Shown piece by piece: positions 1 through 64,000 of a stretch of 64,000 nucleotides of DNA. Origin of the DNA: Cyanobacteria bacterium FACHB-502 (GTDB lineage Bacteria; Cyanobacteriota; Cyanobacteriia; Elainellales; Elainellaceae); contig JACJNZ010000039.1 of NCBI GenBank assembly GCA_014695325.1, positions 682,001 through 746,000 of the forward strand, given 5' to 3'. Each line of letters starts with the position of its first letter. Within the stretch, counting starts at the first letter, position 1. Under the pieces are notes generated by a model that was not told the DNA's origin, made no database searches, and saw only the letters and a list, made by a program, of their open reading frames with translations. A program made the position numbers and the translations under genes.

Positions 1-1020
1 TTTTTCGAGGGTTTGGTGAGCGATCGTCTCAGCCTGTCCCGGCTGCACCAGGGCAACACAGGCTCCGCCAAATCCGGCTCCAGTCAGACGTGCACCAAAA
101 ACTCCTGGCGTTTGCTGAAGGATTGCCACAAGCTGATCCAGTCCCGGAACCGACACCTCGTAGTCATCCCGCAAACTGGCGTGAGAGGCATTCATCAGTT
201 CTCCAAAGCGATCGGCAGAAACACCCTGTTTAGCTTCCAGAACGCGATTGTTTTCCGTCACCACATGGCGGGCACGACGGCGCAGCGGTTCTGGTAAGGA
301 TTCTACAGTTGCGGGGTCGCTAATATCGCGGAGTGCTTTAACACCAAGCTGTTTAGCCGCTGCTTCGCATTCTGCCCGTCGCTGATTGTAGCCGCTGCCT
401 GCTAGCGTTCGGGGAATGCCGCTATCGATTACCAGGATTTCGCTGTTTTCGGGTAAATCGAGAATCTGGCGATCGAGGCTGCGCGTATCCAGAAACAGCA
501 TGTGAACCGGATCGGCAAGGCTGGACGCCATTTGATCCATAATGCCGCATTGCACCCCGGCATAGTGAATTTCGGCTTGCTGGCCGAGCTGGGCAATTTG
601 CACGTCATCGAGTTTCAGATTCAGGAGCGATCGCAGTCCGCGCAGCATCGCTACTTCCAAAGCCGCACTGCTAGAAAGTCCAGAGCCGATCGGCACATCC
701 GAGGCAACAAACACATTGAGCGGCGGCACGGAGATTCCGGTTTCTTCGAGCGATCGAATACAACCCACCAGATAGCGAGCAAATTCAGCAGGCGTCGTGC
801 CTGAAGGCTGCCAATCAACCTGCTCTTTCAGCTCATGAGAATAAAAATGAAACGCCTGGTCTGCGCTGTATCCTAACTGCACGATCGTCTGCTGCGGGAT
901 TGCCGTCGGCAGGACAAAGCCATCGTTATAGTCAGTATGCTCTCCCAGCAGGTTGACTCGTCCGGGGGCAGCCGCTTCGACTTCAAGAGGGGTAGAGAAA
1001 ATGGATTTGAAATCGGACAT
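1..1020 (-). CDS. galK: Galactokinase, C-terminus cut by window edge
   Basis: Phosphorylates galactose to galactose-1-phosphate in the Leloir pathway, in the cytoplasm. The reverse strand stays open from an ATG at 1020 to the left edge, so the C-terminus lies outside the window. The start carries the galactokinase signature [16 protein letters not shown] at about residues 21-36. The GHMP-kinase ATP loop, with [12 protein letters not shown], follows at about residues 115-125, and a C-terminal [11 protein letters not shown] motif is visible near the edge. It is the last gene of a minus-strand run (GH2 glycosidase, galT, M24-like gene, galK) and starts 39 bases after the M24-like stop. No clear Shine-Dalgarno sequence precedes the ATG. 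Identity is secure from the motifs and the galT neighbour. Confidence 0.93.
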
Positions 1021-1059
1021 GGAGGGGTGGATGAGGGGATGGGTGAGGGGATAAGGGGG

Positions 1060-2190
1060 TTAGAGTTCTAAGGGAAGGGGTCTGGAGCGATCGTGGACTG
1101 GGATGCTTACCCAGCGAGGGTCAAGGGTGAGGTTTTCCAGAGTTCCATCAGGGTGGATCAGGAAGGTGTCTTCGACTTTGGCAGCAGGGAGGCTTGGGTT
1201 CCAGGCGATCGTCATATTGGCAGCGAGTTGGTCAGTAGTCGTTGGGGTGGCGACAACTTCGCGGGAGAGATAGCCTGTGGTGCCGCCCTGGTGGTGTTTC
1301 AAAATACCGTCGGGATAGCCGTGCTGTTCGTAGGTTTGCTTGAGCGTCTGGTAAACCTGATTCAGAGGGGTCTCGGGCTTAGACAGATCGAGGGCGACAG
1401 CTTCAATTTCGCGCACTTGGCGATGGCGGTTTTGCTCTTCCTCAGATAGTTTTCCGAAGGAAATAAAGCGGGTGAGGTTGGCGTATAGCCCAAAGCCTCG
1501 CGCACAAAAAACCATCATTGCCCGGTGTCCGATCGCTTCTCCGGTGGGAACGGCATGGCGATACAGCGGCAAGCGTCGCTCTCCGGCAACCAGCGTCAGG
1601 GTGGGGTGAAGTCCTCTTGCCCACATTGCTTTTGCGCCTGCGCCTGCTAATTCATACTCAGTCCAGTCGGGCTGTGCCTGCTGCATTGCTTCGGTCATCG
1701 CTTCGCTGGCGAGTCGTCCGACTTGACGATAGCGATCGATCTCACCGGGCAATAAAATCCGCTTTTGCTGAATCAGGGAATGGGGTAAGGGAAACTCGCC
1801 CGACGCGGGACAATCGCTAATAACTTTGCCGCCTCCAGTCACCTCCTGGATAAAGGCTTTTTGCGGTTCCTCATCTGCCCAGGGACTTGCCTCAACCTGG
1901 TAGATATTTCCAGACAGTTCCTCGTCTTTGAGTCGCTGCGCTTCAATTTCGTTGGTGAGAATGTACGCGCCATTTTGCGTGATCAGCACATCCGCAACAC
2001 CCGCTTCTGCCGCCAGTAAAACGGTATGGGAACCTCCCGCTGTCGCCCAGGCAAACCAGTCTGTGCCCCGCAAGCGAACGCCCGACGCGCCCTTTTCCTG
2101 CAAAGCCTGCCGCAGTTTACCCAATTTATCAGCAATTTCTGAAGCCGTTGCTGCATGTTGATCGATCGCCGAGGGGAGTGCTGTCACCAT
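1060..2190 (-). CDS. M24-fold (creatinase/aminopeptidase P-like) protein, probably not a metallopeptidase
   Basis: A 376-residue protein with an N-terminal creatinase-like half (residues 1-150) and a C-terminal pita-bread-like half. Family metallopeptidases bind two metals through Asp, Asp, His, Glu and Glu. Here the segment that should carry the two Asp reads FCARGFGLYANLTRF, so both appear lost (the second as Asn). The His region HHQGGTTGY is kept. The first Glu is absent (IAWNPSLP) and the last is present (KVEDTFLI). Hydrolytic activity is therefore doubtful. It lies between galT (about 200 bases upstream) and galK (39 bases downstream) on the same strand, which points to a role in galactose metabolism, but none can be assigned from sequence. 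Confidence 0.8.
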   Translation of the reverse strand: MVTALPSAIDQHAATASEIADKLGKLRQALQEKGASGVRLRGTDWFAWATAGGSHTVLLAAEAGVADVLITQNGAYILTNEIEAQRLKDEELSGNIYQVEASPWADEEPQKAFIQEVTGGGKVISDCPASGEFPLPHSLIQQKRILLPGEIDRYRQVGRLASEAMTEAMQQAQPDWTEYELAGAGAKAMWARGLHPTLTLVAGERRLPLYRHAVPTGEAIGHRAMMVFCARGFGLYANLTRFISFGKLSEEEQNRHRQVREIEAVALDLSKPETPLNQVYQTLKQTYEQHGYPDGILKHHQGGTTGYLSREVVATPTTTDQLAANMTIAWNPSLPAAKVEDTFLIHPDGTLENLTLDPRWVSIPVHDRSRPLPLEL

Positions 2191-2389
2191 CAGACTGTCC
2201 TCAAATAAGAATTTCTAAAAGCATTTCTGAAACGAGCTTGGTCAATCAGATAGCCTAATCAATCAAATAACTGTAGGTCGCAGGAAACGACTGGAGATCG
2301 CAGGATAGGTTAGGCAGAGCGGCAATGCATCAATCCCTGAAAGCACGTATTACCCTGCACGGAACGCATCTACCAGTGGAAACCCCTTG

Positions 2390-3505
2390 CTATACGCTGA
2401 GGCTCGGTTCTTCCAGCGTCACTACAACGGCTTGCAGGTCTTTGGCTTTCTCTTCGGGCAAGGCATCGTTGGCAAACATTCCGGCGGCGAGTTCGGTTCC
2501 TGCCAGATATTTAAGCCTGTCGCGGGTGCGGTAGGGCGGATAAAACTCAGCGTGCAGGTGTGCTTCTGGGTGCGATCGCCCATCGGTCGGAGCCTGAAAC
2601 CACGCCATTAGATACGGGAAAGGACGCTGCCACAGCCCGTCAAACTTAAGCGTTACGGTTTTGAGAGCTTTTGCCAGACTCGATCGCTGTGAGGGCGACA
2701 GATCCATAAAGGTTGCCACGGGCTGAATTGGCGCAACCCAGACCTCGTAGGGATAGCGGGCACACACCGGGACAAACGCAACGGCTGCTTGATCCTGATA
2801 AAGAATGCGCTGAGCATCTTCAATTTCGGTTTGAATCAGATCTTGCAGCAAGCCACGCTGATGCTTCTGGTAGTAAAGCTGCTGCTGCTCTAGCATGCGA
2901 GCTGGAACAGGCGGCACAAATGGATACGCATAAATTTGTCCGTGGGGATGGTGCAGCGTTACCCCAACTTCCACGCCCTTATTCTCAAACGGCAGCACAT
3001 ACTGAATCTGAGCCTGATCGCCCAAGGCCCGAGTTCGATCGCCCCACACTTGCAGCAGCAGATCAAGGTGATCAAGCGGTAACTGACTCAGCGAGGTATT
3101 GGGGTCTTGGGTAAACACAACGACCTCGCAGGCCCCGTTCGCAGGCACCGTTTCGACGATCGCTGGGGGGGCATCATGTGCCGAGGGAGCCATCGACGGA
3201 AAGCGATTTTCAAATACCGCCACGTCATAGTGTCCCTGGGGCAGCTCGGTGGGCACGCTGGGATCGATCGTCGGCGCGAGCGGATTATATTCCGGCGGCG
3301 GCATAAAGGTGCGTCCTTGACGATGGCTCGCATACGCCACCCACTCACCCCGCAAAGGATGCCAGCGCAGATGAGGATTTGCCTGAATCGGATCATTGCC
3401 CGGACTGGGGGCTTGAATTCCTGCATCGATGGGCTGACGACTGTAAAGGGTCAACCTGCGACCGTCGGGCTTCGTGAACTCTTGGGAATACATTTGAGGA
3501 GCCAT
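2390..3505 (-). CDS. galT: Galactose-1-phosphate uridylyltransferase
   Basis: Swaps UMP between UDP-glucose and galactose-1-phosphate, giving UDP-galactose and glucose-1-phosphate (Leloir pathway). The 371-residue product has the family length. The HIT-superfamily catalytic motif HPHGQ is at residues 186-190, with H188 the expected nucleophile that is uridylylated. The N-terminal WHPLRGEWVAYASHRQGR block is also typical. The first ATG (3505) is chosen; a second ATG four codons later is possible, and neither has a strong ribosome site. It sits between the GH2 gene and the M24-like gene, all on the minus strand and all consistent with galactoside use. No galE is present in this window. Confidence 0.94.
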   Translation of the reverse strand: MAPQMYSQEFTKPDGRRLTLYSRQPIDAGIQAPSPGNDPIQANPHLRWHPLRGEWVAYASHRQGRTFMPPPEYNPLAPTIDPSVPTELPQGHYDVAVFENRFPSMAPSAHDAPPAIVETVPANGACEVVVFTQDPNTSLSQLPLDHLDLLLQVWGDRTRALGDQAQIQYVLPFENKGVEVGVTLHHPHGQIYAYPFVPPVPARMLEQQQLYYQKHQRGLLQDLIQTEIEDAQRILYQDQAAVAFVPVCARYPYEVWVAPIQPVATFMDLSPSQRSSLAKALKTVTLKFDGLWQRPFPYLMAWFQAPTDGRSHPEAHLHAEFYPPYRTRDRLKYLAGTELAAGMFANDALPEEKAKDLQAVVVTLEEPSLSV

Positions 3506-3790
3506 GCGCTGCGTCTACAACCCCGGAAGATATGTCTGTTGGTTGAGCAGATAGCCAGAGCATAACGTTCAGCAGGGAATCGAAGCCCCTATCTAAAGAG
3601 GCAAGCGTAATACGAATTCAGAATTCGCAATTTTGAAAGCTGAACGATCGTCTTGAAGCATTTATCTGAAGCATTGATCTGGTGCTGGCACTGGGTAAAT
3701 AGGTAGGGTTCCTGTCTCCTGGCAACAGCACAAAGAAGGGGACTTTCGCCCCCAACCCATCAGTGCGAATTCCAAATTCCAGATGATTTC

Positions 3791-5812
3791 CTACCAGGGC
3801 TGCCCCGGATGTCCGCTACAGTGCGGGGCTTGCTGAACCTGATTCGGGTCTTGCCAGCTAGGAGTGCCGCCGTATCCATCGGAATTAGAGGAAATCATCC
3901 CTGCAACCGGGAGTTCTTCTCTTGCCAGGGTTGCCGCCGCGATCGCCTCTAGCGGAAACTTAGGGGTGCGATCGGTGTACAGCAAACCGTTGGCTTCCTG
4001 GAAAGTGTCGGTGAGCTGGGTGTAGCAGAATCCAGCAAACATCTCGGTGCGGTTGACCGCTGAAAGTAGCGCAGTGTATTGCACTTGCAGTTCCGAGGCA
4101 TCCTGCGACCGGGCGTAGCCCCAGGTATGAGCAGACTCTTCGGGGCGCGTGTAGGCAATGCCGCCAAACTCAGTCAGCATAATGGGCTGTCCCTGATGCG
4201 GGTAGCCGTCGAGGGTCAGGATTCGCCCACCCGGACGCTGATTTTGAAACAAATCGGACAGTTTGACATCCGAGCCATATCGGTTGGCGAGTCGCTGCGG
4301 CTGATTGTCGTAGTCGTGAATTGCCAGAATATCCGTCGTTGCACTTTCCCAACCGTCGTTGCCAATCACCGGACGAGTCGGATCAAGGGTTTTGGTCAGG
4401 TAGTAGAGTGCCTGCACGTAGTAGCGATGAGCAGCGTTTTCGGTCAGGTTCGGCACGCCCCAGGATTCGTTGATCGGAACCCACGCCACAATACAGGGAT
4501 GGCTACTGTCGCGCTCAATCACTTCGATCCATTCTTTGGTGATTCGCTCGACTGCCTTTTGGGTAAAGCGATAAGCACTCGGCATTTCTTCCCACACCAG
4601 CAGTCCCATCACGTCTGCCCAGTAGAGAAAACGCGGGTCCTCGATTTTCTGGTGCTTTCGAACGCCGTTGAAGCCCATGCGCTTGGTCAGTTCAATATCA
4701 CGACGCAAGGCTTCGTCCGAGGGCGGGGTCATTAGTGTTTCGGTCCAGTAGCCCTGATCCAGAACGAGCCGCAGATAGTAGGGATGCCCGTTCAGCATGA
4801 AACGATCGCGCTGAATGCCCACTGTTCGCATTGCCGTGTAGGACTTGACCTCATCGATCATTTCGCCGTTATGCCAGAGCTGCACCTGAGCATCGATCAG
4901 CGTCGGCTTTTCAGGACTCCACAGCAGCGCGTTGCGATAGTCGTCAATTCCCGGATCAGACAGGGCAATGCGGCGATGCACTTCGCTGTTAATCACCTCA
5001 TAGATGTCATTCACCAGCAGGCGATTGTCTACGGTCAGCCGCACCTTGAGCTGAAGATTTTCCTGAATCGTGCCTGCCAGGAATGCTTCAAACCCAATCT
5101 CCCAGCGTTCAAAGTGAGGCGTCCAGCGAAGCTGCTTGACATAGGTTTCCGGCAGGCTCTCTAGCCAGACGGTTTGCCAGATACCGCTGGTGCGGGGATA
5201 CCAAATGCTGTGTGCATCCAGCAGCCAGTCCTGCTTGCCTCTAGGCTTTGCCAGCTCATGCGGATCATCTTGTGCCCAAACGGTGACGCGCTGAATCTCT
5301 CCCGGATTCAGAACTGCAGTGATGTCAAAGCTAAAGGGAGTGTGTCCGCCTTCGTGTTCGCCCATGTAGTGACCGTTCACCCAGACGCGGGTGTAATAGT
5401 CTACTGCACCAAGGTGCAGCAGCACCCGACCACCGGGGCGAAGGGTCAGGCAGGCAGGCTGATGATTCTGATCAGACCCTTGCTCTGGAATATCGCAGTG
5501 TTCTTGAATGACGACAGCAAACTCGCGCTCATACCAGCAGTTAGGATGAAAGCCCGTATCGCCAATGCCGCTCTGCGGAGCTTCGGGCGCAAAAGGCACC
5601 TCGATCGCGTGCGTCCACTCGGTCACATCTTCGGGCTTGTGCCACTGTCCGGTATCATCAAAGGCGAATCGCCAGGTACCATTCAGGTTAATCCAATTCG
5701 AGCGCTGGAGCTGTGGACGCGGATACCCCGTTTCAAGCTGTCGGAACATTGATGATATCGGAACGGAACCAGAGGGGTGCTGATTCTCTAAATCTCTACC
5801 CAGTAATTGCAT
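3791..5812 (-). CDS. Glycoside hydrolase family 2 (beta-galactosidase/beta-glucuronidase type)
   Basis: A 673-residue GH2 enzyme with the usual order: jelly-roll sugar-binding domain (about 20-220), immunoglobulin-like domain (about 220-335), TIM barrel (about 335-620). The catalytic acid/base lies in PINESWG (Glu about 449) and the nucleophile in MLTEFGG (Glu about 548). GNDGWE and the GFNGVRKHQK segment are also GH2-like. No signal peptide is evident, so it is probably cytoplasmic. The ATG at 5812 is preferred over the TTG one codon earlier because AGGA lies 10 bases upstream. Its position ahead of galT and galK suggests it releases galactose, but GH2 substrates cannot be read from sequence and glucuronidase or mannosidase activity is possible. 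It probably heads the gal operon. Confidence 0.9.
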   Translation of the reverse strand: MQLLGRDLENQHPSGSVPISSMFRQLETGYPRPQLQRSNWINLNGTWRFAFDDTGQWHKPEDVTEWTHAIEVPFAPEAPQSGIGDTGFHPNCWYEREFAVVIQEHCDIPEQGSDQNHQPACLTLRPGGRVLLHLGAVDYYTRVWVNGHYMGEHEGGHTPFSFDITAVLNPGEIQRVTVWAQDDPHELAKPRGKQDWLLDAHSIWYPRTSGIWQTVWLESLPETYVKQLRWTPHFERWEIGFEAFLAGTIQENLQLKVRLTVDNRLLVNDIYEVINSEVHRRIALSDPGIDDYRNALLWSPEKPTLIDAQVQLWHNGEMIDEVKSYTAMRTVGIQRDRFMLNGHPYYLRLVLDQGYWTETLMTPPSDEALRRDIELTKRMGFNGVRKHQKIEDPRFLYWADVMGLLVWEEMPSAYRFTQKAVERITKEWIEVIERDSSHPCIVAWVPINESWGVPNLTENAAHRYYVQALYYLTKTLDPTRPVIGNDGWESATTDILAIHDYDNQPQRLANRYGSDVKLSDLFQNQRPGGRILTLDGYPHQGQPIMLTEFGGIAYTRPEESAHTWGYARSQDASELQVQYTALLSAVNRTEMFAGFCYTQLTDTFQEANGLLYTDRTPKFPLEAIAAATLAREELPVAGMISSNSDGYGGTPSWQDPNQVQQAPHCSGHPGQPW

Positions 5813-6218
5813 CAAACTTGAATCCTAGTAACTCTAAAGATCTGCTGTGCGTTGGGAGAAAAAGAAGATCTGGGGGTGATTTCTTTAACGAAACGAAAAG
5901 AAGAGAGACCGCGACAGTTTCTTGCAATTAATCCGCTTCTAAAAACAGACTCTCAGCAAAAACGAATCTGCCCTTAACCTCTTCATACTGAATCATTCTT
6001 AAGTTAGATGACAACCTCAAATACTGGGAGATTTCATAAATGAATTTACACAGTATTTTCTTCAGCAAATAAAACTACACGTATCGCTGAAATGGCTTTC
6101 TAACGGGTTTAAATCAGGCGTTGAAGAGATATTAGTTTGTTGAAAACACTTCCGCCTGTAATTTAAATCACCCGTACAGGCGATATACCAGCAGTCTATC
6201 CCTCTAGAGGATTAAATC
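5813..6218. other. Divergent intergenic region between the gal cluster and the cupin gene
   Basis: About 400 A+T-rich bases separating the minus-strand gal cluster from the plus-strand cupin gene, so promoters for both are expected here. The clearest structure is the perfect inverted repeat at 6153-6182, listed separately. No ORF looks convincing. Confidence 0.5.
6153..6182. promoter_or_regulatory. Perfect 8-bp inverted repeat upstream of the cupin gene
   Basis: CGCCTGTA at 6153-6160 and its exact complement TACAGGCG at 6175-6182 flank a 14-base A+T-rich spacer. The right arm ends 36 bases before the cupin ATG, where a repressor operator or 5' leader hairpin would lie. The repeat is seen directly; a regulatory role is inference. 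Confidence 0.4.
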
Positions 6219-6575
6219 ATGTCTTCAGGCGTCATTATTGGAAATTCCATTGCAGAAGGAAAAGATTACCAAGGCTGGTTTATGGGACACTTTATCTCTC
6301 CCTCCAGTGACCCTCGATCGACCAACACTGTGGAACTGAAGTGGGGAACGCATCGGCAGGGCGATCGTCGAGAGGACTGGACAAAGGACACTCGAGTCAC
6401 CAGTCTTTCAATTCTGATCAGTGGACGCTTTCGGCTGGAGTTTTCGGAACGGTCAGTGCTTCTGGCGCAGCAGGGCGATTATGCGATGTGGCTCCCTGGC
6501 GTTGAACACTGGTGGGAAGCTGAAGCAGATACTACTATTTTGACAGTTCGCTTTCCCTCTATGCCATCGCCCTAA
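6219..6575 (+). CDS. Small single-domain cupin protein
   Basis: A 118-residue protein with a cupin beta-barrel pattern. The N-terminal part has VELKWGTHRQGDRR. The core LSILISGRFRLEFSE is followed by a loop and the second cupin strand set GDYAMWLPGVEHWWEAEADT, where His of VEHWW and nearby acidic residues could bind a metal. The start is supported by GAGG eight bases upstream. It lies alone on the plus strand between two minus-strand units. Small cupins of this type often act as sugar or metabolite binding proteins; a specific ligand cannot be named. Similar cyanobacterial proteins have, I believe, sometimes been labelled signal peptidase, which nothing in this sequence supports. Confidence 0.75.
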   Translation: MSSGVIIGNSIAEGKDYQGWFMGHFISPSSDPRSTNTVELKWGTHRQGDRREDWTKDTRVTSLSILISGRFRLEFSERSVLLAQQGDYAMWLPGVEHWWEAEADTTILTVRFPSMPSP

Positions 6576-6628
6576 GTGGTGATTAGGGGTGATCAGGGGT
6601 GATCAAGCTGATCAGGTTGATTAATACG

Positions 6629-7336
6629 CTACCCCACCTGCTTTTTCGCAAACACTTCCTTCACTCGATCAAATTCCAAATCATTCAAATAATCTACTGC
6701 CCAATTGGAGCATCGCTGCATCATATGAAACGGGTATGAATTGGCGACGCCCACAACCTGCATTCCTGCTTTTTTGGCGGCTTCAATCCCGGCAAATGTA
6801 TCTTCGATCGCCAAACAATTCTGCGGCTGAAGTTGGAGTTCGGAAAACTGCTGATTGAGACAATCGACTGCGAGCAGATAACCTTCTGGGTCGGGCTTGC
6901 TGGTTTTGATTTCGTCTCCGGCAACAATCACGGAAAAATACTGTGCCAGGTCTGCCTGCTTTAGCACCTGCTCAATTTCTGCCCGCACTGCACCGCTGAC
7001 AACGGCGAGAGGCAACCTGGCAGCCCGAATTTGAAATAGCAGATCGTTCAAGCCGGGATAAATGGGCAGCTTCTCCATCGATTGAATTTGAAGCTGATAC
7101 AGGCTTGATTTCCGGGCAACCAGTTTATCGAGATAGTCATCGCCAGGAACTCGACCCCGCCGCGCCAGCAAATCGCTTAGGCAAACTCGATCGCTTCGTC
7201 CCAAGCACACTTCACGATATTCTTCTGGCTTGATTCGCAGGTTCTCTTCCAGCAGAACTTGTTCCAGCAGGCGATCGTGCAGCGGCTCATCGTTGATGAT
7301 GACTCCGTTAAAGTCAAAGAGAACGGCTTTTAGCAT
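6629..7336 (-). CDS. HAD-superfamily hydrolase, subfamily IA, with DxN motif
   Basis: A 235-residue HAD protein resembling beta-phosphoglucomutases and phosphatases, with an alpha-helical cap at about residues 15-80. Motif I is FDFNGVIINDEP: the nucleophile Asp8 is kept, but the second Asp of the usual DxD is Asn. Motif II Ser/Thr is in VVSGA, motif III Lys in KTSKPDPEGY, and motif IV acidic residues in AIEDTFAGIEAA. AGGA seven bases before the ATG supports the start. Its start lies four bases after the stop of the upstream Gfo/Idh gene, so the two are probably co-translated. A phosphosugar substrate is plausible but unproven. The DxN change would remove the usual general acid/base. Confidence 0.85.
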   Translation of the reverse strand: MLKAVLFDFNGVIINDEPLHDRLLEQVLLEENLRIKPEEYREVCLGRSDRVCLSDLLARRGRVPGDDYLDKLVARKSSLYQLQIQSMEKLPIYPGLNDLLFQIRAARLPLAVVSGAVRAEIEQVLKQADLAQYFSVIVAGDEIKTSKPDPEGYLLAVDCLNQQFSELQLQPQNCLAIEDTFAGIEAAKKAGMQVVGVANSYPFHMMQRCSNWAVDYLNDLEFDRVKEVFAKKQVG

Positions 7337-7340
7337 TGTC

Positions 7341-8447
7341 TTATCCTAAAACGCTTTCCAGGCGGGGAACCGTGATCCAGGTTCCGGTTTCGTTGGACTG
7401 GTGCGCTAAATCCATTAAAAGCTGGGCATACACGCCTTCGTAAAGCGAGGGAGTGAGCGATTCGCCCTGATCGATGCCCTGCACCCAGCGATCGATCACT
7501 CGCAAAAACGGAGCCAGTCGCCCATCAGGATAGGTCGTGGGAAACGCGAGGCGATCGGGAATTTCCAGTTCGGTCAGGGGCGCACCGTTTTGACTGCCCC
7601 ACAGCTTGAAGCCGTGGATATAGTCTTTCTGGTTGTCGTTGCCCAAAATCAGGGTGCCGCGATCGCCATAGATCTCCACAAAATGTCCCCGTCCCTGGGG
7701 GGTGACTGCGCTCAGCACTGCCTGACAGGGAGTTCCGTCTGCCAGCTCCAGCATTAGCGAACAGGTGTCATCCGCATCGACGGGCTTAAGGTTACCGCTG
7801 ACGGGGTCAGGACGCTGCGGAATCGAAGTGGTCAACCAGCCGCAAAGCCGCGTCACGGGCGGAAATAGCCAGAATAGGTAATCAAACAAATGAGAACCGA
7901 TCGACCCCAGCGCACCACCGCCCAATTCCTTTTGGGCATACCAGTTCCAGGGACGCGACGCATCTGCCCGACTCGATGCCAGCCAGTCTACTTTGATCAA
8001 TCGCTTTTCGCCGACATAGCCTTCTGCCAAAAGCTCTGCCAATCGCTGCCAGGCGGGAATAAACCGAAACTCAAAGTCCATCGTCACGGTCAAATGGTTC
8101 GATCGCGCCAGATGATACAGCTCGATCGCCTCTTGAACGGTCAACGTCGTTGGCTTTTCTAGCAGCAGATGCTTTCCCGCCTGCAAGACTTGCTTTGCCG
8201 TTTCGTAGTGCAAAAAAGGCGGCGTGGCGATCGTGACTGCCTGCACGTCTGATCGAGATAAGACTTCATCGATCGTGCCGCAAGCCTGGGGAATTTCAAA
8301 GGTCTGGGCTATCGACTGAGCTTTGTCTCGCTCGCGATGATAGACCGCTTTCACGTCGGTTCGGTGATAAATTTGCAGTCCGGGAATATGAATTTTTTGC
8401 CCGAACCCCGTGCCAATGACCGCTACGCCGATCGATGCTTTTGTCAT
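7341..8447 (-). CDS. Gfo/Idh/MocA-family NAD(P)-dependent oxidoreductase
   Basis: A 368-residue dehydrogenase with an N-terminal Rossmann fold (VIGTGFGQKIHIPGL, residues 10-24) and the family motif LLLEKPTTL near residue 95, whose Lys is the usual catalytic residue. The C-terminal alpha/beta substrate domain begins near residue 130 and includes GGALGSIGSHLFDYLFWLF. Members oxidise or reduce sugars, inositols or related polyols. The tight spacing with the HAD gene suggests a two-gene unit working on a sugar or sugar phosphate. The substrate cannot be predicted. The upstream leader is short and no strong ribosome site is seen. Confidence 0.88.
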   Translation of the reverse strand: MTKASIGVAVIGTGFGQKIHIPGLQIYHRTDVKAVYHRERDKAQSIAQTFEIPQACGTIDEVLSRSDVQAVTIATPPFLHYETAKQVLQAGKHLLLEKPTTLTVQEAIELYHLARSNHLTVTMDFEFRFIPAWQRLAELLAEGYVGEKRLIKVDWLASSRADASRPWNWYAQKELGGGALGSIGSHLFDYLFWLFPPVTRLCGWLTTSIPQRPDPVSGNLKPVDADDTCSLMLELADGTPCQAVLSAVTPQGRGHFVEIYGDRGTLILGNDNQKDYIHGFKLWGSQNGAPLTELEIPDRLAFPTTYPDGRLAPFLRVIDRWVQGIDQGESLTPSLYEGVYAQLLMDLAHQSNETGTWITVPRLESVLG

Positions 8448-8493
8448 AAGCCCGCCCCGGAATTCCCCTCAGAATAAATCGCTCAAAGTGATT

Positions 8494-8652
8494 TTACTGG
8501 ATTGGGGGAAGCGATTTTCTGGTCTGGGGTGTTTGGATTGCGGATGTGCTTTTTCGGCATTGCTGCTCGGTGTCTTTGACGTAGCCTCGCGACTCGTACA
8601 ATTTTTGGGCGGCAGTGTTGTCGCCTGAGCCAATCGCGATTTTGATCAGTGG
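8494..8652 (-). pseudogene. GNAT acetyltransferase C-terminal remnant
   Basis: About 52 codons read directly in frame after the methyltransferase stop codon (8653-8655) and end at a TAA at 8494. They include SGDNTAAQKLYESRGYV, which matches the conserved acetyl-CoA-binding end of GNAT acetyltransferases (N..A..LYE..GF). There is no start codon and no N-terminal GNAT motif nearby, so this looks like the 3' stump of a deleted gene. The remaining residues after the motif are low in similarity to anything I recognise. Confidence 0.55.
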
Positions 8653-9270
8653 TTAAGACGATCGCGTTGCCTTGCCTTTGTAGAGATACCCCAGGGGCTT
8701 TGGCAGTCCCTCGCCGTAAAATTCTTCGATGCGAACTTCGCCAAACCGTTGCTCAACCAGCTGTCGAATATTGCGATTGAGATGACAGCCATCAGCAATT
8801 ACCTTTTGCAGAGGGGTCAGCCGATTTTGCCAGACCTGCACGGCGGCATCGCGGCTCAGACCATGCTCCACAAAAAAGAACTTGCCGCCTGGTTTCAGGA
8901 CTCGATGAATCTCCGCGAGTGCCTGTTCTACATTGGCAATGCTGCACAGTGTCCAGGTGCTCACCACACTATCAAAGGTTTGATCCGCCATTGGCAGTCG
9001 TTCACCGTTTAAGACCCGATGGTCTACAGTGATTGAGGATGCTGCGATCCGTTTTTCTGCCAGGGCATGAACGCCCGGATTGGCATCGATCGCCACAAGC
9101 TGCTGAATCGCTTCCGGGTAGTAGGACAGATTTAAGCCTGTGCCAAACCCGATTTCTAGCACGGTTCCGGTCACTTCGGCTAAAACCGATTGTCGATACT
9201 GGGCTAGCTCTGTCGAGGACATTGACCAATCCAGCAGGTAAGGCAAAATTCGGCGCGAATAAAATCCCAT
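8653..9270 (-). CDS. Class I SAM-dependent methyltransferase
   Basis: A 205-residue methyltransferase of the Methyltransf_11 type. Motif I is VLEIGFGTGLNLSYYP (about residues 38-53), the acidic ribose-binding position is VAIDANPGV, and post-motif I TFDSVVSTWTLCSI and HRVLKPGGKFFFVEHG follow in order. The ATG at 9270 is chosen because AAGGAGAG lies about nine bases upstream. An in-frame extension to 9426 would add 52 residues without family features. The substrate is unknown; phospholipid, quinone and small-molecule methyltransferases share this layout. The gene stops where a GNAT remnant begins in the same frame. Confidence 0.85.
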   Translation of the reverse strand: MGFYSRRILPYLLDWSMSSTELAQYRQSVLAEVTGTVLEIGFGTGLNLSYYPEAIQQLVAIDANPGVHALAEKRIAASSITVDHRVLNGERLPMADQTFDSVVSTWTLCSIANVEQALAEIHRVLKPGGKFFFVEHGLSRDAAVQVWQNRLTPLQKVIADGCHLNRNIRQLVEQRFGEVRIEEFYGEGLPKPLGYLYKGKATRSS

Positions 9271-9453
9271 TCTGATTAATCTCTCCTTGTCTATCAAAAT
9301 TTCTATCTCATTTCCAGTAAGGCTCAGTATGATTGAGTATCGGGCATGGCATGAATTGAGCGCTTGAACAGAATCGTTGAAAACACAATCGTTAAGAACA
9401 ACGATTGAACGCAATGTTGAACGCAATGTGAGGTTTTACTGAGGAGTGAGTGT

Positions 9454-10167
9454 ATGAAAATTCATTGGTTCATGCTGCTGCTGATTAGTGCAATCGGCGG
9501 AACAACTGCCTGCGATCGTCAGACCCCTAGCGCAACGCTGCCATCGCCCAACGTCCCAGAAGTAGGGACAGCCCCGATCGCAACGTCTCAAACTGCGCCA
9601 AACGCTCCCGCAAACGCTCAGGCTGCTGCAAAAGGGCTTGCGCCGATTCCTGTCCCTGAACTGATTCCGCCCACGGCTGGTATTCAGCGATTGCCGCAGA
9701 TTGAAGTCGGACGTTCTGATCCCTTTGCTGCGCTGCCTGTAACACCGACGCTGATTTCCAAAGCCACCCCAGCAGAGTCAGCTCCACCTGCGACGGTAGC
9801 CGCCAATGCGCCTGCCACGGTGATTCCTTTACCTCCTGTGACCATTGCCCCACCTTTGCCGATCGTCCAGCCTGCGATGCCTGGTCCTTTGCTTGTGCCA
9901 CCTGCGCCTCGTCCTGTTTCTCCAACTGGACTGGCAGAAGCGATCGAAATTAGTGGCGTGCTGGAGGTTGGCGGCAAGACCAATATTATTGTGAAAGTTC
10001 CAGAGGAGGGAACCAGTCGATCGGTACGAGTGGGTGACTCTCTGGCAAACGGACAAGTGCGAGTCAAGCGGGTCGAGATGGGTATGGAGCCGATTGTTGT
10101 GCTGGAGCAAAATGGCAGAGAAGTGACGCGATCGGTGGGTTCGGGTACGCTGATGGGGCTGCTCTAA
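9454..10167 (+). CDS. Proline/alanine-rich putative lipoprotein with C-terminal beta domain
   Basis: A 237-residue exported protein. The N-terminus is a short hydrophobic signal ending at GGTTAC, where Cys20 could be lipidated, although the lipobox is not ideal. Residues 25-150 are a Pro/Ala/Thr-rich linker with low complexity. The last 75 residues (EISGVLEVGGKTNIIVKVPE, then VRVGDSLANGQVRVKRVEM) look like the small beta domain of PilP/GspC-type pilus or secretion proteins. The start is supported by GGAG seven bases upstream. A role in an envelope complex such as type IV pili is a guess based on the C-terminal pattern; no pilus genes are nearby. Confidence 0.65.
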   Translation: MKIHWFMLLLISAIGGTTACDRQTPSATLPSPNVPEVGTAPIATSQTAPNAPANAQAAAKGLAPIPVPELIPPTAGIQRLPQIEVGRSDPFAALPVTPTLISKATPAESAPPATVAANAPATVIPLPPVTIAPPLPIVQPAMPGPLLVPPAPRPVSPTGLAEAIEISGVLEVGGKTNIIVKVPEEGTSRSVRVGDSLANGQVRVKRVEMGMEPIVVLEQNGREVTRSVGSGTLMGLL

Positions 10168-10320
10168 GCCTGCTGGATTGCATCTGCTTAATCTATAGTC
10201 TGGCGATTCGCTAAAGGGCACTCGAATCTACCATGAGCGGGAACAGTTCTTCTCCGATTGGCGATACACTTTGTCCCATGTCTCATCGTGCCTCTACCGC
10301 GAAAGTGCCCCGAAACGTCC

Positions 10321-10830
10321 ATGATGCAGCCCGATCGTAAAAATCCACCCCTGCTAGAACCTCACAACCTTAGCTATCAAGAGAGCTATCTTTGTCCGAT
10401 TTGTCGTCACGGGCAAATTACCGGGCTGCCCCTGATGGATGCCTTTGCCTGCAATTTCTGTCGGCATATTTTCACTGCAAACCTGGCAATGCGAACCGTG
10501 CAGGTAGTCGATAGCTCCCAGCTGATGACCTGGAAATGGACAGGGCGCAACTGGCAGACTGCCTATCACGACGATCCAAGTTTGACGCTTGTGGTCTGGC
10601 TAATTGGTATGGTGCTGGTGACGCTGCCCACCGGAATCGTTTGGCTCTCTACCTATGTGTTTCCGCCGCTGCCGGGAAGTCGCTGGGAGTGGTTGCCGGG
10701 CGCGTGGCTGGGCTGCACGTTTGGAATTCATTTACTGATGGTGAGCTGGCTGCTGGCAGAGCATTACCAGATTCCAATTTACATTGCCAGTCGGGTGAGG
10801 CTGCGAGACCGGTTTGGCAGAAGGGCTTAG
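10321..10830 (+). CDS. Zinc-ribbon membrane protein, cyanobacterial conserved hypothetical
   Basis: A 169-residue protein with an N-terminal zinc-ribbon-like pair (CPIC and CNFC about 22 residues apart, residues 22-47). Two hydrophobic segments follow at about residues 90-115 and 125-148, and a basic C-terminus. The cysteines would lie on the cytoplasmic side if both segments span the membrane. The ATG at 10321 is preferred over one at 10258 because the longer form adds an unconserved-looking extension. I do not recognise a function. It stands between a lipoprotein gene and a convergent Fur-family gene. Confidence 0.65.
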   Translation: MMQPDRKNPPLLEPHNLSYQESYLCPICRHGQITGLPLMDAFACNFCRHIFTANLAMRTVQVVDSSQLMTWKWTGRNWQTAYHDDPSLTLVVWLIGMVLVTLPTGIVWLSTYVFPPLPGSRWEWLPGAWLGCTFGIHLLMVSWLLAEHYQIPIYIASRVRLRDRFGRRA

Positions 10831-10867
10831 AAACTTTTTAGAAACTTCTAGATTTTTGAACCTTGGC

Positions 10868-11269
10868 TTATTCCTGTCCGGCTGCCTGGGGCAACTGACA
10901 GCGATCGCAGAGTCCGAAAAACTCCAGCGTGTGATAAAAAATTTTGAACCGATAGGACTGGTGCAGCTCTGCTTCTAGCTCATGTACCGGGCATTCGTCG
11001 ATCGCGATCGAAGTGCCGCACTGAAGGCAGGTCAGGTGATGACGGTCTTCCTGGGCCAAGCTGTAGAGCGATTCGCCATTTGCCAGGGTTCGCACCTGTA
11101 TCACGCCTTCGAGTTTCAATGCCTCAAGCGATCGATAAACAGTTGCCAGTCCCATACTGTGACTGCGACTTCGCAGCTCGATGTAGAGATCTTGTGCGGA
11201 AACTGACCGATTCAGTGCTTTAAGCAAGTCTAGAATCTTGTCCTGGTTGCGGGTCCGGTGGGATTTCAT
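10868..11269 (-). CDS. zur: Fur-family regulator, probably zinc sensor Zur (FurB type)
   Basis: A 133-residue metal-dependent repressor. The N-terminal winged helix (residues 1-75) includes the recognition segment GLATVYRSLEALKLEG. The metal region has HHLTCLQCG and a second pair CDRC near the C-terminus, giving the structural zinc site of two CxxC pairs. The N-terminal RTRNQDKILDLLK and SAQDLYIELR resemble cyanobacterial FurB/Zur as I recall them, rather than FurA or PerR. Zur would repress zinc uptake genes, but no such genes are adjacent. A second, FurA-like paralogue is at 62015-62464. Family assignment is secure; the Zur call is moderate. Confidence 0.75.
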   Translation of the reverse strand: MKSHRTRNQDKILDLLKALNRSVSAQDLYIELRSRSHSMGLATVYRSLEALKLEGVIQVRTLANGESLYSLAQEDRHHLTCLQCGTSIAIDECPVHELEAELHQSYRFKIFYHTLEFFGLCDRCQLPQAAGQE

Positions 11270-11573
11270 AGTCTCAAGACAAACCTGTTTCTCTAGCTTA
11301 TCTGGAGGGAATGCCGTTCGGTCAAAACGGCTGTGATGAGCAGAAAAAGATTTGTCATTTAAGCTGGGTCAACGAATGTCATTTGCTATTAAAAAGGTCA
11401 TTCACTCAAAATGCCATGCACTCAAAAGGGGCAGGGTGAAGATGCCCTACCCCAGTTTTAGTCTTCTGGAGTTCGCGATCGATCCTGCTTAGGAGCGACT
11501 TTGAGGAGTTCAGTTTCAAAACACCTCTTAGGAAGACAGTTCAAGTCACGATCGCGATTCCGCAAGGGTTCTT
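11270..11573. other. Intergenic region with a hairpin element
   Basis: About 300 bases upstream of the Zur-like gene and downstream of the coiled-coil gene. It contains the GGGGCAGGG hairpin described at 11428-11460. A Zur operator could lie near 11270-11340, but no clear palindrome of that kind was recognised. Confidence 0.4.
11428..11460. repeat. GGGGCAGGG hairpin, dispersed-repeat candidate
   Basis: GGGGCAGGG at 11428-11436 pairs with CCCTACCCC at 11445-11453 (one mismatch) and is followed on the plus strand by AGTTTTA. A very similar element with the same 5' arm occurs at 39749-39773. It may be a terminator or a small dispersed repeat. Confidence 0.4.
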
Positions 11574-12368
11574 TTACTTCGAGCGATTCGATCGCTCTTC
11601 AAAAGCAGTCGTTGCGGTATGCAGCAGTTCGCGCAACAGTTGTTTCACTCGCTTTTCGCCGCGTGCCAGGGCAGACCCCGCTTCGCCCAGTTTTTCTTCA
11701 ACGTCGGACTGTTTTTGCTGAACCAGTGTTGTGCCTTCGGGCTGCGATTCGCGTGCGCTTTCGTACCATTCTTTTGCATTATCGAGATGCTTTTGCACTT
11801 CATCAAATTGATCGCCATACCGCGCTGCAAGATTGGCTTTTACGATCGCCAACTGTGCTTGAAGCTGAGCGTATCGCTTTTGCAGCATTTCGCCTTCTTC
11901 CGTGTTCTTGAGTGCGTTCACTGCCGTATTCACGGCTTCTTGCAGCATACCCGGACTGCTCTTGCTGGTCGTTTCAATTTCTTGCAGCGTTTGTTCAACG
12001 TCGGTGTGCAGTTCGTTTTCTTCTTGAGAAACCTGGGCTTGCAGCTTTTGAATCTCCGCTTCTGTTTTTGCAATGGCAGCGCGGCGACTTTCGCTAATGC
12101 CGTCAATTACGCCTTCGATCGACGCAGTAACTTCTTCTTTGACTTCTTTGCCTCTGCTTTGCAGGCTTTCAAACACGGTTGAAATTACATCTTTGATCAG
12201 CGATCGAGCTTCTCCCGATCCGGCTTTTACTTCCTGGCGCATTTCCACAACCGCATTTCGCACAATTTCTCGAATGCGATCGCTTCTAAGCTGTCCTTCC
12301 TGCCGTGCTTTGTCCAGATCTGCCTTAATTTGTTCTTTAATATTGTTCTGTTCTACCGAGTTCGGCAT
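11574..12368 (-). CDS. Conserved cyanobacterial coiled-coil protein
   Basis: A 264-residue, highly charged, alpha-helical protein with no membrane segment or signal. Long heptad-like stretches are visible at about residues 65-140 (including KTEAEIQKLQAQVSQEENEL) and 155-200. The C-terminal part is rich in Glu, Lys and Arg. The ATG at 12368 is chosen because GGAG lies nine bases upstream, while the ATG at 12389 has no ribosome site. No enzymatic motif is seen. It is probably structural or a scaffold. It follows the metallophosphoesterase gene on the same strand with a gap of about 190 bases. Confidence 0.65.
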   Translation of the reverse strand: MPNSVEQNNIKEQIKADLDKARQEGQLRSDRIREIVRNAVVEMRQEVKAGSGEARSLIKDVISTVFESLQSRGKEVKEEVTASIEGVIDGISESRRAAIAKTEAEIQKLQAQVSQEENELHTDVEQTLQEIETTSKSSPGMLQEAVNTAVNALKNTEEGEMLQKRYAQLQAQLAIVKANLAARYGDQFDEVQKHLDNAKEWYESARESQPEGTTLVQQKQSDVEEKLGEAGSALARGEKRVKQLLRELLHTATTAFEERSNRSK

Positions 12369-12560
12369 TGTTTCTACTCCAGAATCCAAATTAATTGTCG
12401 AAACTTTTGATTGGCTAAAATACCAGAATTCCTCCGCTCAATTCAAAGCAGAGGGCAGATTTTAAACTGCAATGATTACCTAATTTTTCTACTGTCTCTA
12501 ATTTCTATTGTTAAGAGTTGCCAGGCGATCGACACCCTTCGCAGGAAAGACTTTTGCAGG

Positions 12561-14135
12561 TTAGATCGTAAACGGCTGAAGCGGGTAACTTTCCCACTGT
12601 TTGCGATATCGCTCCGCGACAAAAGGACGAACCACAAAGCGCGGCGGATTGCCCTCCTGCACATCAATTCGGAGGAAAGAATACGGGCGACGCTTTTCTA
12701 AACCCTGCCCGGTGCGTCCGACATAGAGATGCGATTGGGCAACGTTCAAATTTTTAACTTTGCCATCCACCACCAGAGTTTCGTTAAGCATCGTGCCTTC
12801 AATGCGCTGCCGCCGTAGGCTGTAGCCGCTGCCGCCGCACACAATGCAGTTAATTCCTGCGTCTGCCAGCCCGTTTGATTCGGTTTTCAAATGTTCTAAA
12901 CAGTGGGCGTGTCCGTTCAGAATTAAATCCACAATCGATCGATTTGCCGCTCGTTCTGCGATTGATTTTGCCACATTTTCAAACACCTGCCGCATTCGTT
13001 GACGCACTGCTAGCGTTTGCGCTTGATGCCATTTTGTGGCTTCAGTGACATAGGGCGGATGGTGAAAGAACAGCACTCTTCCTCGCACGTCATCGGTATT
13101 CCAGGATTCGATCAAGCCTTGCTCAAGCCACTTTAATTGCTCGTCATCCACCAGCGGCGGGGTGCGGGTTTCAAGCTGTTGATCAATATCGCGTTCGACT
13201 TCTTCAAGCTGCTCTAATTTAGTGCGCTGGTCGTCGATCAGTTCGGAATCATGGGGCAGATCGGCGCGAAAGCCTGAAAGCCGTTCAACAATCATCTGCT
13301 GTTCGGCATTGACTTCTTTGCGTCGCTGCTCCAAAACCTCACGATAGGCTTGTCCTGCTGGGGTATCGGGTAAAGGAGCCGGAGCGTTAAACGTATTGGA
13401 ATCCAGCGCAAAAAAATCAATGCCGCTCACCCGAAAACGATAGTAGCGATTGGGCAAACGGGTAAATAGCTTAGGCTGATAAGACAAACAGCGATCGCTG
13501 CCCCACTGAGCCGTGTAGTGTTGATCGAGGTGCTGAGCTAGGGTCTGCCCGGATCTGAGGTCGCTCAAACAGTCGATAAACGCTTTCGCATAGGCTCCAC
13601 CCTGATAGGAACCGTGCCAGCCAATATCAAAATCAATCCTCGATCGCAGGAGCCGCCGCACTGGATAGAACGATTGCGCTAACGCTCCAAACAGAATCGG
13701 CAAATCGTAATAATCATGGTTGCCCAGCACAGGCAGAAACGGCAGGTTAAAGCGCATCTGATCGTAGCGAATTTTTTCTGCTCGATCGCCGTCCACTAAA
13801 AACTCTCGATAAGGCAGTACGAAATTCTGCGGGTAATACTCGCTAGAACCCACCAGATAGACGACATCCCCGGTATGCAGCACAAAGCGGCAGTCTTCTC
13901 GCTGCTCAGCCATCATTTCAGCAATGCGACGCTGGGGATCGTAGCCCCGATGTGCCCCAGTTCCGCTATCACCCAGCACCAAAAACGAAAACTCCGATCG
14001 ATCGTCCTGTCCGTCTTCCAGCACCAGTCGCGTTTGATCAATTTTGCGCTGCACGATTGCTGATTCACGCCAGCGAACGCGCTGCTTCATTTTTTCAATC
14101 TTGCTTGGAATGGACGGGTCGGTAACAAATTTCAT
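12561..14135 (-). CDS. Calcineurin-like metallophosphoesterase
   Basis: A 524-residue protein with all five metallophosphoesterase blocks in order: GDSGTG (55-60), HTGDVVY (87-93), GNHDYYD (138-144), FFHHPPY, and NGHAHCLEH. These ligands build the dinuclear metal centre. Residues 270-340 form a charged, coiled-coil-like insertion between the GNHD and HHPP blocks. No signal peptide or membrane segment is visible, so it is probably cytoplasmic. Family members cleave phosphomonoesters or phosphodiesters; the substrate here is unknown. No strong Shine-Dalgarno sequence precedes the ATG. Confidence 0.85.
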   Translation of the reverse strand: MKFVTDPSIPSKIEKMKQRVRWRESAIVQRKIDQTRLVLEDGQDDRSEFSFLVLGDSGTGAHRGYDPQRRIAEMMAEQREDCRFVLHTGDVVYLVGSSEYYPQNFVLPYREFLVDGDRAEKIRYDQMRFNLPFLPVLGNHDYYDLPILFGALAQSFYPVRRLLRSRIDFDIGWHGSYQGGAYAKAFIDCLSDLRSGQTLAQHLDQHYTAQWGSDRCLSYQPKLFTRLPNRYYRFRVSGIDFFALDSNTFNAPAPLPDTPAGQAYREVLEQRRKEVNAEQQMIVERLSGFRADLPHDSELIDDQRTKLEQLEEVERDIDQQLETRTPPLVDDEQLKWLEQGLIESWNTDDVRGRVLFFHHPPYVTEATKWHQAQTLAVRQRMRQVFENVAKSIAERAANRSIVDLILNGHAHCLEHLKTESNGLADAGINCIVCGGSGYSLRRQRIEGTMLNETLVVDGKVKNLNVAQSHLYVGRTGQGLEKRRPYSFLRIDVQEGNPPRFVVRPFVAERYRKQWESYPLQPFTI

Positions 14136-14194
14136 AGTGAGTTAACAGGCGCGATCGATTGCACTTCCCTCTCACGTTGATTGTAATGACCTTT

Positions 14195-15592
14195 TCAGAG
14201 GACTTCTACTTTAGTTTGGGGAGATTGGGGAGATTGCGGAGATTGTAGCTGAGCGGGTAGCTCTACCCGAAAGACCGCCCCCTGACCCAAATCACTTTCA
14301 ACGGTAATCGTGCCATCCATCAATTTCACCAGTCCGGCGGAAATTGCCAGCCCCAGCCCTGTGCCGCCGTACGCTCGATTCAGCGATTGTTCAACCTGCC
14401 AAAACTCTCGAAAAACTTGCGAATGATGTGCGGGATCAATGCCGATTCCAGTATCACTTACGGTAATCGAAATGCGATCGTCTGCAACCTGCTGTACTTC
14501 AATCCGAATCACGCCTTGATCGGAGAACTTCACGGCATTCGAGAGCAGGTTCATCACTACTTGACGCAGCCGAACGCGATCGTTTGTTACCGGAATGGGA
14601 ACCTGCCCAACTTCAACCTGAAGATCCAGGTTTTTGCGCGTTGCCAGCGGACGAATTTCTTTTCCTGCTTCTAAAACCAGCTCAACCAGATCAAATTCCT
14701 GATTGCGAAGCTGGAGATTGTTTTCCCGCAGTTTTGAAACATCCAGCAGGTTTTCAATCAGGGAAAGCAGGTGTTTACCGTTGTTAAAAATCCGCTCAAT
14801 CATGTTGATCTGCTGTGGATCATACTGCTGATGAAATCGGCGCAGCAGCAAATCAGAAAATCCTAAGATTGCGTTCATCGGGGTGCGAAGCTCATGGGAA
14901 ACCGTTGCCATAAACTGCTGTTTAATGCGATCGGATTCGACCAGCTCCACGTTTTGAACTTGCACCTGTCGCATGTGTTCTTCGGCTTCTTTCCGCACTG
15001 TGATATCGCGCACGAGCCAATACAGCCGATTGACCTGCCCCGCCCCATCCTGGTTTGCGGCGATCGTCACTGCGGCATCAAACCATTCTCCGGTCGGACG
15101 CTGCAAGCACACCTCCCACTCCCGCTCCCGCCGCATAGGATTGACCTGGTTCAGCTTGGTTCGAAAGAATGGCTGGTGATGAGGGGCGATCAAGCTGCTT
15201 AGCGACCGACCTACTAAGTCATTTCGATGACAGCGAAAAACTGCGGTTGCCGTAGGATTTGCCGCTTCGATCGTGCCGCTACAGTCTGTGATCAAATAAG
15301 CGTCCGGAGCCAGGTCAAAGGTCTCCTGATACTGCTTACAAAGATCCTGCACCGACTCGTAAGCTGAACTTAAAGCCTGATGCTCTTGAATGAGCCGCTC
15401 TTCCGTACTCCGAAGTTCGCTCAACACCTGACGCAGCTCGACCAGTTGTTTCCCAAACTGCTGATCTTGAGCATTGGGAAGCTTGCTAGCAGTGCTATAG
15501 AGACGATCGGCTTGCTGATGCACGATGTCTAGATGCTGGCTTAAGTTGTCCTCCCCCCGTTGGCTTTCCATAAGCGTTAGCTGCGTTCCCAT
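14195..15592 (-). CDS. PAS-domain sensor histidine kinase (hybrid lacking)
   Basis: A two-component sensor kinase of about 465 residues. A coiled-coil region (40-90) leads to a PAS domain (about 90-200: TFDLAPDAYLITDCSG, then YWLVRDITVRKEAE). The HisKA block SHELRTPMNAILGF has the phosphorylated His at about 233. The ATPase domain shows the N box (MNLLSNAVKFS), the G1 box (SDTGIGIDP) and the G2 box (YGGTGLGLAIS). There is no membrane segment and no receiver domain. The ATG at 15592 is used. A GTG at 15739 would add 49 residues of basic, unconserved-looking sequence; neither start has a good ribosome site. No response regulator is adjacent, so this is probably an orphan kinase. Confidence 0.85.
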   Translation of the reverse strand: MGTQLTLMESQRGEDNLSQHLDIVHQQADRLYSTASKLPNAQDQQFGKQLVELRQVLSELRSTEERLIQEHQALSSAYESVQDLCKQYQETFDLAPDAYLITDCSGTIEAANPTATAVFRCHRNDLVGRSLSSLIAPHHQPFFRTKLNQVNPMRREREWEVCLQRPTGEWFDAAVTIAANQDGAGQVNRLYWLVRDITVRKEAEEHMRQVQVQNVELVESDRIKQQFMATVSHELRTPMNAILGFSDLLLRRFHQQYDPQQINMIERIFNNGKHLLSLIENLLDVSKLRENNLQLRNQEFDLVELVLEAGKEIRPLATRKNLDLQVEVGQVPIPVTNDRVRLRQVVMNLLSNAVKFSDQGVIRIEVQQVADDRISITVSDTGIGIDPAHHSQVFREFWQVEQSLNRAYGGTGLGLAISAGLVKLMDGTITVESDLGQGAVFRVELPAQLQSPQSPQSPQTKVEVL

Positions 15593-16224
15593 TTTTTTCA
15601 CAGTGAATTTCAAAAAGACTTTAAGAGCAGTAGCACAGCTCACAATATTCTTTAATACTCGTGCAACAACGAGCTGTTGTACTCTTCTCAAAGATTGAGA
15701 GATCTCGCTTCTACAGGCGGATTCGAGCCGTTTCAGCACTCTACTTTAGGCATTAGGCTTTTGCTGTCTCTTACGGAGGAGTAAGAGAGGATGCGGAGGA
15801 GCAATTCCTTTTATCACCCACGGTAAGATATGGCCCTGCTTAAAGCTGGCATTCACTTTCCGATTGTGAAGAACTTTGAAACCAGAATAATGCTTACTTT
15901 CCTTAAAAAATAATTAAAAAATAAAAGCGAAACAAAGAAAGCTAACGAGATAGCTTGACTAGTACATATTGTCTATTTATAGATTTATCAAATAATTTCT
16001 TCAGGAAAAATACTAGAAGTTTGCTCTGTTTTTTCTAGAAGTCTTTTTTCTAGAACTCATTCAAGCGATACTTTTTCTGCTTTTATGCTTGTATTTCTAT
16101 GCTTTTATCTTCATGCTTTGTATTCCTATGCTTTGTATTTATATGTCTTGTACAAATTCTAAATTGGTTCTTTTATTCATGCTTCTCTGTCCTACGAGCG
16201 AGGAGATTTCGAGTTCAACTAATG

Positions 16225-16299
16225 TATGTTTAAGGGACAAGCTAAAAAACTTTCCCCTAATTGTAATCCTGCCCCTGATCGAGTTCAGGGGTTTTTTTT
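16225..16299 (+). ncRNA. Candidate small RNA ending in a strong intrinsic terminator
   Basis: The arms CCCCTGA (16272-16278) and TCAGGGG (16285-16291) form a seven-pair hairpin followed by eight T (16292-16299), a textbook intrinsic terminator. No credible protein gene ends upstream on the plus strand. About 45 bases upstream, GGGA (16234-16237) can pair with TCCC (16253-16256) to give a 5' hairpin, and TATGTT near 16225 could serve as a -10 element. Together this suggests a transcript of about 65-75 bases. The terminator is seen directly; the promoter and the RNA are inference. I looked for the Yfr1 core and did not find it. Confidence 0.45.
16272..16299 (+). terminator. Intrinsic terminator
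   Basis: Perfect seven-base stem with a six-base loop and a run of eight T. It is the best terminator in the window and ends the candidate sRNA. Confidence 0.8.
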
Positions 16300-16762
16300 G
16301 CATTTTTTAGATTAACGATCCTACTAGTTTGTATCCAAAATAACTGTTTATGTTTCTAATGAAAACGCCTTTAGACGGAGCTTAAAGAAAGCAAACCCAT
16401 CTAGAGTAGATTTAATTTCCTTCTCTCGGTAGAAGAATGAGCACTATAACAAATTTATACTTTCGTAAATAAAGCTTAATCAGGCTAGGTCTGTATCTTT
16501 AAGCATAGGTGAGAAGTGAAGCACTCTGGATTATCGCACGATCGCCTTTTATACAGACTTAGAAGCGGTGTTAGCACAGAATTGATAGGCGGAAGCAGTT
16601 TTCTTCCCAAGGAGTAAGGTTAGCTTTTGTTTTCACGCTGCCTTGGGGAATTTTGCAATAGGGGAACCGAGTAGCTTATCTCCCGCCTTGCTTTCCCTGT
16701 CCTGCTTGCGTTCACCCTTATGCTTTATCCATCGCTGTACTCATCACGTTAAGGAGGTTAAT

Positions 16763-17110
16763 ATGCAACTGCAAGTTGAGTGTGGTTTCCCTGGTCTTGC
16801 TCAGCCCTGCTCACTCTGTGAACAGTCGTTTGAGATGAAAGAAGGACGGGTGATTCTATGTGATGATCAGGGCGATAGATACGGCGAGGTCTGTCCTGAC
16901 TGCATTAGCCAGGGTATTCACTGGCTCAATCATGAGTTTGAGCGTCTTGTGCAGCAGCTTACGCTTTCACATTGCATCAAGTCCCGACATCCCTACAGGC
17001 TGGAAGAAAGCAAGAGCGTTAACAGTCCTATCAGCAGCAGTGTAAGCAGCGATCGGCGACACGATCCTTCCCAGGTAAGGAGCAAAACCTTGCATAGTAC
17101 CACCTTTTGA
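16763..17110 (+). CDS. Small double-CxxC protein of unknown function
   Basis: A 115-residue protein with two CxxC pairs, CSLC (residues 16-19) and CPDC (44-47), spaced as in a zinc knuckle or ribbon. A helical segment with GIHWLNHEFERLVQQL follows. The last 50 residues are Ser/Lys-rich and probably disordered. The start is decided by AAGGAGG six bases before the ATG; the longer frame from 16643 lacks such a site. I do not recognise a family. It is followed after 81 bases by a DUF4383-like membrane gene on the same strand. Confidence 0.65.
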   Translation: MQLQVECGFPGLAQPCSLCEQSFEMKEGRVILCDDQGDRYGEVCPDCISQGIHWLNHEFERLVQQLTLSHCIKSRHPYRLEESKSVNSPISSSVSSDRRHDPSQVRSKTLHSTTF

Positions 17111-17191
17111 CAGAGTGAACTTATAGCGACCTCGCTTGAATAGAAAGTAGAGTTCTAACCGTATCTCGATATATTCAGCAGAGGTTTCAAT

Positions 17192-17680
17192 ATGCAAAGC
17201 CAATCCAATTCTTTTAAGAGTCTGGAATCGATCGAGCGCATCCTCGCGCTAGCTCTGGGAATCATTTTCTTGTTTGTTGGAATTGCGGGCTTTTTGCCCG
17301 GGTTTGTATCGCTGCCTGTGGGTGCACCTGACGTTGCGGTAGATGCTCCTCGCCTGTTCTTCGATGATGGCTACGGCTATGTGCTGGGTCTGTTTCCCAC
17401 AAACTTTGTACACAATGCCGTCCACATTGTCGTTGGTATTCTTGGCATCGCTGCTGCAACGAGCTTTGGTGGTTCTTTGACTTATAACCGCCTGTTTGCA
17501 ATTTCCTACATCGTGATCGCGCTGATGGGAATTCTGCCTTTTACCAACAATACGTTTGGTTTGATGCCAATCTGGGGCAACAACGTTTGGTTTAATGCGC
17601 TGACGGGTGCGATCGCTTACTACTATGGCTTCATCAAGCCTGCAAAAGCGATGGATATCACCAATTCTCCTTCGGTCTAA
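17192..17680 (+). CDS. DUF4383-like four-helix membrane protein
   Basis: A 162-residue integral membrane protein. Hydrophobic segments are seen at about residues 16-38 (ILALALGIIFLFVGIAGFL), 68-92 (the NFVHNAVHIVVGILGIAA block), 100-120 (LFAISYIVIALMGIL) and 130-150. The NFVHNAVHIVVG pattern and overall length match DUF4383, a family of bacterial membrane proteins of unknown role. The start has GAGG seven bases upstream. Nothing nearby indicates a function. Confidence 0.75.
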   Translation: MQSQSNSFKSLESIERILALALGIIFLFVGIAGFLPGFVSLPVGAPDVAVDAPRLFFDDGYGYVLGLFPTNFVHNAVHIVVGILGIAAATSFGGSLTYNRLFAISYIVIALMGILPFTNNTFGLMPIWGNNVWFNALTGAIAYYYGFIKPAKAMDITNSPSV

Positions 17681-18213
17681 AGTAATTTCCATCGATCCAA
17701 TTTATCCTACCGTGCGGGCGGGATAACCAATTTGAATGGAATTGAGTAGAACGTTCGCACGACAGATTGAAAATAAAGGTTGAAAGCAAATTGAAAACAG
17801 ATTGAAAAGGTTTTGCGGCAGTGCCGGAACCAAGTTTCGCACTGACACATCTCTTAAAGAGATAAAGAATAGAGAGATAAAGACGATTTGAAAAGTTCCG
17901 ATTGTGATCGGGCTCGCCCCCCTACCCTCCAATTTTAGGGGGAACCGAGCCAATCATGCTTACGCTCAAAGTCACCCAATATTGTCTTTCAATATTGAGA
18001 GATTTAGGGGACGATGTAGAACCCATAACACTGAATCAAATCGCTTCTCAATTCCAATCTTCTCAATTCAAATTGCTACAGCGACCTGTTTGGAACGATT
18101 CGATGAGCGAACCTTATTCTCAAAATTCGATCCTCTCGAATGAATCGATCGAAGCTTCACGAGAACTCAACTCGGGGACATTAGGTCAGTATTAGGTTAT
18201 CAATATCAGGTTA
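17681..18213. other. Intergenic region
   Basis: About 530 bases without a confident gene. A 79-codon plus-strand frame at 17956-18195 has no good ribosome site and a composition unlike its neighbours, so it is not annotated as a gene. CCCTCCAATTTTAGGGGGA at 17926-17944 resembles other CCAATTTTGG elements in the window. Confidence 0.4.
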
Positions 18214-18339
18214 ATGGCCAACATCAAAACTGCCAGCATCAAAGCAGTCAAGATTAAAGCAACCAGCATTAAATCAAAGCGAAGCCCCTTCAACCCCCTC
18301 TCCCATGCAGGGTCTTCAAATTTCACCTCCCAAATCTGA
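18214..18339 (+). CDS. Possible 41-residue ORF with four pentapeptide repeats
   Basis: An ATG at 18214, with AGG four bases upstream, opens 41 codons. The first 22 residues hold a tandem five-residue unit ending in IK: ANIKT, ASIKA, VKIKA, TSIKS, encoded by four imperfect 15-base repeats. The peptide is basic and then ends in a Ser/Pro-rich tail. It precedes the 18372 gene by 32 bases. It could be a real micro-gene or only a 15-base DNA repeat that stays open. No family is known to me. Confidence 0.25.
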   Translation: MANIKTASIKAVKIKATSIKSKRSPFNPLSHAGSSNFTSQI

Positions 18340-18371
18340 CACCATAACCCAACTATTCTGAGGATACGACA

Positions 18372-18560
18372 ATGGCAAAGGCAAGTCACAAAGGTACAGG
18401 CAATAAAAATTCGGTAGAAGAGTTGAACGTAGACCAGGAGCAAATTCCGACTGAAACCGGATACCCCTACAACGATCACGGTGAAGAGAGCGTTAATCCG
18501 GCTGCACTGGAGCGCGGCGAAACTCCAACCGAAGAACAGAACTCGGAACAATCTGAATAA
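18372..18560 (+). CDS. Small acidic hydrophilic protein, hypothetical
   Basis: A 62-residue protein, strongly hydrophilic, with Glu, Asn and Ser abundant and no hydrophobic core (ends in EEQNSEQSE). It is probably intrinsically disordered. The ATG has GAGG eight bases upstream, and an intrinsic-terminator-like hairpin follows at 18630-18654, so it looks like its own transcription unit. No function is suggested by sequence or context. Confidence 0.6.
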   Translation: MAKASHKGTGNKNSVEELNVDQEQIPTETGYPYNDHGEESVNPAALERGETPTEEQNSEQSE

Positions 18561-18629
18561 CAGTCTGAACAAAACTCCGACTACTTCCTGGCAAAAACTG
18601 AGTTGATAACAAAAATAGACCATTAGACA

Positions 18630-18654
18630 GGGGCGGACGATCGTTCGCCCTTTT
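18630..18654 (+). terminator. Likely intrinsic terminator after the small acidic gene
   Basis: GGGCGGACGA at 18631-18640 and TCGTTCGCCC at 18641-18650 form a ten-pair near-palindrome with one G-T pair, followed by TTTT. A hairpin would need to open at the centre. It lies 70 bases after the stop at 18560. Confidence 0.5.
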
Positions 18655-18795
18655 AGATTGAAAAAAGGTCTTAATTGCACCAATACAAAGCAAAAACAAC
18701 GCGTAAAACATAGGAATTGTCACCCTCCTATGCAATCGGAGGAACGTTATTTATGCGGTTAGTGGCATACGGTTAATGAATCTGGAGTGACCGAA

Positions 18796-20499
18796 GTGGA
18801 AACCTACGACGTAATTCTGATCGGGGCAGGTCACAATGCCCTTGTTTGTGCTGCTTATTTATTGAAAGCAGGCTACAGCGTCCTTTTACTGGAAAAAGGC
18901 GAATTTCCCGGCGGAGCTTGCACCACTGAGGAACTGCTGCCCGAAACCGCTCCGGGCTTCAAGTTCAATCCTTGCGCGATCGATCATATCTTTATCCATC
19001 TGGGTCCGGTGGTGGATGAACTGGAACTGCAAAAGTATGGTTTAGAGTATCTCGTTTGCGACCCGGTCATCTTCTGTCCCCATCCTGACGGCAAATATTT
19101 TCTGGCGCATAAATCAGTTGAAAAAACCTGTGCCGAAATTGCCCGCTACAGCCCACGTGATGCCGAAAAATATGCAGAGTATGTGGACTTCTGGCAGCGA
19201 GTGGTCGCGATGCTCACGCCCATATTTAATGCGCCGCCTAAATCGATCGGAGATATTGCCGGAAATTTTGACCTGGATCAGATCCGCAAGTCGCTTTCGC
19301 TGCTGGGCACACCGGATAAAACGCTGGATTTGTTCCGCACCATGTTCAGCAGCCCACGTGACCAGCTCGACGAGTTTTTTGACAGCGAATTTCTCAAAGC
19401 TCCCCTGGCACGACTAGCGGCTGAGCTGAGTACGCCACCTTCCCAGAAAACCATGGCGGTTGGGGCAATGATGATGACGATGCGCCATGATCCGGGAATG
19501 GCAAGACCCAAAGGCGGAACTGGGGCGCTGGTCGATGCACTCGTGCGGCTGGTTCGTAGTAAAGGCGGCAAGATTCTAACCGAACAGCCTGTCGATCGCG
19601 TTTTAGTCGATAACGGTCGGGCAGCGGGCGTGCGGACGCAAAACGGCACGGAATATCGGGCAAAACGGGGCGTGATTTCCAGTCTCGATGCGAAGCGATT
19701 ATTCCTGCACCATATGGATCCAGGCGATGTCGATCGGGCAGATCCAGAACTGCGGGAACGGGTCGATCGCCGGATTGTGATGCACAACGAAGCGATTCTC
19801 AAAATTGACTGTGCCCTTTCAGAACTGCCCCGATTTGAAAACCACAATCATCAAGACGAATTTCTCATGGGATCGGTGCTGATTGCTGATTCGGTGAATC
19901 AGGTGGAAGTAGCGCATACCGACCCAATGGTGGGCAAAATTCCGCTCGAAGATCCCTCCATGTATCTGGCGATTCCGTCAGTGCGCGATCCATCGCTGGC
20001 TCCCGAAGGCAAGCACACGCTCTGGATCGAATACTTTGTGCCTTACCAAATTGCGGGGGCTGAAGGAATCGGCTACAAAGGCACAGGCTGGACGGATGAG
20101 CTGAAAGGTCGGGTTGCCGATCGTGTGCTCGATAAGCTGGCAGACTACGCCCCTAATCTCAAAAATGCCATTATCGATCGCCATATCGAGTCCCCGCCCG
20201 AACTCACCGAGCGAATTGGGGTGATGAAGGGCAACTACTATCATCTGGATATGACCTTCGAGCAAATGATTTTCTTCCGTCCCTTACCGGAACTGGCAAA
20301 CTACACCACCCCGATTGAAGGACTCTACCTTACAGGCGCAGGCACACACCCCGGCGGCTCTATCTCTGGAATGCCCGGGCGCAACGCCGCTCGCATTTTC
20401 CTGCAACAGCAACAATGGTCGATCGGGCAAAGCCTTAATGAGGCAGGGGAATCTCTTAAGGAAGTCGTCTATTCGCTGTCCAATCGTTTGTTCAAATAG
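18796..20499 (+). CDS. crtO: CrtO-type beta-carotene ketolase (phytoene desaturase-like flavoprotein)
   Basis: Introduces keto groups into carotenoids, giving echinenone or canthaxanthin, at the membrane. The 567-residue product has an FAD-binding Rossmann start, DVILIGAGHNALVCAAYLL, continued by LLLEKGEFPGGACTTEE. The C-terminal flavin motif GLYLTGAGTHPGGSISGMPG closes the protein. The length and the GHNALVCAAYLL start fit cyanobacterial CrtO better than desaturases CrtP, CrtQ or CrtH. The start is probably GTG at 18796, with GGAG eight bases upstream; a GTG at 18787 overlaps that ribosome site. A terminator follows at 20541. Related flavoproteins with other carotenoid or unknown substrates exist, so the ketolase call is moderate. 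Confidence 0.75.
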   Translation: METYDVILIGAGHNALVCAAYLLKAGYSVLLLEKGEFPGGACTTEELLPETAPGFKFNPCAIDHIFIHLGPVVDELELQKYGLEYLVCDPVIFCPHPDGKYFLAHKSVEKTCAEIARYSPRDAEKYAEYVDFWQRVVAMLTPIFNAPPKSIGDIAGNFDLDQIRKSLSLLGTPDKTLDLFRTMFSSPRDQLDEFFDSEFLKAPLARLAAELSTPPSQKTMAVGAMMMTMRHDPGMARPKGGTGALVDALVRLVRSKGGKILTEQPVDRVLVDNGRAAGVRTQNGTEYRAKRGVISSLDAKRLFLHHMDPGDVDRADPELRERVDRRIVMHNEAILKIDCALSELPRFENHNHQDEFLMGSVLIADSVNQVEVAHTDPMVGKIPLEDPSMYLAIPSVRDPSLAPEGKHTLWIEYFVPYQIAGAEGIGYKGTGWTDELKGRVADRVLDKLADYAPNLKNAIIDRHIESPPELTERIGVMKGNYYHLDMTFEQMIFFRPLPELANYTTPIEGLYLTGAGTHPGGSISGMPGRNAARIFLQQQQWSIGQSLNEAGESLKEVVYSLSNRLFK

Positions 20500-20540
20500 T
20501 TTGGTCGTTTTGTACATTTTGTATTTGTAGCAGTTTCGCA

Positions 20541-20567
20541 GGGTGGGCAATTGCTCACCTTTTTTTT
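20541..20567 (+). terminator. Intrinsic terminator after crtO
   Basis: GGTGGGC (20542-20548) and GCTCACC (20553-20559) form a seven-pair stem with one G-T pair and a four-base loop, followed by eight T. It lies about 40 bases past the crtO stop. Confidence 0.75.
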
Positions 20568-20730
20568 GATTTCTATTAGTGGGTAGCAAATAACGATCGT
20601 GATGCTTCCGTAACGCTTCAGCAATCCTTCTGGGATAATCGATTGAGCCTTGCAGCCTTCAGAAGTTACCTATGTGGGCATCGTGGGAATCTTACAGCAA
20701 TAGAATCACTATCCCTCCCCTCTTCCCATC

Positions 20731-22929
20731 ATGAAAGCCCAGCAATTCCTTAGAAATAAGGCGTTTCCATTACAAATTGTCCTGATTGTCCCGTTCGTGC
20801 TCCAGATTTTTGGAGCCGTTGGTTTAGTCGGTTATTTGTCCTTTAAAAATGGGCAGCAAGCAGTCAATGATCTGGCAGAGCAGTTGATCGATCGCACAAG
20901 CGATGTTGTTCAGGAACATTTAGAGGCATATCTTGCCGTCCCTCAAAAGCTGAACCAGATCAACGCAGATGCAATCCGTCGAGGAGTACTGGATGTGAGC
21001 GATCGGCAAGCCTTAGGCAAGTACTTTTGGGATCAGCTACAGGCGTATGACCTGACATATCTTGGAATTGGGCTAACGACAGGGGAGGGAATCGGAGCCG
21101 CTCGTTTTGATGGTAAAAACACCACAATCGAGGATTGGACTGCGGAACAGCAAAATAACAACACCAACTATGCGACAGACGCCCTGGGCAATCGAACTAA
21201 AGTTAATTTCCAAGCAACCTGGAGCAATTTTGCCGAACCCTGGTACACCGAACCGATCGCTGCTGGTAAACCGATTTGGGCAAAAATTATCACAACAAGC
21301 TTGCCTTCTGGCCCTTACATTGCTGCTTCTGCTAGCCGCCCGATCTACGATTCACAAAATCATCTGTTAGGCATGATTGGGATAGATATCCACTTGCTGA
21401 GACTCAACAACTTCTTACAAAATCTGAGTATTAGCGAATCGGGACAAGTGTTTCTGGTCGAGCGGGATGGCAATTTGATTGCAACATCTGGTCAAGAAAA
21501 TCCCTTTACGCTCGTCAATCAAAAAGTTCAGCGATTGCACGCTGTCGATAGCCCCAACCCGATTATTCAGACGATTGCCAGACACATTCAAATCTCCAGC
21601 GGTTTTCAGTCGATCGCTCAAAATCAGGACGCGGAGTTTCAACTTGAAATCCAGGGAAACCAGCACTTTGTTAATGTTGCACCTTGGCGCGACGAGTATG
21701 GATTAGACTGGCTTCTAATCGTGAGCGTGCCTGAAAACACATTTATGGCGCAAATCAATCAGAACACACGCACCACGATCGCGCTTTGTTTTGGTGCATT
21801 CGCCGTTGCCTCAATGCTGGGCGTACTCACCTCGCAATGGATTACTCGTCCCGTTCTTCGCCTGAATCAAGCGAGTGAAGCAATGGCATCGGGCGATCTA
21901 GATCAAAGCGTAGAAACCAGCAGTATTCAAGAACTCAACACCCTGTCTCACTCCTTTAACCACATGGCAGGGCAAATGCGCCGATCGTTTACTGCACTGG
22001 AGCAAAGCAAAGAAGAATTAGAGGAACGAGTCGAAGAACGCACGGCTGAACTCAAAAATACGTTAACAGAGTTGCAGCGAACTCAGGCTCAAGTGGTTCA
22101 AAGCGAAAAAATGTCGAGTTTGGGACAATTGGTTGCCGGAATTGCTCATGAGATCAATAACCCGGTTAACTTTATTCACGGCAATCTTGCCCATGTGCAG
22201 GAATACTCTAAGGATTTATTAGGTTTTTTGCAGTTGTATCAACAGCACTATCCCCATCCTGCCTCTGAAATTCAAACGGCTGCCGAAAAGATCGATCTGG
22301 AGTTTTTGCAGGACGATCTGCCCAAAATGCTGACTTCAATGAAAATGGGAACCGATCGCATTCGTCAGATCATTTTGTCGCTGCGAACCTTCTCCCGCAT
22401 GGATGAAGCAGAATGCAAAGCAGTTGATATTCACGAAGGCATTGACAGCACTCTGTTAATTCTGCAACACCGGCTCAAAGCTACACCAGAGCGACCCGAA
22501 ATTGAGATTATCAAGGACTATGACGCGCTACCGCTCATCGAATGCTATGCCGGACAGCTTAATCAGGTCTTTATGAATATCCTGGTGAATTCGATTGATG
22601 CGATCGAAGAGAATCGGACGAAGCACACTTATCAGGAGCTTTTGAATCATCCAGGTCGAATCACAATTCGCACTTCAGTAATGGATGCAGGATGGATCGA
22701 AGTCACGATCGCTGATAACGGAAGCGGCATTCCCGAAGCAATTCAACAGCACATCTTTGATCCATTCTTCACTACCAAACCGCTCGGAAAGGGCACTGGA
22801 ATGGGGATGTCGATTAGCTACCAGATCATCACTGAGAGACACAGCGGCAAATTAGAATGCTTCTCCAAGCCTGGCGCAGGAACCGAGTTCATAATCCGAA
22901 TTCCAATTCGGCAACCCATGGCGCACTAA
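20731..22929 (+). CDS. Membrane sensor histidine kinase with Cache and HAMP domains
   Basis: A 732-residue sensor kinase. A membrane helix lies at about residues 15-37. It is followed by a large periplasmic double-Cache sensor (about 45-345) with the typical PIWAKIITTSLPSGPYIAAS and LLGMIGIDI blocks. The second helix is at about 347-368, then HAMP (370-425) and a coiled coil. The HisKA-like block is GIAHEINNPVNFIHGN with His473. The ATPase domain has NILVNSIDAIEE, ADNGSGIP and GKGTGMGMSIS. No receiver domain is present and no regulator is adjacent. Cache domains of this type bind small organic ligands; the ligand is unknown. No clear ribosome site precedes the ATG. Confidence 0.9.
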   Translation: MKAQQFLRNKAFPLQIVLIVPFVLQIFGAVGLVGYLSFKNGQQAVNDLAEQLIDRTSDVVQEHLEAYLAVPQKLNQINADAIRRGVLDVSDRQALGKYFWDQLQAYDLTYLGIGLTTGEGIGAARFDGKNTTIEDWTAEQQNNNTNYATDALGNRTKVNFQATWSNFAEPWYTEPIAAGKPIWAKIITTSLPSGPYIAASASRPIYDSQNHLLGMIGIDIHLLRLNNFLQNLSISESGQVFLVERDGNLIATSGQENPFTLVNQKVQRLHAVDSPNPIIQTIARHIQISSGFQSIAQNQDAEFQLEIQGNQHFVNVAPWRDEYGLDWLLIVSVPENTFMAQINQNTRTTIALCFGAFAVASMLGVLTSQWITRPVLRLNQASEAMASGDLDQSVETSSIQELNTLSHSFNHMAGQMRRSFTALEQSKEELEERVEERTAELKNTLTELQRTQAQVVQSEKMSSLGQLVAGIAHEINNPVNFIHGNLAHVQEYSKDLLGFLQLYQQHYPHPASEIQTAAEKIDLEFLQDDLPKMLTSMKMGTDRIRQIILSLRTFSRMDEAECKAVDIHEGIDSTLLILQHRLKATPERPEIEIIKDYDALPLIECYAGQLNQVFMNILVNSIDAIEENRTKHTYQELLNHPGRITIRTSVMDAGWIEVTIADNGSGIPEAIQQHIFDPFFTTKPLGKGTGMGMSISYQIITERHSGKLECFSKPGAGTEFIIRIPIRQPMAH

Positions 22930-22977
22930 AGCTCTTGTACTAAAGCTCTCGCGCTAAAGCAGATCTCGCACTAAAGC
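22926..22977. repeat. Four copies of CTAAAGC at the 3' end of the kinase gene
   Basis: CTAAAGC recurs at 22926, 22940, 22954 and 22971, spaced 14, 14 and 17 bases, with similar flanks. The first copy overlaps the kinase stop codon. It is a degenerate tandem array of unknown role. Confidence 0.6.
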
Positions 22978-23019
22978 AGATGCCTTCTGCCGCATCATTA
23001 CAGCGTTGAAACTCAGAAA

Positions 23020-23328
23020 TTAGCGACGATCGACCTGAACCCGCTTACCCGGATATTGCTTTTTAACCCAGGCAATAAAATTTTGCATTTTCGGGTCTTG
23101 CTGCAATTTCTCTAAAGAATTGAGTTCTTTTGCAAGATGGGCATTGTTGTAAAAGGCATGAATCTGTCGATGACAGGCAGAACAAATCTGAATCGTTGGA
23201 CCGGAATCTAGTTTTTTGCGCTTGGTGTTTTGCCGTGGGGTAAGGTGATGTGCCGTCAGCGCAGGAACAGCCCGATCGCACAATTCGCAGCGCAATTCTG
23301 CCGTTTTGTCACGGTTCGAGTAGCTCAA
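23020..23328 (-). CDS. Small HNH endonuclease-like protein
   Basis: About 102 residues with an HNH core. A first zinc pair (CELC) is followed by AHHLTPRQNTKRKK, then CSACHRQIHAFY, giving the CxxC ... HH ... CxxCH arrangement of small HNH proteins. It may nick DNA, but many such cyanobacterial proteins are uncharacterised. The start is probably TTG at 23328, because GGAGG lies nine bases upstream and no ATG is available near the family N-terminus RDKTAELRC. This makes the gene overlap the upstream gene by 20 bases, suggesting translational coupling. No restriction or mobile-element genes are adjacent. Confidence 0.75.
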   Translation of the reverse strand: MSYSNRDKTAELRCELCDRAVPALTAHHLTPRQNTKRKKLDSGPTIQICSACHRQIHAFYNNAHLAKELNSLEKLQQDPKMQNFIAWVKKQYPGKRVQVDRR

Positions 23329-23530
23329 AGCTTTGAACCTCCAGCACTGGACCAATTCCGGCTAAAGAAAACACATCGTCTCGCACCTGCCCCTTGATTC
23401 GCACCTTCAGCCCCATTTGAAGCAATCCTTGCGGTGCGCCTTTGTGAATTTCGTAATCTTTTCCCTGGCGAGAAACCAGCGTCCAGCGATCGAGATGGGA
23501 ACGCCAGATTGTACCTTCAACCGTAAGCAT
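23309..23530 (-). CDS. Conserved cyanobacterial hypothetical protein upstream of the HNH gene
   Basis: A 73-residue protein starting MLTVEGTIWRSHLDRW, with a predicted all-beta pattern and the segment GLKVRIKGQVRDDVFSL. It lacks cysteines and membrane segments. An ATG at 23596 in the same frame would add 22 hydrophobic residues without obvious family support; 23530 is preferred. Its end overlaps the HNH gene start. The fold could be an OB-like barrel, but that is a guess from strand alternation. Confidence 0.6.
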   Translation of the reverse strand: MLTVEGTIWRSHLDRWTLVSRQGKDYEIHKGAPQGLLQMGLKVRIKGQVRDDVFSLAGIGPVLEVQSFELLEP

Positions 23531-23737
23531 AAAGCAGCCAAGATGGACGATCAGAAAATGATGCAGGGAAACAAAGCCCCAACAGTTCCTAAACAATAGC
23601 GCAGACTACCCGTGGAATGCCTTCTACCAGGAGGGTTAGTCTACGCCGTTGAACACGTTACAGAACGTAGTATTGAATTCAGATGTGTTATGAAAAATCG
23701 AAAAGGGCTAGTGAATAAAACTGCGATCGGAATTAGA

Positions 23738-24049
23738 TTAACTTGCAGCTTGAACGGGTTTTTGGCTCTGCACTGTGTTTGAGCGACCGCGACGCGAATC
23801 TGCTAATGCATCGAACGGGTAAAACTCAATGTGGTTTAACAAAGTTGTGACAAACGCAAAGAGTAAGAACGGCAGCGATAACACCAAAATTAAGCCCACG
23901 GTTGCAAGGGCGTAAACAGGACGGCTCGCTCCCATTAATGCCATTGCTGCTGCCAGACTAATAAATAGCACCAGTAACCACACAATAATCTGACCATAAA
24001 TGTCGCCAAAGGTAAGGGTGCAAACCAAACGGTACTTCTGCGCTTCCAT
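23738..24049 (-). CDS. Two-helix membrane protein, conserved hypothetical
   Basis: A 103-residue protein with two strong membrane segments at about residues 18-40 (IIVWLLVLFISLAAAMALM) and 46-70 (ALATVGLILVLSLPFLLFAFV). An amphipathic stretch and a basic tail rich in Arg and Gln follow. There is no signal peptide or catalytic motif. It stands alone on the minus strand. Similar small membrane proteins are common in cyanobacteria, but I do not know a function. Confidence 0.6.
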   Translation of the reverse strand: MEAQKYRLVCTLTFGDIYGQIIVWLLVLFISLAAAMALMGASRPVYALATVGLILVLSLPFLLFAFVTTLLNHIEFYPFDALADSRRGRSNTVQSQKPVQAAS

Positions 24050-24148
24050 AAAGCTACCCTAGCAATGTGTCTATAACCTCTTAGGGTAGAGTGCAGACGG
24101 GCGAAATGGGAGATAACTCATTGTTTTTAAAGGTTGTTTTTAACGAGT

Positions 24149-24197
24149 TGATATATTTCTTTAGGTTTGTTCTAGATAACTCGATACATTTCTTTAG
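24149..24197. repeat. Imperfect direct repeat around TTTCTTTAG
   Basis: TGATATATTTCTTTAG at 24149-24164 and CGATACATTTCTTTAG at 24182-24197 match at 14 of 16 bases with a period of 33. They lie in the gap between two minus-strand genes and produce a spurious repetitive ORF. Confidence 0.5.
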
Positions 24198-24262
24198 ATT
24201 CGATTCTTTAGAATGGCTGCTACTTGCTCGATCGCCTCTTCCACACGCTCTGCCACCCAAAT

Positions 24263-24718
24263 TCAATGGGGAGTCGTTCCTCCTGCTGGATCATTGCTTG
24301 AAAGCTGCCGAAAAAACTGAGCTGTGAGGCGATCGACATTCATCAGAATCACAGGCTTTTGGGCTTTCAGAGCCAGCGCAACTTCTGAAGCCGTTCCGGC
24401 TCCCATGCCACAGGCAATAATCACGTTGCTGGTGAGAATGTTGATGTGATTGCGGGCACTGCCCATGCCAGTCACAATCGGGATATCGATCGCTTCAGAC
24501 ATCCCATAATCAGTGGTTCCCGGTAAAATGCCGATCGTCAGTCCGCCTGCTTGCTTCGCCCCACGGCTGGCAGCTTCCATCACGCCCACCGCGCGTCCGC
24601 CTGTCAGCAAAATCCAGCCTCGCTGGGCAATCTGCTCACCTAAGGTAAAGGCAGTCTGGCAATCGCGATCGGTTGCCGTTTCGCCTGGTCCCATCACTCC
24701 AACGATTGTTCTTCGCAT
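24263..24718 (-). CDS. LOG/SLOG-family Rossmann protein (TIGR00725-like)
   Basis: A 151-residue nucleotide-binding protein of the lysine-decarboxylase-like/SLOG type. Visible blocks are VGVMGPGETA, GWILLTGGRAVGVMEAASRGAKQAGG and GTASEVALALKAQKPVIL, corresponding to the PGGxGTxxE-type phosphoribosyl or nucleotide site. Here the usual PGG is replaced by CGMGAGTASE, so monophosphate cleavage as in cytokinin-activating LOG enzymes is uncertain. The ATG at 24718 is preferred over the longer frame to 24757 because family members begin at the first beta strand. The gene diverges from a GT2 gene. Confidence 0.78.
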   Translation of the reverse strand: MRRTIVGVMGPGETATDRDCQTAFTLGEQIAQRGWILLTGGRAVGVMEAASRGAKQAGGLTIGILPGTTDYGMSEAIDIPIVTGMGSARNHINILTSNVIIACGMGAGTASEVALALKAQKPVILMNVDRLTAQFFRQLSSNDPAGGTTPH

Positions 24719-24817
24719 TACGCAACAGATTTCTACTTCATTTGATCCTAGGCCCAATCGATCTGGGCATTCTGTGAGAATTCAGAATTCAACCCTATCG
24801 CAATCCTGCTATACGTT

Positions 24818-25948
24818 ATGGCTCTGGCGAATGCAAAGCTGCCTGACACTTCCCTAGCTCGGCTCCCGCTCGTCTCCGTGATTGTGCCCATCTACAACGG
24901 CGAGGCAGATTTGCCCGGATTGCTCCAGTGCCTACAGGCACAAACTTATCCAGCCGCTCGCGTCGAATATTTGCTGGTTGACAACGGCAGCAGCGATCGC
25001 ACCCTGGAACTACTTGAATTAGCAGCTTCGCAGTTTTCTCAGACAGAAATCGCGCCCGCCGTACCCGCGATCGATTCCCAAACCGATCATCCCGCTCATC
25101 CCATAGAGGAACCTGCTTGGCATCGCCGGATTCAACTCCGGGTGCTATCTGAAACTCAAATTCAAAGCTCCTACGCGGCACGCAACTGCGGCATTCGGGC
25201 AGCGATCGGAGAAATTCTTGCCTTTACCGATGCTGATTGTCGTCCTCAGCCGGATTGGCTGCTGCATCTGGTTCAGCCTTTTCAACAAGCTGGCAGTGAA
25301 AAAATTGGCATTGTCGCAGGCGAGATTTTACCGCTTCCTGGAACTTCCTTACTTGAGCGGTACGCCGATCGCCATCAAATTCTGTCTCAGTGTCATACCC
25401 TCTCCCATTCGTTTTATTCCTATGGGCAGACGGCAAATTTAGCTGTCCGGCGGCAAGCTTTAGAACAAGCAGGATTATTCCGTCCCTGGCTCACCACAGG
25501 GGGGGATGCGGATCTGTGCTGGCGAATTCAGCAGCAGGGCTTTTGGCAGCTTCAGTTTGCGGAACAGGCGATCGTCCAGCATCGTCATCGTTCAACCTGG
25601 CGCGAGCTGCGGCATCAGTGGACGCGCTACGGGCGATCGAATTGCTATTTGCACGAGCTGCACGGTGTAGCTCTGGCTCAGCCTTTAACCCGGCGCGAAA
25701 CCTTTTACCGACTCAGTCGATGGCTGCTCAAGGAGATTCCGATCGTCCTGCGGCAGACGGTAACTGAGCAGGGTTTTTCAAGCCTGAAGCGATCGCAGGG
25801 AGAATCCTGGATTGATGCGGTGATGGATACACCGATCGGCTTGCTGTGCCGCCACTGGCGCACGATCGGACAGCAGGAGTCTGCCCTTCCTGAAGCCGCC
25901 TGTCAGGTCGAGTGGTTTCCTCAAACTGCCACCGTACAGAACCTTTAA
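24818..25948 (+). CDS. Family 2 glycosyltransferase
   Basis: A 376-residue GT-A fold enzyme. The nucleotide-binding start is VSVIVPIYNGEADLPGLL, with VDNGSSDRTLELL and the metal-binding AFTDADCRPQPDWL (DxD-like). A later GGDADLCWRIQQQGF block (about residue 228) carries the acceptor-side acidic residue typical of GT2 proteins. There are no membrane segments, though the C-terminal 60 residues contain a hydrophobic patch. Donor and acceptor sugars cannot be predicted. It diverges from the LOG-like gene, and no polysaccharide operon surrounds it. Confidence 0.87.
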   Translation: MALANAKLPDTSLARLPLVSVIVPIYNGEADLPGLLQCLQAQTYPAARVEYLLVDNGSSDRTLELLELAASQFSQTEIAPAVPAIDSQTDHPAHPIEEPAWHRRIQLRVLSETQIQSSYAARNCGIRAAIGEILAFTDADCRPQPDWLLHLVQPFQQAGSEKIGIVAGEILPLPGTSLLERYADRHQILSQCHTLSHSFYSYGQTANLAVRRQALEQAGLFRPWLTTGGDADLCWRIQQQGFWQLQFAEQAIVQHRHRSTWRELRHQWTRYGRSNCYLHELHGVALAQPLTRRETFYRLSRWLLKEIPIVLRQTVTEQGFSSLKRSQGESWIDAVMDTPIGLLCRHWRTIGQQESALPEAACQVEWFPQTATVQNL

Positions 25949-26198
25949 AACCTTTAGGAAAAACTGACGCAGTTATCAAAATATCAAAAAGCCTGTTACA
26001 AAAATGTTACAGATAGAGATGAGGTCGGCAGGATCAAGAAATACTAGAAGTCGATGTCGGTGGTCTGCCTCACACCAGCCATCCCTTTGCAAGGGGGTCT
26101 GCGCTCAAAATTCCCAATGGCTGGGCGGCTTGTTCTATTTGCTCCAACTCTAAACAGTTTGAGTTTTCAAAGCGCGTGCTGTTTTCCATTGCCCCAAC

Positions 26199-28109
26199 AT
26201 GACCGACTATCAGCCCCTCCCATTTAGACCGTGCCCATCGCTGCTCCAGCCTTGTGTTGCCCCTCGCCGCTATCGTTTCTGGCAGCGAATGAAAGGACTG
26301 GTCTGGGGTTTAGGATTAGGGCTAGGCTGTGGAATGACAACTCCCGTACTTGCCGCCGAACAGCTTGCCATTCGGATTGGTCCTTTTCAGCAGTCAATTC
26401 AAATCTCTGACCTAGAGCAGTTTTCCCAAACCGGACAGGTTCCCCCCACCCTGCGCCTTTACGCGCCGCTACTGACGGATCAGGTGCGCTATGCCCTTCG
26501 CAGTCGGCTGCAGCTAGACCGAAACGTGGGCGATAAGCTCGTGGAAGACCTGCTGTATTCCTCTTCGGGCGAGCGGTTTCTCAACACCCTCCAAGTGGCA
26601 ATTCCCAGCGCGAATCCGGCGCAGCTTCGATCGACTTTGATGCAAGCGGCTCGCCATCGGGATGGCATGAGTCTCCTGGGGCTGCTGCGATCGTTCCCGG
26701 AAAAGACCGTTACGGTGGATGCGGCTTCAGCGGTGGCACTTGCTTCGCAGGTCAACTTACCCTACTGGCAAAGCCAAACCCTGAGTTCAATGCTGGAACG
26801 GGAGCTGACGGTGAAAAGTTCGCCCTTCCGCTCACAACTTGATCCGGCTCAGATGGGGCAGCAGTGGGTCTGGAAGCAATCGCTGACGCTGCGCGACTAT
26901 CAACGCGATCGATCAATTCCCATTGACCTCTACTGGAGTCGCCGCACTCAGGGCCCATTGGTCGTGCTGTCCCACGGGTTTGGAGCCGATCGGCGGTTTC
27001 TCAGCTATCTGGCATATCATCTCGCATCGAATGGCATCACGGTTGTCGCAGTCGAGCATCCGGGCAGCAACGTTGCCTGGCTCACCAGCAGCTCACTGGA
27101 TAACGCTGGGGTAAATGCGATGAGTACCATCCTGCCTGCCTCGGAGTTTGTCGATCGTCCTAAGGATGTCAGCTTTGTGCTCGATCGCTTGCAGCAGATG
27201 AATCGCTTTTCCAGTCGGCTCCGAGACAAGCTCAACACCGAGCAGGTCACAATTATTGGTCATTCGCTGGGCGGCTATACGGCATTAGCACTGGCAGGGG
27301 CACAGCCTAACCTCAAGCACCTGCGCGAGTTCTGCAATGACCCAAACCCAGTCGCCTTTTCGCCTGCGGATCTGCTTCAGTGCAATGCAGCAGATTTACC
27401 CGAACAGGTCGGCAAGCTCCGCGATAGCAGAATTGCTCAAACCATTTTGCTGAATCCGGTGATCGGGCGATTGTTTGATGCAAAAAGCTTGGCACAGGTG
27501 GCAGTTCCAACGCTGATGCTTGCCAGCACAGACGATGCGATTACGCCTGCGGTGAGTCAGCAGTTTTTGCCGTTTACCGAGTTGAAGACGGACAAGAAGT
27601 ATCTGTTGACGGCGATCGGCGCAACCCATCTTAGCGTAGGCGATCCGGCAAATCTCAACCACTCTCTGACCCAAAGCATTTTTGTTCGTGAACGCCCCGA
27701 TGAAGAAACCAAGGCACTGCGGCAGCTTTTGCAGGGGGTCAGCCTCGCGTTTATCAAACAGCTCACGCCCGAAGCAGAACGCTACAAGCCGTTTCTCTCG
27801 TCTGCCTATGCCCAATCTTTTTCGACCGCAAACCTGAAGCTGCGGCTAAACGCTACGCTGCCGCCAAACTTTACAAACTGGCTGAAAGTGGCTGCCCTGC
27901 CAATGGAGCAGCTCGTCTCAGGCACCCTAGCTCAGCGTCAGCAGGCGGCGCAGCAAAACCTGTGCGACCTGAACCCCGACTGCTTGCTGAATAACCTGCC
28001 GCTCGTCATGTTTATCCTGCCCGGAGGCTTACCGCTTGCAGCCACGCAACTGCTCAGACGCAGACAACGCCGGAAGCCGCCGATGACCAAAGAAACTTCA
28101 GAAGCCTAA
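26199..28109 (+). CDS. Exported alpha/beta hydrolase with N-terminal DUF1400
   Basis: A 636-residue secreted hydrolase, a family frequent in cyanobacteria. A basic N-terminus and hydrophobic stretch GLVWGLGLGLGCGM end in PVLAAEQ, a signal-peptidase site. DUF1400 covers about residues 53-185. The hydrolase core begins near 245 with LVVLSHGFGADRRF; the nucleophile elbow is GHSLGG at about 354-359, an Asp follows in STDDAITPA and a His in GATHLSVG, completing a plausible triad. The true start may be the ATG at 26289, which gives a more usual signal length; neither has a ribosome site. A lipase or esterase role is likely; the substrate is unknown. Confidence 0.83.
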   Translation: MTDYQPLPFRPCPSLLQPCVAPRRYRFWQRMKGLVWGLGLGLGCGMTTPVLAAEQLAIRIGPFQQSIQISDLEQFSQTGQVPPTLRLYAPLLTDQVRYALRSRLQLDRNVGDKLVEDLLYSSSGERFLNTLQVAIPSANPAQLRSTLMQAARHRDGMSLLGLLRSFPEKTVTVDAASAVALASQVNLPYWQSQTLSSMLERELTVKSSPFRSQLDPAQMGQQWVWKQSLTLRDYQRDRSIPIDLYWSRRTQGPLVVLSHGFGADRRFLSYLAYHLASNGITVVAVEHPGSNVAWLTSSSLDNAGVNAMSTILPASEFVDRPKDVSFVLDRLQQMNRFSSRLRDKLNTEQVTIIGHSLGGYTALALAGAQPNLKHLREFCNDPNPVAFSPADLLQCNAADLPEQVGKLRDSRIAQTILLNPVIGRLFDAKSLAQVAVPTLMLASTDDAITPAVSQQFLPFTELKTDKKYLLTAIGATHLSVGDPANLNHSLTQSIFVRERPDEETKALRQLLQGVSLAFIKQLTPEAERYKPFLSSAYAQSFSTANLKLRLNATLPPNFTNWLKVAALPMEQLVSGTLAQRQQAAQQNLCDLNPDCLLNNLPLVMFILPGGLPLAATQLLRRRQRRKPPMTKETSEA

Positions 28110-28563
28110 GCAAGTCTGAAAAGTAGGTTTGAAAAGGCATCTTGAAAAGGCATATTTGTGACTCGAATTGCCCTTTCCCCAGAGTGGGCTACGGGGTACA
28201 CCTGTCGAATCAGCCTCGTTCTATTCTTTTCAGCCGCCTCAATTCCCCAATTTTGGAGGAGTTTGACTGAACCAGGCTCAGTTTTTCCTAAATAGGGGAA
28301 ACCAGGGGTGAAAGGTAGCCGTGTGAAATGCCGATCGACCCTCCTCTGACAAGCTCTCTAAAGACTCATATCTTCGTGAATGATCTTTTTGGCATGATTT
28401 TCTGAATAATTAAGTATCACCGTACTTTTCCCCCGATTGCCCTTAGTTTCAGCTAAATTTGAAGCATTCTACAGAGATCTAAAAGTTCGATCGCCTTGGA
28501 AAATCATTTCCAAGAGAATCATTTCCAGGTGAGCGAATAGGTCTTCTCGCTTCATTTCTTATC
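28110..28563. other. Intergenic region
   Basis: About 450 bases. It holds a 12-base direct repeat, TTGAAAAGGCAT, at 28129-28140 and 28143-28154, just after the hydrolase stop. The sequence CCCCAATTTTGGAGGA near 28246 belongs to the CCAATTTTGG-type elements seen elsewhere. No gene was recognised. Confidence 0.45.
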
Positions 28564-29025
28564 ATGAGCCTGCCTCCCTCTACTCTATGGCTATTTGTCG
28601 GCTTTCTGTGTCTGATGGCAGGGACGCTGGCAGGTGAACCGAGCGCAGCGGCAATAGGAATTGCAGCGTTAATCACGGGCATTGCTGCACTCTCCCTCGC
28701 TTCGGCAACAGTACAAGTCATCCTCTGGGGAATCCTCTCGATCGCCCTTATTGTGGTGCTGCGCGGTATGGTTCCAAAGGCATCGATTGATTTGAGTCCG
28801 GCGCAGGAAGCAACGGTGACGGAAACGATTCCCCCAAGCGGCATTGGGCTAGTGTCTTATGAAGGGGCACTGTGGCGGGCGCGCTGCCAGATTTCTGACA
28901 TCAGCATTGCGCCAGGGCAAATGGTTTATGTGGTGGGGCGGCAGGGACTTACGCTCATGGTGCTTCCAACCACGTTTCTAGAGGAGATTGAAGACTTTTC
29001 CAATCGTCCCCGAATCAAAAGCTAG
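28564..29025 (+). CDS. NfeD-like membrane protein
   Basis: A 153-residue protein with three closely packed hydrophobic segments (about 7-27, 30-48 and 50-68) and a C-terminal beta-rich OB-fold-like domain (about 80-142; GIGLVSYEGALWRARC, then PGQMVYVVGRQGLTLMV). This is the short NfeD layout. NfeD proteins partner with stomatin/SPFH proteins in membrane microdomains, and the next gene, 115 bases downstream on the same strand, encodes one. The N-terminal serine-protease domain of long NfeD forms is absent, which is normal for this class. Confidence 0.82.
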   Translation: MSLPPSTLWLFVGFLCLMAGTLAGEPSAAAIGIAALITGIAALSLASATVQVILWGILSIALIVVLRGMVPKASIDLSPAQEATVTETIPPSGIGLVSYEGALWRARCQISDISIAPGQMVYVVGRQGLTLMVLPTTFLEEIEDFSNRPRIKS

Positions 29026-29140
29026 ATTGCCTCAGGACAGAGCCCTCTGAAGGACGAAAATCAGGACTAAAACCGATCGCTAACGGTATATTTGAACTAG
29101 AAGGCACAATGTTGTAGCTGGCTCAATCGCCAATAGGGTT

Positions 29141-29992
29141 ATGTATTCTCCTTTGATTTGGGTTTTTGCCGTTGTGCTGACAGTGTTGGGGGCAACGGTT
29201 GGTTCGGTCAAGCGTGTTAACGAAGGCAATCAGGCATTGGTCGAACGGCTGGGACGCTATCACCGCACACTGACGGCAGGATTAAACTTCTGGGTGCTGC
29301 CGATCGTTGATGAGCTGGTGATCGAAGCTTCGATGCGTGAGCAAATTCTCGACATCGATCCCAGCAACGTTATCACCAAAGACAACGTAACGATTAAGAT
29401 TGATGCGGTGATCTTCTGGCAAATTCTTGAGCTGCGTCAGGCATACTACAAAATTACAGATATTGAAGAAGCCCTGAAAAATCTGGTCGTCACCACCCTG
29501 CGATCGCAGATTGGCAGCATGGATCTGCAAGAGATTTATTCCTCGCGAGCGTCCATCAACCGTTCTTTGTCTGAAAGCCTGGACGAAGCCACTGACCCCT
29601 GGGGCGTGAAGGTGACGCGGGTAGAAGTGCAAGATATTCAGCTTCCCGAAAGTATCAAAACTGCGCTGGAGCGAGAGCGGGCATCCCAGAGTGAACAGCG
29701 GGCAATGGAAGCGGAGGCAGCCGGACGCAAAAAGGCGGCGATCGAAAATGCAACGGCGATCGCAGAGTCAGTGCAGCGCATTTCAGAGGCAGTCCAAGGA
29801 ACGCCCAGAGGAGAAGAGATTCTGCGCTACCTGGTTGCTCAAAGATATGTCGATGCCAACCTTCAGTTAGGTCAAAGTGCAAACGCAAAAGTGGTCTTTA
29901 TGAATCCCAGAGACCTGAGCGAAGGGGTATCTGAACTCATTTCTACGCCAGAACAGCGTTCCAACAATGGTGACTCCGGCAAGGGCGCATGA
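29141..29992 (+). CDS. Stomatin/SPFH-domain membrane protein (QmcA-like)
   Basis: A 283-residue protein with an N-terminal membrane segment (residues 3-22), then the SPFH domain: VNEGNQALVERLGRYHRTL, DPSNVITKDNVTIKIDAV and LRSQIGSMDLQEIYSSR. A helical, Ala/Glu-rich region (about 185-245) mediates oligomerisation in the family. It pairs with the preceding NfeD-like gene, the usual arrangement for bacterial stomatins. The likely role is membrane organisation or protease modulation. It converges with folP, with only ten bases between the two stops. Confidence 0.9.
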   Translation: MYSPLIWVFAVVLTVLGATVGSVKRVNEGNQALVERLGRYHRTLTAGLNFWVLPIVDELVIEASMREQILDIDPSNVITKDNVTIKIDAVIFWQILELRQAYYKITDIEEALKNLVVTTLRSQIGSMDLQEIYSSRASINRSLSESLDEATDPWGVKVTRVEVQDIQLPESIKTALERERASQSEQRAMEAEAAGRKKAAIENATAIAESVQRISEAVQGTPRGEEILRYLVAQRYVDANLQLGQSANAKVVFMNPRDLSEGVSELISTPEQRSNNGDSGKGA

Positions 29993-30002
29993 TCGGAATC
30001 GC

Positions 30003-30884
30003 TTAATTCGATCGCCAAATGGCATCTGCGACGCGACAGACATCATGGATCTCGCGAACATCATGCACCCGCAACACATCGGCTCCGCCTTCGATCGCGG
30101 CACAGCAGGTCGCGGCAGTTCCCCAAACGCGCTGCTGCGGATCGGGTTGGTTCAGCAGATGTCCGATAAAACTTTTGCGAGAAGTCCCAACCAGCATTGG
30201 GCAGCCCAGCGACCGAAGGTGAGGTAGACCGCGTAACAGCTCTAGATTCTGAGCATAAGTCTTTGCAAACCCAATACCCGGATCAATCATGATGCGATCG
30301 GGCAAAATTCCTGCACTGACCGCAGCCTCGATCCGGTGGGCTAAAAACTCGTAGATTTCTCCCAGCAGGTCATGATATTCGGTTAACTGCTGCATCGTTT
30401 TCGGCGTACCGCGCAGGTGCATCAGCACGATTGGAACACCCAATTCAGCTACGGTCGGCAGCATAGCAGGATCATAAGTTGCGCCAGAAACATCGTTAAT
30501 CAAATCGGCTCCCGCTTCAACGGCAGACCGGGCAACTTCCGCTCGCGTTGTATCGACTGAAATTGGAATCTCCTTCAAAACAGGTGATGCTAAATCAGCA
30601 GAAGTGGGTTGAATGGTGCGGATGGCGCGAACCACGGGAATGACGCGATCGAGTTCTTCCTGAAGCGAAACGATTTCTGCCTGGGGACGGGTAGACTGTC
30701 CGCCAATATCCAAAATATCTGCCCCCGATCGAGCGAGATGATCTGCTTGTTTCAGGGCATGATCGAGCGCGTTAAACTGTCCCCCATCGCTAAAGCTATC
30801 GGGTGTGACGTTTAAAATTCCCATAAGATAGGTTCGATCGCCCCATACCCAGGGCTGACCTCTCAACGTCCATGCGGCAGGCAT
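30003..30884 (-). CDS. folP: Dihydropteroate synthase
   Basis: Joins p-aminobenzoate to hydroxymethyl-dihydropterin pyrophosphate in folate synthesis; the target of sulfonamides. The 293-residue TIM-barrel protein shows MGILNVTPDSFSDGG (residues 21-35), DIGGQSTRP, ISVDTTRAEVA, NDVSG and DPGIGFAKT in the expected order, and the length is standard. It is a single gene on the minus strand, converging with the stomatin gene. No other folate gene is adjacent, although a DUF4346 gene, from a family linked by annotation to dihydropteroate synthases, lies at 46961. Confidence 0.95.
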   Translation of the reverse strand: MPAAWTLRGQPWVWGDRTYLMGILNVTPDSFSDGGQFNALDHALKQADHLARSGADILDIGGQSTRPQAEIVSLQEELDRVIPVVRAIRTIQPTSADLASPVLKEIPISVDTTRAEVARSAVEAGADLINDVSGATYDPAMLPTVAELGVPIVLMHLRGTPKTMQQLTEYHDLLGEIYEFLAHRIEAAVSAGILPDRIMIDPGIGFAKTYAQNLELLRGLPHLRSLGCPMLVGTSRKSFIGHLLNQPDPQQRVWGTAATCCAAIEGGADVLRVHDVREIHDVCRVADAIWRSN

Positions 30885-31291
30885 AAATTCTCTAAAATTG
30901 GGCTGACTCGCCTCAGATCACAGCAAAGGCAGGCGGAACCGGAGACGATGGCGGCAATTGCTGTAATGTTGAAGTTAAACGAATGTGGAGCCGATGGCAA
31001 GTTAAGCTGATGGTTGACAGGAATTACAGCCCTGCAACCGATCAACATGTGCAGAATGTGCAATCAGCAGAATGTGCAATAAGTCGGTGCAGCAAGCAGT
31101 AACTGAAGCCGTCCCGGCGGGAAACCTATTCTGAAGGGCGATCAGCTCTCTGGCACAGGTCATCGATCGCATCACCTGGATCAAGTTGCGCTTTTTCTCG
31201 TCATGCTTTTCCAGTTTCCGTTCTAGAGAAGCATCTGGCGCAACAGGCAACTTCTTTCAGCAACCGTCGCAGGATTAGAGGAATGGCTCTG
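30885..31291. other. Divergent intergenic region
   Basis: About 400 bases between folP and the PP2C gene, presumably with both promoters. GCAGAATGTGCAAT occurs twice at 31051-31064 and 31067-31080. No ORF on either strand looks real. Confidence 0.45.
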
Positions 31292-33274
31292 ATGCTGATT
31301 TGTCCCAATTGTTCTTCCGAAAACCCAGACACGCATCGGTTCTGCCAGGCTTGTGGGCATTTGCTGGCTGAGCAGTCCTGTCCTGGCTGTGGCACGCTTG
31401 TTTCGGTTCAGCTTGAACGATGTCCTGTCTGTCAAACCTTCACAGGCACGACTTGGTATGCCGTTTGTACGCGGGAAGCATTCGCAGAGGAAACTGCCAC
31501 TGCCTCGATCGCCCCAAACCTAACCGCCGAGTACCTGGATCAACAGCAGCGCTATCGCATTCTCGAAAAATGCTCTGATTTAGCAATCGCGGCTCAAATC
31601 GTGCCCCAAGAGTTCACCATGCGGGTGTTAGACTGTCAGCCCCTGCAACCCACCCCGCTCCAACTGCTGCAACGCGATCACATTACGCCTGAAGTTAACG
31701 CTTATCTGGAACTGCAGACCGACTATCATTCTCTGGCACTGCCTGATATTCACGATGCCTGGCAAACCAATGGGGTTTCGGTGATTCTGCTTGCCGATCG
31801 ATCGCACCTGCCTCAGCTCCAGGCAGTCTGGGCAGAAGAAACCGTTTTGCCGCTGCAAATACTGCACTGGCTGCACGAAATGGCGACCCTCTGGTCTTTG
31901 CTGGAACCTCATCAAGCTTGCCGCAGTCTTCTAGAACTAGCAAACCTGTATGTAGACGAAGACTATTTGCTTTGTCTGCAACGGCTTTATTTTGATCCAT
32001 CTCACCAAACCACTGAGATCAAAATGCTGGCAGACCTGTGGCAGCAGCTGTTCCAGGAGTCGCAGCACACCTATCGGACAGAACTGGCACTGTTACACCA
32101 TGAGCTGATGCTCGGCAAAATCACGTCTGCTGAGGCGTTACGTACCCGTATCGAAGCGATCGCCATTCTGCTGCAAACCAACGACAATATGACCAGTAGC
32201 TCTGACCGAACTGAACCGCTCGATTCCTACAGTTCCCCTGAGGATGACACGGCTCCACCGTTCCCCGCCAATGCCATGCCAGACGCAGAAGACAGCACAG
32301 TTCCGTTTAGCCTGCCTGCCCTGAACTCTGTCCCAGGCGCAGCACAATTTGACCTTTCACTACAAGAGGAAGGGGAGTCAGAAAACGATGAATTGCCCAC
32401 GATCATCCTTCCAATGCAGCTAATTAGTCTAGAAGACGCAGCGAGTACTGATGTCGGGCGGCAGCGGAACCACAACGAAGACTGCTTTAATATCCAGACA
32501 GAGTTCCGCAAAGTCGAAACGCCTCAGGGTCGCAGTCTGGACGCAAAAGGACTCTACATTCTCTGTGACGGAATGGGCGGTCATGCAGGCGGAGAAGTGG
32601 CAAGTGCACTGGCGGTTGAAACGCTTAGTCAATATTTTGCAGCCCAATGGCAGGATAACCTCCCCAGCGAAGCCTGCATTCGGGAAGGTATTATGCAAGC
32701 CAATCGGGCAATTTACGAGCGTAATCAAGAGGACGAGCGATCGGGCAGCGGACGCATGGGAACGACCCTGGTGCTGGTGCTGATCCAAAACACCGAGATG
32801 GCGATTGCCCATGTGGGAGACAGTCGCCTTTATCGCCTCAGTCGATCGCGTGGACTAGAGCAGCTTACAACCGATCACGAAGTCGGGCAGCGTGAGATCC
32901 AGCGCGGCGTTGAACCGTCGATCGCCTATGCCCGTCCCGATGCTTATCAGCTTACTCAGGCACTTGGTCCCCGAGACGAGAACTTTATTAATCCAGATGT
33001 CAAGTTCCTCGAACTAACAGAAGACCTGCTATTGCTGCTTTGCTCTGACGGCTTATCCGATAACAATTTGCTCGAACGGCAATGGCAAACTTGTCTGGAG
33101 CCAATGCTGCGAACCCAGGCTTCGCTCGAAGAGGGGGTGACGCAACTGATTAATCTAGCAAATGAGCAAAACGGGCACGATAACGTAACTGCGCTGGTGA
33201 TTCGCGCTAAAGTTCGTCCCGACGTTGAGCTATTCGGGCAAAAGCTGGAGCAAGCCCACTCACCTCAGCCCTAA
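31292..33274 (+). CDS. PP2C-type Ser/Thr protein phosphatase with N-terminal zinc ribbons
   Basis: A 660-residue protein. Two zinc-ribbon pairs open it (CPNC with CQAC, then CPGC with CPVC, within residues 3-50). A helical region of about 250 residues and an acidic linker follow. The PP2C domain starts near residue 380, with RNHNEDCF, LCDGMGGHAGGEVAS, MAIAHVGDSRLYRL, LLCSDGLSDN and GHDNVTALVI, which carry the metal-binding Asp residues. The fourth-codon ATG (31292) is chosen because GAGG lies ten bases upstream of it, whereas it nearly touches the ATG at 31283. It would reverse Ser/Thr phosphorylation by Hanks-type kinases; none is in this window. Confidence 0.9.
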   Translation: MLICPNCSSENPDTHRFCQACGHLLAEQSCPGCGTLVSVQLERCPVCQTFTGTTWYAVCTREAFAEETATASIAPNLTAEYLDQQQRYRILEKCSDLAIAAQIVPQEFTMRVLDCQPLQPTPLQLLQRDHITPEVNAYLELQTDYHSLALPDIHDAWQTNGVSVILLADRSHLPQLQAVWAEETVLPLQILHWLHEMATLWSLLEPHQACRSLLELANLYVDEDYLLCLQRLYFDPSHQTTEIKMLADLWQQLFQESQHTYRTELALLHHELMLGKITSAEALRTRIEAIAILLQTNDNMTSSSDRTEPLDSYSSPEDDTAPPFPANAMPDAEDSTVPFSLPALNSVPGAAQFDLSLQEEGESENDELPTIILPMQLISLEDAASTDVGRQRNHNEDCFNIQTEFRKVETPQGRSLDAKGLYILCDGMGGHAGGEVASALAVETLSQYFAAQWQDNLPSEACIREGIMQANRAIYERNQEDERSGSGRMGTTLVLVLIQNTEMAIAHVGDSRLYRLSRSRGLEQLTTDHEVGQREIQRGVEPSIAYARPDAYQLTQALGPRDENFINPDVKFLELTEDLLLLLCSDGLSDNNLLERQWQTCLEPMLRTQASLEEGVTQLINLANEQNGHDNVTALVIRAKVRPDVELFGQKLEQAHSPQP

Positions 33275-33340
33275 CAGGTCTATCTGGGCGTTCAGAAGCT
33301 GAAGCTGCACATTGCGAAAAACCAGAGAAAACCGGGCGTT

Positions 33341-33577
33341 TTATTCGTCGTCTTCCCAAGTTTCAACGGCAAGCAGGGATTCGATCGTATCCTGCATTAA
33401 AAAGTCAAAGTCCTCTAGCTCGCGCTTCCAGAACGCCCAATCGTCGCCATAAAGAAAAGCAATTTTCCAGATGCGATCGGTCGATTTCAGCACGTTTGAC
33501 TGAACGAGCGAGCGAACGTGTCGCTGCAATTTCTCCATCGGGTGAGCAACCTGCTGGTTCATAACACCTTTTGTCAT
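33341..33577 (-). CDS. DUF4327-family small protein
   Basis: A 78-residue cyanobacterial protein. The pattern LQRHVRSLVQSNVL, then IWKIAFLYGDDWAFWKRELEDF and a final ETWEDDE fits DUF4327, a short helical family of unknown function. The ATG at 33577 is used. An internal ATG at 33562 follows AAGG and could be the true start. It converges with the PP2C gene. Confidence 0.7.
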   Translation of the reverse strand: MTKGVMNQQVAHPMEKLQRHVRSLVQSNVLKSTDRIWKIAFLYGDDWAFWKRELEDFDFLMQDTIESLLAVETWEDDE

Positions 33578-34084
33578 GGTTATTGTTATGGAAATGTTCT
33601 AATTTTTTCTGTCTATGCCCCTGCTGATTAACTCAGTGCCGCTCCGGTTGAGCGTGTCATGCCGCACAGTCTTGTGAGAGCAGGAGCCTCTATCCAGTTC
33701 CATATACTAGCACAAATCTATTTTTGTGATGGCGCACACTGCATTTTTCGCGAATTATTGCTTATTACAATGAAAGCGACCGTCAGCAGTAAGCGAGACT
33801 AATCATCAAGAAGCAACCAAAGAAGCTAGATTGGAACAATCGCGCAAAGCGCAAAGAGGCGATCGCTTAAAAGCGATATTTGAGATAAAAGCAATCTTTA
33901 AGAACTAACACCAAGAACTAACGCCTGTAGCCTGCCCTGAGCAAGTTGATTCTGCGAGAAGCCGTCCAAAATTAACGAGACCAAATCAAAGTTGACTGAA
34001 TTAATTACAAACAGATCTGTTCTCTTTTGCATAAAGCCGCTAGAATAATACTTTTGGGTAAGTTTTACACAGAGAGGAAGCTAG
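33578..34084. promoter_or_regulatory. rpsD leader and promoter region
   Basis: About 500 A+T-rich bases before rpsD. TAGAATAATACTTTTGG just upstream contains TAATAC, a plausible -10 element about 45 bases before the ATG. A long leader would suit S4 autoregulation, known from other bacteria, but I could not identify a defined S4-binding structure. Confidence 0.35.
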
Positions 34085-34693
34085 ATGTCACGATATCGAG
34101 GTCCGCGCCTCAGAGTTGTGCGTCGTTTGGGCGAGTTACCCGGTTTAACCCGCAAGAGTGCCCGACGAGCATATCCCCCCGGACAGCACGGGCAAGCACG
34201 CAAGAAGCGTTCTGAATACGCGGTACGACTGGAAGAAAAGCAAAAACTCCGCTTTAACTACGGTGTTTCTGAGCGACAGCTCCTTCGCTATGTGCGTAAG
34301 GCACGTCGTGCGGCGGGTTCAACAGGTTTGGTGCTGCTGCAACTGCTGGAAATGCGGCTGGATAATACCGTTTTTCGGTTGGGCATGGCTCCGACGATTC
34401 CTAGTGCGCGTCAGCTGGTGAATCACGGTCACGTCACGGTTAACGGTCGCGTGGTCAATATTGCCAGCTATCAGTGCAGACCGGGTGAAGTGATTGCAGT
34501 GCGCGATACAGAGCGTTCTCGCAAGCTCGTTGAGGCAAATTTACAGTTCCCTGGCTTGGCGCACTTGCCCAGCCACCTGGAATTTGATAAAGGCAAGATA
34601 ACAGGTAAAGTCAATGGCGTCGTAGAGCGCGAATGGGTTGCGCTTCAGGTCAACGAACTGCTGGTGGTTGAGTACTACTCGCGTCAGGCTTAA
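34085..34693 (+). CDS. rpsD: 30S ribosomal protein S4
   Basis: Primary 16S rRNA-binding protein of the small subunit. The 202-residue product starts [20 protein letters not shown], as in cyanobacteria and chloroplasts. The S4 RNA-binding domain has [20 protein letters not shown] and [13 protein letters not shown]. The ATG has GAGAGGA six bases upstream, a strong ribosome site. It is a single gene, not in an alpha-type operon with rpsM, rpsK and rpoA, as is usual in cyanobacteria. A terminator follows at 34781. Confidence 0.97.
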
Positions 34694-34780
34694 ATTCTCC
34701 CATCGCAATTCTTGGCGAAATTGTCGTCAGCGATCGTCTCCGTGCGGCTGCGGAGTCGGTTCATCGAGACAAGTTTTCTG

Positions 34781-34824
34781 CAAGCCCTCTGGACACCGTC
34801 AGTCCGGGGGCTTGTTTGATTTTT
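34781..34824 (+). terminator. Intrinsic terminator between rpsD and moaA
   Basis: CAAGCCC (34781-34787) and GGGCTTG (34808-34814) form a perfect seven-pair stem, with GGAC/GTCC able to pair inside. It is followed by TTTGATTTTT. It serves rpsD and lies just outside the moaA stop. Confidence 0.65.
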
Positions 34825-34830
34825 AGCCGT

Positions 34831-35820
34831 TTAGCCGCCGATTTGGGACATGGTGCGGGTATAGGTTCCGACTGTGCCCGACTCCCGCTGTTTGAAGTTA
34901 ATTGCAGGCTTAAGGTCAAGCAGTACCTGCACCTGAGCACAAAGCTCACGGGTGGAAACCCCCGATCGCAAAGCAGTTTTCAAATCAATTTGTCCGGTTT
35001 CATTTAGCAGGCAGGGGCGCAACCAGCCATCCGCTGAGAGCCGCATCCGGTTACAGCGATCGCAAAAGCATTCTGACATTTGACTAATAAAGCCGAGCGT
35101 TCCTTTTGCGCCTGGAATCTGAAACACATCCGCAGGACCGTTGCCCCGCACCCGTGCCTCAACCAGGCCCCACCGCTGGTGAATCTGCTGCCGGAGGGTT
35201 TCAGAATCAATCCAACCTTTGTCCCCAAACAGATTCCCATTGCCGATCGGCATAAACTCGATAAAGCGAACGTGCCAGTGGCGATCGATCGTCAGTGCCG
35301 CTAAGTCCAGCACTTCATGGTCATTCACGCCTGGAATCACCACCACATTCAGCTTGAGCGGATCAAAGCCAACTCGATGCGCCGCCTGAATACCGCTCCA
35401 GACCTGCTGCCAGCGGGTTCTGCCCCGGTTGCCAATGATTCGATCGAATACTTCAGGTTCCAGGGAGTCGAGGCTGATGTTGATGCGGCGCAGTCCAGCA
35501 TCATAAAGTCCTTGTGCAAGGTCTGCTAACAAAAAGCCATTTGTGGTCATCGAGAGATCCTGAGTTTCTGGCAGCGCGGCAATTTGCTGCACCAGGCTCA
35601 CCACCTGCGGACGCAGCAACGGCTCACCCCCGGTCAGGCGAAATCGGCTAAAGCCGCAGGGAATAAACACTTCGCGCAGCAGTGTCAGCAGTTCTGCATC
35701 GGTTAAAACTTCCTGCTTGCGGATGTACTCCAGTTCCGCTCCTTCCGGCATACAGTACTGACACTGAAAATTACAGCGATCGATCAGACTAATGCGAAGG
35801 TAATCAACAACAGGATTCAC
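34831..35820 (-). CDS. moaA: GTP 3',8-cyclase (molybdenum cofactor synthesis)
   Basis: Radical-SAM enzyme that, with MoaC, turns GTP into cyclic pyranopterin monophosphate. The 329-residue protein has the N-terminal cluster motif CNFQCQYC (CxxxCxxC) and the C-terminal cluster [18 protein letters not shown]; both are diagnostic. The C-terminus ends in Gly-Gly, needed for activity in the family. The start is GTG at 35820; no strong ribosome site is visible. No other moa gene is adjacent. It converges with rpsD. Confidence 0.96.
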
Positions 35821-35952
35821 AGGCGCAACTTGAGTTAATGTTTAGAAATGAAACGGGAAGATAGACCTATCTTAACGAATGGCAACCCTTGTTTTTGCTG
35901 AGCTAGGTGGGGAGCATCCCTAGTCTTCCTAATTCTGTGCCCCCAACTTTAC

Positions 35953-37113
35953 TTGATTAATATCTGTTACTCTCCCTTGTTTGACCCTGTTTCTCCCCCT
36001 CAATCAGGCTATACTCTACCCGTCTTTGCCTGTGCTGCGGCAGTTGCAGCTCTGCGATGGCTTGAAGAGGATCGATTTCCGCTGACTTCAGTATCGATCG
36101 ATTTAATCGAACCCGATGAAACGGCTGAGATTGCGATCGAGCAAATTGCCCTTTTGTCTGACACTGCTGCTTTAGCAATTAGCCGCAGTGATCCCGGAGA
36201 CAATCTGGATCTGACACGAGATACACCCGTCTGGGCACTGGTTGAGCTGATGCCCGAAGGATCAGATTTAATCGTGATTCGAGGCGGCGAAGGAATCGGC
36301 AAACAAATCTACGCTAACCATCAGCCTGCCATTTATGACTATGCTCAGCGATTACTGCACTACAATCTGGCAGCATGGCTACCCCCAGAAACCGCTATTC
36401 AAGTGACGATCATTTTGCCGCAGGGTCGGTCGCTGGCAACGCGAACTTCTAATGCGGCTTTTGGCGTTGTTGAGGGTTTATCGCTGCTGGGAACATCGGG
36501 GATCGCTCAACCGCTCAGCGCACCTGGACAACTTGAACTGTTTCGGCAGGAGCTTCAGCAGCGAGCCAACCGAAATGACGGGCTGGTCTTTTGTATTGGT
36601 GAGAATGGGCTGGATCTGGCAGAGCAGCAGGGCATCAGTGCCGATCGGCTAATTAAAACGGCAAACTGGCTGGGATCGATGCTGGTGGAAGCAGGCTTAC
36701 AGGGGGTGCGATCGGTGCTGCTGTTTGGCTATCACGGCAAGCTGATTAAACTGGCAGGCGGCATTTTTCACACGCATCATCATGTCGCTGACGGACGGCA
36801 GGAAATCTTAGCAGCGCACTGTGCCAATTCGGGACTGCCGACTCTCGATGTGCAGGCAGTGTTTTCCAGTCCAACGACTGAGGCTGCTTTACAATATCTG
36901 CGAAAGCTGGATGCGGTGGAGGGAAGTCACTGGGTTAATCAGGTTTATGGTTCGATCGCAGAGCAAATCGATCGCCGCGCTACTGCCTATATCCAGATCC
37001 ACTGCAGTCAGCTAGTACAGGTGGGATCAGTCCTGTTCGATCGCGATCGGCAAATTCTAGTACAGAGCAAAATTGGCGCAACATTGCTGCACAGGTTTGT
37101 TAATCTGGATTAA
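35953..37113 (+). CDS. cbiD: Cobalt-precorrin-5B C1-methyltransferase
   Basis: Methylates C1 of cobalt-precorrin-5B in the anaerobic cobalamin pathway. The N-terminal SGYTLPVFACAAAVAAL matches the CbiD start, and the middle FGYHGKLIKLAGGIFHTHHHVADGR carries the conserved GxxGK and His cluster. The frame opens with TTG at 35953, and a TTG at 35977 would also serve. No ATG or ribosome site exists before the family N-terminus, so the start is uncertain. guaA follows after 110 bases. No cobalamin riboswitch was recognised upstream. Confidence 0.9.
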   Translation: MINICYSPLFDPVSPPQSGYTLPVFACAAAVAALRWLEEDRFPLTSVSIDLIEPDETAEIAIEQIALLSDTAALAISRSDPGDNLDLTRDTPVWALVELMPEGSDLIVIRGGEGIGKQIYANHQPAIYDYAQRLLHYNLAAWLPPETAIQVTIILPQGRSLATRTSNAAFGVVEGLSLLGTSGIAQPLSAPGQLELFRQELQQRANRNDGLVFCIGENGLDLAEQQGISADRLIKTANWLGSMLVEAGLQGVRSVLLFGYHGKLIKLAGGIFHTHHHVADGRQEILAAHCANSGLPTLDVQAVFSSPTTEAALQYLRKLDAVEGSHWVNQVYGSIAEQIDRRATAYIQIHCSQLVQVGSVLFDRDRQILVQSKIGATLLHRFVNLD

Positions 37114-37223
37114 ATATTCAAAAATTATTACGTTTAACGAAAGGGTTTTACTTCGCGCTCTTCAGAGCGGTTTAGCAAGTTATCTTGGTTAATCAATTAA
37201 GGATGTAACAGCAGGATTAAGCG

Positions 37224-38831
37224 GTGACTCTTCAAACCGAACAACCCCCAACCGCATCGTCTGCGGAAAAGCTCAATCGCCAGATCATTGTGATTCTAGA
37301 CTTCGGTTCACAATACTCTGAGCTCATTGCCCGACGTATTCGGGAAACCCAGGTTTACTCTGAAGTGCTGTCGTACCGCACTACGATCGAACAACTGCGC
37401 CAGCTTAACCCCAAAGGCATTATTCTTTCTGGCGGACCCAGCTCGGTCTACGACGACTACGCGCCCCACTGCGATCCCGAAATTTGGAATTTGGGCGTTC
37501 CCATCCTGGGCGTGTGCTATGGAATGCAGCTTATGGTGCAGCAGTTGGGCGGCGGGGTCGAGCGAGCAGAGCGAGGAGAATATGGCAAAGCGTCGCTGTA
37601 TATTGATGACCCAACTGACCTGTTGACCAACGTGGAAGACGGCACCACGATGTGGATGAGCCATGGGGATTCAGTCACTCATCTGCCCACTGGGTTTGAA
37701 ACGCTTGCCCACACCGAAAATACCTCCTGCGCGGCGATCGCCCACCACGATAAAAAGCTGTACGGCGTGCAGTTCCATCCCGAAGTGGTGCATTCGATCG
37801 GTGGGATCGCGCTGATTCGCAACTTCGTCTATCACATCTGCGACTGTGAACCCACGTGGACGACAGCGGCTTTTGTGGAAGAATCGATTCGCGAGATCCG
37901 TGCCAGAGTTGGCGATAGACGAGTGCTGCTGGCACTTTCCGGTGGAGTGGATTCCTCGACACTGGCGTTTTTGCTCTATAAGGCGATCGGTGAACAGTTG
38001 ACCTGTATGTTTATCGATCAGGGCTTTATGCGAAAGGGAGAACCAGAGCGGCTACTCAAACTCTTCCAGGAGCAGTTTCACATTCCGGTGGAATATATCA
38101 ACGCTCGCGATCGATTCCTGGCGCAAATGGAAGGCGTGACCGATCCCGAAGAAAAGCGCAAGCGGATCGGACATGAGTTCATTCATGTATTTGAAGAAGA
38201 ATCGCGGCGGCTGGGTCCGTTTGACTATTTGGCACAGGGTACGCTTTACCCGGATGTGATCGAATCGGCAGACACCAACGTTGATCCTCAAACGGGCGAA
38301 CGAGTAGCAGTCAAAATCAAGAGCCACCACAACGTCGGCGGATTGCCCAAAGATTTGCAGTTCAAGCTGATCGAGCCGCTTCGCAAGCTGTTTAAAGACG
38401 AAGTGCGAAAAGTGGGACGATCGATCGGGCTACCCGAAGAAATTGTGCAGCGGCAGCCGTTCCCCGGTCCCGGACTGGCAATTCGGATTCTGGGCGAAGT
38501 AACCGCCGAGCGGCTCAACATTCTCCGCGATGCTGATCTGATTGTGCGGCAGGAAATCAACCGTGCCGGTATGTATCATGAGCTGTGGCAGGCGTTTGCC
38601 GTGCTGCTGCCGATCCGCAGTGTAGGCGTGATGGGCGACCAGCGCACCTATGCCTACCCGATCGTGCTCCGGTTTGTTCGCAGTGAGGATGGCATGACAG
38701 CAGATTGGGCAAGAGTGCCTTACGATCTGCTGGAAACCATTTCTAACCGGATTGTGAATGAAGTACGTGGGGTGAATCGCATTGTTTATGACATTACCTC
38801 AAAGCCACCTGGGACGATCGAGTGGGAATAG
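37224..38831 (+). CDS. guaA: GMP synthase (glutamine-hydrolysing)
   Basis: Converts XMP to GMP using glutamine and ATP. The 535-residue protein begins with the class I amidotransferase domain: GVCYGMQ carries the catalytic Cys, and GVQFHPEV the His and Glu. The PP-loop ATPase [16 protein letters not shown] follows, then the dimerisation domain ending [13 protein letters not shown]. The GTG start at 37224 has AGGA seven bases upstream. The length is standard. It follows cbiD on the same strand, and the DnaA-box-like cluster lies directly after its stop. Confidence 0.97.
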
Positions 38832-38859
38832 GTTCAGCAGTCCAGAAAATCCCCAAGCC

Positions 38860-38911
38860 TGTGGAAAACCCCCGCAAAGTCTGTGGAAAACTTCGCCACT
38901 CCTGTGGAAAA
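38860..38911. promoter_or_regulatory. Three phased DnaA-box-like sites
   Basis: TGTGGAAAA occurs at 38860-38868, 38882-38890 and 38903-38911, all in one orientation, spaced 22 and 21 bases (two helical turns). It is the exact complement of TTTTCCACA, the DnaA box described for cyanobacteria. The cluster lies 29-80 bases past guaA. A run of T follows at 38926. The sites are seen directly; DnaA binding is inference. No dnaA, dnaN or other origin gene is here, so a titration or regulatory site is as likely as an origin. Confidence 0.55.
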
Positions 38912-38949
38912 CGCCAGGGGAACGATTTTTTAATTCCCTCCCGTTTCGG

Positions 38950-39540
38950 TTAGCGACCCATCTGCCGCTTTAGATTTTCTAGCTCCTCATCCATCTCCCA
39001 GCGCCGGAAGGACTGCTCAAGCGGATCGGCGGCAGTGTTGGAACTAAAGCCCTGGTTCCAGCCGATTGTTTGCCACTGCTGGTCAGTTTGAAACTGCTCT
39101 GACTGTGCGGTGGCACGAGCAGCCGCCTCTGCTTCGGTTAATTTAACCTTGATTTCCTGACGGCGCACCTTAATTTGGCTCTGAAGCTCGATCGCCTGCT
39201 TGACACGCTCCTTGACAAGTTCCATTTGCCCCCAAAGCTGATTGCCTTGGCGCAGCAGTGCAGCTTCTCGTTCTTCGGCAGGCTTTACGAGATCGAGCCG
39301 ATTAGCATTCTTTGCCTTTTCGATTCGCACATGCCAGCGTTGAATTTCCTGAGCCGTATTCAGGATTTCGTCCTGAAGCTGTTTTTCGCGCAGGCGCAAG
39401 TTTCCCAGCAGGCGAATGGCTTCTTCCTCCTGTTCCGCAAGCTTGTCAGCAAGTGCCTGCAATTCGAGATGAGGGTTATTTCGCAGAAATTCCTCCAGTC
39501 TGCTTTCCAAAAAGCCGCTTAAATCCTCAAACAATCCCAT
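38950..39540 (-). CDS. TIGR04376-family coiled-coil protein
   Basis: A 196-residue cyanobacterial protein starting MGLFEDLSGFLESRLEEFLR, with a long coiled coil (about residues 30-150) and the C-terminal motif DPLEQSFRRWEMDEELENLK. These features match TIGR04376. The ATG at 39540 has GGAG eight bases upstream, so the six-residue extension to 39558 is rejected. No function is known; the shape resembles PspA/Vipp-like helical proteins only superficially. Confidence 0.8.
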   Translation of the reverse strand: MGLFEDLSGFLESRLEEFLRNNPHLELQALADKLAEQEEEAIRLLGNLRLREKQLQDEILNTAQEIQRWHVRIEKAKNANRLDLVKPAEEREAALLRQGNQLWGQMELVKERVKQAIELQSQIKVRRQEIKVKLTEAEAAARATAQSEQFQTDQQWQTIGWNQGFSSNTAADPLEQSFRRWEMDEELENLKRQMGR

Positions 39541-39720
39541 TGCAGACTCTCCCTTCAACGACGACTCAATGACGACTGCTGGATCGATCGGTTGTCGTCA
39601 GGCTTCCCGAATGTGCCCCTATCGTAGCAGCACTTTCAGCCAGTTTCATGCTGCTTTTGGCAGTTTGCTGGCAGTTTGCTCAGACATCCCTCTAAGGGAT
39701 TTTCCTAAGGTATTTTATAT

Positions 39721-39773
39721 TAAGGCAAAAAATTAAGGCAAAAAAATGGGGCAGGGTAAAAGTCCTGCCTCCG
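39721..39773. repeat. TTAAGGCAAAAAA duplication and GGGGCAGGG hairpin
   Basis: TTAAGGCAAAAAA is present twice in tandem from 39721. It is followed by GGGGCAGGG (39749-39757), which pairs with CCTGCCTCC (39765-39773). The hairpin resembles that at 11428 and could end transcription of the glycosyltransferase gene or be a dispersed repeat. Confidence 0.4.
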
Positions 39774-39805
39774 TCTTCGATTACTGAACAATTGCAATAT
39801 TTTGC

Positions 39806-40597
39806 TCAGGCGGTAATCCGGGTTGCCGTGGATGCTTCAGAGCCTTTTTCCTTAAACGGATCTCGGTAGAGATTGCACATTTGCAAAAAGGTTAGCCAAA
39901 AGAAAGATGGTCCCTCGACTAAATAGCGTCGCCAGAGACGACGTGGCTCCGAAAGCAGGCGGTAAAGCCATTCTAGACCCGTTTCGCTAACCCATTTGGG
40001 TGCACGCAGCACGTTTCCTGCCTCAAAGTCGATCGTTGCACCGACCGCCATAAAGATCTTGACGTGCTTAAAGCGGTGCTTGTACTTATGGATAAACTTT
40101 TCCTGTTTTGGTGCACCAACTCCCACCGCGAGGACTGTTGCTCCAGATTGATTGACTAGGTCAATAATTTGTTCGCATTCCTCTTCGCTCCGCTCAAACC
40201 CGAAGGAGGGAGAATGCACAGCGGTGACAATGGCTCTGCCAATTCTTGCATTAATCCGACGCTGAGCCTCAGCCGCAACTCCTTCTCGCGCTCCAAGCAG
40301 AAAGATAGAGATGTCTTCGCTGCGCTTATGGTATTCGCAGAAGGCAGGGAATAGATCCGACCCGGAAACTTTTTCCTTAACCGGGCAACCCAGCAGCTTT
40401 GCTATATAGTATAAAATTTTACTATCGCAAGTTCTGAAGTCTGCGTCCTGGTAAGCCTCAAAGAATTCGCGATCGGCTTGCAGCTTTACAAGATGATCGA
40501 CATTCGGCGTAAATACCGTGCCGCGATTCAGCTTCTCAAGCAGCTCCGTCATTGAGAGATTATCAATATCAACATTCAGTAGTTTTACCTGGCTCAT
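39806..40597 (-). CDS. WecG/TagA/CpsF-family glycosyltransferase
   Basis: A 263-residue GT26 enzyme that adds a sugar to a lipid-linked intermediate in exopolysaccharide or teichoic-acid-like synthesis. Visible motifs are TPNVDHLVKLQADREFFEAY, a GSDLFPAF block, ISIFLLGAREGVAAEA and VGVGAPKQEKFIHKY with the later FMAVGATIDFEAG. The ATG at 40597 has GGAG nine bases upstream; the in-frame GTG at 40615 is part of that ribosome site. No polysaccharide gene cluster surrounds it. Confidence 0.88.
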   Translation of the reverse strand: MSQVKLLNVDIDNLSMTELLEKLNRGTVFTPNVDHLVKLQADREFFEAYQDADFRTCDSKILYYIAKLLGCPVKEKVSGSDLFPAFCEYHKRSEDISIFLLGAREGVAAEAQRRINARIGRAIVTAVHSPSFGFERSEEECEQIIDLVNQSGATVLAVGVGAPKQEKFIHKYKHRFKHVKIFMAVGATIDFEAGNVLRAPKWVSETGLEWLYRLLSEPRRLWRRYLVEGPSFFWLTFLQMCNLYRDPFKEKGSEASTATRITA

Positions 40598-40909
40598 CTG
40601 GAGCTTCTCCTCCACATCACGCTCACCATTCTGTTACTCAAAAATAGAGAGAAAATTTTTGTTCGCCGGATTGATGCAGTTAAGAAGTCAGATTGAAACT
40701 TTTACTAACAATCGAATCTTCCTATCTGGGGGCTAACGCATCTATTCGTATATCGGTTTAAGTTGAAACCCTCGTGGTGAACACTAGCTTGCCATCTTTT
40801 TTTACTGAAGGCTAGTGCTTTCACTGAGAGTTCATTGAAACATTACATCCCTGTCTGCAACTGAGCCTGCAACTCCGTACCGTATTTTCCTTATGTAAAG
40901 ATAGAGTCT

Positions 40910-40953
40910 GAAGCACCTATAGTAAAACTGATGTGAAGCCCCTGTAGTAAAAC
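40910..40953. repeat. Two 19-base direct repeats
   Basis: GAAGCACCTATAGTAAAAC at 40910-40928 and GAAGCCCCTGTAGTAAAAC at 40935-40953 match at 17 of 19 bases with a 25-base period. The position between divergent genes would suit a tandem operator. The function is unknown. Confidence 0.6.
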
Positions 40954-41110
40954 AAATTTACCTCTGTATACCACCTCTCCCTAGGCTGATAAGGCGATCA
41001 ATGCAACGAATTAAGGGCAAGCTTCAGGGTAAAGTAAACTGTGTTTTCCTCAAGCTTCACCCGATCGCCTCACTTAAGCTATCGGTTTATCTATCCGTCG
41101 CAGTCGGATA

Positions 41111-41350
41111 CTGAGAGGGTTCTATAAAGGTGGTAGGGCTATGCTAGGATGAACTTAGTCCGATGGAAGTGTCTATGCCGTCATACGCGGTTGGATAGCT
41201 AAGTATCAAGTCAAATCTCAAGTGCTGTTGTGTGTCTTCAATGATTCTTTTAGGATATGCAATGGCTGAGTCTGATAGGTTTTTGAGTCGCAAGATATTT
41301 GTGAACTCAAAAGCGGTGCAAGTCATCCACTTGAAAGCTGAGAGGGTTCT
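41111..41350. repeat. Perfect 13-base direct repeats bracketing 214 bases
   Basis: CTGAGAGGGTTCT is present at 41111-41123 and 41338-41350. The second copy includes the GAGAGGG ribosome site of the RsbW-like gene. The segment between has no ORF of note. Confidence 0.55.
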
Positions 41351-41353
41351 TCG

Positions 41354-41812
41354 GTGATTTCCATCTCACCGCGTCCAAGCGGTCGCAAGTGGGGCACAGT
41401 CAGTTTTGCCTCGACTCTTCACTTATGCCCTATTTTGGATCTGCTATTGGCAGATATTCCTCCCAAATGGCAGCCAGAGCTACGTTTGGGTTTGCAGGAA
41501 GCTTTGGTTAATGCTGCGAAACATGGAAATAACCTTGATCCCAGTAAGATTATTCTGGTCGAGTTTTTTGTTTTAGAAGATCAGTACTGGTGGGTCATTT
41601 CCGATCAGGGAACAGGTTTTGTGCCGGACTGCTGTTGCGGTAGCTCAGATTTTAACCAGTACAACATCAGTGACTTTGATGAGTGCGGTCGTGGGCTGTA
41701 TATTCTTCACCAGATTTTCGACCAGGTGAACTGGAACCAGTCCGGCACAGAGTTACGGCTTTGTAAGCAGGTAAAGAGCCGCTCCCGGCTGCTCTCCCTC
41801 TGTAGCTTATAG
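41354..41812 (+). CDS. RsbW-like ATP-binding protein (anti-sigma/serine kinase type)
   Basis: A 152-residue GHKL ATPase of the anti-sigma-factor class. The N box is LQEALVNAAKHGNNLD, the G1 box VISDQGTGFVP and the G2 region ECGRGLYILHQIFDQV. After the G1 box there is an unusual CCCG run. The start is GTG at 41354, with GAGAGGG seven bases upstream. Such proteins either phosphorylate anti-anti-sigma (STAS) partners or bind sigma factors. No STAS or sigma gene is nearby. It converges with larC, with nine bases between the two stops. Confidence 0.83.
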   Translation: MISISPRPSGRKWGTVSFASTLHLCPILDLLLADIPPKWQPELRLGLQEALVNAAKHGNNLDPSKIILVEFFVLEDQYWWVISDQGTGFVPDCCCGSSDFNQYNISDFDECGRGLYILHQIFDQVNWNQSGTELRLCKQVKSRSRLLSLCSL

Positions 41813-41821
41813 TTTTTCAGT

Positions 41822-43357
41822 TTATTGGTTAGATTCACGGAATTGATGATACCACGCTGCGATCGCAACTCGATGAGCTTCACGCCAGGGTTGTTGAGTT
41901 TTTCGGGCAATTTCAGCACAATCTTCATACTCTGGCTGCACATTCACCACTGCACCCAATTTTGATTGCCGCGCAACCTTGACGCGAATTGCTCCGTAAA
42001 CCGTTTGCACCGTTTCAATTTCCCGGTAGAGCACGGTTCTTGCCTGCTGGGCTCGCCGGATGCCCAGGGTAGTTGTTTCCCGAAACATAATCGCTTCACA
42101 GATTTCGATCTGCTCTGGACGACAAATTACCGTTAACAATAGCCCCGGCCGCGATTTCTTCATACCGATGGGCTGGGTAAAGACATCCAGTGCCCCTGCC
42201 CGAAGCAGCGCATCCATTACGTAGCCAATCGCCTGGGGATTGAGATCATCAATTTGCGTTTCTAACACCGTGACAGTTTCCTGCTGACCGACCGTTTCCT
42301 TGATCCCCGCAGCTTCAGATGAGTGATGGGCAGAATGAATCCTCTGAAGCGGTTTTTTCTCTGAAGGAAGCAGATGGCTTGTTGCAAGCGGGGCTGCGTT
42401 GCAATGAAGAACAGTTTGCTTTGAAGGGGAATTGGCTTGATGCAGTTTCTTGGCTGGCCCAGCTTCAGCAGTACCAATCCACAGCCGCAGAATGTTGGGG
42501 AGCGGTAGATGAATTGATCCCGCGCCCAGCCCTACTTTTTGAAGCGTCATCGGTGGCGGTGCACCAAATTGATCTGCCAGCGTTGTCACCAGAGCTGCAC
42601 CTGTGGGCGTTACGAGTTCGCGATCGATCCCGTTGCTGTAGATAGGAACCTGACGCATTTCCCACAGCTTCAGAACTGCCGGAGCCGGAACGGGTAGACG
42701 ACCGTGGGCTGCGCGAACTGTTCCTCCACCGATCGGTAAAGCAGAACAGTAAATTTGATCGACCCCCAGCCAGTCCAGCCCGGCACAGGTTCCCACAATA
42801 TCAACGATCGCATCCGTTGCGCCCACTTCGTGAAAGTGAACTGACTCTGGCGGAATGCCATGCACTGCTGCTTCTGCTTCAGCTAGCCGACGAAAGACTG
42901 CCAGGCTCCAGGCTTCGGTGCGGGGGGCCAACTGAGCCGATCGAATCAACGCTTCGATTTCGGGTAAGTTTCGCTCGGCATGATGATGCAGGGGATGATT
43001 GTGAGGAGCGGGATGATCGGAATGACGGTGATCTTCGGCGTGAGTGGAGCGACGAGGAGGATCGCGATCGTCTCTATGAAGGTGTGCTTCGGGTTGATGC
43101 GCTGAAGGGGCTGCTGCCTGCCCGGCATGATCTCTATGTGTTCGATCGGAGTTTGAAACCAGTTCGACAAAAACCTTGGTTGCCTGCTGTCCGTTGCGCT
43201 GTACCCGATCTGCCCAGAGTTTGTATTCGTCCGAGATGCCCAACTTTTCTAACGTCTCAATCAGATAAGTCAGGGGAACGCCGGCATCAACCAGTGCACC
43301 CAGGCACATATCCCCAGACAGACCCGTGGGGCAATCCAGATAAGCTAGTTTCGTCAT
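41822..43357 (-). CDS. larC: Nickel-pincer cofactor biosynthesis protein LarC
   Basis: LarC inserts nickel into the pincer cofactor used by lactate racemase and related enzymes. The 511-residue protein begins [23 protein letters not shown] and carries [35 protein letters not shown] and [11 protein letters not shown], all family blocks, followed by the C-terminal domain ([16 protein letters not shown]). Residues 74-126 are exceptionally His-rich (14 His), a likely nickel store. The ATG at 43357 is chosen because the family starts there. In Lactobacillus the gene needs a frameshift, whereas here it is one continuous frame. No larA, larB or larE is adjacent. Confidence 0.9.
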
Positions 43358-43401
43358 AAGGCAAAATGAAGCAAGCAGTGTGAGGAGAATCAGGAGTTCC
43401 G

Positions 43402-44061
43402 ATGGCGATCGTTTATAAATTGCATTCAGAAACACCCCAGATGCGACGGATTGAAAAGATTCGCGATGCGTTACGCGATGGGGCGGTCGTCCTATATCCC
43501 ACTGATACAGTGTATGCGATCGGCTGCGACCTCAATGCAAAATCGGCGATCGAGCGCGTCCGAAAACTAAAGCAGCTCTCAAACGATAAGCCGCTGACCT
43601 TCTTGTGTCCTTCGCTGTCAAATATTGCTCAGTATGCGATCGTGAGTGATGCTTCCTATCGGCTAATTCGTCACCTGATCCCCGGACCCTATACGTTTTT
43701 GCTTCCGGCAACCAAGCTTGTGCCGCGACTGGTGCAAGATCCGAAGCGCAAAACGACCGGAATTCGGGTTCCTAATCATGCGATTTGTCAGGCACTTTTG
43801 CAGAGTTTGGGAAATCCGATCATCTCTACGTCTGCGCCGACGGTGGTTCATGCGGAAGATCAGTTCATTGATTCGGCTGAACTGTTTGATCAGCTTGATC
43901 AGCGGGTTGACATCATTATTGATGATCAGTCTCCGATTCGTACTCAAGTGTCTACCATCCTCGACCTGACCCAGGCAGAACCGATCGTCCTTCGCAAAGG
44001 ATTGGGCTGGGAAGCGGTTGCAGATCTGAAAGTCACTCTCTCATCGCGGGAAGCACGCTGA
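43402..44061 (+). CDS. YciO/Sua5/YrdC-family protein
   Basis: A 219-residue protein of the threonylcarbamoyl-AMP synthase superfamily. Motifs are [41 protein letters not shown] and [10 protein letters not shown]. The single-domain length and the divergence of the substrate segment fit the YciO branch better than TsaC. It may support tRNA t6A synthesis, but YciO's role is less certain. The ATG has AGGAG five bases upstream. It diverges from larC by 44 bases. Confidence 0.85.
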
Positions 44062-44583
44062 GGGGATACTGAAATTGACTCGCGAGGGGAGCGGAACAGA
44101 AGCTAGATTCGCAGCACTTATCCCTTTATCTGGACGATTTATCTGGACAATCGCGGAAAGGCAGTTCACCAACAACGACAAAAATTTCCTGATTGCTGCG
44201 GGCGATCCAGTTGCAGAATTGTCCTCCTAAGGTGGAGCGGAAGGACCGATCTCCCAGATTGTAGCCTCACAGGACGAGCGGCAGGTAAAAATCAGCAGGA
44301 GCAGCACTCCAGCCTTGTTTGCGCCTAGGGTGAATCCAACATTTTGGGTTGCTCAAGCCTGCGGTATATCAATTGAATTTGTTCCCATCCGGAAACCACA
44401 AAAAAAAGTGGCTGCTAAAAACGGGCAAGAGCCGGAGTTTCCCAAACTTTAGATGTAGACATCGGCAATCGGGCAGAAACATCTCAGACGGTTTTGAGTT
44501 CTAAGAACCTGAGTCGTGAAGCTCAAAATTCTGGAACTCCCGTTCTGCGCTGTTGTCGTTGTGCATCACCCTGCAATTCATTT
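44062..44583. other. Intergenic region with a start-less minus-strand frame
   Basis: About 520 bases ahead of the HetZ-related gene. On the minus strand, 44126-44276 is open for about 50 codons and reads plausibly (STLGGQFCNWIARSNQEIF) but has no usual start codon. A TTG at 44494 would extend the next gene by 30 codons. No other feature was seen. Confidence 0.35.
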
Positions 44584-45909
44584 ATGAACTCTGAACCTGT
44601 GAATTCCTCCTGTTTCCTTTCTGTGGCGAGTGAGTTTCCTTGCGTGATTCCCAACCCCTTTTCATCTGTCGGTGATCTACCGGATGCCCCCATCCAGACC
44701 AATTCCTCCACTCCTCATTCTCCTGTCGGGGTCAATGCTGCCCCAGTCAACCATACTTCTGAATATTCAGCGGCAGACTTGCAGCTTCGGGAAGAATTGA
44801 CAGCGAAATTACTGAGTGAGCTTGAAACTGAAGCAATATCTCACCTTCCCTCGATCCGTATCCTGATCGATCGCATCCTCACCGAAGTAGAACGTATCTG
44901 CGACAAAAGCGATCGCATCCGCAGTTCTGGGCAGCAGCAAACCTGGCTAATGACGCTGGCACAGCATCGGCTGAAAAAGTGCCTGAGCTACTACAAGCTA
45001 GGCTCAAAGCGAGGTCGGGTCGAACTGCATAGCCATCTCAGCACGATGGTTTACCGTCACATTGTGGCAACCCAGACCCAGATGGGCTTTAGTGCCCGCT
45101 ATGGGCTGATTGAAGACTTTTTGCAGGGATTTTACATCGAAGTGCTCAAGGCGTTTCGGCGCGAGAACATCCTGCCAGAGGATTACTCGCCGCGCACACG
45201 ACTGGAACTAGCAGAATATATGGCATTTACCGAACACTATGCCAAGCGCAGAATTGCTCTTCCCGGACGGCGCACCCAGCAGCTCATTGTCCTCCGCGCT
45301 CAGGGATTTGCTCACCGTCAGCCTCCCGAAACCGCGATCGACTTAGAAATGGCGATTGAGAGCGCAAAAAGCGAAGAAGCTGAACAGCACAGCCGATCGC
45401 CTCTGGTGCAGCAGGTGCGGGAACAAATGACGGCGGAAACGACTGATCCAACCGATTTTGTGTTGCGCGATCGAGTCATCACCGAGTTGATCAGCTACCT
45501 CGAAGCGCAGGGACAGCCCGACTGTGTCGACTATCTCACCCTTAAGCTTCAGGATCTCTCCGCCCCGGAAATCGATGAGATTCTCAATCTTTCGCCCCGG
45601 CAGCGCGACTATCTGCAACAGCGATTTAAATATCATGTCGAGAAGTTTGCTCGCTCGCATCGCTGGCAGTTGGTGCATCAGTGGCTCGGCGCAGACCTTG
45701 ATCAAAATCTCGGAATGCCGCTCCAGCAGTGGGAAGCATTTCTTCAGCAGTTGACCCCAGACCAGCACCAGCTTTTGCGGCTTAAAACCCAGAAGCACAG
45801 CGATCAGGAAATTGCTAAAGCCCTACGCTGTACGCTGAAACAAGTTCAGAAGCGGTGGGTTGCCCTGCTCGAGCTAGCTTGGCAAACACGCAACAGCACA
45901 ACCAGCTAG
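44584..45909 (+). CDS. HetZ-related putative DNA-binding protein
   Basis: A 441-residue protein with two C-terminal helix-turn-helix-like segments: SAPEIDEILNLSPRQRDYLQQRF and HSDQEIAKALRCTLKQVQKRW. The central LIEDFLQGFYIEVLKAFRRE and LELAEYMAFTEHYAKRRI blocks resemble, from memory, the cyanobacterial HetZ-related family. HetZ itself acts in heterocyst differentiation, but related proteins occur in species that lack heterocysts, so this gene does not prove differentiation. The ATG at 44584 is preferred over a TTG at 44494. The gene ends two bases before the convergent ferredoxin gene. Confidence 0.6.
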   Translation: MNSEPVNSSCFLSVASEFPCVIPNPFSSVGDLPDAPIQTNSSTPHSPVGVNAAPVNHTSEYSAADLQLREELTAKLLSELETEAISHLPSIRILIDRILTEVERICDKSDRIRSSGQQQTWLMTLAQHRLKKCLSYYKLGSKRGRVELHSHLSTMVYRHIVATQTQMGFSARYGLIEDFLQGFYIEVLKAFRRENILPEDYSPRTRLELAEYMAFTEHYAKRRIALPGRRTQQLIVLRAQGFAHRQPPETAIDLEMAIESAKSEEAEQHSRSPLVQQVREQMTAETTDPTDFVLRDRVITELISYLEAQGQPDCVDYLTLKLQDLSAPEIDEILNLSPRQRDYLQQRFKYHVEKFARSHRWQLVHQWLGADLDQNLGMPLQQWEAFLQQLTPDQHQLLRLKTQKHSDQEIAKALRCTLKQVQKRWVALLELAWQTRNSTTS

Positions 45910-45911
45910 GC

Positions 45912-46223
45912 TTATGCTTCCTCTAGCGGGTGAAAGCGGGGGTGAAGCAAATTTCTGACGGGGCGATCGCCTTCCAGGTGTTCCTTCACAATGGTTTCTA
46001 CGTCCGATCGCTGAATGCGGCAGTACCACTCGCCGTCGGGCATGATTCGCACTGTGGGACCAGAGGCACACTGCCCCATGCAGCCGCTTGCTGTTGCCAT
46101 GACCCCTGCGGGAACCATGGCTTGAAACGCAGCCAGCACCTCGGCAGAACCCTGGCGCGTACAGGAACGATGCTGACAAATCAGCACACAGCGGCGTTTA
46201 GCAGGCAGAGAAGAGTGCTGCAC
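45912..46223 (-). CDS. Thioredoxin-like [2Fe-2S] ferredoxin
   Basis: A 103-residue protein with the four-cysteine pattern of thin [2Fe-2S] ferredoxins: CQHRSC (residues 16-21), then GCMGQCASGP (Cys 48 and 52). The pattern also matches the NuoE/HoxE ferredoxin fold. The electron partner is unknown. The start is GTG at 46223 without a clear ribosome site. It converges tightly with the HetZ-related gene and is followed upstream, after 30 bases, by a 2TM gene on the same strand. Confidence 0.82.
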   Translation of the reverse strand: MQHSSLPAKRRCVLICQHRSCTRQGSAEVLAAFQAMVPAGVMATASGCMGQCASGPTVRIMPDGEWYCRIQRSDVETIVKEHLEGDRPVRNLLHPRFHPLEEA

Positions 46224-46253
46224 TAGAGAATGGAGACGAGAGTTTTCCTGGAG

Positions 46254-46724
46254 TTACACGCTTAACCAGCGATCGAGCAAGCGAGTGACAGAAGTTTTAA
46301 GCCTGCGTTTTTGCTGCCACCGTTTGAACGCGCCTTCGTAGGATTCCCCCTGAAGCTGAAAAGTTTTCCATCCATCCAGCGTAACTGCTAAGGCCCAGGG
46401 AAACAGAATGTAGAGCAACCAGCCCGCCGCGCCTCCGGTTAGAGCATTGAGCGCAACCAGAAACAAACTCACAATCAAGAACCGCCCCAGTCGATGCCGA
46501 AACTGCTGCTGCCGATGCCGATCGAATGCCACTCGATCGATCGCCTCTCCGCGCTGGGTCATCCATTCCCGCTCTGCTGCCGCCAGTTCTCCCGGAGCGA
46601 TATTCAGCTCTGCCGCAATCTCAAGCAACTGATCGCGGGTCACGTCTCCGGCTTCCACCTGACGAACGATCGCCAGATGCAGAATTTGCTGCGCGTCTTC
46701 CGGGCTATAGAGTGGGCTAGACAT
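46254..46724 (-). CDS. 2TM-domain protein
   Basis: A 156-residue protein with a cytoplasmic helical N-terminus (residues 1-75; SPEDAQQILHLAIVRQ) and two membrane segments at about 80-98 (RFLIVSLFLVALNAL) and 102-118 (GWLLYILFPWALAV), then a basic tail. This is the 2TM layout, seen alone or fused to other domains. The N-terminal region resembles SHOCT/DUF1707-like helical modules. It lies 30 bases upstream of the ferredoxin gene and may be co-transcribed with it. Confidence 0.75.
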   Translation of the reverse strand: MSSPLYSPEDAQQILHLAIVRQVEAGDVTRDQLLEIAAELNIAPGELAAAEREWMTQRGEAIDRVAFDRHRQQQFRHRLGRFLIVSLFLVALNALTGGAAGWLLYILFPWALAVTLDGWKTFQLQGESYEGAFKRWQQKRRLKTSVTRLLDRWLSV

Positions 46725-46960
46725 GGCGGTTTGTCCTGAAAATTAGCTCTGAGTTAATGCTAGACAATTTTGGGCGAGACAGAAGGGAAACATGTTGATG
46801 GGGTGTTTGAGAAGTGTCAGAGATTCGACATTGCCCCCAAATTCCCCAATGCCGGGTAACTTTGAAAACCTTCAAGAGAGCAGGGTTCCTCCCCAAATTG
46901 GCTCGCAAGGGGCGGTTCGGGCAACAGCGTAACTTCTCCAAAAGCCTCTTCGTCCTCAAT

Positions 46961-47353
46961 TTAGTCCTGAATATAGTCCTGTCCGCTGATCAGCGCGGCT
47001 TCTGCTCGGACAAATTCGCGTCCCAAATAGGCAGCGTGATCCAGGTAGGTAATGGGTGCAGGTTTCGTTTCTTCAAAGATTTTGATGCAGAGTTCTTTTG
47101 CCGTTCTGCCTGTAAACAAAACTGTAGGGGTGCGCTCGACCTTGACATTGCAAGGCAGAGGTTCACCTGTTTCGGGATCGCAGGCTAAACCTTTGTCGTT
47201 AATCGTATTAGTGTAGTGCTTAGCGCAGATTAACCCGGCTTCGCGATCAACATAAATGACAAAGTATCCTGCCGGATCGAGTTCAATGTAACGATTAGAA
47301 AGTTTATTATCGAGTGCTGCTAAATTTTCAGCCGAGGTTGGAACGGTGTACAT
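46961..47353 (-). CDS. DUF4346-family protein
   Basis: A 130-residue cyanobacterial protein with RYIELDPAGYFVIYVDREAGLICAKHY split over two beta strands, GRTAKELCIKIFEE, and the C-terminal LDHAAYLGREFVRAEAAL. This matches DUF4346, often annotated as dihydropteroate-synthase related because some members are fused to that domain. Here it stands alone. The enzyme itself (folP) is 16 kb away. No strong ribosome site precedes the ATG. Confidence 0.75.
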   Translation of the reverse strand: MYTVPTSAENLAALDNKLSNRYIELDPAGYFVIYVDREAGLICAKHYTNTINDKGLACDPETGEPLPCNVKVERTPTVLFTGRTAKELCIKIFEETKPAPITYLDHAAYLGREFVRAEAALISGQDYIQD

Positions 47354-47538
47354 AGTTCAGAAAGGTTCAGGAAAAGTTCAGAAAATAGTTCAGGAAACGG
47401 AAGTAGGGAAAAGAATGAACAATTCTTTCGATCGAATGACCACAATGAGCAAGCCTTGATCTAGTGTAGTGCGATCGATTCTCGTTGACGGAGTAGGGAA
47501 TGCCGAATCGAATCTTTGATCGGGTTGACCGATCGGAT

Positions 47539-49296
47539 TTACCGCTTGAGCTGCCAGAGCCGACCTTCTCGATAGAAAGACTGCAACGACCAGCCTTTTT
47601 GCTCGATCGCCGATCGCAGTTTTTGGGAGGGACGAAAGAAAATAACGTTGGATTCAGGAGCGAGTGGATCGAGATTGGGCGTTTCGCTGGCGGTGTAAAG
47701 CCTTACTTTGTCGGTCAGTCGAAAGCTCAGTGAAATCAGATCACCTGTGTTGGTGTAGTCGTCGCCGATATCGCTAACCAGAACTGGATTGCTCGTTTCT
47801 GCTTCTCGATTCACAATTTGGGCAACTTCGGCGTTTGAATAGCTCAAATCCTTGCTCCACCAGGTTTGTGCTGCCGCGCTCAGACTGCAAGAGATCAGGC
47901 TTGCCGTAAACACAGCGGTTAAAATGCCAAACCAGATTGATTGCTTTCCCAACCCTTGCGCCAAACGAGCAGAAAGCGGGCTCGATCGCCCCATCGCCTT
48001 CTGCCAAAAAGCAGGCTTACTAAACAGCGCAACGCCAAATAAATAAGCTACCGCAAGCTGAATCGCCGGATAGCACGAAACCAGATAGCGACTTACTGCC
48101 GATCGCTTTCCGCCCAAAAGCACATCTGCCAGCACCAGCAGCAGAAAAGGAACCAGGAAGTTTAGCAGCACAAATAGCCAGGTCTTGCGCGGAGCGGTTC
48201 GATACAGTAGCACCATTCCCATAAACACCAGCAGCAGAAAAGGAATTCGCACCAGATAGGTGACAGGATTGTTGAAGCCAAAGTCAAGATCGACAAACAG
48301 CGACGTAAAACTAAGTAGCCACAGCTTGATCAAATAACCAAAATCAGTAGGCACTTGCGCCCAATCTGTTGTTGCTAATGCCCGCTGACGATTAAAGTAC
48401 ATCACCGCAATCCAGGGACTGTAGAGAATCAGAGCTTCCAGGACGGCGATGCCAAACTGCAAATAAAGGCGCAAATTGCCAAAAGGTGGGCGATCGAAAA
48501 CCAGCCTCCTGATCGGAAAACTAAACTTGAGCCGCCGACGCGGAGCCGCCGATTTTTCTTCGGGATTGAGGGATTCGCGCTGAGCCGGGTCTGGTTTGTC
48601 TTTGTTCGGCTCCGGTCTACCCACCAACAACACATAAACTCCATGAGCTGCGATTGTCAGTGCGAAGAATGGATGGGCATACAGCCCAAGTGCCAGGCTC
48701 AGCATATACAGCCCCCAGTTCCACCAGGTAGGCAGCCGGATTGCCTGCAGCAGCAGCCAGCTACTTCCAATCACGATCGTCGTCAGCAGGCTGTATTGCC
48801 GATTCGTCTGGGCAAACAAAATGTCATAGGGGGAAAGAGCCAGCAGAGCCGCTGCCACCAGTGCCGCCAATCGGGAACCAAATAGCTCGATCGCCAGCCA
48901 ATACATCATGATGATTCCGGGCAGGCTCAGCAGTGCAGGAAAGAGGCGAGTTTCTGCAATTCCACTGCCGAAAAGCTTCATCCAGAACCGGGATAGCACA
49001 AAGTAGAGCGGTGGATGCTGCGGATCTTCGACTGCTAAAGAATAAATCGTATCGGGAAAGGTGCTGCCCGGCTTTGGCTGCTGATACCACTGCAAATTGG
49101 GCGCGGGAATAAACCGATCGCGAAATAGGCTGCTGTCAATTTCATGACGTGTATAGCCTGCCGATCGCATAGAGGTATAAACTTCGTCGTGCCAAAGAAT
49201 CTTGCGATCGAGATTCAGAAATCGAAAGCCAATTCCCAGCACCAGTACGCTGATCAATAACCACCGCAGCCCAACTTGAAGCGAACGTCGTTTCAA
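47539..49296 (-). CDS. GT39-type multi-membrane-span glycosyltransferase
   Basis: A 585-residue membrane enzyme of the dolichyl-phosphate-mannose transferase type. The first loop carries WHDEVYTSM, the acidic pair being the catalytic DE of GT-C enzymes. About eleven hydrophobic segments follow, from ALLSLPGIIMMYWLAIELF to ALFSKPAF. A charged cytoplasmic-looking loop at about residues 230-265 breaks them. A soluble C-terminal domain of about 120 residues ends the protein. The start is TTG at 49296, supported by AGAGG eight bases upstream. It would transfer a lipid-linked sugar to proteins or glycans outside the membrane. Confidence 0.83.
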   Translation of the reverse strand: MKRRSLQVGLRWLLISVLVLGIGFRFLNLDRKILWHDEVYTSMRSAGYTRHEIDSSLFRDRFIPAPNLQWYQQPKPGSTFPDTIYSLAVEDPQHPPLYFVLSRFWMKLFGSGIAETRLFPALLSLPGIIMMYWLAIELFGSRLAALVAAALLALSPYDILFAQTNRQYSLLTTIVIGSSWLLLQAIRLPTWWNWGLYMLSLALGLYAHPFFALTIAAHGVYVLLVGRPEPNKDKPDPAQRESLNPEEKSAAPRRRLKFSFPIRRLVFDRPPFGNLRLYLQFGIAVLEALILYSPWIAVMYFNRQRALATTDWAQVPTDFGYLIKLWLLSFTSLFVDLDFGFNNPVTYLVRIPFLLLVFMGMVLLYRTAPRKTWLFVLLNFLVPFLLLVLADVLLGGKRSAVSRYLVSCYPAIQLAVAYLFGVALFSKPAFWQKAMGRSSPLSARLAQGLGKQSIWFGILTAVFTASLISCSLSAAAQTWWSKDLSYSNAEVAQIVNREAETSNPVLVSDIGDDYTNTGDLISLSFRLTDKVRLYTASETPNLDPLAPESNVIFFRPSQKLRSAIEQKGWSLQSFYREGRLWQLKR

Positions 49297-49332
49297 CCGC
49301 TATCCCTCTGATGACATTCTGAAATTGTTACC

Positions 49333-49791
49333 ATGAAAGCTAATTTTATGTCACATCCAGGGGCAGAGCGCGTGCGAGCCAAAATTGAAAATGAAGTTTT
49401 ATTGATCCACACTGACGATCTTCCCCAGTATAAAAAGAGCGGATCGATCGTGCGAAACAGCTATTTCTGGGCACTCAAATCGATCGCAGGCAGATGCTCT
49501 TATGGCGAAAACTGGGAATACGAAGCAGAAGTCTGGTTTGCGGTGCAGCGAATGCTGATGTCGTTTAGCGAATCGGGCTATCTGGGCTTAAGCGAAACGA
49601 TTCTCGAATTTCCCCTAGGCACTGAGGTTCCGCCTGTGCTGCGATCGGTTTCTACCTGGATCAGCGAAGAAGAATGGGCAGTGGAAAAGGAAAAGCCAGA
49701 GGATTCGTTTAATCGCTCTGGCAAGCGGGATTTTAATAAGAAAGAGAAGGACGATCGCAAAGAAAAGAAGACGAGTTCGTGGCGACGATGA
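49333..49791 (+). CDS. Hypothetical protein with charged tail
   Basis: A 152-residue protein of unknown function. Residues 1-115 look folded (VLLIHTDDLPQYKKS, ENWEYEAEVWFAVQRML), and the last 35 residues are almost all Lys, Glu, Asp and Arg. There is no signal peptide, Cys cluster or known motif. An ATG at 49348 could be the start instead. The gene diverges from the GT39 gene by 36 bases. I recognise no family. Confidence 0.55.
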   Translation: MKANFMSHPGAERVRAKIENEVLLIHTDDLPQYKKSGSIVRNSYFWALKSIAGRCSYGENWEYEAEVWFAVQRMLMSFSESGYLGLSETILEFPLGTEVPPVLRSVSTWISEEEWAVEKEKPEDSFNRSGKRDFNKKEKDDRKEKKTSSWRR

Positions 49792-50319
49792 AGCAAGCAG
49801 ACAAATTGGAATGAGCGAACACAAATGACCCACGCACTGTGAATCTCAATGCCAAAACCCAGCGATAGTTACCTTCAAGCAATAATCTGACAACCCTGGA
49901 GAGGAAACTGCTTCGCATTGCCTCAGACGTGCCTTCATTGCACAACTTCTTGTCAAACCACGCTTCCCAGCAAACTGAGAGTTAATCAGGCGATTGATTT
50001 TATTCAAAAGCGATAACTAGCATAGCTTGACCCATTCCTTGACCCATTCCTTGATTCATTAGAGTTCTAGGCACTTATAGCACCATGAGCTTGGGAGGCA
50101 TGCTGACCCTCCCCCTAGATCCCTTTTCCCTACTTTTCCCTAGATCCCCTTCCTAAAACGATCGCAGGACTTCCAATTCGTCTCCTCTGCGCCGCTGGTG
50201 TAAGAAGGGGCTGGGGGATGAGGGGAAGTAACCGTTTGGCGTATTTTTCCTTTTGCTATACCCATTTCGAAAAATTAAGCTATACTAAGCGTAGTCGTTA
50301 TGAGTTCATATAAATAGCT
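49792..50319. other. Intergenic region before trxB
   Basis: About 530 bases. Repeated TGACCCATTCCT words occur in tandem near 50030-50055. TATACT at about 50281-50286, in AGCTATACTAAGCG, is a plausible -10 element for the reductase gene. No gene was recognised. Confidence 0.45.
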
Positions 50320-51699
50320 ATGGCAAACCCTACGGTAGAAAACGTTGTCATTATCGGTTCTGGTCCGGCAGGATATACGGCAGCGATTTATGCAGCACGG
50401 GCGAACCTGAAACCCTTTGTGTTCGAAGGCTATCAGGCAGGAGGGCTACCGGGTGGGCAACTCATGACCACGACGGAAGTAGAAAACTTTCCTGGCTTTC
50501 CTGACGGAATCACAGGTCCGCAGCTTATGGACCGGATGAAGGCGCAGGCAATTCGCTGGGGCGCAGAGCTGGTGACAGAAGATGTCACCGAAGTAGATTT
50601 TAGCCAGCGTCCGTTTGTGATTCGCTCAGAAGAAAGAGAAGTGCGGGCACATAGCGTCATTATTGCCACTGGAGCCACCGCAAAGCGGCTGGGTTTACCC
50701 TGTGAGCATGAGTTCTGGAGCCGGGGAATTTCTGCCTGTGCGATTTGCGATGGCGCGACCCCAATTTTCCGTCAGGCGGAACTGGCAGTGATCGGCGGCG
50801 GCGACTCGGCGGCAGAAGAAGCCGTTTATCTAACAAAGTATGGCTCCCACGTACATCTGCTGATTCGCGGCGAAACGATGCGTGCCAGCAAAGCCATGCA
50901 GGATCGGGTGCTGATCAATCCTAAAATTACCGTTCACCGCAATACAGAGGCGATCGATATCTTTGGCGACGAAACGCACATGAACGGCATCAAGATCCGC
51001 AATACTCAGACGGGCAAAGAAGATAGTCTGCACGTTAAAGGGCTATTTTATGCGATCGGTCACACGCCCAATACTTCTCTGTTCCGGGGACAAATTGAGC
51101 TGGATGATGTCGGCTATATCGTGACGCGCAACGATGTTGAAACCAATATCGAAGGCGTGTATGCGTGCGGCGACGTGCAGGATCACGAATATCGGCAGGC
51201 GATTACCGCTGCGGGTTCAGGCTGTCAGGCAGCAATGCTGGCAGAACGCTGGCTCTCAGTAAACGGACTGGCGCAGGAGTTCCACCAGCCTGAAGAAGAA
51301 GAAAAAGCAGTCGAAGCACCGCATCACAAAACAGAGGCTGAAGAAGCGGTTGAATTTGACGTTGCCCGGACGCACCATGAAGGGGGCTACGCCCTGCGGA
51401 AGCTCTATCACGAAAGCGATCGTCTGATCATGGTGAAGTACGCTTCGCCCACCTGCGGACCCTGCCACACGCTGAAGCCAATTCTCAGCAAGATTGTGGA
51501 TGAGTTCGAAGGTCAGATTCACTATGTCGAGATTGACATTGAGCAAGACCCCGATATCGCAGAGTCTGCCGGAGTCGTTGGTACGCCCACGGTGCAATTT
51601 TTCCGGGATAAGGCACTGGTAGCTGAGCTAAAAGGCGTGAAGCCCAAGAGCCAGTATCGCGAAACCATTTATAAATACTCAGCGGTTCCGGTGGCTTAG
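50320..51699 (+). CDS. ntrC: NADPH-thioredoxin reductase C (fused reductase-thioredoxin)
   Basis: A 459-residue bifunctional redox enzyme: a thioredoxin reductase (1-315) joined by an acidic linker to a thioredoxin domain (about 350-459). The reductase has FAD motif [17 protein letters not shown] motif [10 protein letters not shown] and the redox pair CAIC (Cys140, Cys143). The thioredoxin pair is TCGPC (Cys379, Cys382), with Trp replaced by Thr before the first Cys, so the redox potential may differ from WCGPC proteins. In cyanobacteria and plastids such fusions reduce 2-Cys peroxiredoxin. The symbol here means NTRC, not the nitrogen regulator NtrC. It is a single gene. Confidence 0.93.
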
Positions 51700-51932
51700 T
51701 TTCTAAGTTTCAATTCTCAATCCCACATCGGGTAGAAGTTTGTCCCTAACAGCCAGTTTACTCATGTCGCTTCCCGCAATCGGGATCGTTGGCAGAAGTA
51801 AATAAGCTGAAGGTGATCGACTTTCTACCCGTTTTTTTACAGTGTTTAGAATCAGCAGTTTAGACTCAGCAACTTCTCAATATCTCTGAGTGTCGATCGA
51901 TTTGAACCCTCGCTGTGTCTTTGTTCGCGGTT

Positions 51933-52472
51933 ATGAAATCTTACAAATTGATTGCGCTCTGCTCTACTCTGACGATCGCCGGATGGGGCTGTGCGGATCA
52001 GCAGCTTCCAAAGCAAGTGGAAACCCCGCCGAGTGCCTCGATTGCTTTGCTAACTCCCACCCGCTCCAATCAGTTTGACCCTACAACGCTGCAAGTAGGC
52101 GATCGAATTCAAGGATTGGAAGTCAGGCAGGTTGATGTGCAAAAAGCCTTTGATGGCTCGATGGTTGGAACCGTTGCCTTTCAGGGGGAGGTCCTGCTGA
52201 CGGGCACTTATAGACCCCATCCGCAATCCCCTGATGTTCAGTCTGTTTGCTTTGATGGAGACGCTGCCTCAGCTACCCAACTGCCCCGATTTTTGAATGA
52301 CGATCGCAAAGTCTGGTTCTGCTTTGAAAACCAGGAAGCCGCAATTCAGCAGCTGGGCACGATCGGCACAACCGGAAAAGCGACGATCGTAATTGACCAG
52401 TACACCACTATTCGTCAATTTACCGATGCGGTCGATAGTGCAGTTCTGGTTTGGGTGGTCTCAAAGGAATGA
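51933..52472 (+). CDS. Putative lipoprotein of unknown function
   Basis: A 179-residue exported protein. The ATG at 51933 begins a short signal, KSYKLIALCSTLTIAGWGC, ending in a Cys that could be lipidated, although Trp before Gly is not ideal for a lipobox. The mature part has no membrane helix and one Cys pair, SVCFDGD and VWFCFEN, that could form a disulfide. No family is recognised. It converges with the ABC gene. Confidence 0.6.
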   Translation: MKSYKLIALCSTLTIAGWGCADQQLPKQVETPPSASIALLTPTRSNQFDPTTLQVGDRIQGLEVRQVDVQKAFDGSMVGTVAFQGEVLLTGTYRPHPQSPDVQSVCFDGDAASATQLPRFLNDDRKVWFCFENQEAAIQQLGTIGTTGKATIVIDQYTTIRQFTDAVDSAVLVWVVSKE

Positions 52473-52496
52473 GCCTTAGAAACGATGCCAGAGAAA

Positions 52497-54254
52497 CTAT
52501 GCCAGTTCTGAGAGTTCTGGCTGCTTCTCAAATTCGGGCGATGGCTTAATCTTCCAGGTTTGATCGATCGCCAACTGCAAAACCGACTGATGATAGTTCG
52601 CCAAGGTTGCTCGATGTCCAACGCTGAGAAACGTTGTGCCCGTCTCGTTAGCAGAGTTACCCTGTAACGCTTTCAGGTGTTGATACAGTCGTTCCTCGTT
52701 TTCCAGGTCAAGGGCACTGGTTGCTTCATCGAGAATGACGTACCTCGGTTTATTTAACAGCAGGCGGGCAAAGGTGAGTCGTTGCTGTTCGCCCAGCGAG
52801 AGGACATCTCCCCAATCTTGCTCAGTATCAAAGCCGTCAAATCGCTCCTCCAGTCCACCCAGGTTGACTTGTTCTAAAACTTGCTTCAGGCGATCGTCAT
52901 CTACCTCGAGCTCGGTGTTGGGGTAAAGCAACTGGTCGCGCAACGTTCCCAGCACCATATAGGGACGCTGTGGTAAAAACAAAATTTCCTTCGGTTCAGG
53001 ACATTCGATCGTTCCCTTACCCGAATTCCACAGTCCCGCGATCGCCCTCAGCAATGAACTTTTGCCGCAGCCGCTTGGACCCATGACCAGCAATCCTGAC
53101 CCGCTGGGCAGTTTGATTGTCAGATCTTCAATCAGTGTTCGCTGATAGTTGGGCGTTTGCAGGGTGAGGTGTTGAACGGCGAGGCGATCGGCTGTGACGG
53201 TCTGAATCTTGGGCTTTTGGTCGGTTCTGTCGTCTGCTTGGGCTTCAATCTGCTCTAAAAAGGCAGCAAACGTATAGAGACGATTGATTCCGGCTCCAAA
53301 GGTGGTCAATGCTTGGAAGCGGGCAACCACCACATTGAGCGAGAAAAAGACGCGAACAAATGCGCCCTGTGCCTCAGAAACTTTACCGACTTCCATTTCT
53401 CCCGCAAAAATTGCAGGCGCAACAACCAGGGCAGGCAGAATAAATGGAATGAACTCGTAGGCATTGGTGAGAATATTCAGGTTCAGTTCCCACACCAGCA
53501 GCCGCTTCACGTTGTCGAACACAGCCTGAAACCGATCGCTCACCTGATTGGATTCCCGCTCTTCTCCCCGATAAAAGGCGATCGACTCGGCATTTTCTCG
53601 AATTCGCACCAGGCTAAAGCGGAAATTGGCTTCTTTCTTAAGCTGCCCAAAATTTAACCGCACCAGCGGTTTGCCAAACACCCCAGTGGTTACGACTGTC
53701 CCCACGAGGGCATACAGCACCAGAAAAAACACCAGCGGCTTGGAAATGCCCCACAGCACACTGCTAAAGGCAATCACTGACAAAACAGATTCCACCAGCA
53801 CCAGCAAAAAGGTAAGCGATTCCTGCGTAAAGCTCCGCACGTCTTCCGCAATGCGCTGATCGGGGTTGTCTATTTCTGTGCCAAAAACCTGCAGATTGTA
53901 ATAGGCGCGATTGGCAAAATATCGATCGACAAACCGATGGGTCAGCCACCGTCGCCACTGTAAACTGAGGCGATCACGCAGATAGGTGTACCCTGCCAGC
54001 AAAGGCGCATAAACTACCAGTACACCAATAAAAATAATCACCGTTTGCCAGAATCGCGGCTCATCCTGGGCAGAAAGGGCAGAAATGAGTACCCCCCGCT
54101 TGTTGTTGAGCAAAACACTCAGCCCGGTGTAAGCCAGCAAAAACAGCACCACGCCCAGCAGCAATCCCCGCGCCTGCCATTTCTCATCGCTTGACCAATA
54201 GGACTTGGCGATCGTCCAGAACTGCTGAAAGACGCTGAAATTGAATCGATCCAT
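52497..54254 (-). CDS. SbmA/BacA-like ABC transporter, permease fused to ATPase
   Basis: A 585-residue half-transporter with an N-terminal membrane domain (about 1-320, six hydrophobic segments, including the family block AQDEPRFWQTVIIFIGVLVV) and a C-terminal ATPase. Walker A is GPSGCGKSSLL, the signature LSLGEQQRLTFAR, and Walker B YVILDEATSALD. The LSLGEQQ form fits the ABCD/YddA/SbmA group, whose members import or export peptides, vitamins or acyl-CoA. The ATG at 54254 has GAGG 11 bases upstream; the TTG at 54281 does not. Function in cyanobacteria is unknown. Confidence 0.87.
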   Translation of the reverse strand: MDRFNFSVFQQFWTIAKSYWSSDEKWQARGLLLGVVLFLLAYTGLSVLLNNKRGVLISALSAQDEPRFWQTVIIFIGVLVVYAPLLAGYTYLRDRLSLQWRRWLTHRFVDRYFANRAYYNLQVFGTEIDNPDQRIAEDVRSFTQESLTFLLVLVESVLSVIAFSSVLWGISKPLVFFLVLYALVGTVVTTGVFGKPLVRLNFGQLKKEANFRFSLVRIRENAESIAFYRGEERESNQVSDRFQAVFDNVKRLLVWELNLNILTNAYEFIPFILPALVVAPAIFAGEMEVGKVSEAQGAFVRVFFSLNVVVARFQALTTFGAGINRLYTFAAFLEQIEAQADDRTDQKPKIQTVTADRLAVQHLTLQTPNYQRTLIEDLTIKLPSGSGLLVMGPSGCGKSSLLRAIAGLWNSGKGTIECPEPKEILFLPQRPYMVLGTLRDQLLYPNTELEVDDDRLKQVLEQVNLGGLEERFDGFDTEQDWGDVLSLGEQQRLTFARLLLNKPRYVILDEATSALDLENEERLYQHLKALQGNSANETGTTFLSVGHRATLANYHQSVLQLAIDQTWKIKPSPEFEKQPELSELA

Positions 54255-54433
54255 CGGCTTGGTTTCCTCGCAATCGGGCAATCCGGGGAGAACAAATTGG
54301 TCAGGCAGAAACCCAGCTTATGAATGAGTTGAAAGCGAGTTTTCTACCTTAACCATTTCACCCGGAATAGCTCCCCCAGAATACTGCCCGCAGAGCGATT
54401 GTGTAGCACTCTGGATGCGGGTCGAACAGGCGC

Positions 54434-54865
54434 TTAAACCGAACCGATCGACGGCTGATCAACTCCCGTTCCGGTCTGCTGCGAATTTTGCACGTGAGTC
54501 AGGCGGTTCCACAGCTCGTAATGCACCTCATTTTTAGGACAGTACCAGCTTCCTTCGATCGCCTCCATATGACCCATTGCTGTGAACTCTTCGCGATCGG
54601 GGTCGAGCAGATCCACATAGGTTGCACCCTGCTCTAAGCGCATTCCATGAGGAACGACTGAAATTTGCTTTAGCTCTTCGTCAGTGAAGCTAGTCAGCAC
54701 GTTGTGCAAATCCTTGATGTCGTATGCGGTGGGAAATTCACCACTCTGGCTCCCAGTCACCCGCAATCCCTGATTCTGTCCTGCCATGCTGTGGGGATGC
54801 AGATCCTGATCGAATTCGTCCTGCTTCGCGTCCGTAGGTTTTCCCTGTTTTTGCATTTCAGGCAT
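54434..54865 (-). CDS. Conserved small soluble protein, hypothetical
   Basis: A 143-residue hydrophilic protein. The first 40 residues are disordered-looking, then a compact block DIKDLHNVLTSFTDEELKQI, RLEQGATYVDLLDP and NEVHYELWNRL. Short proteins with this block occur in diverse bacteria, to my knowledge without a known function. The ATG has GGAG eight bases upstream. It stands between the ABC gene and a long gene-poor gap. Confidence 0.65.
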   Translation of the reverse strand: MPEMQKQGKPTDAKQDEFDQDLHPHSMAGQNQGLRVTGSQSGEFPTAYDIKDLHNVLTSFTDEELKQISVVPHGMRLEQGATYVDLLDPDREEFTAMGHMEAIEGSWYCPKNEVHYELWNRLTHVQNSQQTGTGVDQPSIGSV

Positions 54866-55711
54866 AGTCCGTTCTCCTGAATAATGTATCGAGTGATTGT
54901 CATCGTGCGAACGATCCTAAACAACCTGATCAGGCGATCGTTCTGTCGAATTACAGAGATTGGGGAAGATTTCCTTGGTTGAACTTTTTGGGATTCAAAG
55001 CTTGCCTAGGTTGACTCCTTGAGGGGGTAATGGGGGCAACACAGGAAACCAAACACTCGTCAGACAACCTCTTACTTCCCTATTACTTTAGGAACAGTAA
55101 TTCCACAATTAACAGAACAAAAGCAGGAGCGCTGAAAAGGACAATCTTTTTCTCTTGCTATAAGCCTTTATATCCTTACCGATTTACACACGACACATCT
55201 TGCAGAGGAATACAAACTTTGCACTTTTATTAATGCTTTTGGGAAAGCTGTAGGCGCTTTAGCGGGAATACGTCAAGCTAAAAAAAGTGAACTTGAGCGG
55301 GTACAATGCCACAGGCAAATTCCACAAGCAGTCCTGCTTAGCGCAATCCTCAAGCTTGGTATCGTCCGTTTTCTCTTCCGAGCATGGCGTTTATGTCATG
55401 CTGTTCGTGTCCTTTCTAACCTTTCTCCTTTTACGATCGCCGCTTTTACCGTTGCGCTACTGAAATATGGACTGATTCTGGGGCAGCAAGACTGGTATTG
55501 CACGACTAAGATCCAGCGCGTTACCCTGCTGGAAACGGGTTCAGCCCTGCTGTTTCTGGCGATCGTGTTGCTGACGCTGCTCCCGGCACGTCTGTCCATG
55601 TAATTTCTAATCGAATTCCCAGCCAAATTCTCAGCAAAAACCTTCAGCCAAATTCCCAACAAAAAGGGCGAGCTAGATGCCCACCCCGATCAAATAATGG
55701 GATTGAGATTC
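54866..55711. other. Gene-poor region with a long start-less frame
   Basis: About 850 bases between a small hypothetical gene and the aldehyde-deformylating oxygenase gene. On the plus strand, 55135-55603 is open for 156 codons but has no ATG, GTG or TTG until its last few codons (see the separate entry). Degenerate repeats of AATTCCCAGC-like words occupy 55610-55660, followed by a GGGC/GCCC hairpin at 55666-55682. Confidence 0.45.
55136..55603 (+). pseudogene. 156-codon open frame without start; possible decayed membrane-protein gene
   Basis: The frame runs from just after a TGA near 55133 to a TAA at 55601. The downstream two-thirds read like a membrane protein: FTIAAFTVALLKYGLIL and LLFLAIVLLTLLPARL are hydrophobic segments on either side of GQQDWYCTTKIQRV. 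The only start candidates are CTG at 55334 or a GTG/TTG pair near the stop. It may be a decayed gene, a gene with an unusual start, or chance. No homologue is known to me. Confidence 0.3.
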
Positions 55712-56407
55712 CTAAGCAGCAGTCAAGCCATAAGCGGACATCCGCATAATTTCGCCAGTCGTAAAACCGATATTGCTTAGTGCCTCTCCGTAGCTAATCA
55801 TGAAATCTTCTACCAGTGCCTCTTTTTCCATGCCCAGTTCATGAGCATCATTTTCGACCTGATTGAGCATTCGCCAGACAATCGGCAGATTTTCACGATT
55901 GGCTTCCTGAAGTTCTGCTTTTGACGTTTCAAAGTTTGCTTTCAGCCACTCTTCGCCAAAGTTCAGGTGGGTATATTCATCCTTGACCACGCCTTCGGTG
56001 ATCTTGCGGGCAAAATCATCTGCGACCGGAATATAGATGTTGTAGGCAGAAATGGCAAAGCACTCAATGATGAGAGATTGAATCAGCAAACAGGTAACAA
56101 TCTTGCCTTCAGCGGCTGCCTTCTGGAAGTTGCTGTGCAAACCTGCGAAAAATTCTTGAGCAAACTTCATGTCAGGAGTAACTTGTAGATTGCGTCCACA
56201 AGCCTGAAACCCTTTCATGTGACGGCTTTCCATTTTCGCCAAACCAACCAGCCGCTCTTTGGACTCTGGAAGCAGCTCGGCGAGCCTCTGGTAATTGTCA
56301 AATGCCTCTTGCTCACCCTCAATGACGATCGCATTGATGCGGCTATACGCGTCTTTATAAGACTCACTCTCAAAGTCAAGCTCAGGGGAGTAGTCAAGCT
56401 GCTGCAT
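55712..56407 (-). CDS. ado: Aldehyde-deformylating oxygenase (alkane synthesis)
   Basis: Converts fatty aldehydes to alkanes and formate with oxygen and a ferredoxin system. The ATG at 56407 gives exactly 231 residues, the usual length, starting [20 protein letters not shown]. All six di-iron ligands are in the expected places: Glu32, Glu60, His63, Glu115, Glu144 and His147. An extension to 56500 is rejected because GAGGAG lies before the ATG. In most alkane-making cyanobacteria an acyl-ACP reductase gene lies next to it, but neither neighbour here is one. The gene diverges from a sugar ABC permease. Confidence 0.95.
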
Positions 56408-56575
56408 GGGTTCGTCGTCTCCTCGGTGAAACAGATATCCAATCCTAACCTCCACCCTACTGGTTTGCCGCTGCAATTTACAAGCAGACCGTTGAGCCAA
56501 TAGGAAGATTCTTCTGAAAGGCAGCTAAGTTTGTAGCATAGCTTATGGATGCATTGAATACCCAAAGCTTTGCCG

Positions 56576-57448
56576 ATGCCATCGATTGTTTCAGATCAAT
56601 CTGCCCTTCCGTTTTTGCCTTTGGCTACCCGAATCACCGCTCGCCTCTTGCCCTGGCTGAATCGTTTCCTGCTTCTAATTGGAGCTGCGCTGGTGCTGCT
56701 GCCGCTGGCGATCGTGCTGCTAGCTACCTTTGCGCCTCCTGAAAGCCTGCCTACTTTACCCACTGGGAAGATTGGCTGGACATGGGAAAACTATCGCGCC
56801 GTTTGGCAGCAGGGCGACTTTTTGCGAGCGTTTGCCAATTCGACGCTGGTCGCGTTGAGTGTCACGCTTGCCCAGAGTATCACTTCGGCTCTAGCAGGCT
56901 ATGGACTGGCGCGGTTTCAGTTTCGAGGACGATCGCTCATGCTGGTGCTGATCCTGGCAACGCTGGTGATCCCGTTTCAAATTCTGGTGATTCCGGTCTT
57001 TCTAATTTTGAAATGGGGGCATTTGATCAACACCTACGGCGCGCTCATTTTGCCTACTGCGGTAAATGGCTTTGGCATTGTGCTGCTGAAACAATATTTT
57101 GAGACAATTCCGATCGAGCTAGAAGAAGCAGCGGCACTGGATGGGGCAACGCGGCTGCAAATCCTCTGGCACGTTATCTTGCCTCTGGCACGTCCGGCGA
57201 TCGTCACCCTCTTTCTGTTTTCGTTTATCGGTGAGTGGAATGACCTGTTTAAGCCGCTTGTTTTTACCACCCGTCCCGAACTGCAAACCGTCCAGCTTGC
57301 CCTTGCCGCATTTCAAGAACAGTTTACCGATCGCTGGTCGCTGCTGATGGCAGCCGTGGTGCTGGTCACTCTGCCCGTAGGACTGCTGTTTCTCGTCTGT
57401 CAGAGACAGTTTATTCGCGGGATTGCCGCAACCGGAATAAAGGCATAA
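56576..57448 (+). CDS. Carbohydrate ABC transporter permease (MalG/UgpE type)
   Basis: A 290-residue inner-membrane permease. Six hydrophobic segments are visible, starting with FLLLIGAALVLLPLAIVLLATF. The cytoplasmic EAA loop is LEEAAALDGATRLQILWHVILPLARP, which contacts the ATPase. The NYRAVW and NSTLVALSVTLAQ blocks fit the MalG branch for di- or oligosaccharides and glycerol-3-phosphate. No substrate-binding protein, partner permease or ATPase gene is adjacent, so the transporter is completed elsewhere. The start is uncertain: ATG at 56576 or TTG at 56570, neither with a ribosome site. Confidence 0.88.
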   Translation: MPSIVSDQSALPFLPLATRITARLLPWLNRFLLLIGAALVLLPLAIVLLATFAPPESLPTLPTGKIGWTWENYRAVWQQGDFLRAFANSTLVALSVTLAQSITSALAGYGLARFQFRGRSLMLVLILATLVIPFQILVIPVFLILKWGHLINTYGALILPTAVNGFGIVLLKQYFETIPIELEEAAALDGATRLQILWHVILPLARPAIVTLFLFSFIGEWNDLFKPLVFTTRPELQTVQLALAAFQEQFTDRWSLLMAAVVLVTLPVGLLFLVCQRQFIRGIAATGIKA

Positions 57449-57790
57449 GTCAAATCTGTAGTCCTTGCCTCTCTTTCTCGTCTCTATTTCTTAAGAGAGA
57501 GTTCATTTACAACTTTAAAACTTAACGGAATGAAAACGTTTACATTCAACAGAATTGTCAACTAAACTAGCGGTTAACTTGCTTGCACAGGGCAACGCAT
57601 AACCACTGTGGTACTTCTTTGGATGAGTTGTCTTCTGTTAATAGGTGCATCTGTCTTACGGCATACTTCCTTCAAGTTTCACCCTGGTGTGGCAGATCAT
57701 GCTACAGCAGGAAATGGCTGTTATCGCTACCAGATTTCGCAGCCACACTCTACTTTTTTGTTTTAATTCACCGGAAACTAAACCGCAGTA
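57449..57790. other. Intergenic region
   Basis: About 340 bases after the permease. A 74-codon plus-strand frame at 57583-57807 is Cys-rich and shows no ribosome site or family pattern; it is not annotated. Nothing else was seen. Confidence 0.4.
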
Positions 57791-57979
57791 ATGATCACAC
57801 CTCATGAGGTTACTCAGTGCCTTCACCTGGCAAAAGCCCTTGATTTAATTTCATCAAGCCGTATGGTTGGCGGCATCCTCTACGTTTACACAGTTGCAGG
57901 GCAGCTTAAGCCCTTGGATCATTTTACCGCTGAGTTTCCTTTGGAGCGGTTGCAGGCAATGGCAAGAAAAAGGCTATAG
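57791..57979 (+). CDS. Small conserved-looking protein, hypothetical
   Basis: A 62-residue soluble protein: MITPHEVTQCLHLAKALDLI, then SSRMVGGILYVYTVAGQLKPLDHF and a basic end. Strand-helix alternation and the balanced composition suggest a folded alpha/beta mini-domain. No ribosome site is clear. It is followed by a short membrane ORF at 58028. No function is known. Confidence 0.5.
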   Translation: MITPHEVTQCLHLAKALDLISSSRMVGGILYVYTVAGQLKPLDHFTAEFPLERLQAMARKRL

Positions 57980-58027
57980 CCGCTCATTTTCACGTTAAGG
58001 AGCTAATTCGTTAAGGATCTAATTAAA

Positions 58028-58201
58028 GTGGCTCTGGTCATCCTCCCGATGGAACTGCTGCTCCCTGCCAGAACAACAGACATGACAGAAGCTTCTGCTT
58101 TAATCGACCCGCTTAACAAGTGGAGTCTGTGGGTTCCGCTGCTCCTGTTAATTTGTATCGTGGTTGCTGCAATTTATTTTGTTCGCGCTAGCCTTAGATA
58201 A
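58028..58201 (+). CDS. Possible single-span membrane micro-protein
   Basis: GTG at 58028, with AAGGA 10 bases upstream, opens 57 codons; an internal ATG at 58082 gives 39. Either form contains one membrane helix, WVPLLLLICIVVAAIYFV, followed by a basic end RASLR. The size recalls small photosynthesis or NDH subunits, but the sequence does not match any I recognise. It lies 23 bases before scpA on the same strand. Confidence 0.45.
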   Translation: MALVILPMELLLPARTTDMTEASALIDPLNKWSLWVPLLLLICIVVAAIYFVRASLR

Positions 58202-58224
58202 ACTTTCTTTTTCCCTAACTTGTC

Positions 58225-59106
58225 ATGTCCCTTTCCCTGGCGCAGAACGCAATTTCCTTCCTGATTGAGCTGGCGGAACGGGGAGAGATCAATCCTTGGG
58301 ATGTGCAGGTGATCGAGGTGATCGATCGCTTTCTCAGCAAACTCAAGCCTGACGGAGGCACGGCTTCCCCAGGAACGATCGCAGCTAACGGACGCGCCCC
58401 CTACGAAGCGGATTTGTCTCAGTCGGGACAGGCGTTTCTCTATGCTTCGATGCTGCTGCTGCTCAAGGCAGACAGTCTTGCCCGCGAAGCCAGTGCCGAG
58501 CCACCGCCCGAAGAAGAGCTGGCAGATGATTTTGAACCGTGTGTGAATCCGGGCTTGCCGCCGCACTTGGAACGACGCATTCGCCGCCGAGCCACTGCCC
58601 CACCCATTCCTTCTCGGCGAGTGACGCTGCCTGAACTGATCACCCAGCTTAATTTGATCGCGGCAGCGATAGCAGAGCCAAAAACTCGTCGTGTGGTTGC
58701 CCGCCGTGCCCGGCCCCATTCCCAAAAGCAGGCAATTCGCACGATCGCCCAGCTTGCCCACCAGGAAAACCTTTCTGAGGTGGCGGCAATTCTGGAGCAG
58801 TTTTTGACCGAACGCTGGCAGGAACTCAGTCAGGGTGATGAATGGCTTAATTTTGAGCAGTTGCTCTACTGGTGGCGCGAGGTTCAGCCCGATCGATCGG
58901 CAGAAGAATCAGCTCCAAATGCTTCCCATATGGCTCACTCTGAAACAAGCGATCGCGTTGGCGTATTTTGGGCACTGCTGCTGCTGTCTGCCCAGTCCAA
59001 GGTGGAGCTATCGCAGCAGGTCTTTTACGAGGATCTAAACGTTCGCAGCCTTACCCCTGCCCTGCTGAGCGAAGGAACGCTGCCTGCCTTTGTTTTGCCG
59101 GACTGA
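58225..59106 (+). CDS. scpA: Segregation and condensation protein A
   Basis: Kleisin subunit of the bacterial SMC condensin. The 293-residue protein has the N-terminal helical domain FLIELAERGEINPWDVQVIEVIDRFL, a segment LYASMLLLLKADSLAREA, a Pro/Arg-rich linker and a C-terminal winged-helix region (about 225-290; FWALLLLSAQSKVELSQQVFYEDL). ScpA bridges the SMC heads with ScpB. No smc or scpB gene is here, as is common in cyanobacteria. No clear ribosome site precedes the ATG. Confidence 0.9.
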   Translation: MSLSLAQNAISFLIELAERGEINPWDVQVIEVIDRFLSKLKPDGGTASPGTIAANGRAPYEADLSQSGQAFLYASMLLLLKADSLAREASAEPPPEEELADDFEPCVNPGLPPHLERRIRRRATAPPIPSRRVTLPELITQLNLIAAAIAEPKTRRVVARRARPHSQKQAIRTIAQLAHQENLSEVAAILEQFLTERWQELSQGDEWLNFEQLLYWWREVQPDRSAEESAPNASHMAHSETSDRVGVFWALLLLSAQSKVELSQQVFYEDLNVRSLTPALLSEGTLPAFVLPD

Positions 59107-59489
59107 TGTTCTGCTGGAATCCTATTCTGCCGGACTGGTCAACCACTGGCATAGCCTTGTGAAATCCACCTTCTGCTGCATGACCCGTCCTCCGCCACCC
59201 TTTCGCCTGACCTGAAAAAGTAGGATGATGGGAAAGGCAATCCGATAGGCTTGAACAGTCTTTAGCAAACATATCCCCTGAGCGACTCAGGAGCCTTTAT
59301 TGTTTTGCAAAACTGTCTTCCTCAAGGGACTTGCGAGATTCTGTCAACGTTAATTTCATCAGTCTATAGATTTTCTGCAAATCTTAAACCGATCGCCGCT
59401 GATCGGGAATAAGTTGTGAAAGACTGGAGAGATGCTTGCTCACTTCTGTCCAGCAGTTTATAGCCCAGGTATAGAGGGATAGACGTTAT
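59107..59489. other. Intergenic region
   Basis: About 380 bases before the nucleotidyltransferase gene. CCCCTGAGCGACTCAGGAGCC at 59276-59295 can form a small hairpin (CTGAG/CTCAG) followed by TTTATTGTTTT, a possible terminator. No gene was recognised. Confidence 0.4.
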
Positions 59490-60653
59490 ATGAAAGCCAT
59501 GATTTTGGCGGCGGGAAAGGGTACAAGGGTTCGCCCCATCACTTACACCATTCCCAAACCGATGATTCCGATTCTGCAAAAGCCCGTGATGGAATTCCTG
59601 CTGGAACTTCTGAGACAGCATGGCTTTGACGAAATCATGGTAAATGTCAGTCATTTGGCAAACGAGATTGAAAGCTATTTTCGCGATGGACAGCGGTTTG
59701 GTGTTCAGATTGCCTATTCGTTTGAGGGCAGTATTGTTGACGGTGAGCTGAAGGGAAAAGCCCTTGGCTCTGCCGGGGGAATGCGCCGCATTCAGGACTT
59801 TTCTCCGTTTTTTGATGACACCTTTATTGTGCTGTGCGGAGATGCCCTGATCGATCTCGATCTGACGGCGGCAGTCAAGTGGCATCGGGAAAAAGGCTCG
59901 ATCGCCACGGTGATTATGAAGTCAGTTCCACATGAAGATGTCTCCAGTTACGGAGTCGTGGTCACTGATGAAACCGGACGAATCAAAGCATTCCAGGAAA
60001 AACCATCGGTTGAAGAGGCACTGAGCACCGACATCAACACAGGCATTTACATCTTTGAGCCAGAAATTTTCAACTATATTCCTTCGGGCGTGGAGTACGA
60101 TATTGGCGGTCAGCTCTTTCCCAAGCTGGTCGAGGTTGGCGCGCCTTTTTATGGCATCTCGATGGATTTTGAATGGGTCGATATCGGCAAAGTGCCCGAC
60201 TACTGGCAGGCAATTCGCGATGTGCTGTCCGGTAAGGTGAAGAATGTGGACATTCCGGGTCATGAGGTCGCACCCGGCATCTACACAGGACTCAATGTGG
60301 CAGTCAACTGGGACAAGGTCAATATTCAGGGTCCGGTTTATATTGGCGGCATGACGCGCATCGAAGACGGAGCAACTATTATTGGTCCTTCGATGATCGG
60401 TCCAAGCTGTCATATCTGCCGCAATGCAACGGTCGATAACAGCGTGATCTTTGAATACTCGCGTCTGGGTGAAAACGTGCGACTGGTGAATAAGCTCGTC
60501 TTCGGTCGCTATTGCGTGGATAAGGATGGTGCGTCGATCGACCTTCAGGCGGCTGCGCTGGACTGGCTAATTACTGATACTCGTCAAACGTTGCCTGCTG
60601 CCCCTCCCGTTGAGCATCGGGCGATCGTGGAATTGTTAAGCAACGGCAGCTAA
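59490..60653 (+). CDS. NDP-sugar pyrophosphorylase (mannose-1-phosphate guanylyltransferase-like)
   Basis: A 387-residue sugar-1-phosphate nucleotidyltransferase. The N-terminal Rossmann-like domain starts MKAMILAAGKGTRVRPITY, the nucleotide loop, with the Lys of PKPMIPILQKP and the metal Asp of VLCGDALIDLDL. A left-handed beta-helix follows from about residue 260 (GPVYIGGMTRIEDGATIIGPSM). The layout fits GDP-mannose or UDP-glucose type enzymes; the base and sugar cannot be fixed. It would feed envelope polysaccharide synthesis. It stands alone. Confidence 0.87.
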   Translation: MKAMILAAGKGTRVRPITYTIPKPMIPILQKPVMEFLLELLRQHGFDEIMVNVSHLANEIESYFRDGQRFGVQIAYSFEGSIVDGELKGKALGSAGGMRRIQDFSPFFDDTFIVLCGDALIDLDLTAAVKWHREKGSIATVIMKSVPHEDVSSYGVVVTDETGRIKAFQEKPSVEEALSTDINTGIYIFEPEIFNYIPSGVEYDIGGQLFPKLVEVGAPFYGISMDFEWVDIGKVPDYWQAIRDVLSGKVKNVDIPGHEVAPGIYTGLNVAVNWDKVNIQGPVYIGGMTRIEDGATIIGPSMIGPSCHICRNATVDNSVIFEYSRLGENVRLVNKLVFGRYCVDKDGASIDLQAAALDWLITDTRQTLPAAPPVEHRAIVELLSNGS

Positions 60654-60752
60654 CCCTCTTTCAACTCTCACCTAACCCTCCAATTCTGGCTACCCTGTAT
60701 CCACCTGTTGAACTGAGCTTCGTTTCAGGCTTTGCCGCCCTCTAAATTCCTT

Positions 60753-60794
60753 AATTCTGGAGAACTTTGAACAGTTTTCGGGTTTTCCAGAATT
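60753..60794. repeat. Perfect 9-base inverted repeat
   Basis: AATTCTGGA at 60753-60761 and TCCAGAATT at 60786-60794 are exact complements with a 24-base spacer. They lie between the convergent nucleotidyltransferase and ribE genes and could fold in either transcript. There is no T run beside them. Confidence 0.5.
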
Positions 60795-60906
60795 GGGGCG
60801 GTTCATCAAGCACGCTGGCTCATTTCATCGCTTGTAAGTACAAAGCTGTTCATGCGGGGGAACTACTGGAAAACTGTGCTTCCTGCAAGTCGCAAAGCCG
60901 CTCAAG

Positions 60907-61632
60907 CTACAAATAGCCATGCTCCGCTAAAAAACTGGGGCTGAGGCTGTCAGGGGGAGACATTGCGGCGGTAGGTGCGGCGGAAGACCTTGCGGCAGGA
61001 TGATTTTGGTCTGTCCGCAAAAACTTTTCCACATACTTTCCCAGTACGTCCCCTTCTAGATTGACCGGGTCGCCAGGTTGCAGTAACCGCAGATTGGTTT
61101 CGGCATACGTGACCGGAATGACCGCAACCTTAAACCAGGAGCCGATCGCATTGCAGTCTGCAATAGTGAGGCTAACGCCATTGACCGCGATGCTGCCTTT
61201 AGAGACAATGTAGCGGCTGACTCGTTCATCAGCGCGAAAGCTCATTTCCCAGGCGTTTTCGGTGCGGACTGCCGTGTCTAAATAGCCTGTGCCATCGATA
61301 TGTCCGGTGACGAAATGCCCGCCGAGCTTACTGCCAACCCGCAGTGATGGCTCCAGATTAACGATCATCTCACCAGAAGTTTTGCCCAGCGTGGTGCGAT
61401 CGAGGGTTTCTGGGGAAACAGCAGCAGTAAAGCCCTGGGGCAAGAGGTGCATCACGGTGAGACAAACACCATCAACAGCAACACTATCGCCCAGTTCTAA
61501 ATCGTGCAAAATTGCTTCTGCGCCTGCCTGTTGCGAAGCACTCCCCCCGTGAGGAAAATTGCAGGTGATTTGCATCAGGTCGGTTCCAAGGGGGCGGAGT
61601 TTGCCAATCGATCGAACAAGTCCAGTAAACAC
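60907..61632 (-). CDS. ribE: Riboflavin synthase, alpha subunit
   Basis: Joins two lumazine molecules to make riboflavin. The protein has the two-fold repeat of the family: FTGLVRSIGKLRPLG ... GDSVAVDGVCLTV and, after residue 100, HFVTGHIDGTGYL ... GSIAVNGVSLTI. The start is GTG at 61632, because the family begins M-F-T-G; the frame to 61677 adds 15 residues with no family match. Length is 241 with a Pro/Ser-rich C-terminal tail of about 35 residues beyond the usual end. No FMN riboswitch was found upstream. Confidence 0.93.
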   Translation of the reverse strand: MFTGLVRSIGKLRPLGTDLMQITCNFPHGGSASQQAGAEAILHDLELGDSVAVDGVCLTVMHLLPQGFTAAVSPETLDRTTLGKTSGEMIVNLEPSLRVGSKLGGHFVTGHIDGTGYLDTAVRTENAWEMSFRADERVSRYIVSKGSIAVNGVSLTIADCNAIGSWFKVAVIPVTYAETNLRLLQPGDPVNLEGDVLGKYVEKFLRTDQNHPAARSSAAPTAAMSPPDSLSPSFLAEHGYL

Positions 61633-62014
61633 CAGTTTTTCCCAGATTTCTGACTTTTTCATCGTAACAAACTGCAACTTTTAATTCGATCGCTTTCCGC
61701 TGTTAATGTATGCTGCGCTTTACTTCTAGCGTTTTATGACCCATTTATTTCCTCCAGCAGCAAATCAACTTTTTCTGCTTCTTGCAAGCGAGTCTTATTA
61801 GAAGCCCCACATCCTCTAGAGCCAGTTGCTAGAATTGCAGAACAAATGGATCTCCGAACTGCCTTTAGCCCTGATTTTGAAGCTGCTTTACCAGGGACAT
61901 TCGCCGCTCATCTCACTAGGGATCATTCGCAATAATCCTTTTCTCTTGCAAATTGAAAGGTGCAATTGCTATCCTTCCCATTAAGGCTGCACTGTTGAGA
62001 AAGGAAAGTGGGCT
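61633..62014. other. Divergent intergenic region
   Basis: About 380 bases between ribE and the FurA-like gene, presumably with both promoters. No consensus Fur box (GATAATGATAATC-like) was recognised, though A+T-rich stretches such as CAATAATCC occur near 61930. No gene was seen. Confidence 0.4.
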
Positions 62015-62464
62015 ATGTATACCGTGTCCTCTCTAAAGTCCGAATTAAACGAGCGAGGCTGGCGACTCACCCCGCAGCGAGAAACAATCCTGCAAATTTT
62101 TCAAAATCTCCCAAAGGGACAACATCTGAGCGCGGAGGATTTGCATAACCTACTGCTTGACGACGGTGAAGCGATTAGTCTGTCTACGATTTACCGCAAT
62201 CTGAAGCTGATGTCGCGGATGGGCATTTTGCGGGAACTTGAGCTGGCAGAAGGGCACAAACACTATGAGATCAATCAGCCCTCGCCCTATCATCACCACC
62301 ATCTCATCTGCGTTCGCTGCAATAAGACGATCGAATTTAAAAATGATTCGATTCTAAAAACAGGGGCAAAGACGGCTCAGAAAGAAGGCTATCACCTGCT
62401 TGACTGTCAGCTTACGATTCATGCCATCTGTCCCGAATGCCAGCGATCGCTCCTGCCTGTTTGA
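62015..62464 (+). CDS. furA: Fur-family regulator, FurA-like
   Basis: A 149-residue iron-responsive repressor. The DNA-binding helix region is RGWRLTPQRETILQIF and LSTIYRNLKLMSRMGI. The metal region has PYHHHHLICVRCNKTIEF and CPECQRSLL, the two CxxC pairs and His cluster of Fur proteins. The N-terminus YTVSSLKSELNERGW resembles cyanobacterial FurA as I recall it. PerR is an alternative. GGAAAG before the ATG supports the start. It is a second Fur paralogue besides the Zur-like gene at 10868. Confidence 0.8.
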   Translation: MYTVSSLKSELNERGWRLTPQRETILQIFQNLPKGQHLSAEDLHNLLLDDGEAISLSTIYRNLKLMSRMGILRELELAEGHKHYEINQPSPYHHHHLICVRCNKTIEFKNDSILKTGAKTAQKEGYHLLDCQLTIHAICPECQRSLLPV

Positions 62465-62508
62465 TGCTTGTTTAGGCAAGTTACCTGTTTAGGCAAGTTA
62501 GGCACAAC

Positions 62509-63309
62509 TTATTCTGACCAGTTTGTGACGATCAGCGTTTGCAGCAGTTTATCTGCGCTCGCCAAATCTCCCACAATCCGCCGTACTGGGCGGGGCCAGA
62601 CTCTCACTAATGTCGGCGTTGCTGCAATTTGGTCTGCTTCTGCCAGTTCAGGATGACGGTGAATATCGACAATTTTGAGCGTGTACGATCGCTGAAGCAT
62701 TTGGTCTAAAAGTTGATGCAGTTCCTTGAGAATGCGTTCGGTTCCCAGCGTGGCGCCTGAGACAAACAAACGAAAGACATAACCTTGAGTTGGGGCGATC
62801 GGCTCAGCAGGTGACCAGGACAGGGTCGGTCCGTCAGTTTGAGGGGGCGTGAGCAGCTTGGCTTTCTCAAATCGCACCAGCAGGTCGTGATCTTCCCAAA
62901 GCTGTGGAAACGGTTTGCGGTAGGTTTGCAGCACGATCGGGTCACACAGTTCTTCAGGGCAGGGGGCAGCGTCCCAAACCACATCGTTTACGCCAAACAG
63001 GGCGTTTAAGAGCGATCGATGCCGCAACACAAACGGAGACGCTTCTGCAAAGGTGCGAACGGTTTGGCTTTGAGAATCAAACCAGCGATCGATCGTGGCG
63101 GTATAGGCAGGTACGAGAAAATGAGGCGGTTCCGGTAGACCTAGCATTTCTTGCAGCACGGCACAAAGCTGCAAATGCCAGTAACTCTGCTTTTTGGTAT
63201 CAATGCAATACACCAGATCACCGCCTGGCGTAAAAAGCGCGATGCCCTTAAATAAAGCAGTTTCCAGAGAATTGGACTGGAGCGGATGAGTGCGATTTTG
63301 ATCACTCAT
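62509..63309 (-). CDS. Two-domain protein with C-terminal KaiB domain
   Basis: A 266-residue protein. The first 150 residues (ALFKGIALFTPGGDLVYCID, then LLGLP-like and WDAAPCPEELCDP segments) form a domain I do not recognise from other proteins. Residues 176-257 match KaiB: YVFRLFVSGATLGTERILK, LKIVDIHRHPELAEADQI and ATPTLVRVWPRPVRRIVGDL. KaiB is the fold-switching component of the circadian clock and normally has only about 100 residues. The ATG at 63309 is used. A role linking the clock to another signal is plausible but not shown. No kaiA or kaiC is here. Confidence 0.82.
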   Translation of the reverse strand: MSDQNRTHPLQSNSLETALFKGIALFTPGGDLVYCIDTKKQSYWHLQLCAVLQEMLGLPEPPHFLVPAYTATIDRWFDSQSQTVRTFAEASPFVLRHRSLLNALFGVNDVVWDAAPCPEELCDPIVLQTYRKPFPQLWEDHDLLVRFEKAKLLTPPQTDGPTLSWSPAEPIAPTQGYVFRLFVSGATLGTERILKELHQLLDQMLQRSYTLKIVDIHRHPELAEADQIAATPTLVRVWPRPVRRIVGDLASADKLLQTLIVTNWSE

Positions 63310-63597
63310 AATGGCGAAAGCCATAGAAAAACTACATTGACTTTCTCAGTGGAGACTGGAAAGCGTATATGAAGTCAACATAACAGAGGAAAGAACCTCA
63401 ATCCCAGGCTGCAACGATTTCTTTTATTAATTTAAAAAGAAATACTAATGGACTTCTGGGCGATCGTCGTCTTGAGAAGGGTTGAGCAGAGCCCAGAGGG
63501 GCAACCGCTGTCAGCATAACGAGGCAGTTCCTCATACGCCGGATATTGAATTGGCTACCCTTTCTCGATCGACAGAAAGGTGAATCTAAGCAAATAG

Positions 63598-63623
63598 CAA
63601 AAACCCGGTAGTTACACCGGGTC
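63598..63623 (-). terminator. Intrinsic terminator on the minus strand
   Basis: On the minus strand ACCCGGT and ACCGGGT (63603-63609 and 63616-63622) form a perfect seven-pair stem with a six-base loop, followed by TTTTT. It lies about 50 bases beyond the stop of the broken small gene. Confidence 0.7.
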
Positions 63624-63673
63624 AAATCGTTCCTCACTTCCTGGGAAGGATTTATTCAAAACTTGATTAATTA

Positions 63674-63884
63674 TTAATCAAATGATTTTTCTTTGTCTCT
63701 TCTACATTCATCTTCTTGATCAGGGCTGGTTAAACCCGGCAAATCATTTGACTCCTGCTTTTCAGTGAAAAGATCTTTTGGATTCGCCAACGATTCTGGA
63801 TTTAGATTTGGGACTAAATCTTTAGCCTTCTGTAGATTTTTTTAGCAAATCGTAACGTATCACTTGTGAGCTTTCCAGAATCAA
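63674..63884 (-). pseudogene. Small gene interrupted at an A7 run (frameshift or slippage)
   Basis: Two minus-strand frames join at a run of seven A (63837-63843 as T on the plus strand). The upstream part, from TTG at 63884 or GTG at 63863, reads VIRYDLLKK and then stops after four codons. The other frame continues as NLQKAKDLVPNLNPESLAN and stays open to a TAA at 63674. With six A the product would be about 60-70 acidic, Lys-rich residues. A terminator follows, so this is probably a real transcription unit. It may be a recent mutation, programmed slippage or a sequencing error. No family is known to me. Confidence 0.45.
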
Positions 63885-64000
63885 TGCGTTACGGTGATTT
63901 GTCTAATTCATCTTGAGAAGAAAACAGGTTCAAATTTTGATCCCTGAACCTCAATTAGCGCAAATTAAGAAAGACTTGTTGAGCGGTTTGCGATTTGTTT

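Follow-up and report, generated by a model that had tools for sequence, protein, structure and literature searches.

Three copies of a DnaA-type box lie behind guaA in the cyanobacterial DNA studied here, which raises the question whether they form a replication origin, a site that titrates DnaA or a DnaA-controlled regulatory site, the three possibilities offered by the first-pass annotation. The analyzed stretch, referred to as the window, comprises 64,000 nucleotides, and the features of the locus are compiled in Table 1. Each TGTGGAAAA box sits inside the 11-mer CTGTGGAAAAC, and the triplet, hereafter array A, fills nearly half of the 118 nt gap between the stop codons of guaA and TIGR04376. 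The arrangement initially noted, three copies of one orientation within 52 bases at steps of 22 and 21 nt, was recovered exactly, and the further match placed at about 61025 proved to be an exact TGTGGAAAA copy on the minus strand (61025-61033). An RNA family search of positions 38400-39600 returned no Rfam match. In a comparison with plasmid DNA, the matches were guaA-like or unannotated, covered at most 23% of the query, and none extended to array A.

Table 1. Coordinates of array A, its boxes and the flanking genes in the window.
Feature	Position	Strand	Remarks
DnaA-type box 1	38860..38868	+	TGTGGAAAA, the complement of TTTTCCACA
DnaA-type box 2	38882..38890	+	22 nt past box 1
DnaA-type box 3	38903..38911	+	21 nt past box 2
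Array A	38859..38912	+	three CTGTGGAAAAC 11-mers head-to-tail, two helical turns apart; triplet conserved behind guaA or TIGR04376
guaA, GMP synthase	37224..38831	+	3' end towards array A
TIGR04376 family gene	38950..39558	-	convergent; retains the array in 7/36 family genomes whose guaA is without it

The four exact copies in the window compare with 0.75 expected, and four or more were reached in none of 100 shuffles; at one mismatch there is no enrichment in the window (25 versus 19.6 expected). A genome-wide count, as proposed by the first-pass annotation, yielded 57 exact copies against 32 of the reversed motif in the source draft genome (G000, 6.6 Mb in 100 contigs), the majority of them scattered, so that single boxes are only mildly enriched. 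Tandem clusters were found as well. Given the box density of G000, simple arithmetic predicts about 1e-8 tandem triplets at 20-22 nt steps per genome. Triplets with 10-14 nt between boxes are present in 38 of 386 genomes of the phylum, with 47 places listed, and the reversed pattern was encountered once in all 386.

We further studied the conservation of array A in the 600 nt behind guaA, covering 57 of 60 relatives and scoring the best three 9-mers at steps of 20-22 nt on either strand. The triplet was found with at most 3 of 27 mismatches in 30/57 genomes and with at most 5 in 34/57, while 23/57 exceeded 5. In the same test, 100 permuted motifs averaged 0.01 matching genomes and never exceeded 1. 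Step ranges between 14 and 19 nt and between 23 and 32 nt yielded no match at all; steps of 10-12 nt yielded 8, in line with the occurrence of neighboring boxes 11 nt apart. By count of exact boxes, 28 of the 57 relatives have at least three within 1 kb. That the boxes are a product of chance might be argued from the shortness of a 9-mer and the mild enrichment of single copies, and yet this reading has next to no probability left, refuted as it is by tests anchored on neighboring genes, in which reversed or permuted controls stay near zero against tens of matches at orthologous places.

Matches to array A with at most 3 mismatches come from the family of the window (f1) and from f3, f7, f8, f19, f20 and f25, and their distance from the guaA stop ranges from tens to hundreds of nucleotides. 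Within f1, the array follows guaA in 28 of 36 genomes (up to 5 mismatches). Of the eight others, seven (G003, G010, G011, G014, G018, G019, G035) carry it behind TIGR04376, oriented as in the window, and the eighth, G027, has its TIGR04376 site outside the count. The array is about 600 nt from TIGR04376 in G010, and in G019 guaA and TIGR04376 are about 3.7 kb apart. Altogether, 35/36 genomes retain the array beside guaA or, where guaA is elsewhere, beside TIGR04376. A separate count behind TIGR04376 detected the triplet in 11/30 cases, with 0 for permuted motifs. As the array stays by TIGR04376 where guaA is elsewhere, it appears to be an independent element and not a regulator of guaA. A role as control site of guaA itself is thus disfavored by its genomic distribution, the array not being kept with guaA in 7/36 genomes of the family.

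A strict triplet scan of 84,980 species genomes retrieved 75 stretches, 59 of them titled cyanobacteria. Genes within 1.5 kb of the triplet were guaA (25 stretches), a CDF transporter gene (16), TIGR04376 (9), dnaA and/or dnaN (10) and a protoporphyrinogen-oxidase-like gene (1); 25 stretches had no reference gene within this distance. These counts overlap and include stretches ending close to the array. Note that 11/57 relatives (L026, L029, L035 and others) have one or two inverted boxes ahead of array A, at a distance of up to about 60 nt; in some the inverted box precedes box 1 by 15 nt, and others have 11 nt pairs. In G160 (L045, 1501-1551) the triplet is a near-perfect 21 nt repeat with identical spacers, unlike other arrays.

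A second array of this kind, array B, is found in the same genome (C34:512233-512284; L003, 7234-7285). It is a triplet in which one box has a mismatch, flanked by pdxJ on one side and, about 430 nt downstream, by a DUF2811 gene followed by hemJ. Among the 110 Cyanobacteriia genomes read, array B is present with at most 3 mismatches in 75 and with at most 5 of 27 in 88, distributed over 27/33 families and in one and the same orientation in 88/88; the reversed motif scored 0. A single permuted motif, a one-base shift of the box, reached 35, the next best giving 0 (up to 3 mismatches) and 2 (up to 5). The array is weak or absent in the remaining 22/110 genomes. Those beyond the 5-mismatch limit are 6/7 genomes of f2, all genomes read of f9, f12, f14, f15, f28 and f58 (12 genomes), and single genomes of other families. 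From the family ranges of their matches, array A has the narrower and array B the wider spread. Array B is a non-coding element of strong conservation, and we found no description of it. Genes for DUF2811 and TIGR04376 were also detected in Synechococcus elongatus, which served as a control. An assignment of the DUF2811 product as a ribbon-helix-helix protein was unsupported: its predicted structure (mean pLDDT 79.9) had no PDB match with E<1, and the profile search gave three weak matches, the best with an E value of 0.25. G000 further contains two box groups that were left aside, one at C34:235540-236118 and the other, two boxes 18 nt apart, at C70:70016-70042 (L004, 8017-8043) inside a 658-residue reading frame without a Pfam match.

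The helical phasing asserted in the first-pass annotation is borne out by the distribution of steps. In a survey of tandem pairs with 1-31 nt between boxes, covering 47 chosen genomes and including oriC pairs, each genome had at least one such pair, and the reversed pattern was seen once overall. Steps of 19-22 nt account for 117 of the 150 pairs listed, steps of 11-12 nt for 24 and of 30 nt for 4; the remaining 5 have other values. The regions behind guaA peak at 20-22 and 41-43 nt and the DUF2811 regions at 11, 21-22, 32-33 and 42-44 nt, with few steps or none between the peaks. Box distances are helical multiples while the spacers vary. In arrays picked for exact boxes, spacer information apart from the C flanks does not exceed 0.56 bits per position, and a weak A/T preference appears about one turn after the A-run.

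Could array A serve as a replication origin, or be a reserve or relic of one? Three exact boxes within 52 bases invite this reading, as does the AT-rich stretch near array B (0.74 in 50 nt). We nevertheless regard it as very improbable, and for array A it was rejected. The same genome has an oriC-like cluster on contig C93, where four exact boxes precede dnaN by about 290-480 nt; dnaA is on C52 and array A on C34. Cyanobacterial origins are usually described upstream of dnaN (PMC4674748). Array A has no AT-rich unwinding element beside it: AT content in the guaA gap is 0.48, with a maximum of 0.56-0.60 in 50 nt, compared with 0.59 and a maximum of 0.78 in the oriC-like region. Among 19 genomes, the kilobase preceding dnaN has boxes in both directions in 8, in one direction in 2 and no exact box in 9. 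Where both directions occur, plus boxes precede minus boxes in 8/8, whereas array A runs one way only. A GC-skew switch at the array, which the origin proposal had led one to look for, is not clearly seen near 39 kb within the 64-kb window. Of the two observations that the first-pass annotation had listed as speaking against its proposals, one was made, a larger cluster elsewhere, by dnaN on C93, and the other was not, since the triplet is conserved behind guaA in 30/57 relatives.

In seven genomes distances from dnaN range over 0.20-0.86 of half a chromosome, which speaks against a fixed position; note that this set includes G053, where dnaN is away from the box cluster and the distance means little. 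A constant distance to dnaN was therefore not observed in these genomes, unlike the situation in E. coli, where the relevant distance is reported as constant (PMC5010248). In the closed genome G053 a box cluster is found behind dnaA at the contig start (L183, 1680-1876, and L236); about 1.6 Mb separate it from dnaN, whose upstream 1 kb lacks an exact box. Contigs of Bipolaricaulota and Fraserbacteria (L070, L093, L100, L108) also carry this box in dense groups of both directions, which may be origins.

The identity of the boxes as DnaA sites, as first annotated, is supported by comparison with the origin region: array boxes are identical to those upstream of dnaN. The latter have a 5' C flank in 42/52 and a 3' C in 26/52 boxes (19 genomes), and the 5' C is common to the array boxes. 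Cyanobacterial DnaA binds TTTTCCACA boxes at oriC (PMC4674748; PMC7198777, by ChIP at the S. elongatus oriC), and dnaA is present in G000 and in 105/106 genomes of the class, the sole exception being a genome 62% complete. DnaA has been described as essential in some cyanobacteria and dispensable in others (PMC7198777). From the box identity we infer that DnaA binds the arrays as well. Precisely because binding there is a deduction, the boxes might be read by another protein, for instance one of chromosome structure, or act as RNA. Against this stand their identity to the dnaN-upstream boxes, the helical phasing and the missing Rfam match, and we judge such a reader to be distinctly unlikely.

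Alternatively, DnaA on the arrays may act on local transcription, as a roadblock at 3' ends in the case of array A and as a regulator of DUF2811-hemJ in that of array B. In 88/110 genomes array B precedes DUF2811, always in the same orientation, and transcription control fits such a position ahead of a gene too. For array A, the window has no terminator-like site between guaA and TIGR04376, and in 17 of the 25 named guaA-linked stretches the next long reading frame points back at the array. In E. coli, moreover, DnaA represses the guaB promoter (PMC2885671). On the other side, in 5 of the 22 cases with a next reading frame this runs in the same direction and is not convergent (3 stretches have none), no promoter-like site was seen close to array A in the window, and array B is hundreds of nucleotides from the DUF2811 start. 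Array A, for its part, persists where guaA is elsewhere and lies at variable distance from the guaA stop. A transcriptional role, above all for array B, is possible, and as an account of both arrays it seems to us unlikely without being far-fetched.

Both E. coli and B. subtilis are known to have DnaA sinks or inactivation sites outside oriC (PMC10380432, PMC5295017). Array A resembles the DnaA-box clusters of B. subtilis in being an intergenic group of boxes away from oriC (PMC5295017), and differs in that arrays A and B are tandem triplets with two-turn steps at two gene-anchored places. Removal of six such clusters in B. subtilis led to early initiation, and the same review doubts a significant role (PMC5295017). 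For E. coli, a dense box region near oriC has been described, along with evidence for titration (PMC12371093). The E. coli datA locus likewise has DnaA boxes off the origin, of high affinity, and performs the sink or inactivation task proposed here; its box arrangement is different, however, and it needs IHF (PMC10380432). A search with IHF-alpha gave no match above the cut-off in G000 and seven matches of HU/IHF type, four of which (contigs C95, C57, C88 and C40) contain a stop codon, so that these may be broken copies. DARS1 and DARS2 share a core of three boxes with array A, but DARS requires a head-to-head pair (PMC10380432) and the boxes of array A all point in one direction. Cyanobacterial oriC by dnaN or dnaA has the same TTTTCCACA box and in part the 11 and 21 nt steps, in contrast with boxes in both directions and an AT-rich region. 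The E. coli guaB box, finally, also lies near a gene of GMP synthesis (PMC2885671), but at the promoter, whereas array A lies past the 3' end of guaA and is separable from it. The nearest functional model would be an IHF-free DnaA sink or inactivation site.

Our preferred reading, which we consider about evenly poised between right and wrong, is that arrays A and B are non-coding DnaA-binding sites outside oriC that would hold DnaA or change its activity and so help to time the firing of oriC. DnaA molecules would sit head to tail on the same face of the helix, one box every two turns; ATP-DnaA oligomers form on head-to-tail boxes in E. coli (PMC10380432). The arrays would thereby hold part of the DnaA pool or, alternatively, place DnaA molecules in a mutual contact that alters their nucleotide state, and in either case may help to set when oriC fires. 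This role in replication control is a weaker proposition than DnaA binding itself. Counting against the array model, 23/57 relatives have no array within 600 nt of guaA and array B is weak or missing in 22/110 genomes; the variable distance from dnaN and the dispensability of DnaA in some cyanobacteria (PMC7198777) also weigh against it.

More tentatively, with the balance somewhat against it, the two arrays may belong to an ancestral two-site system of DnaA control shared by Cyanobacteriia that would do the job of datA and DARS without IHF, with DnaA loaded on a tandem lattice of two-turn period. Its sites would be array B, nearly class-wide upstream of DUF2811-hemJ, and array A, in several families at a guaA, TIGR04376 or CDF-transporter locus. 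Among the literature matches listed, titles and abstract openings contained no description of such arrays, most subscription journals lying outside the coverage. The retention of arrays A and B across many cyanobacteria points to a DnaA control site that has so far escaped description. Replication timing in cyanobacteria is poorly understood, and with two discrete, conserved cis sites outside oriC that can be footprinted, deleted and moved, titration or inactivation of DnaA becomes directly testable in this phylum.
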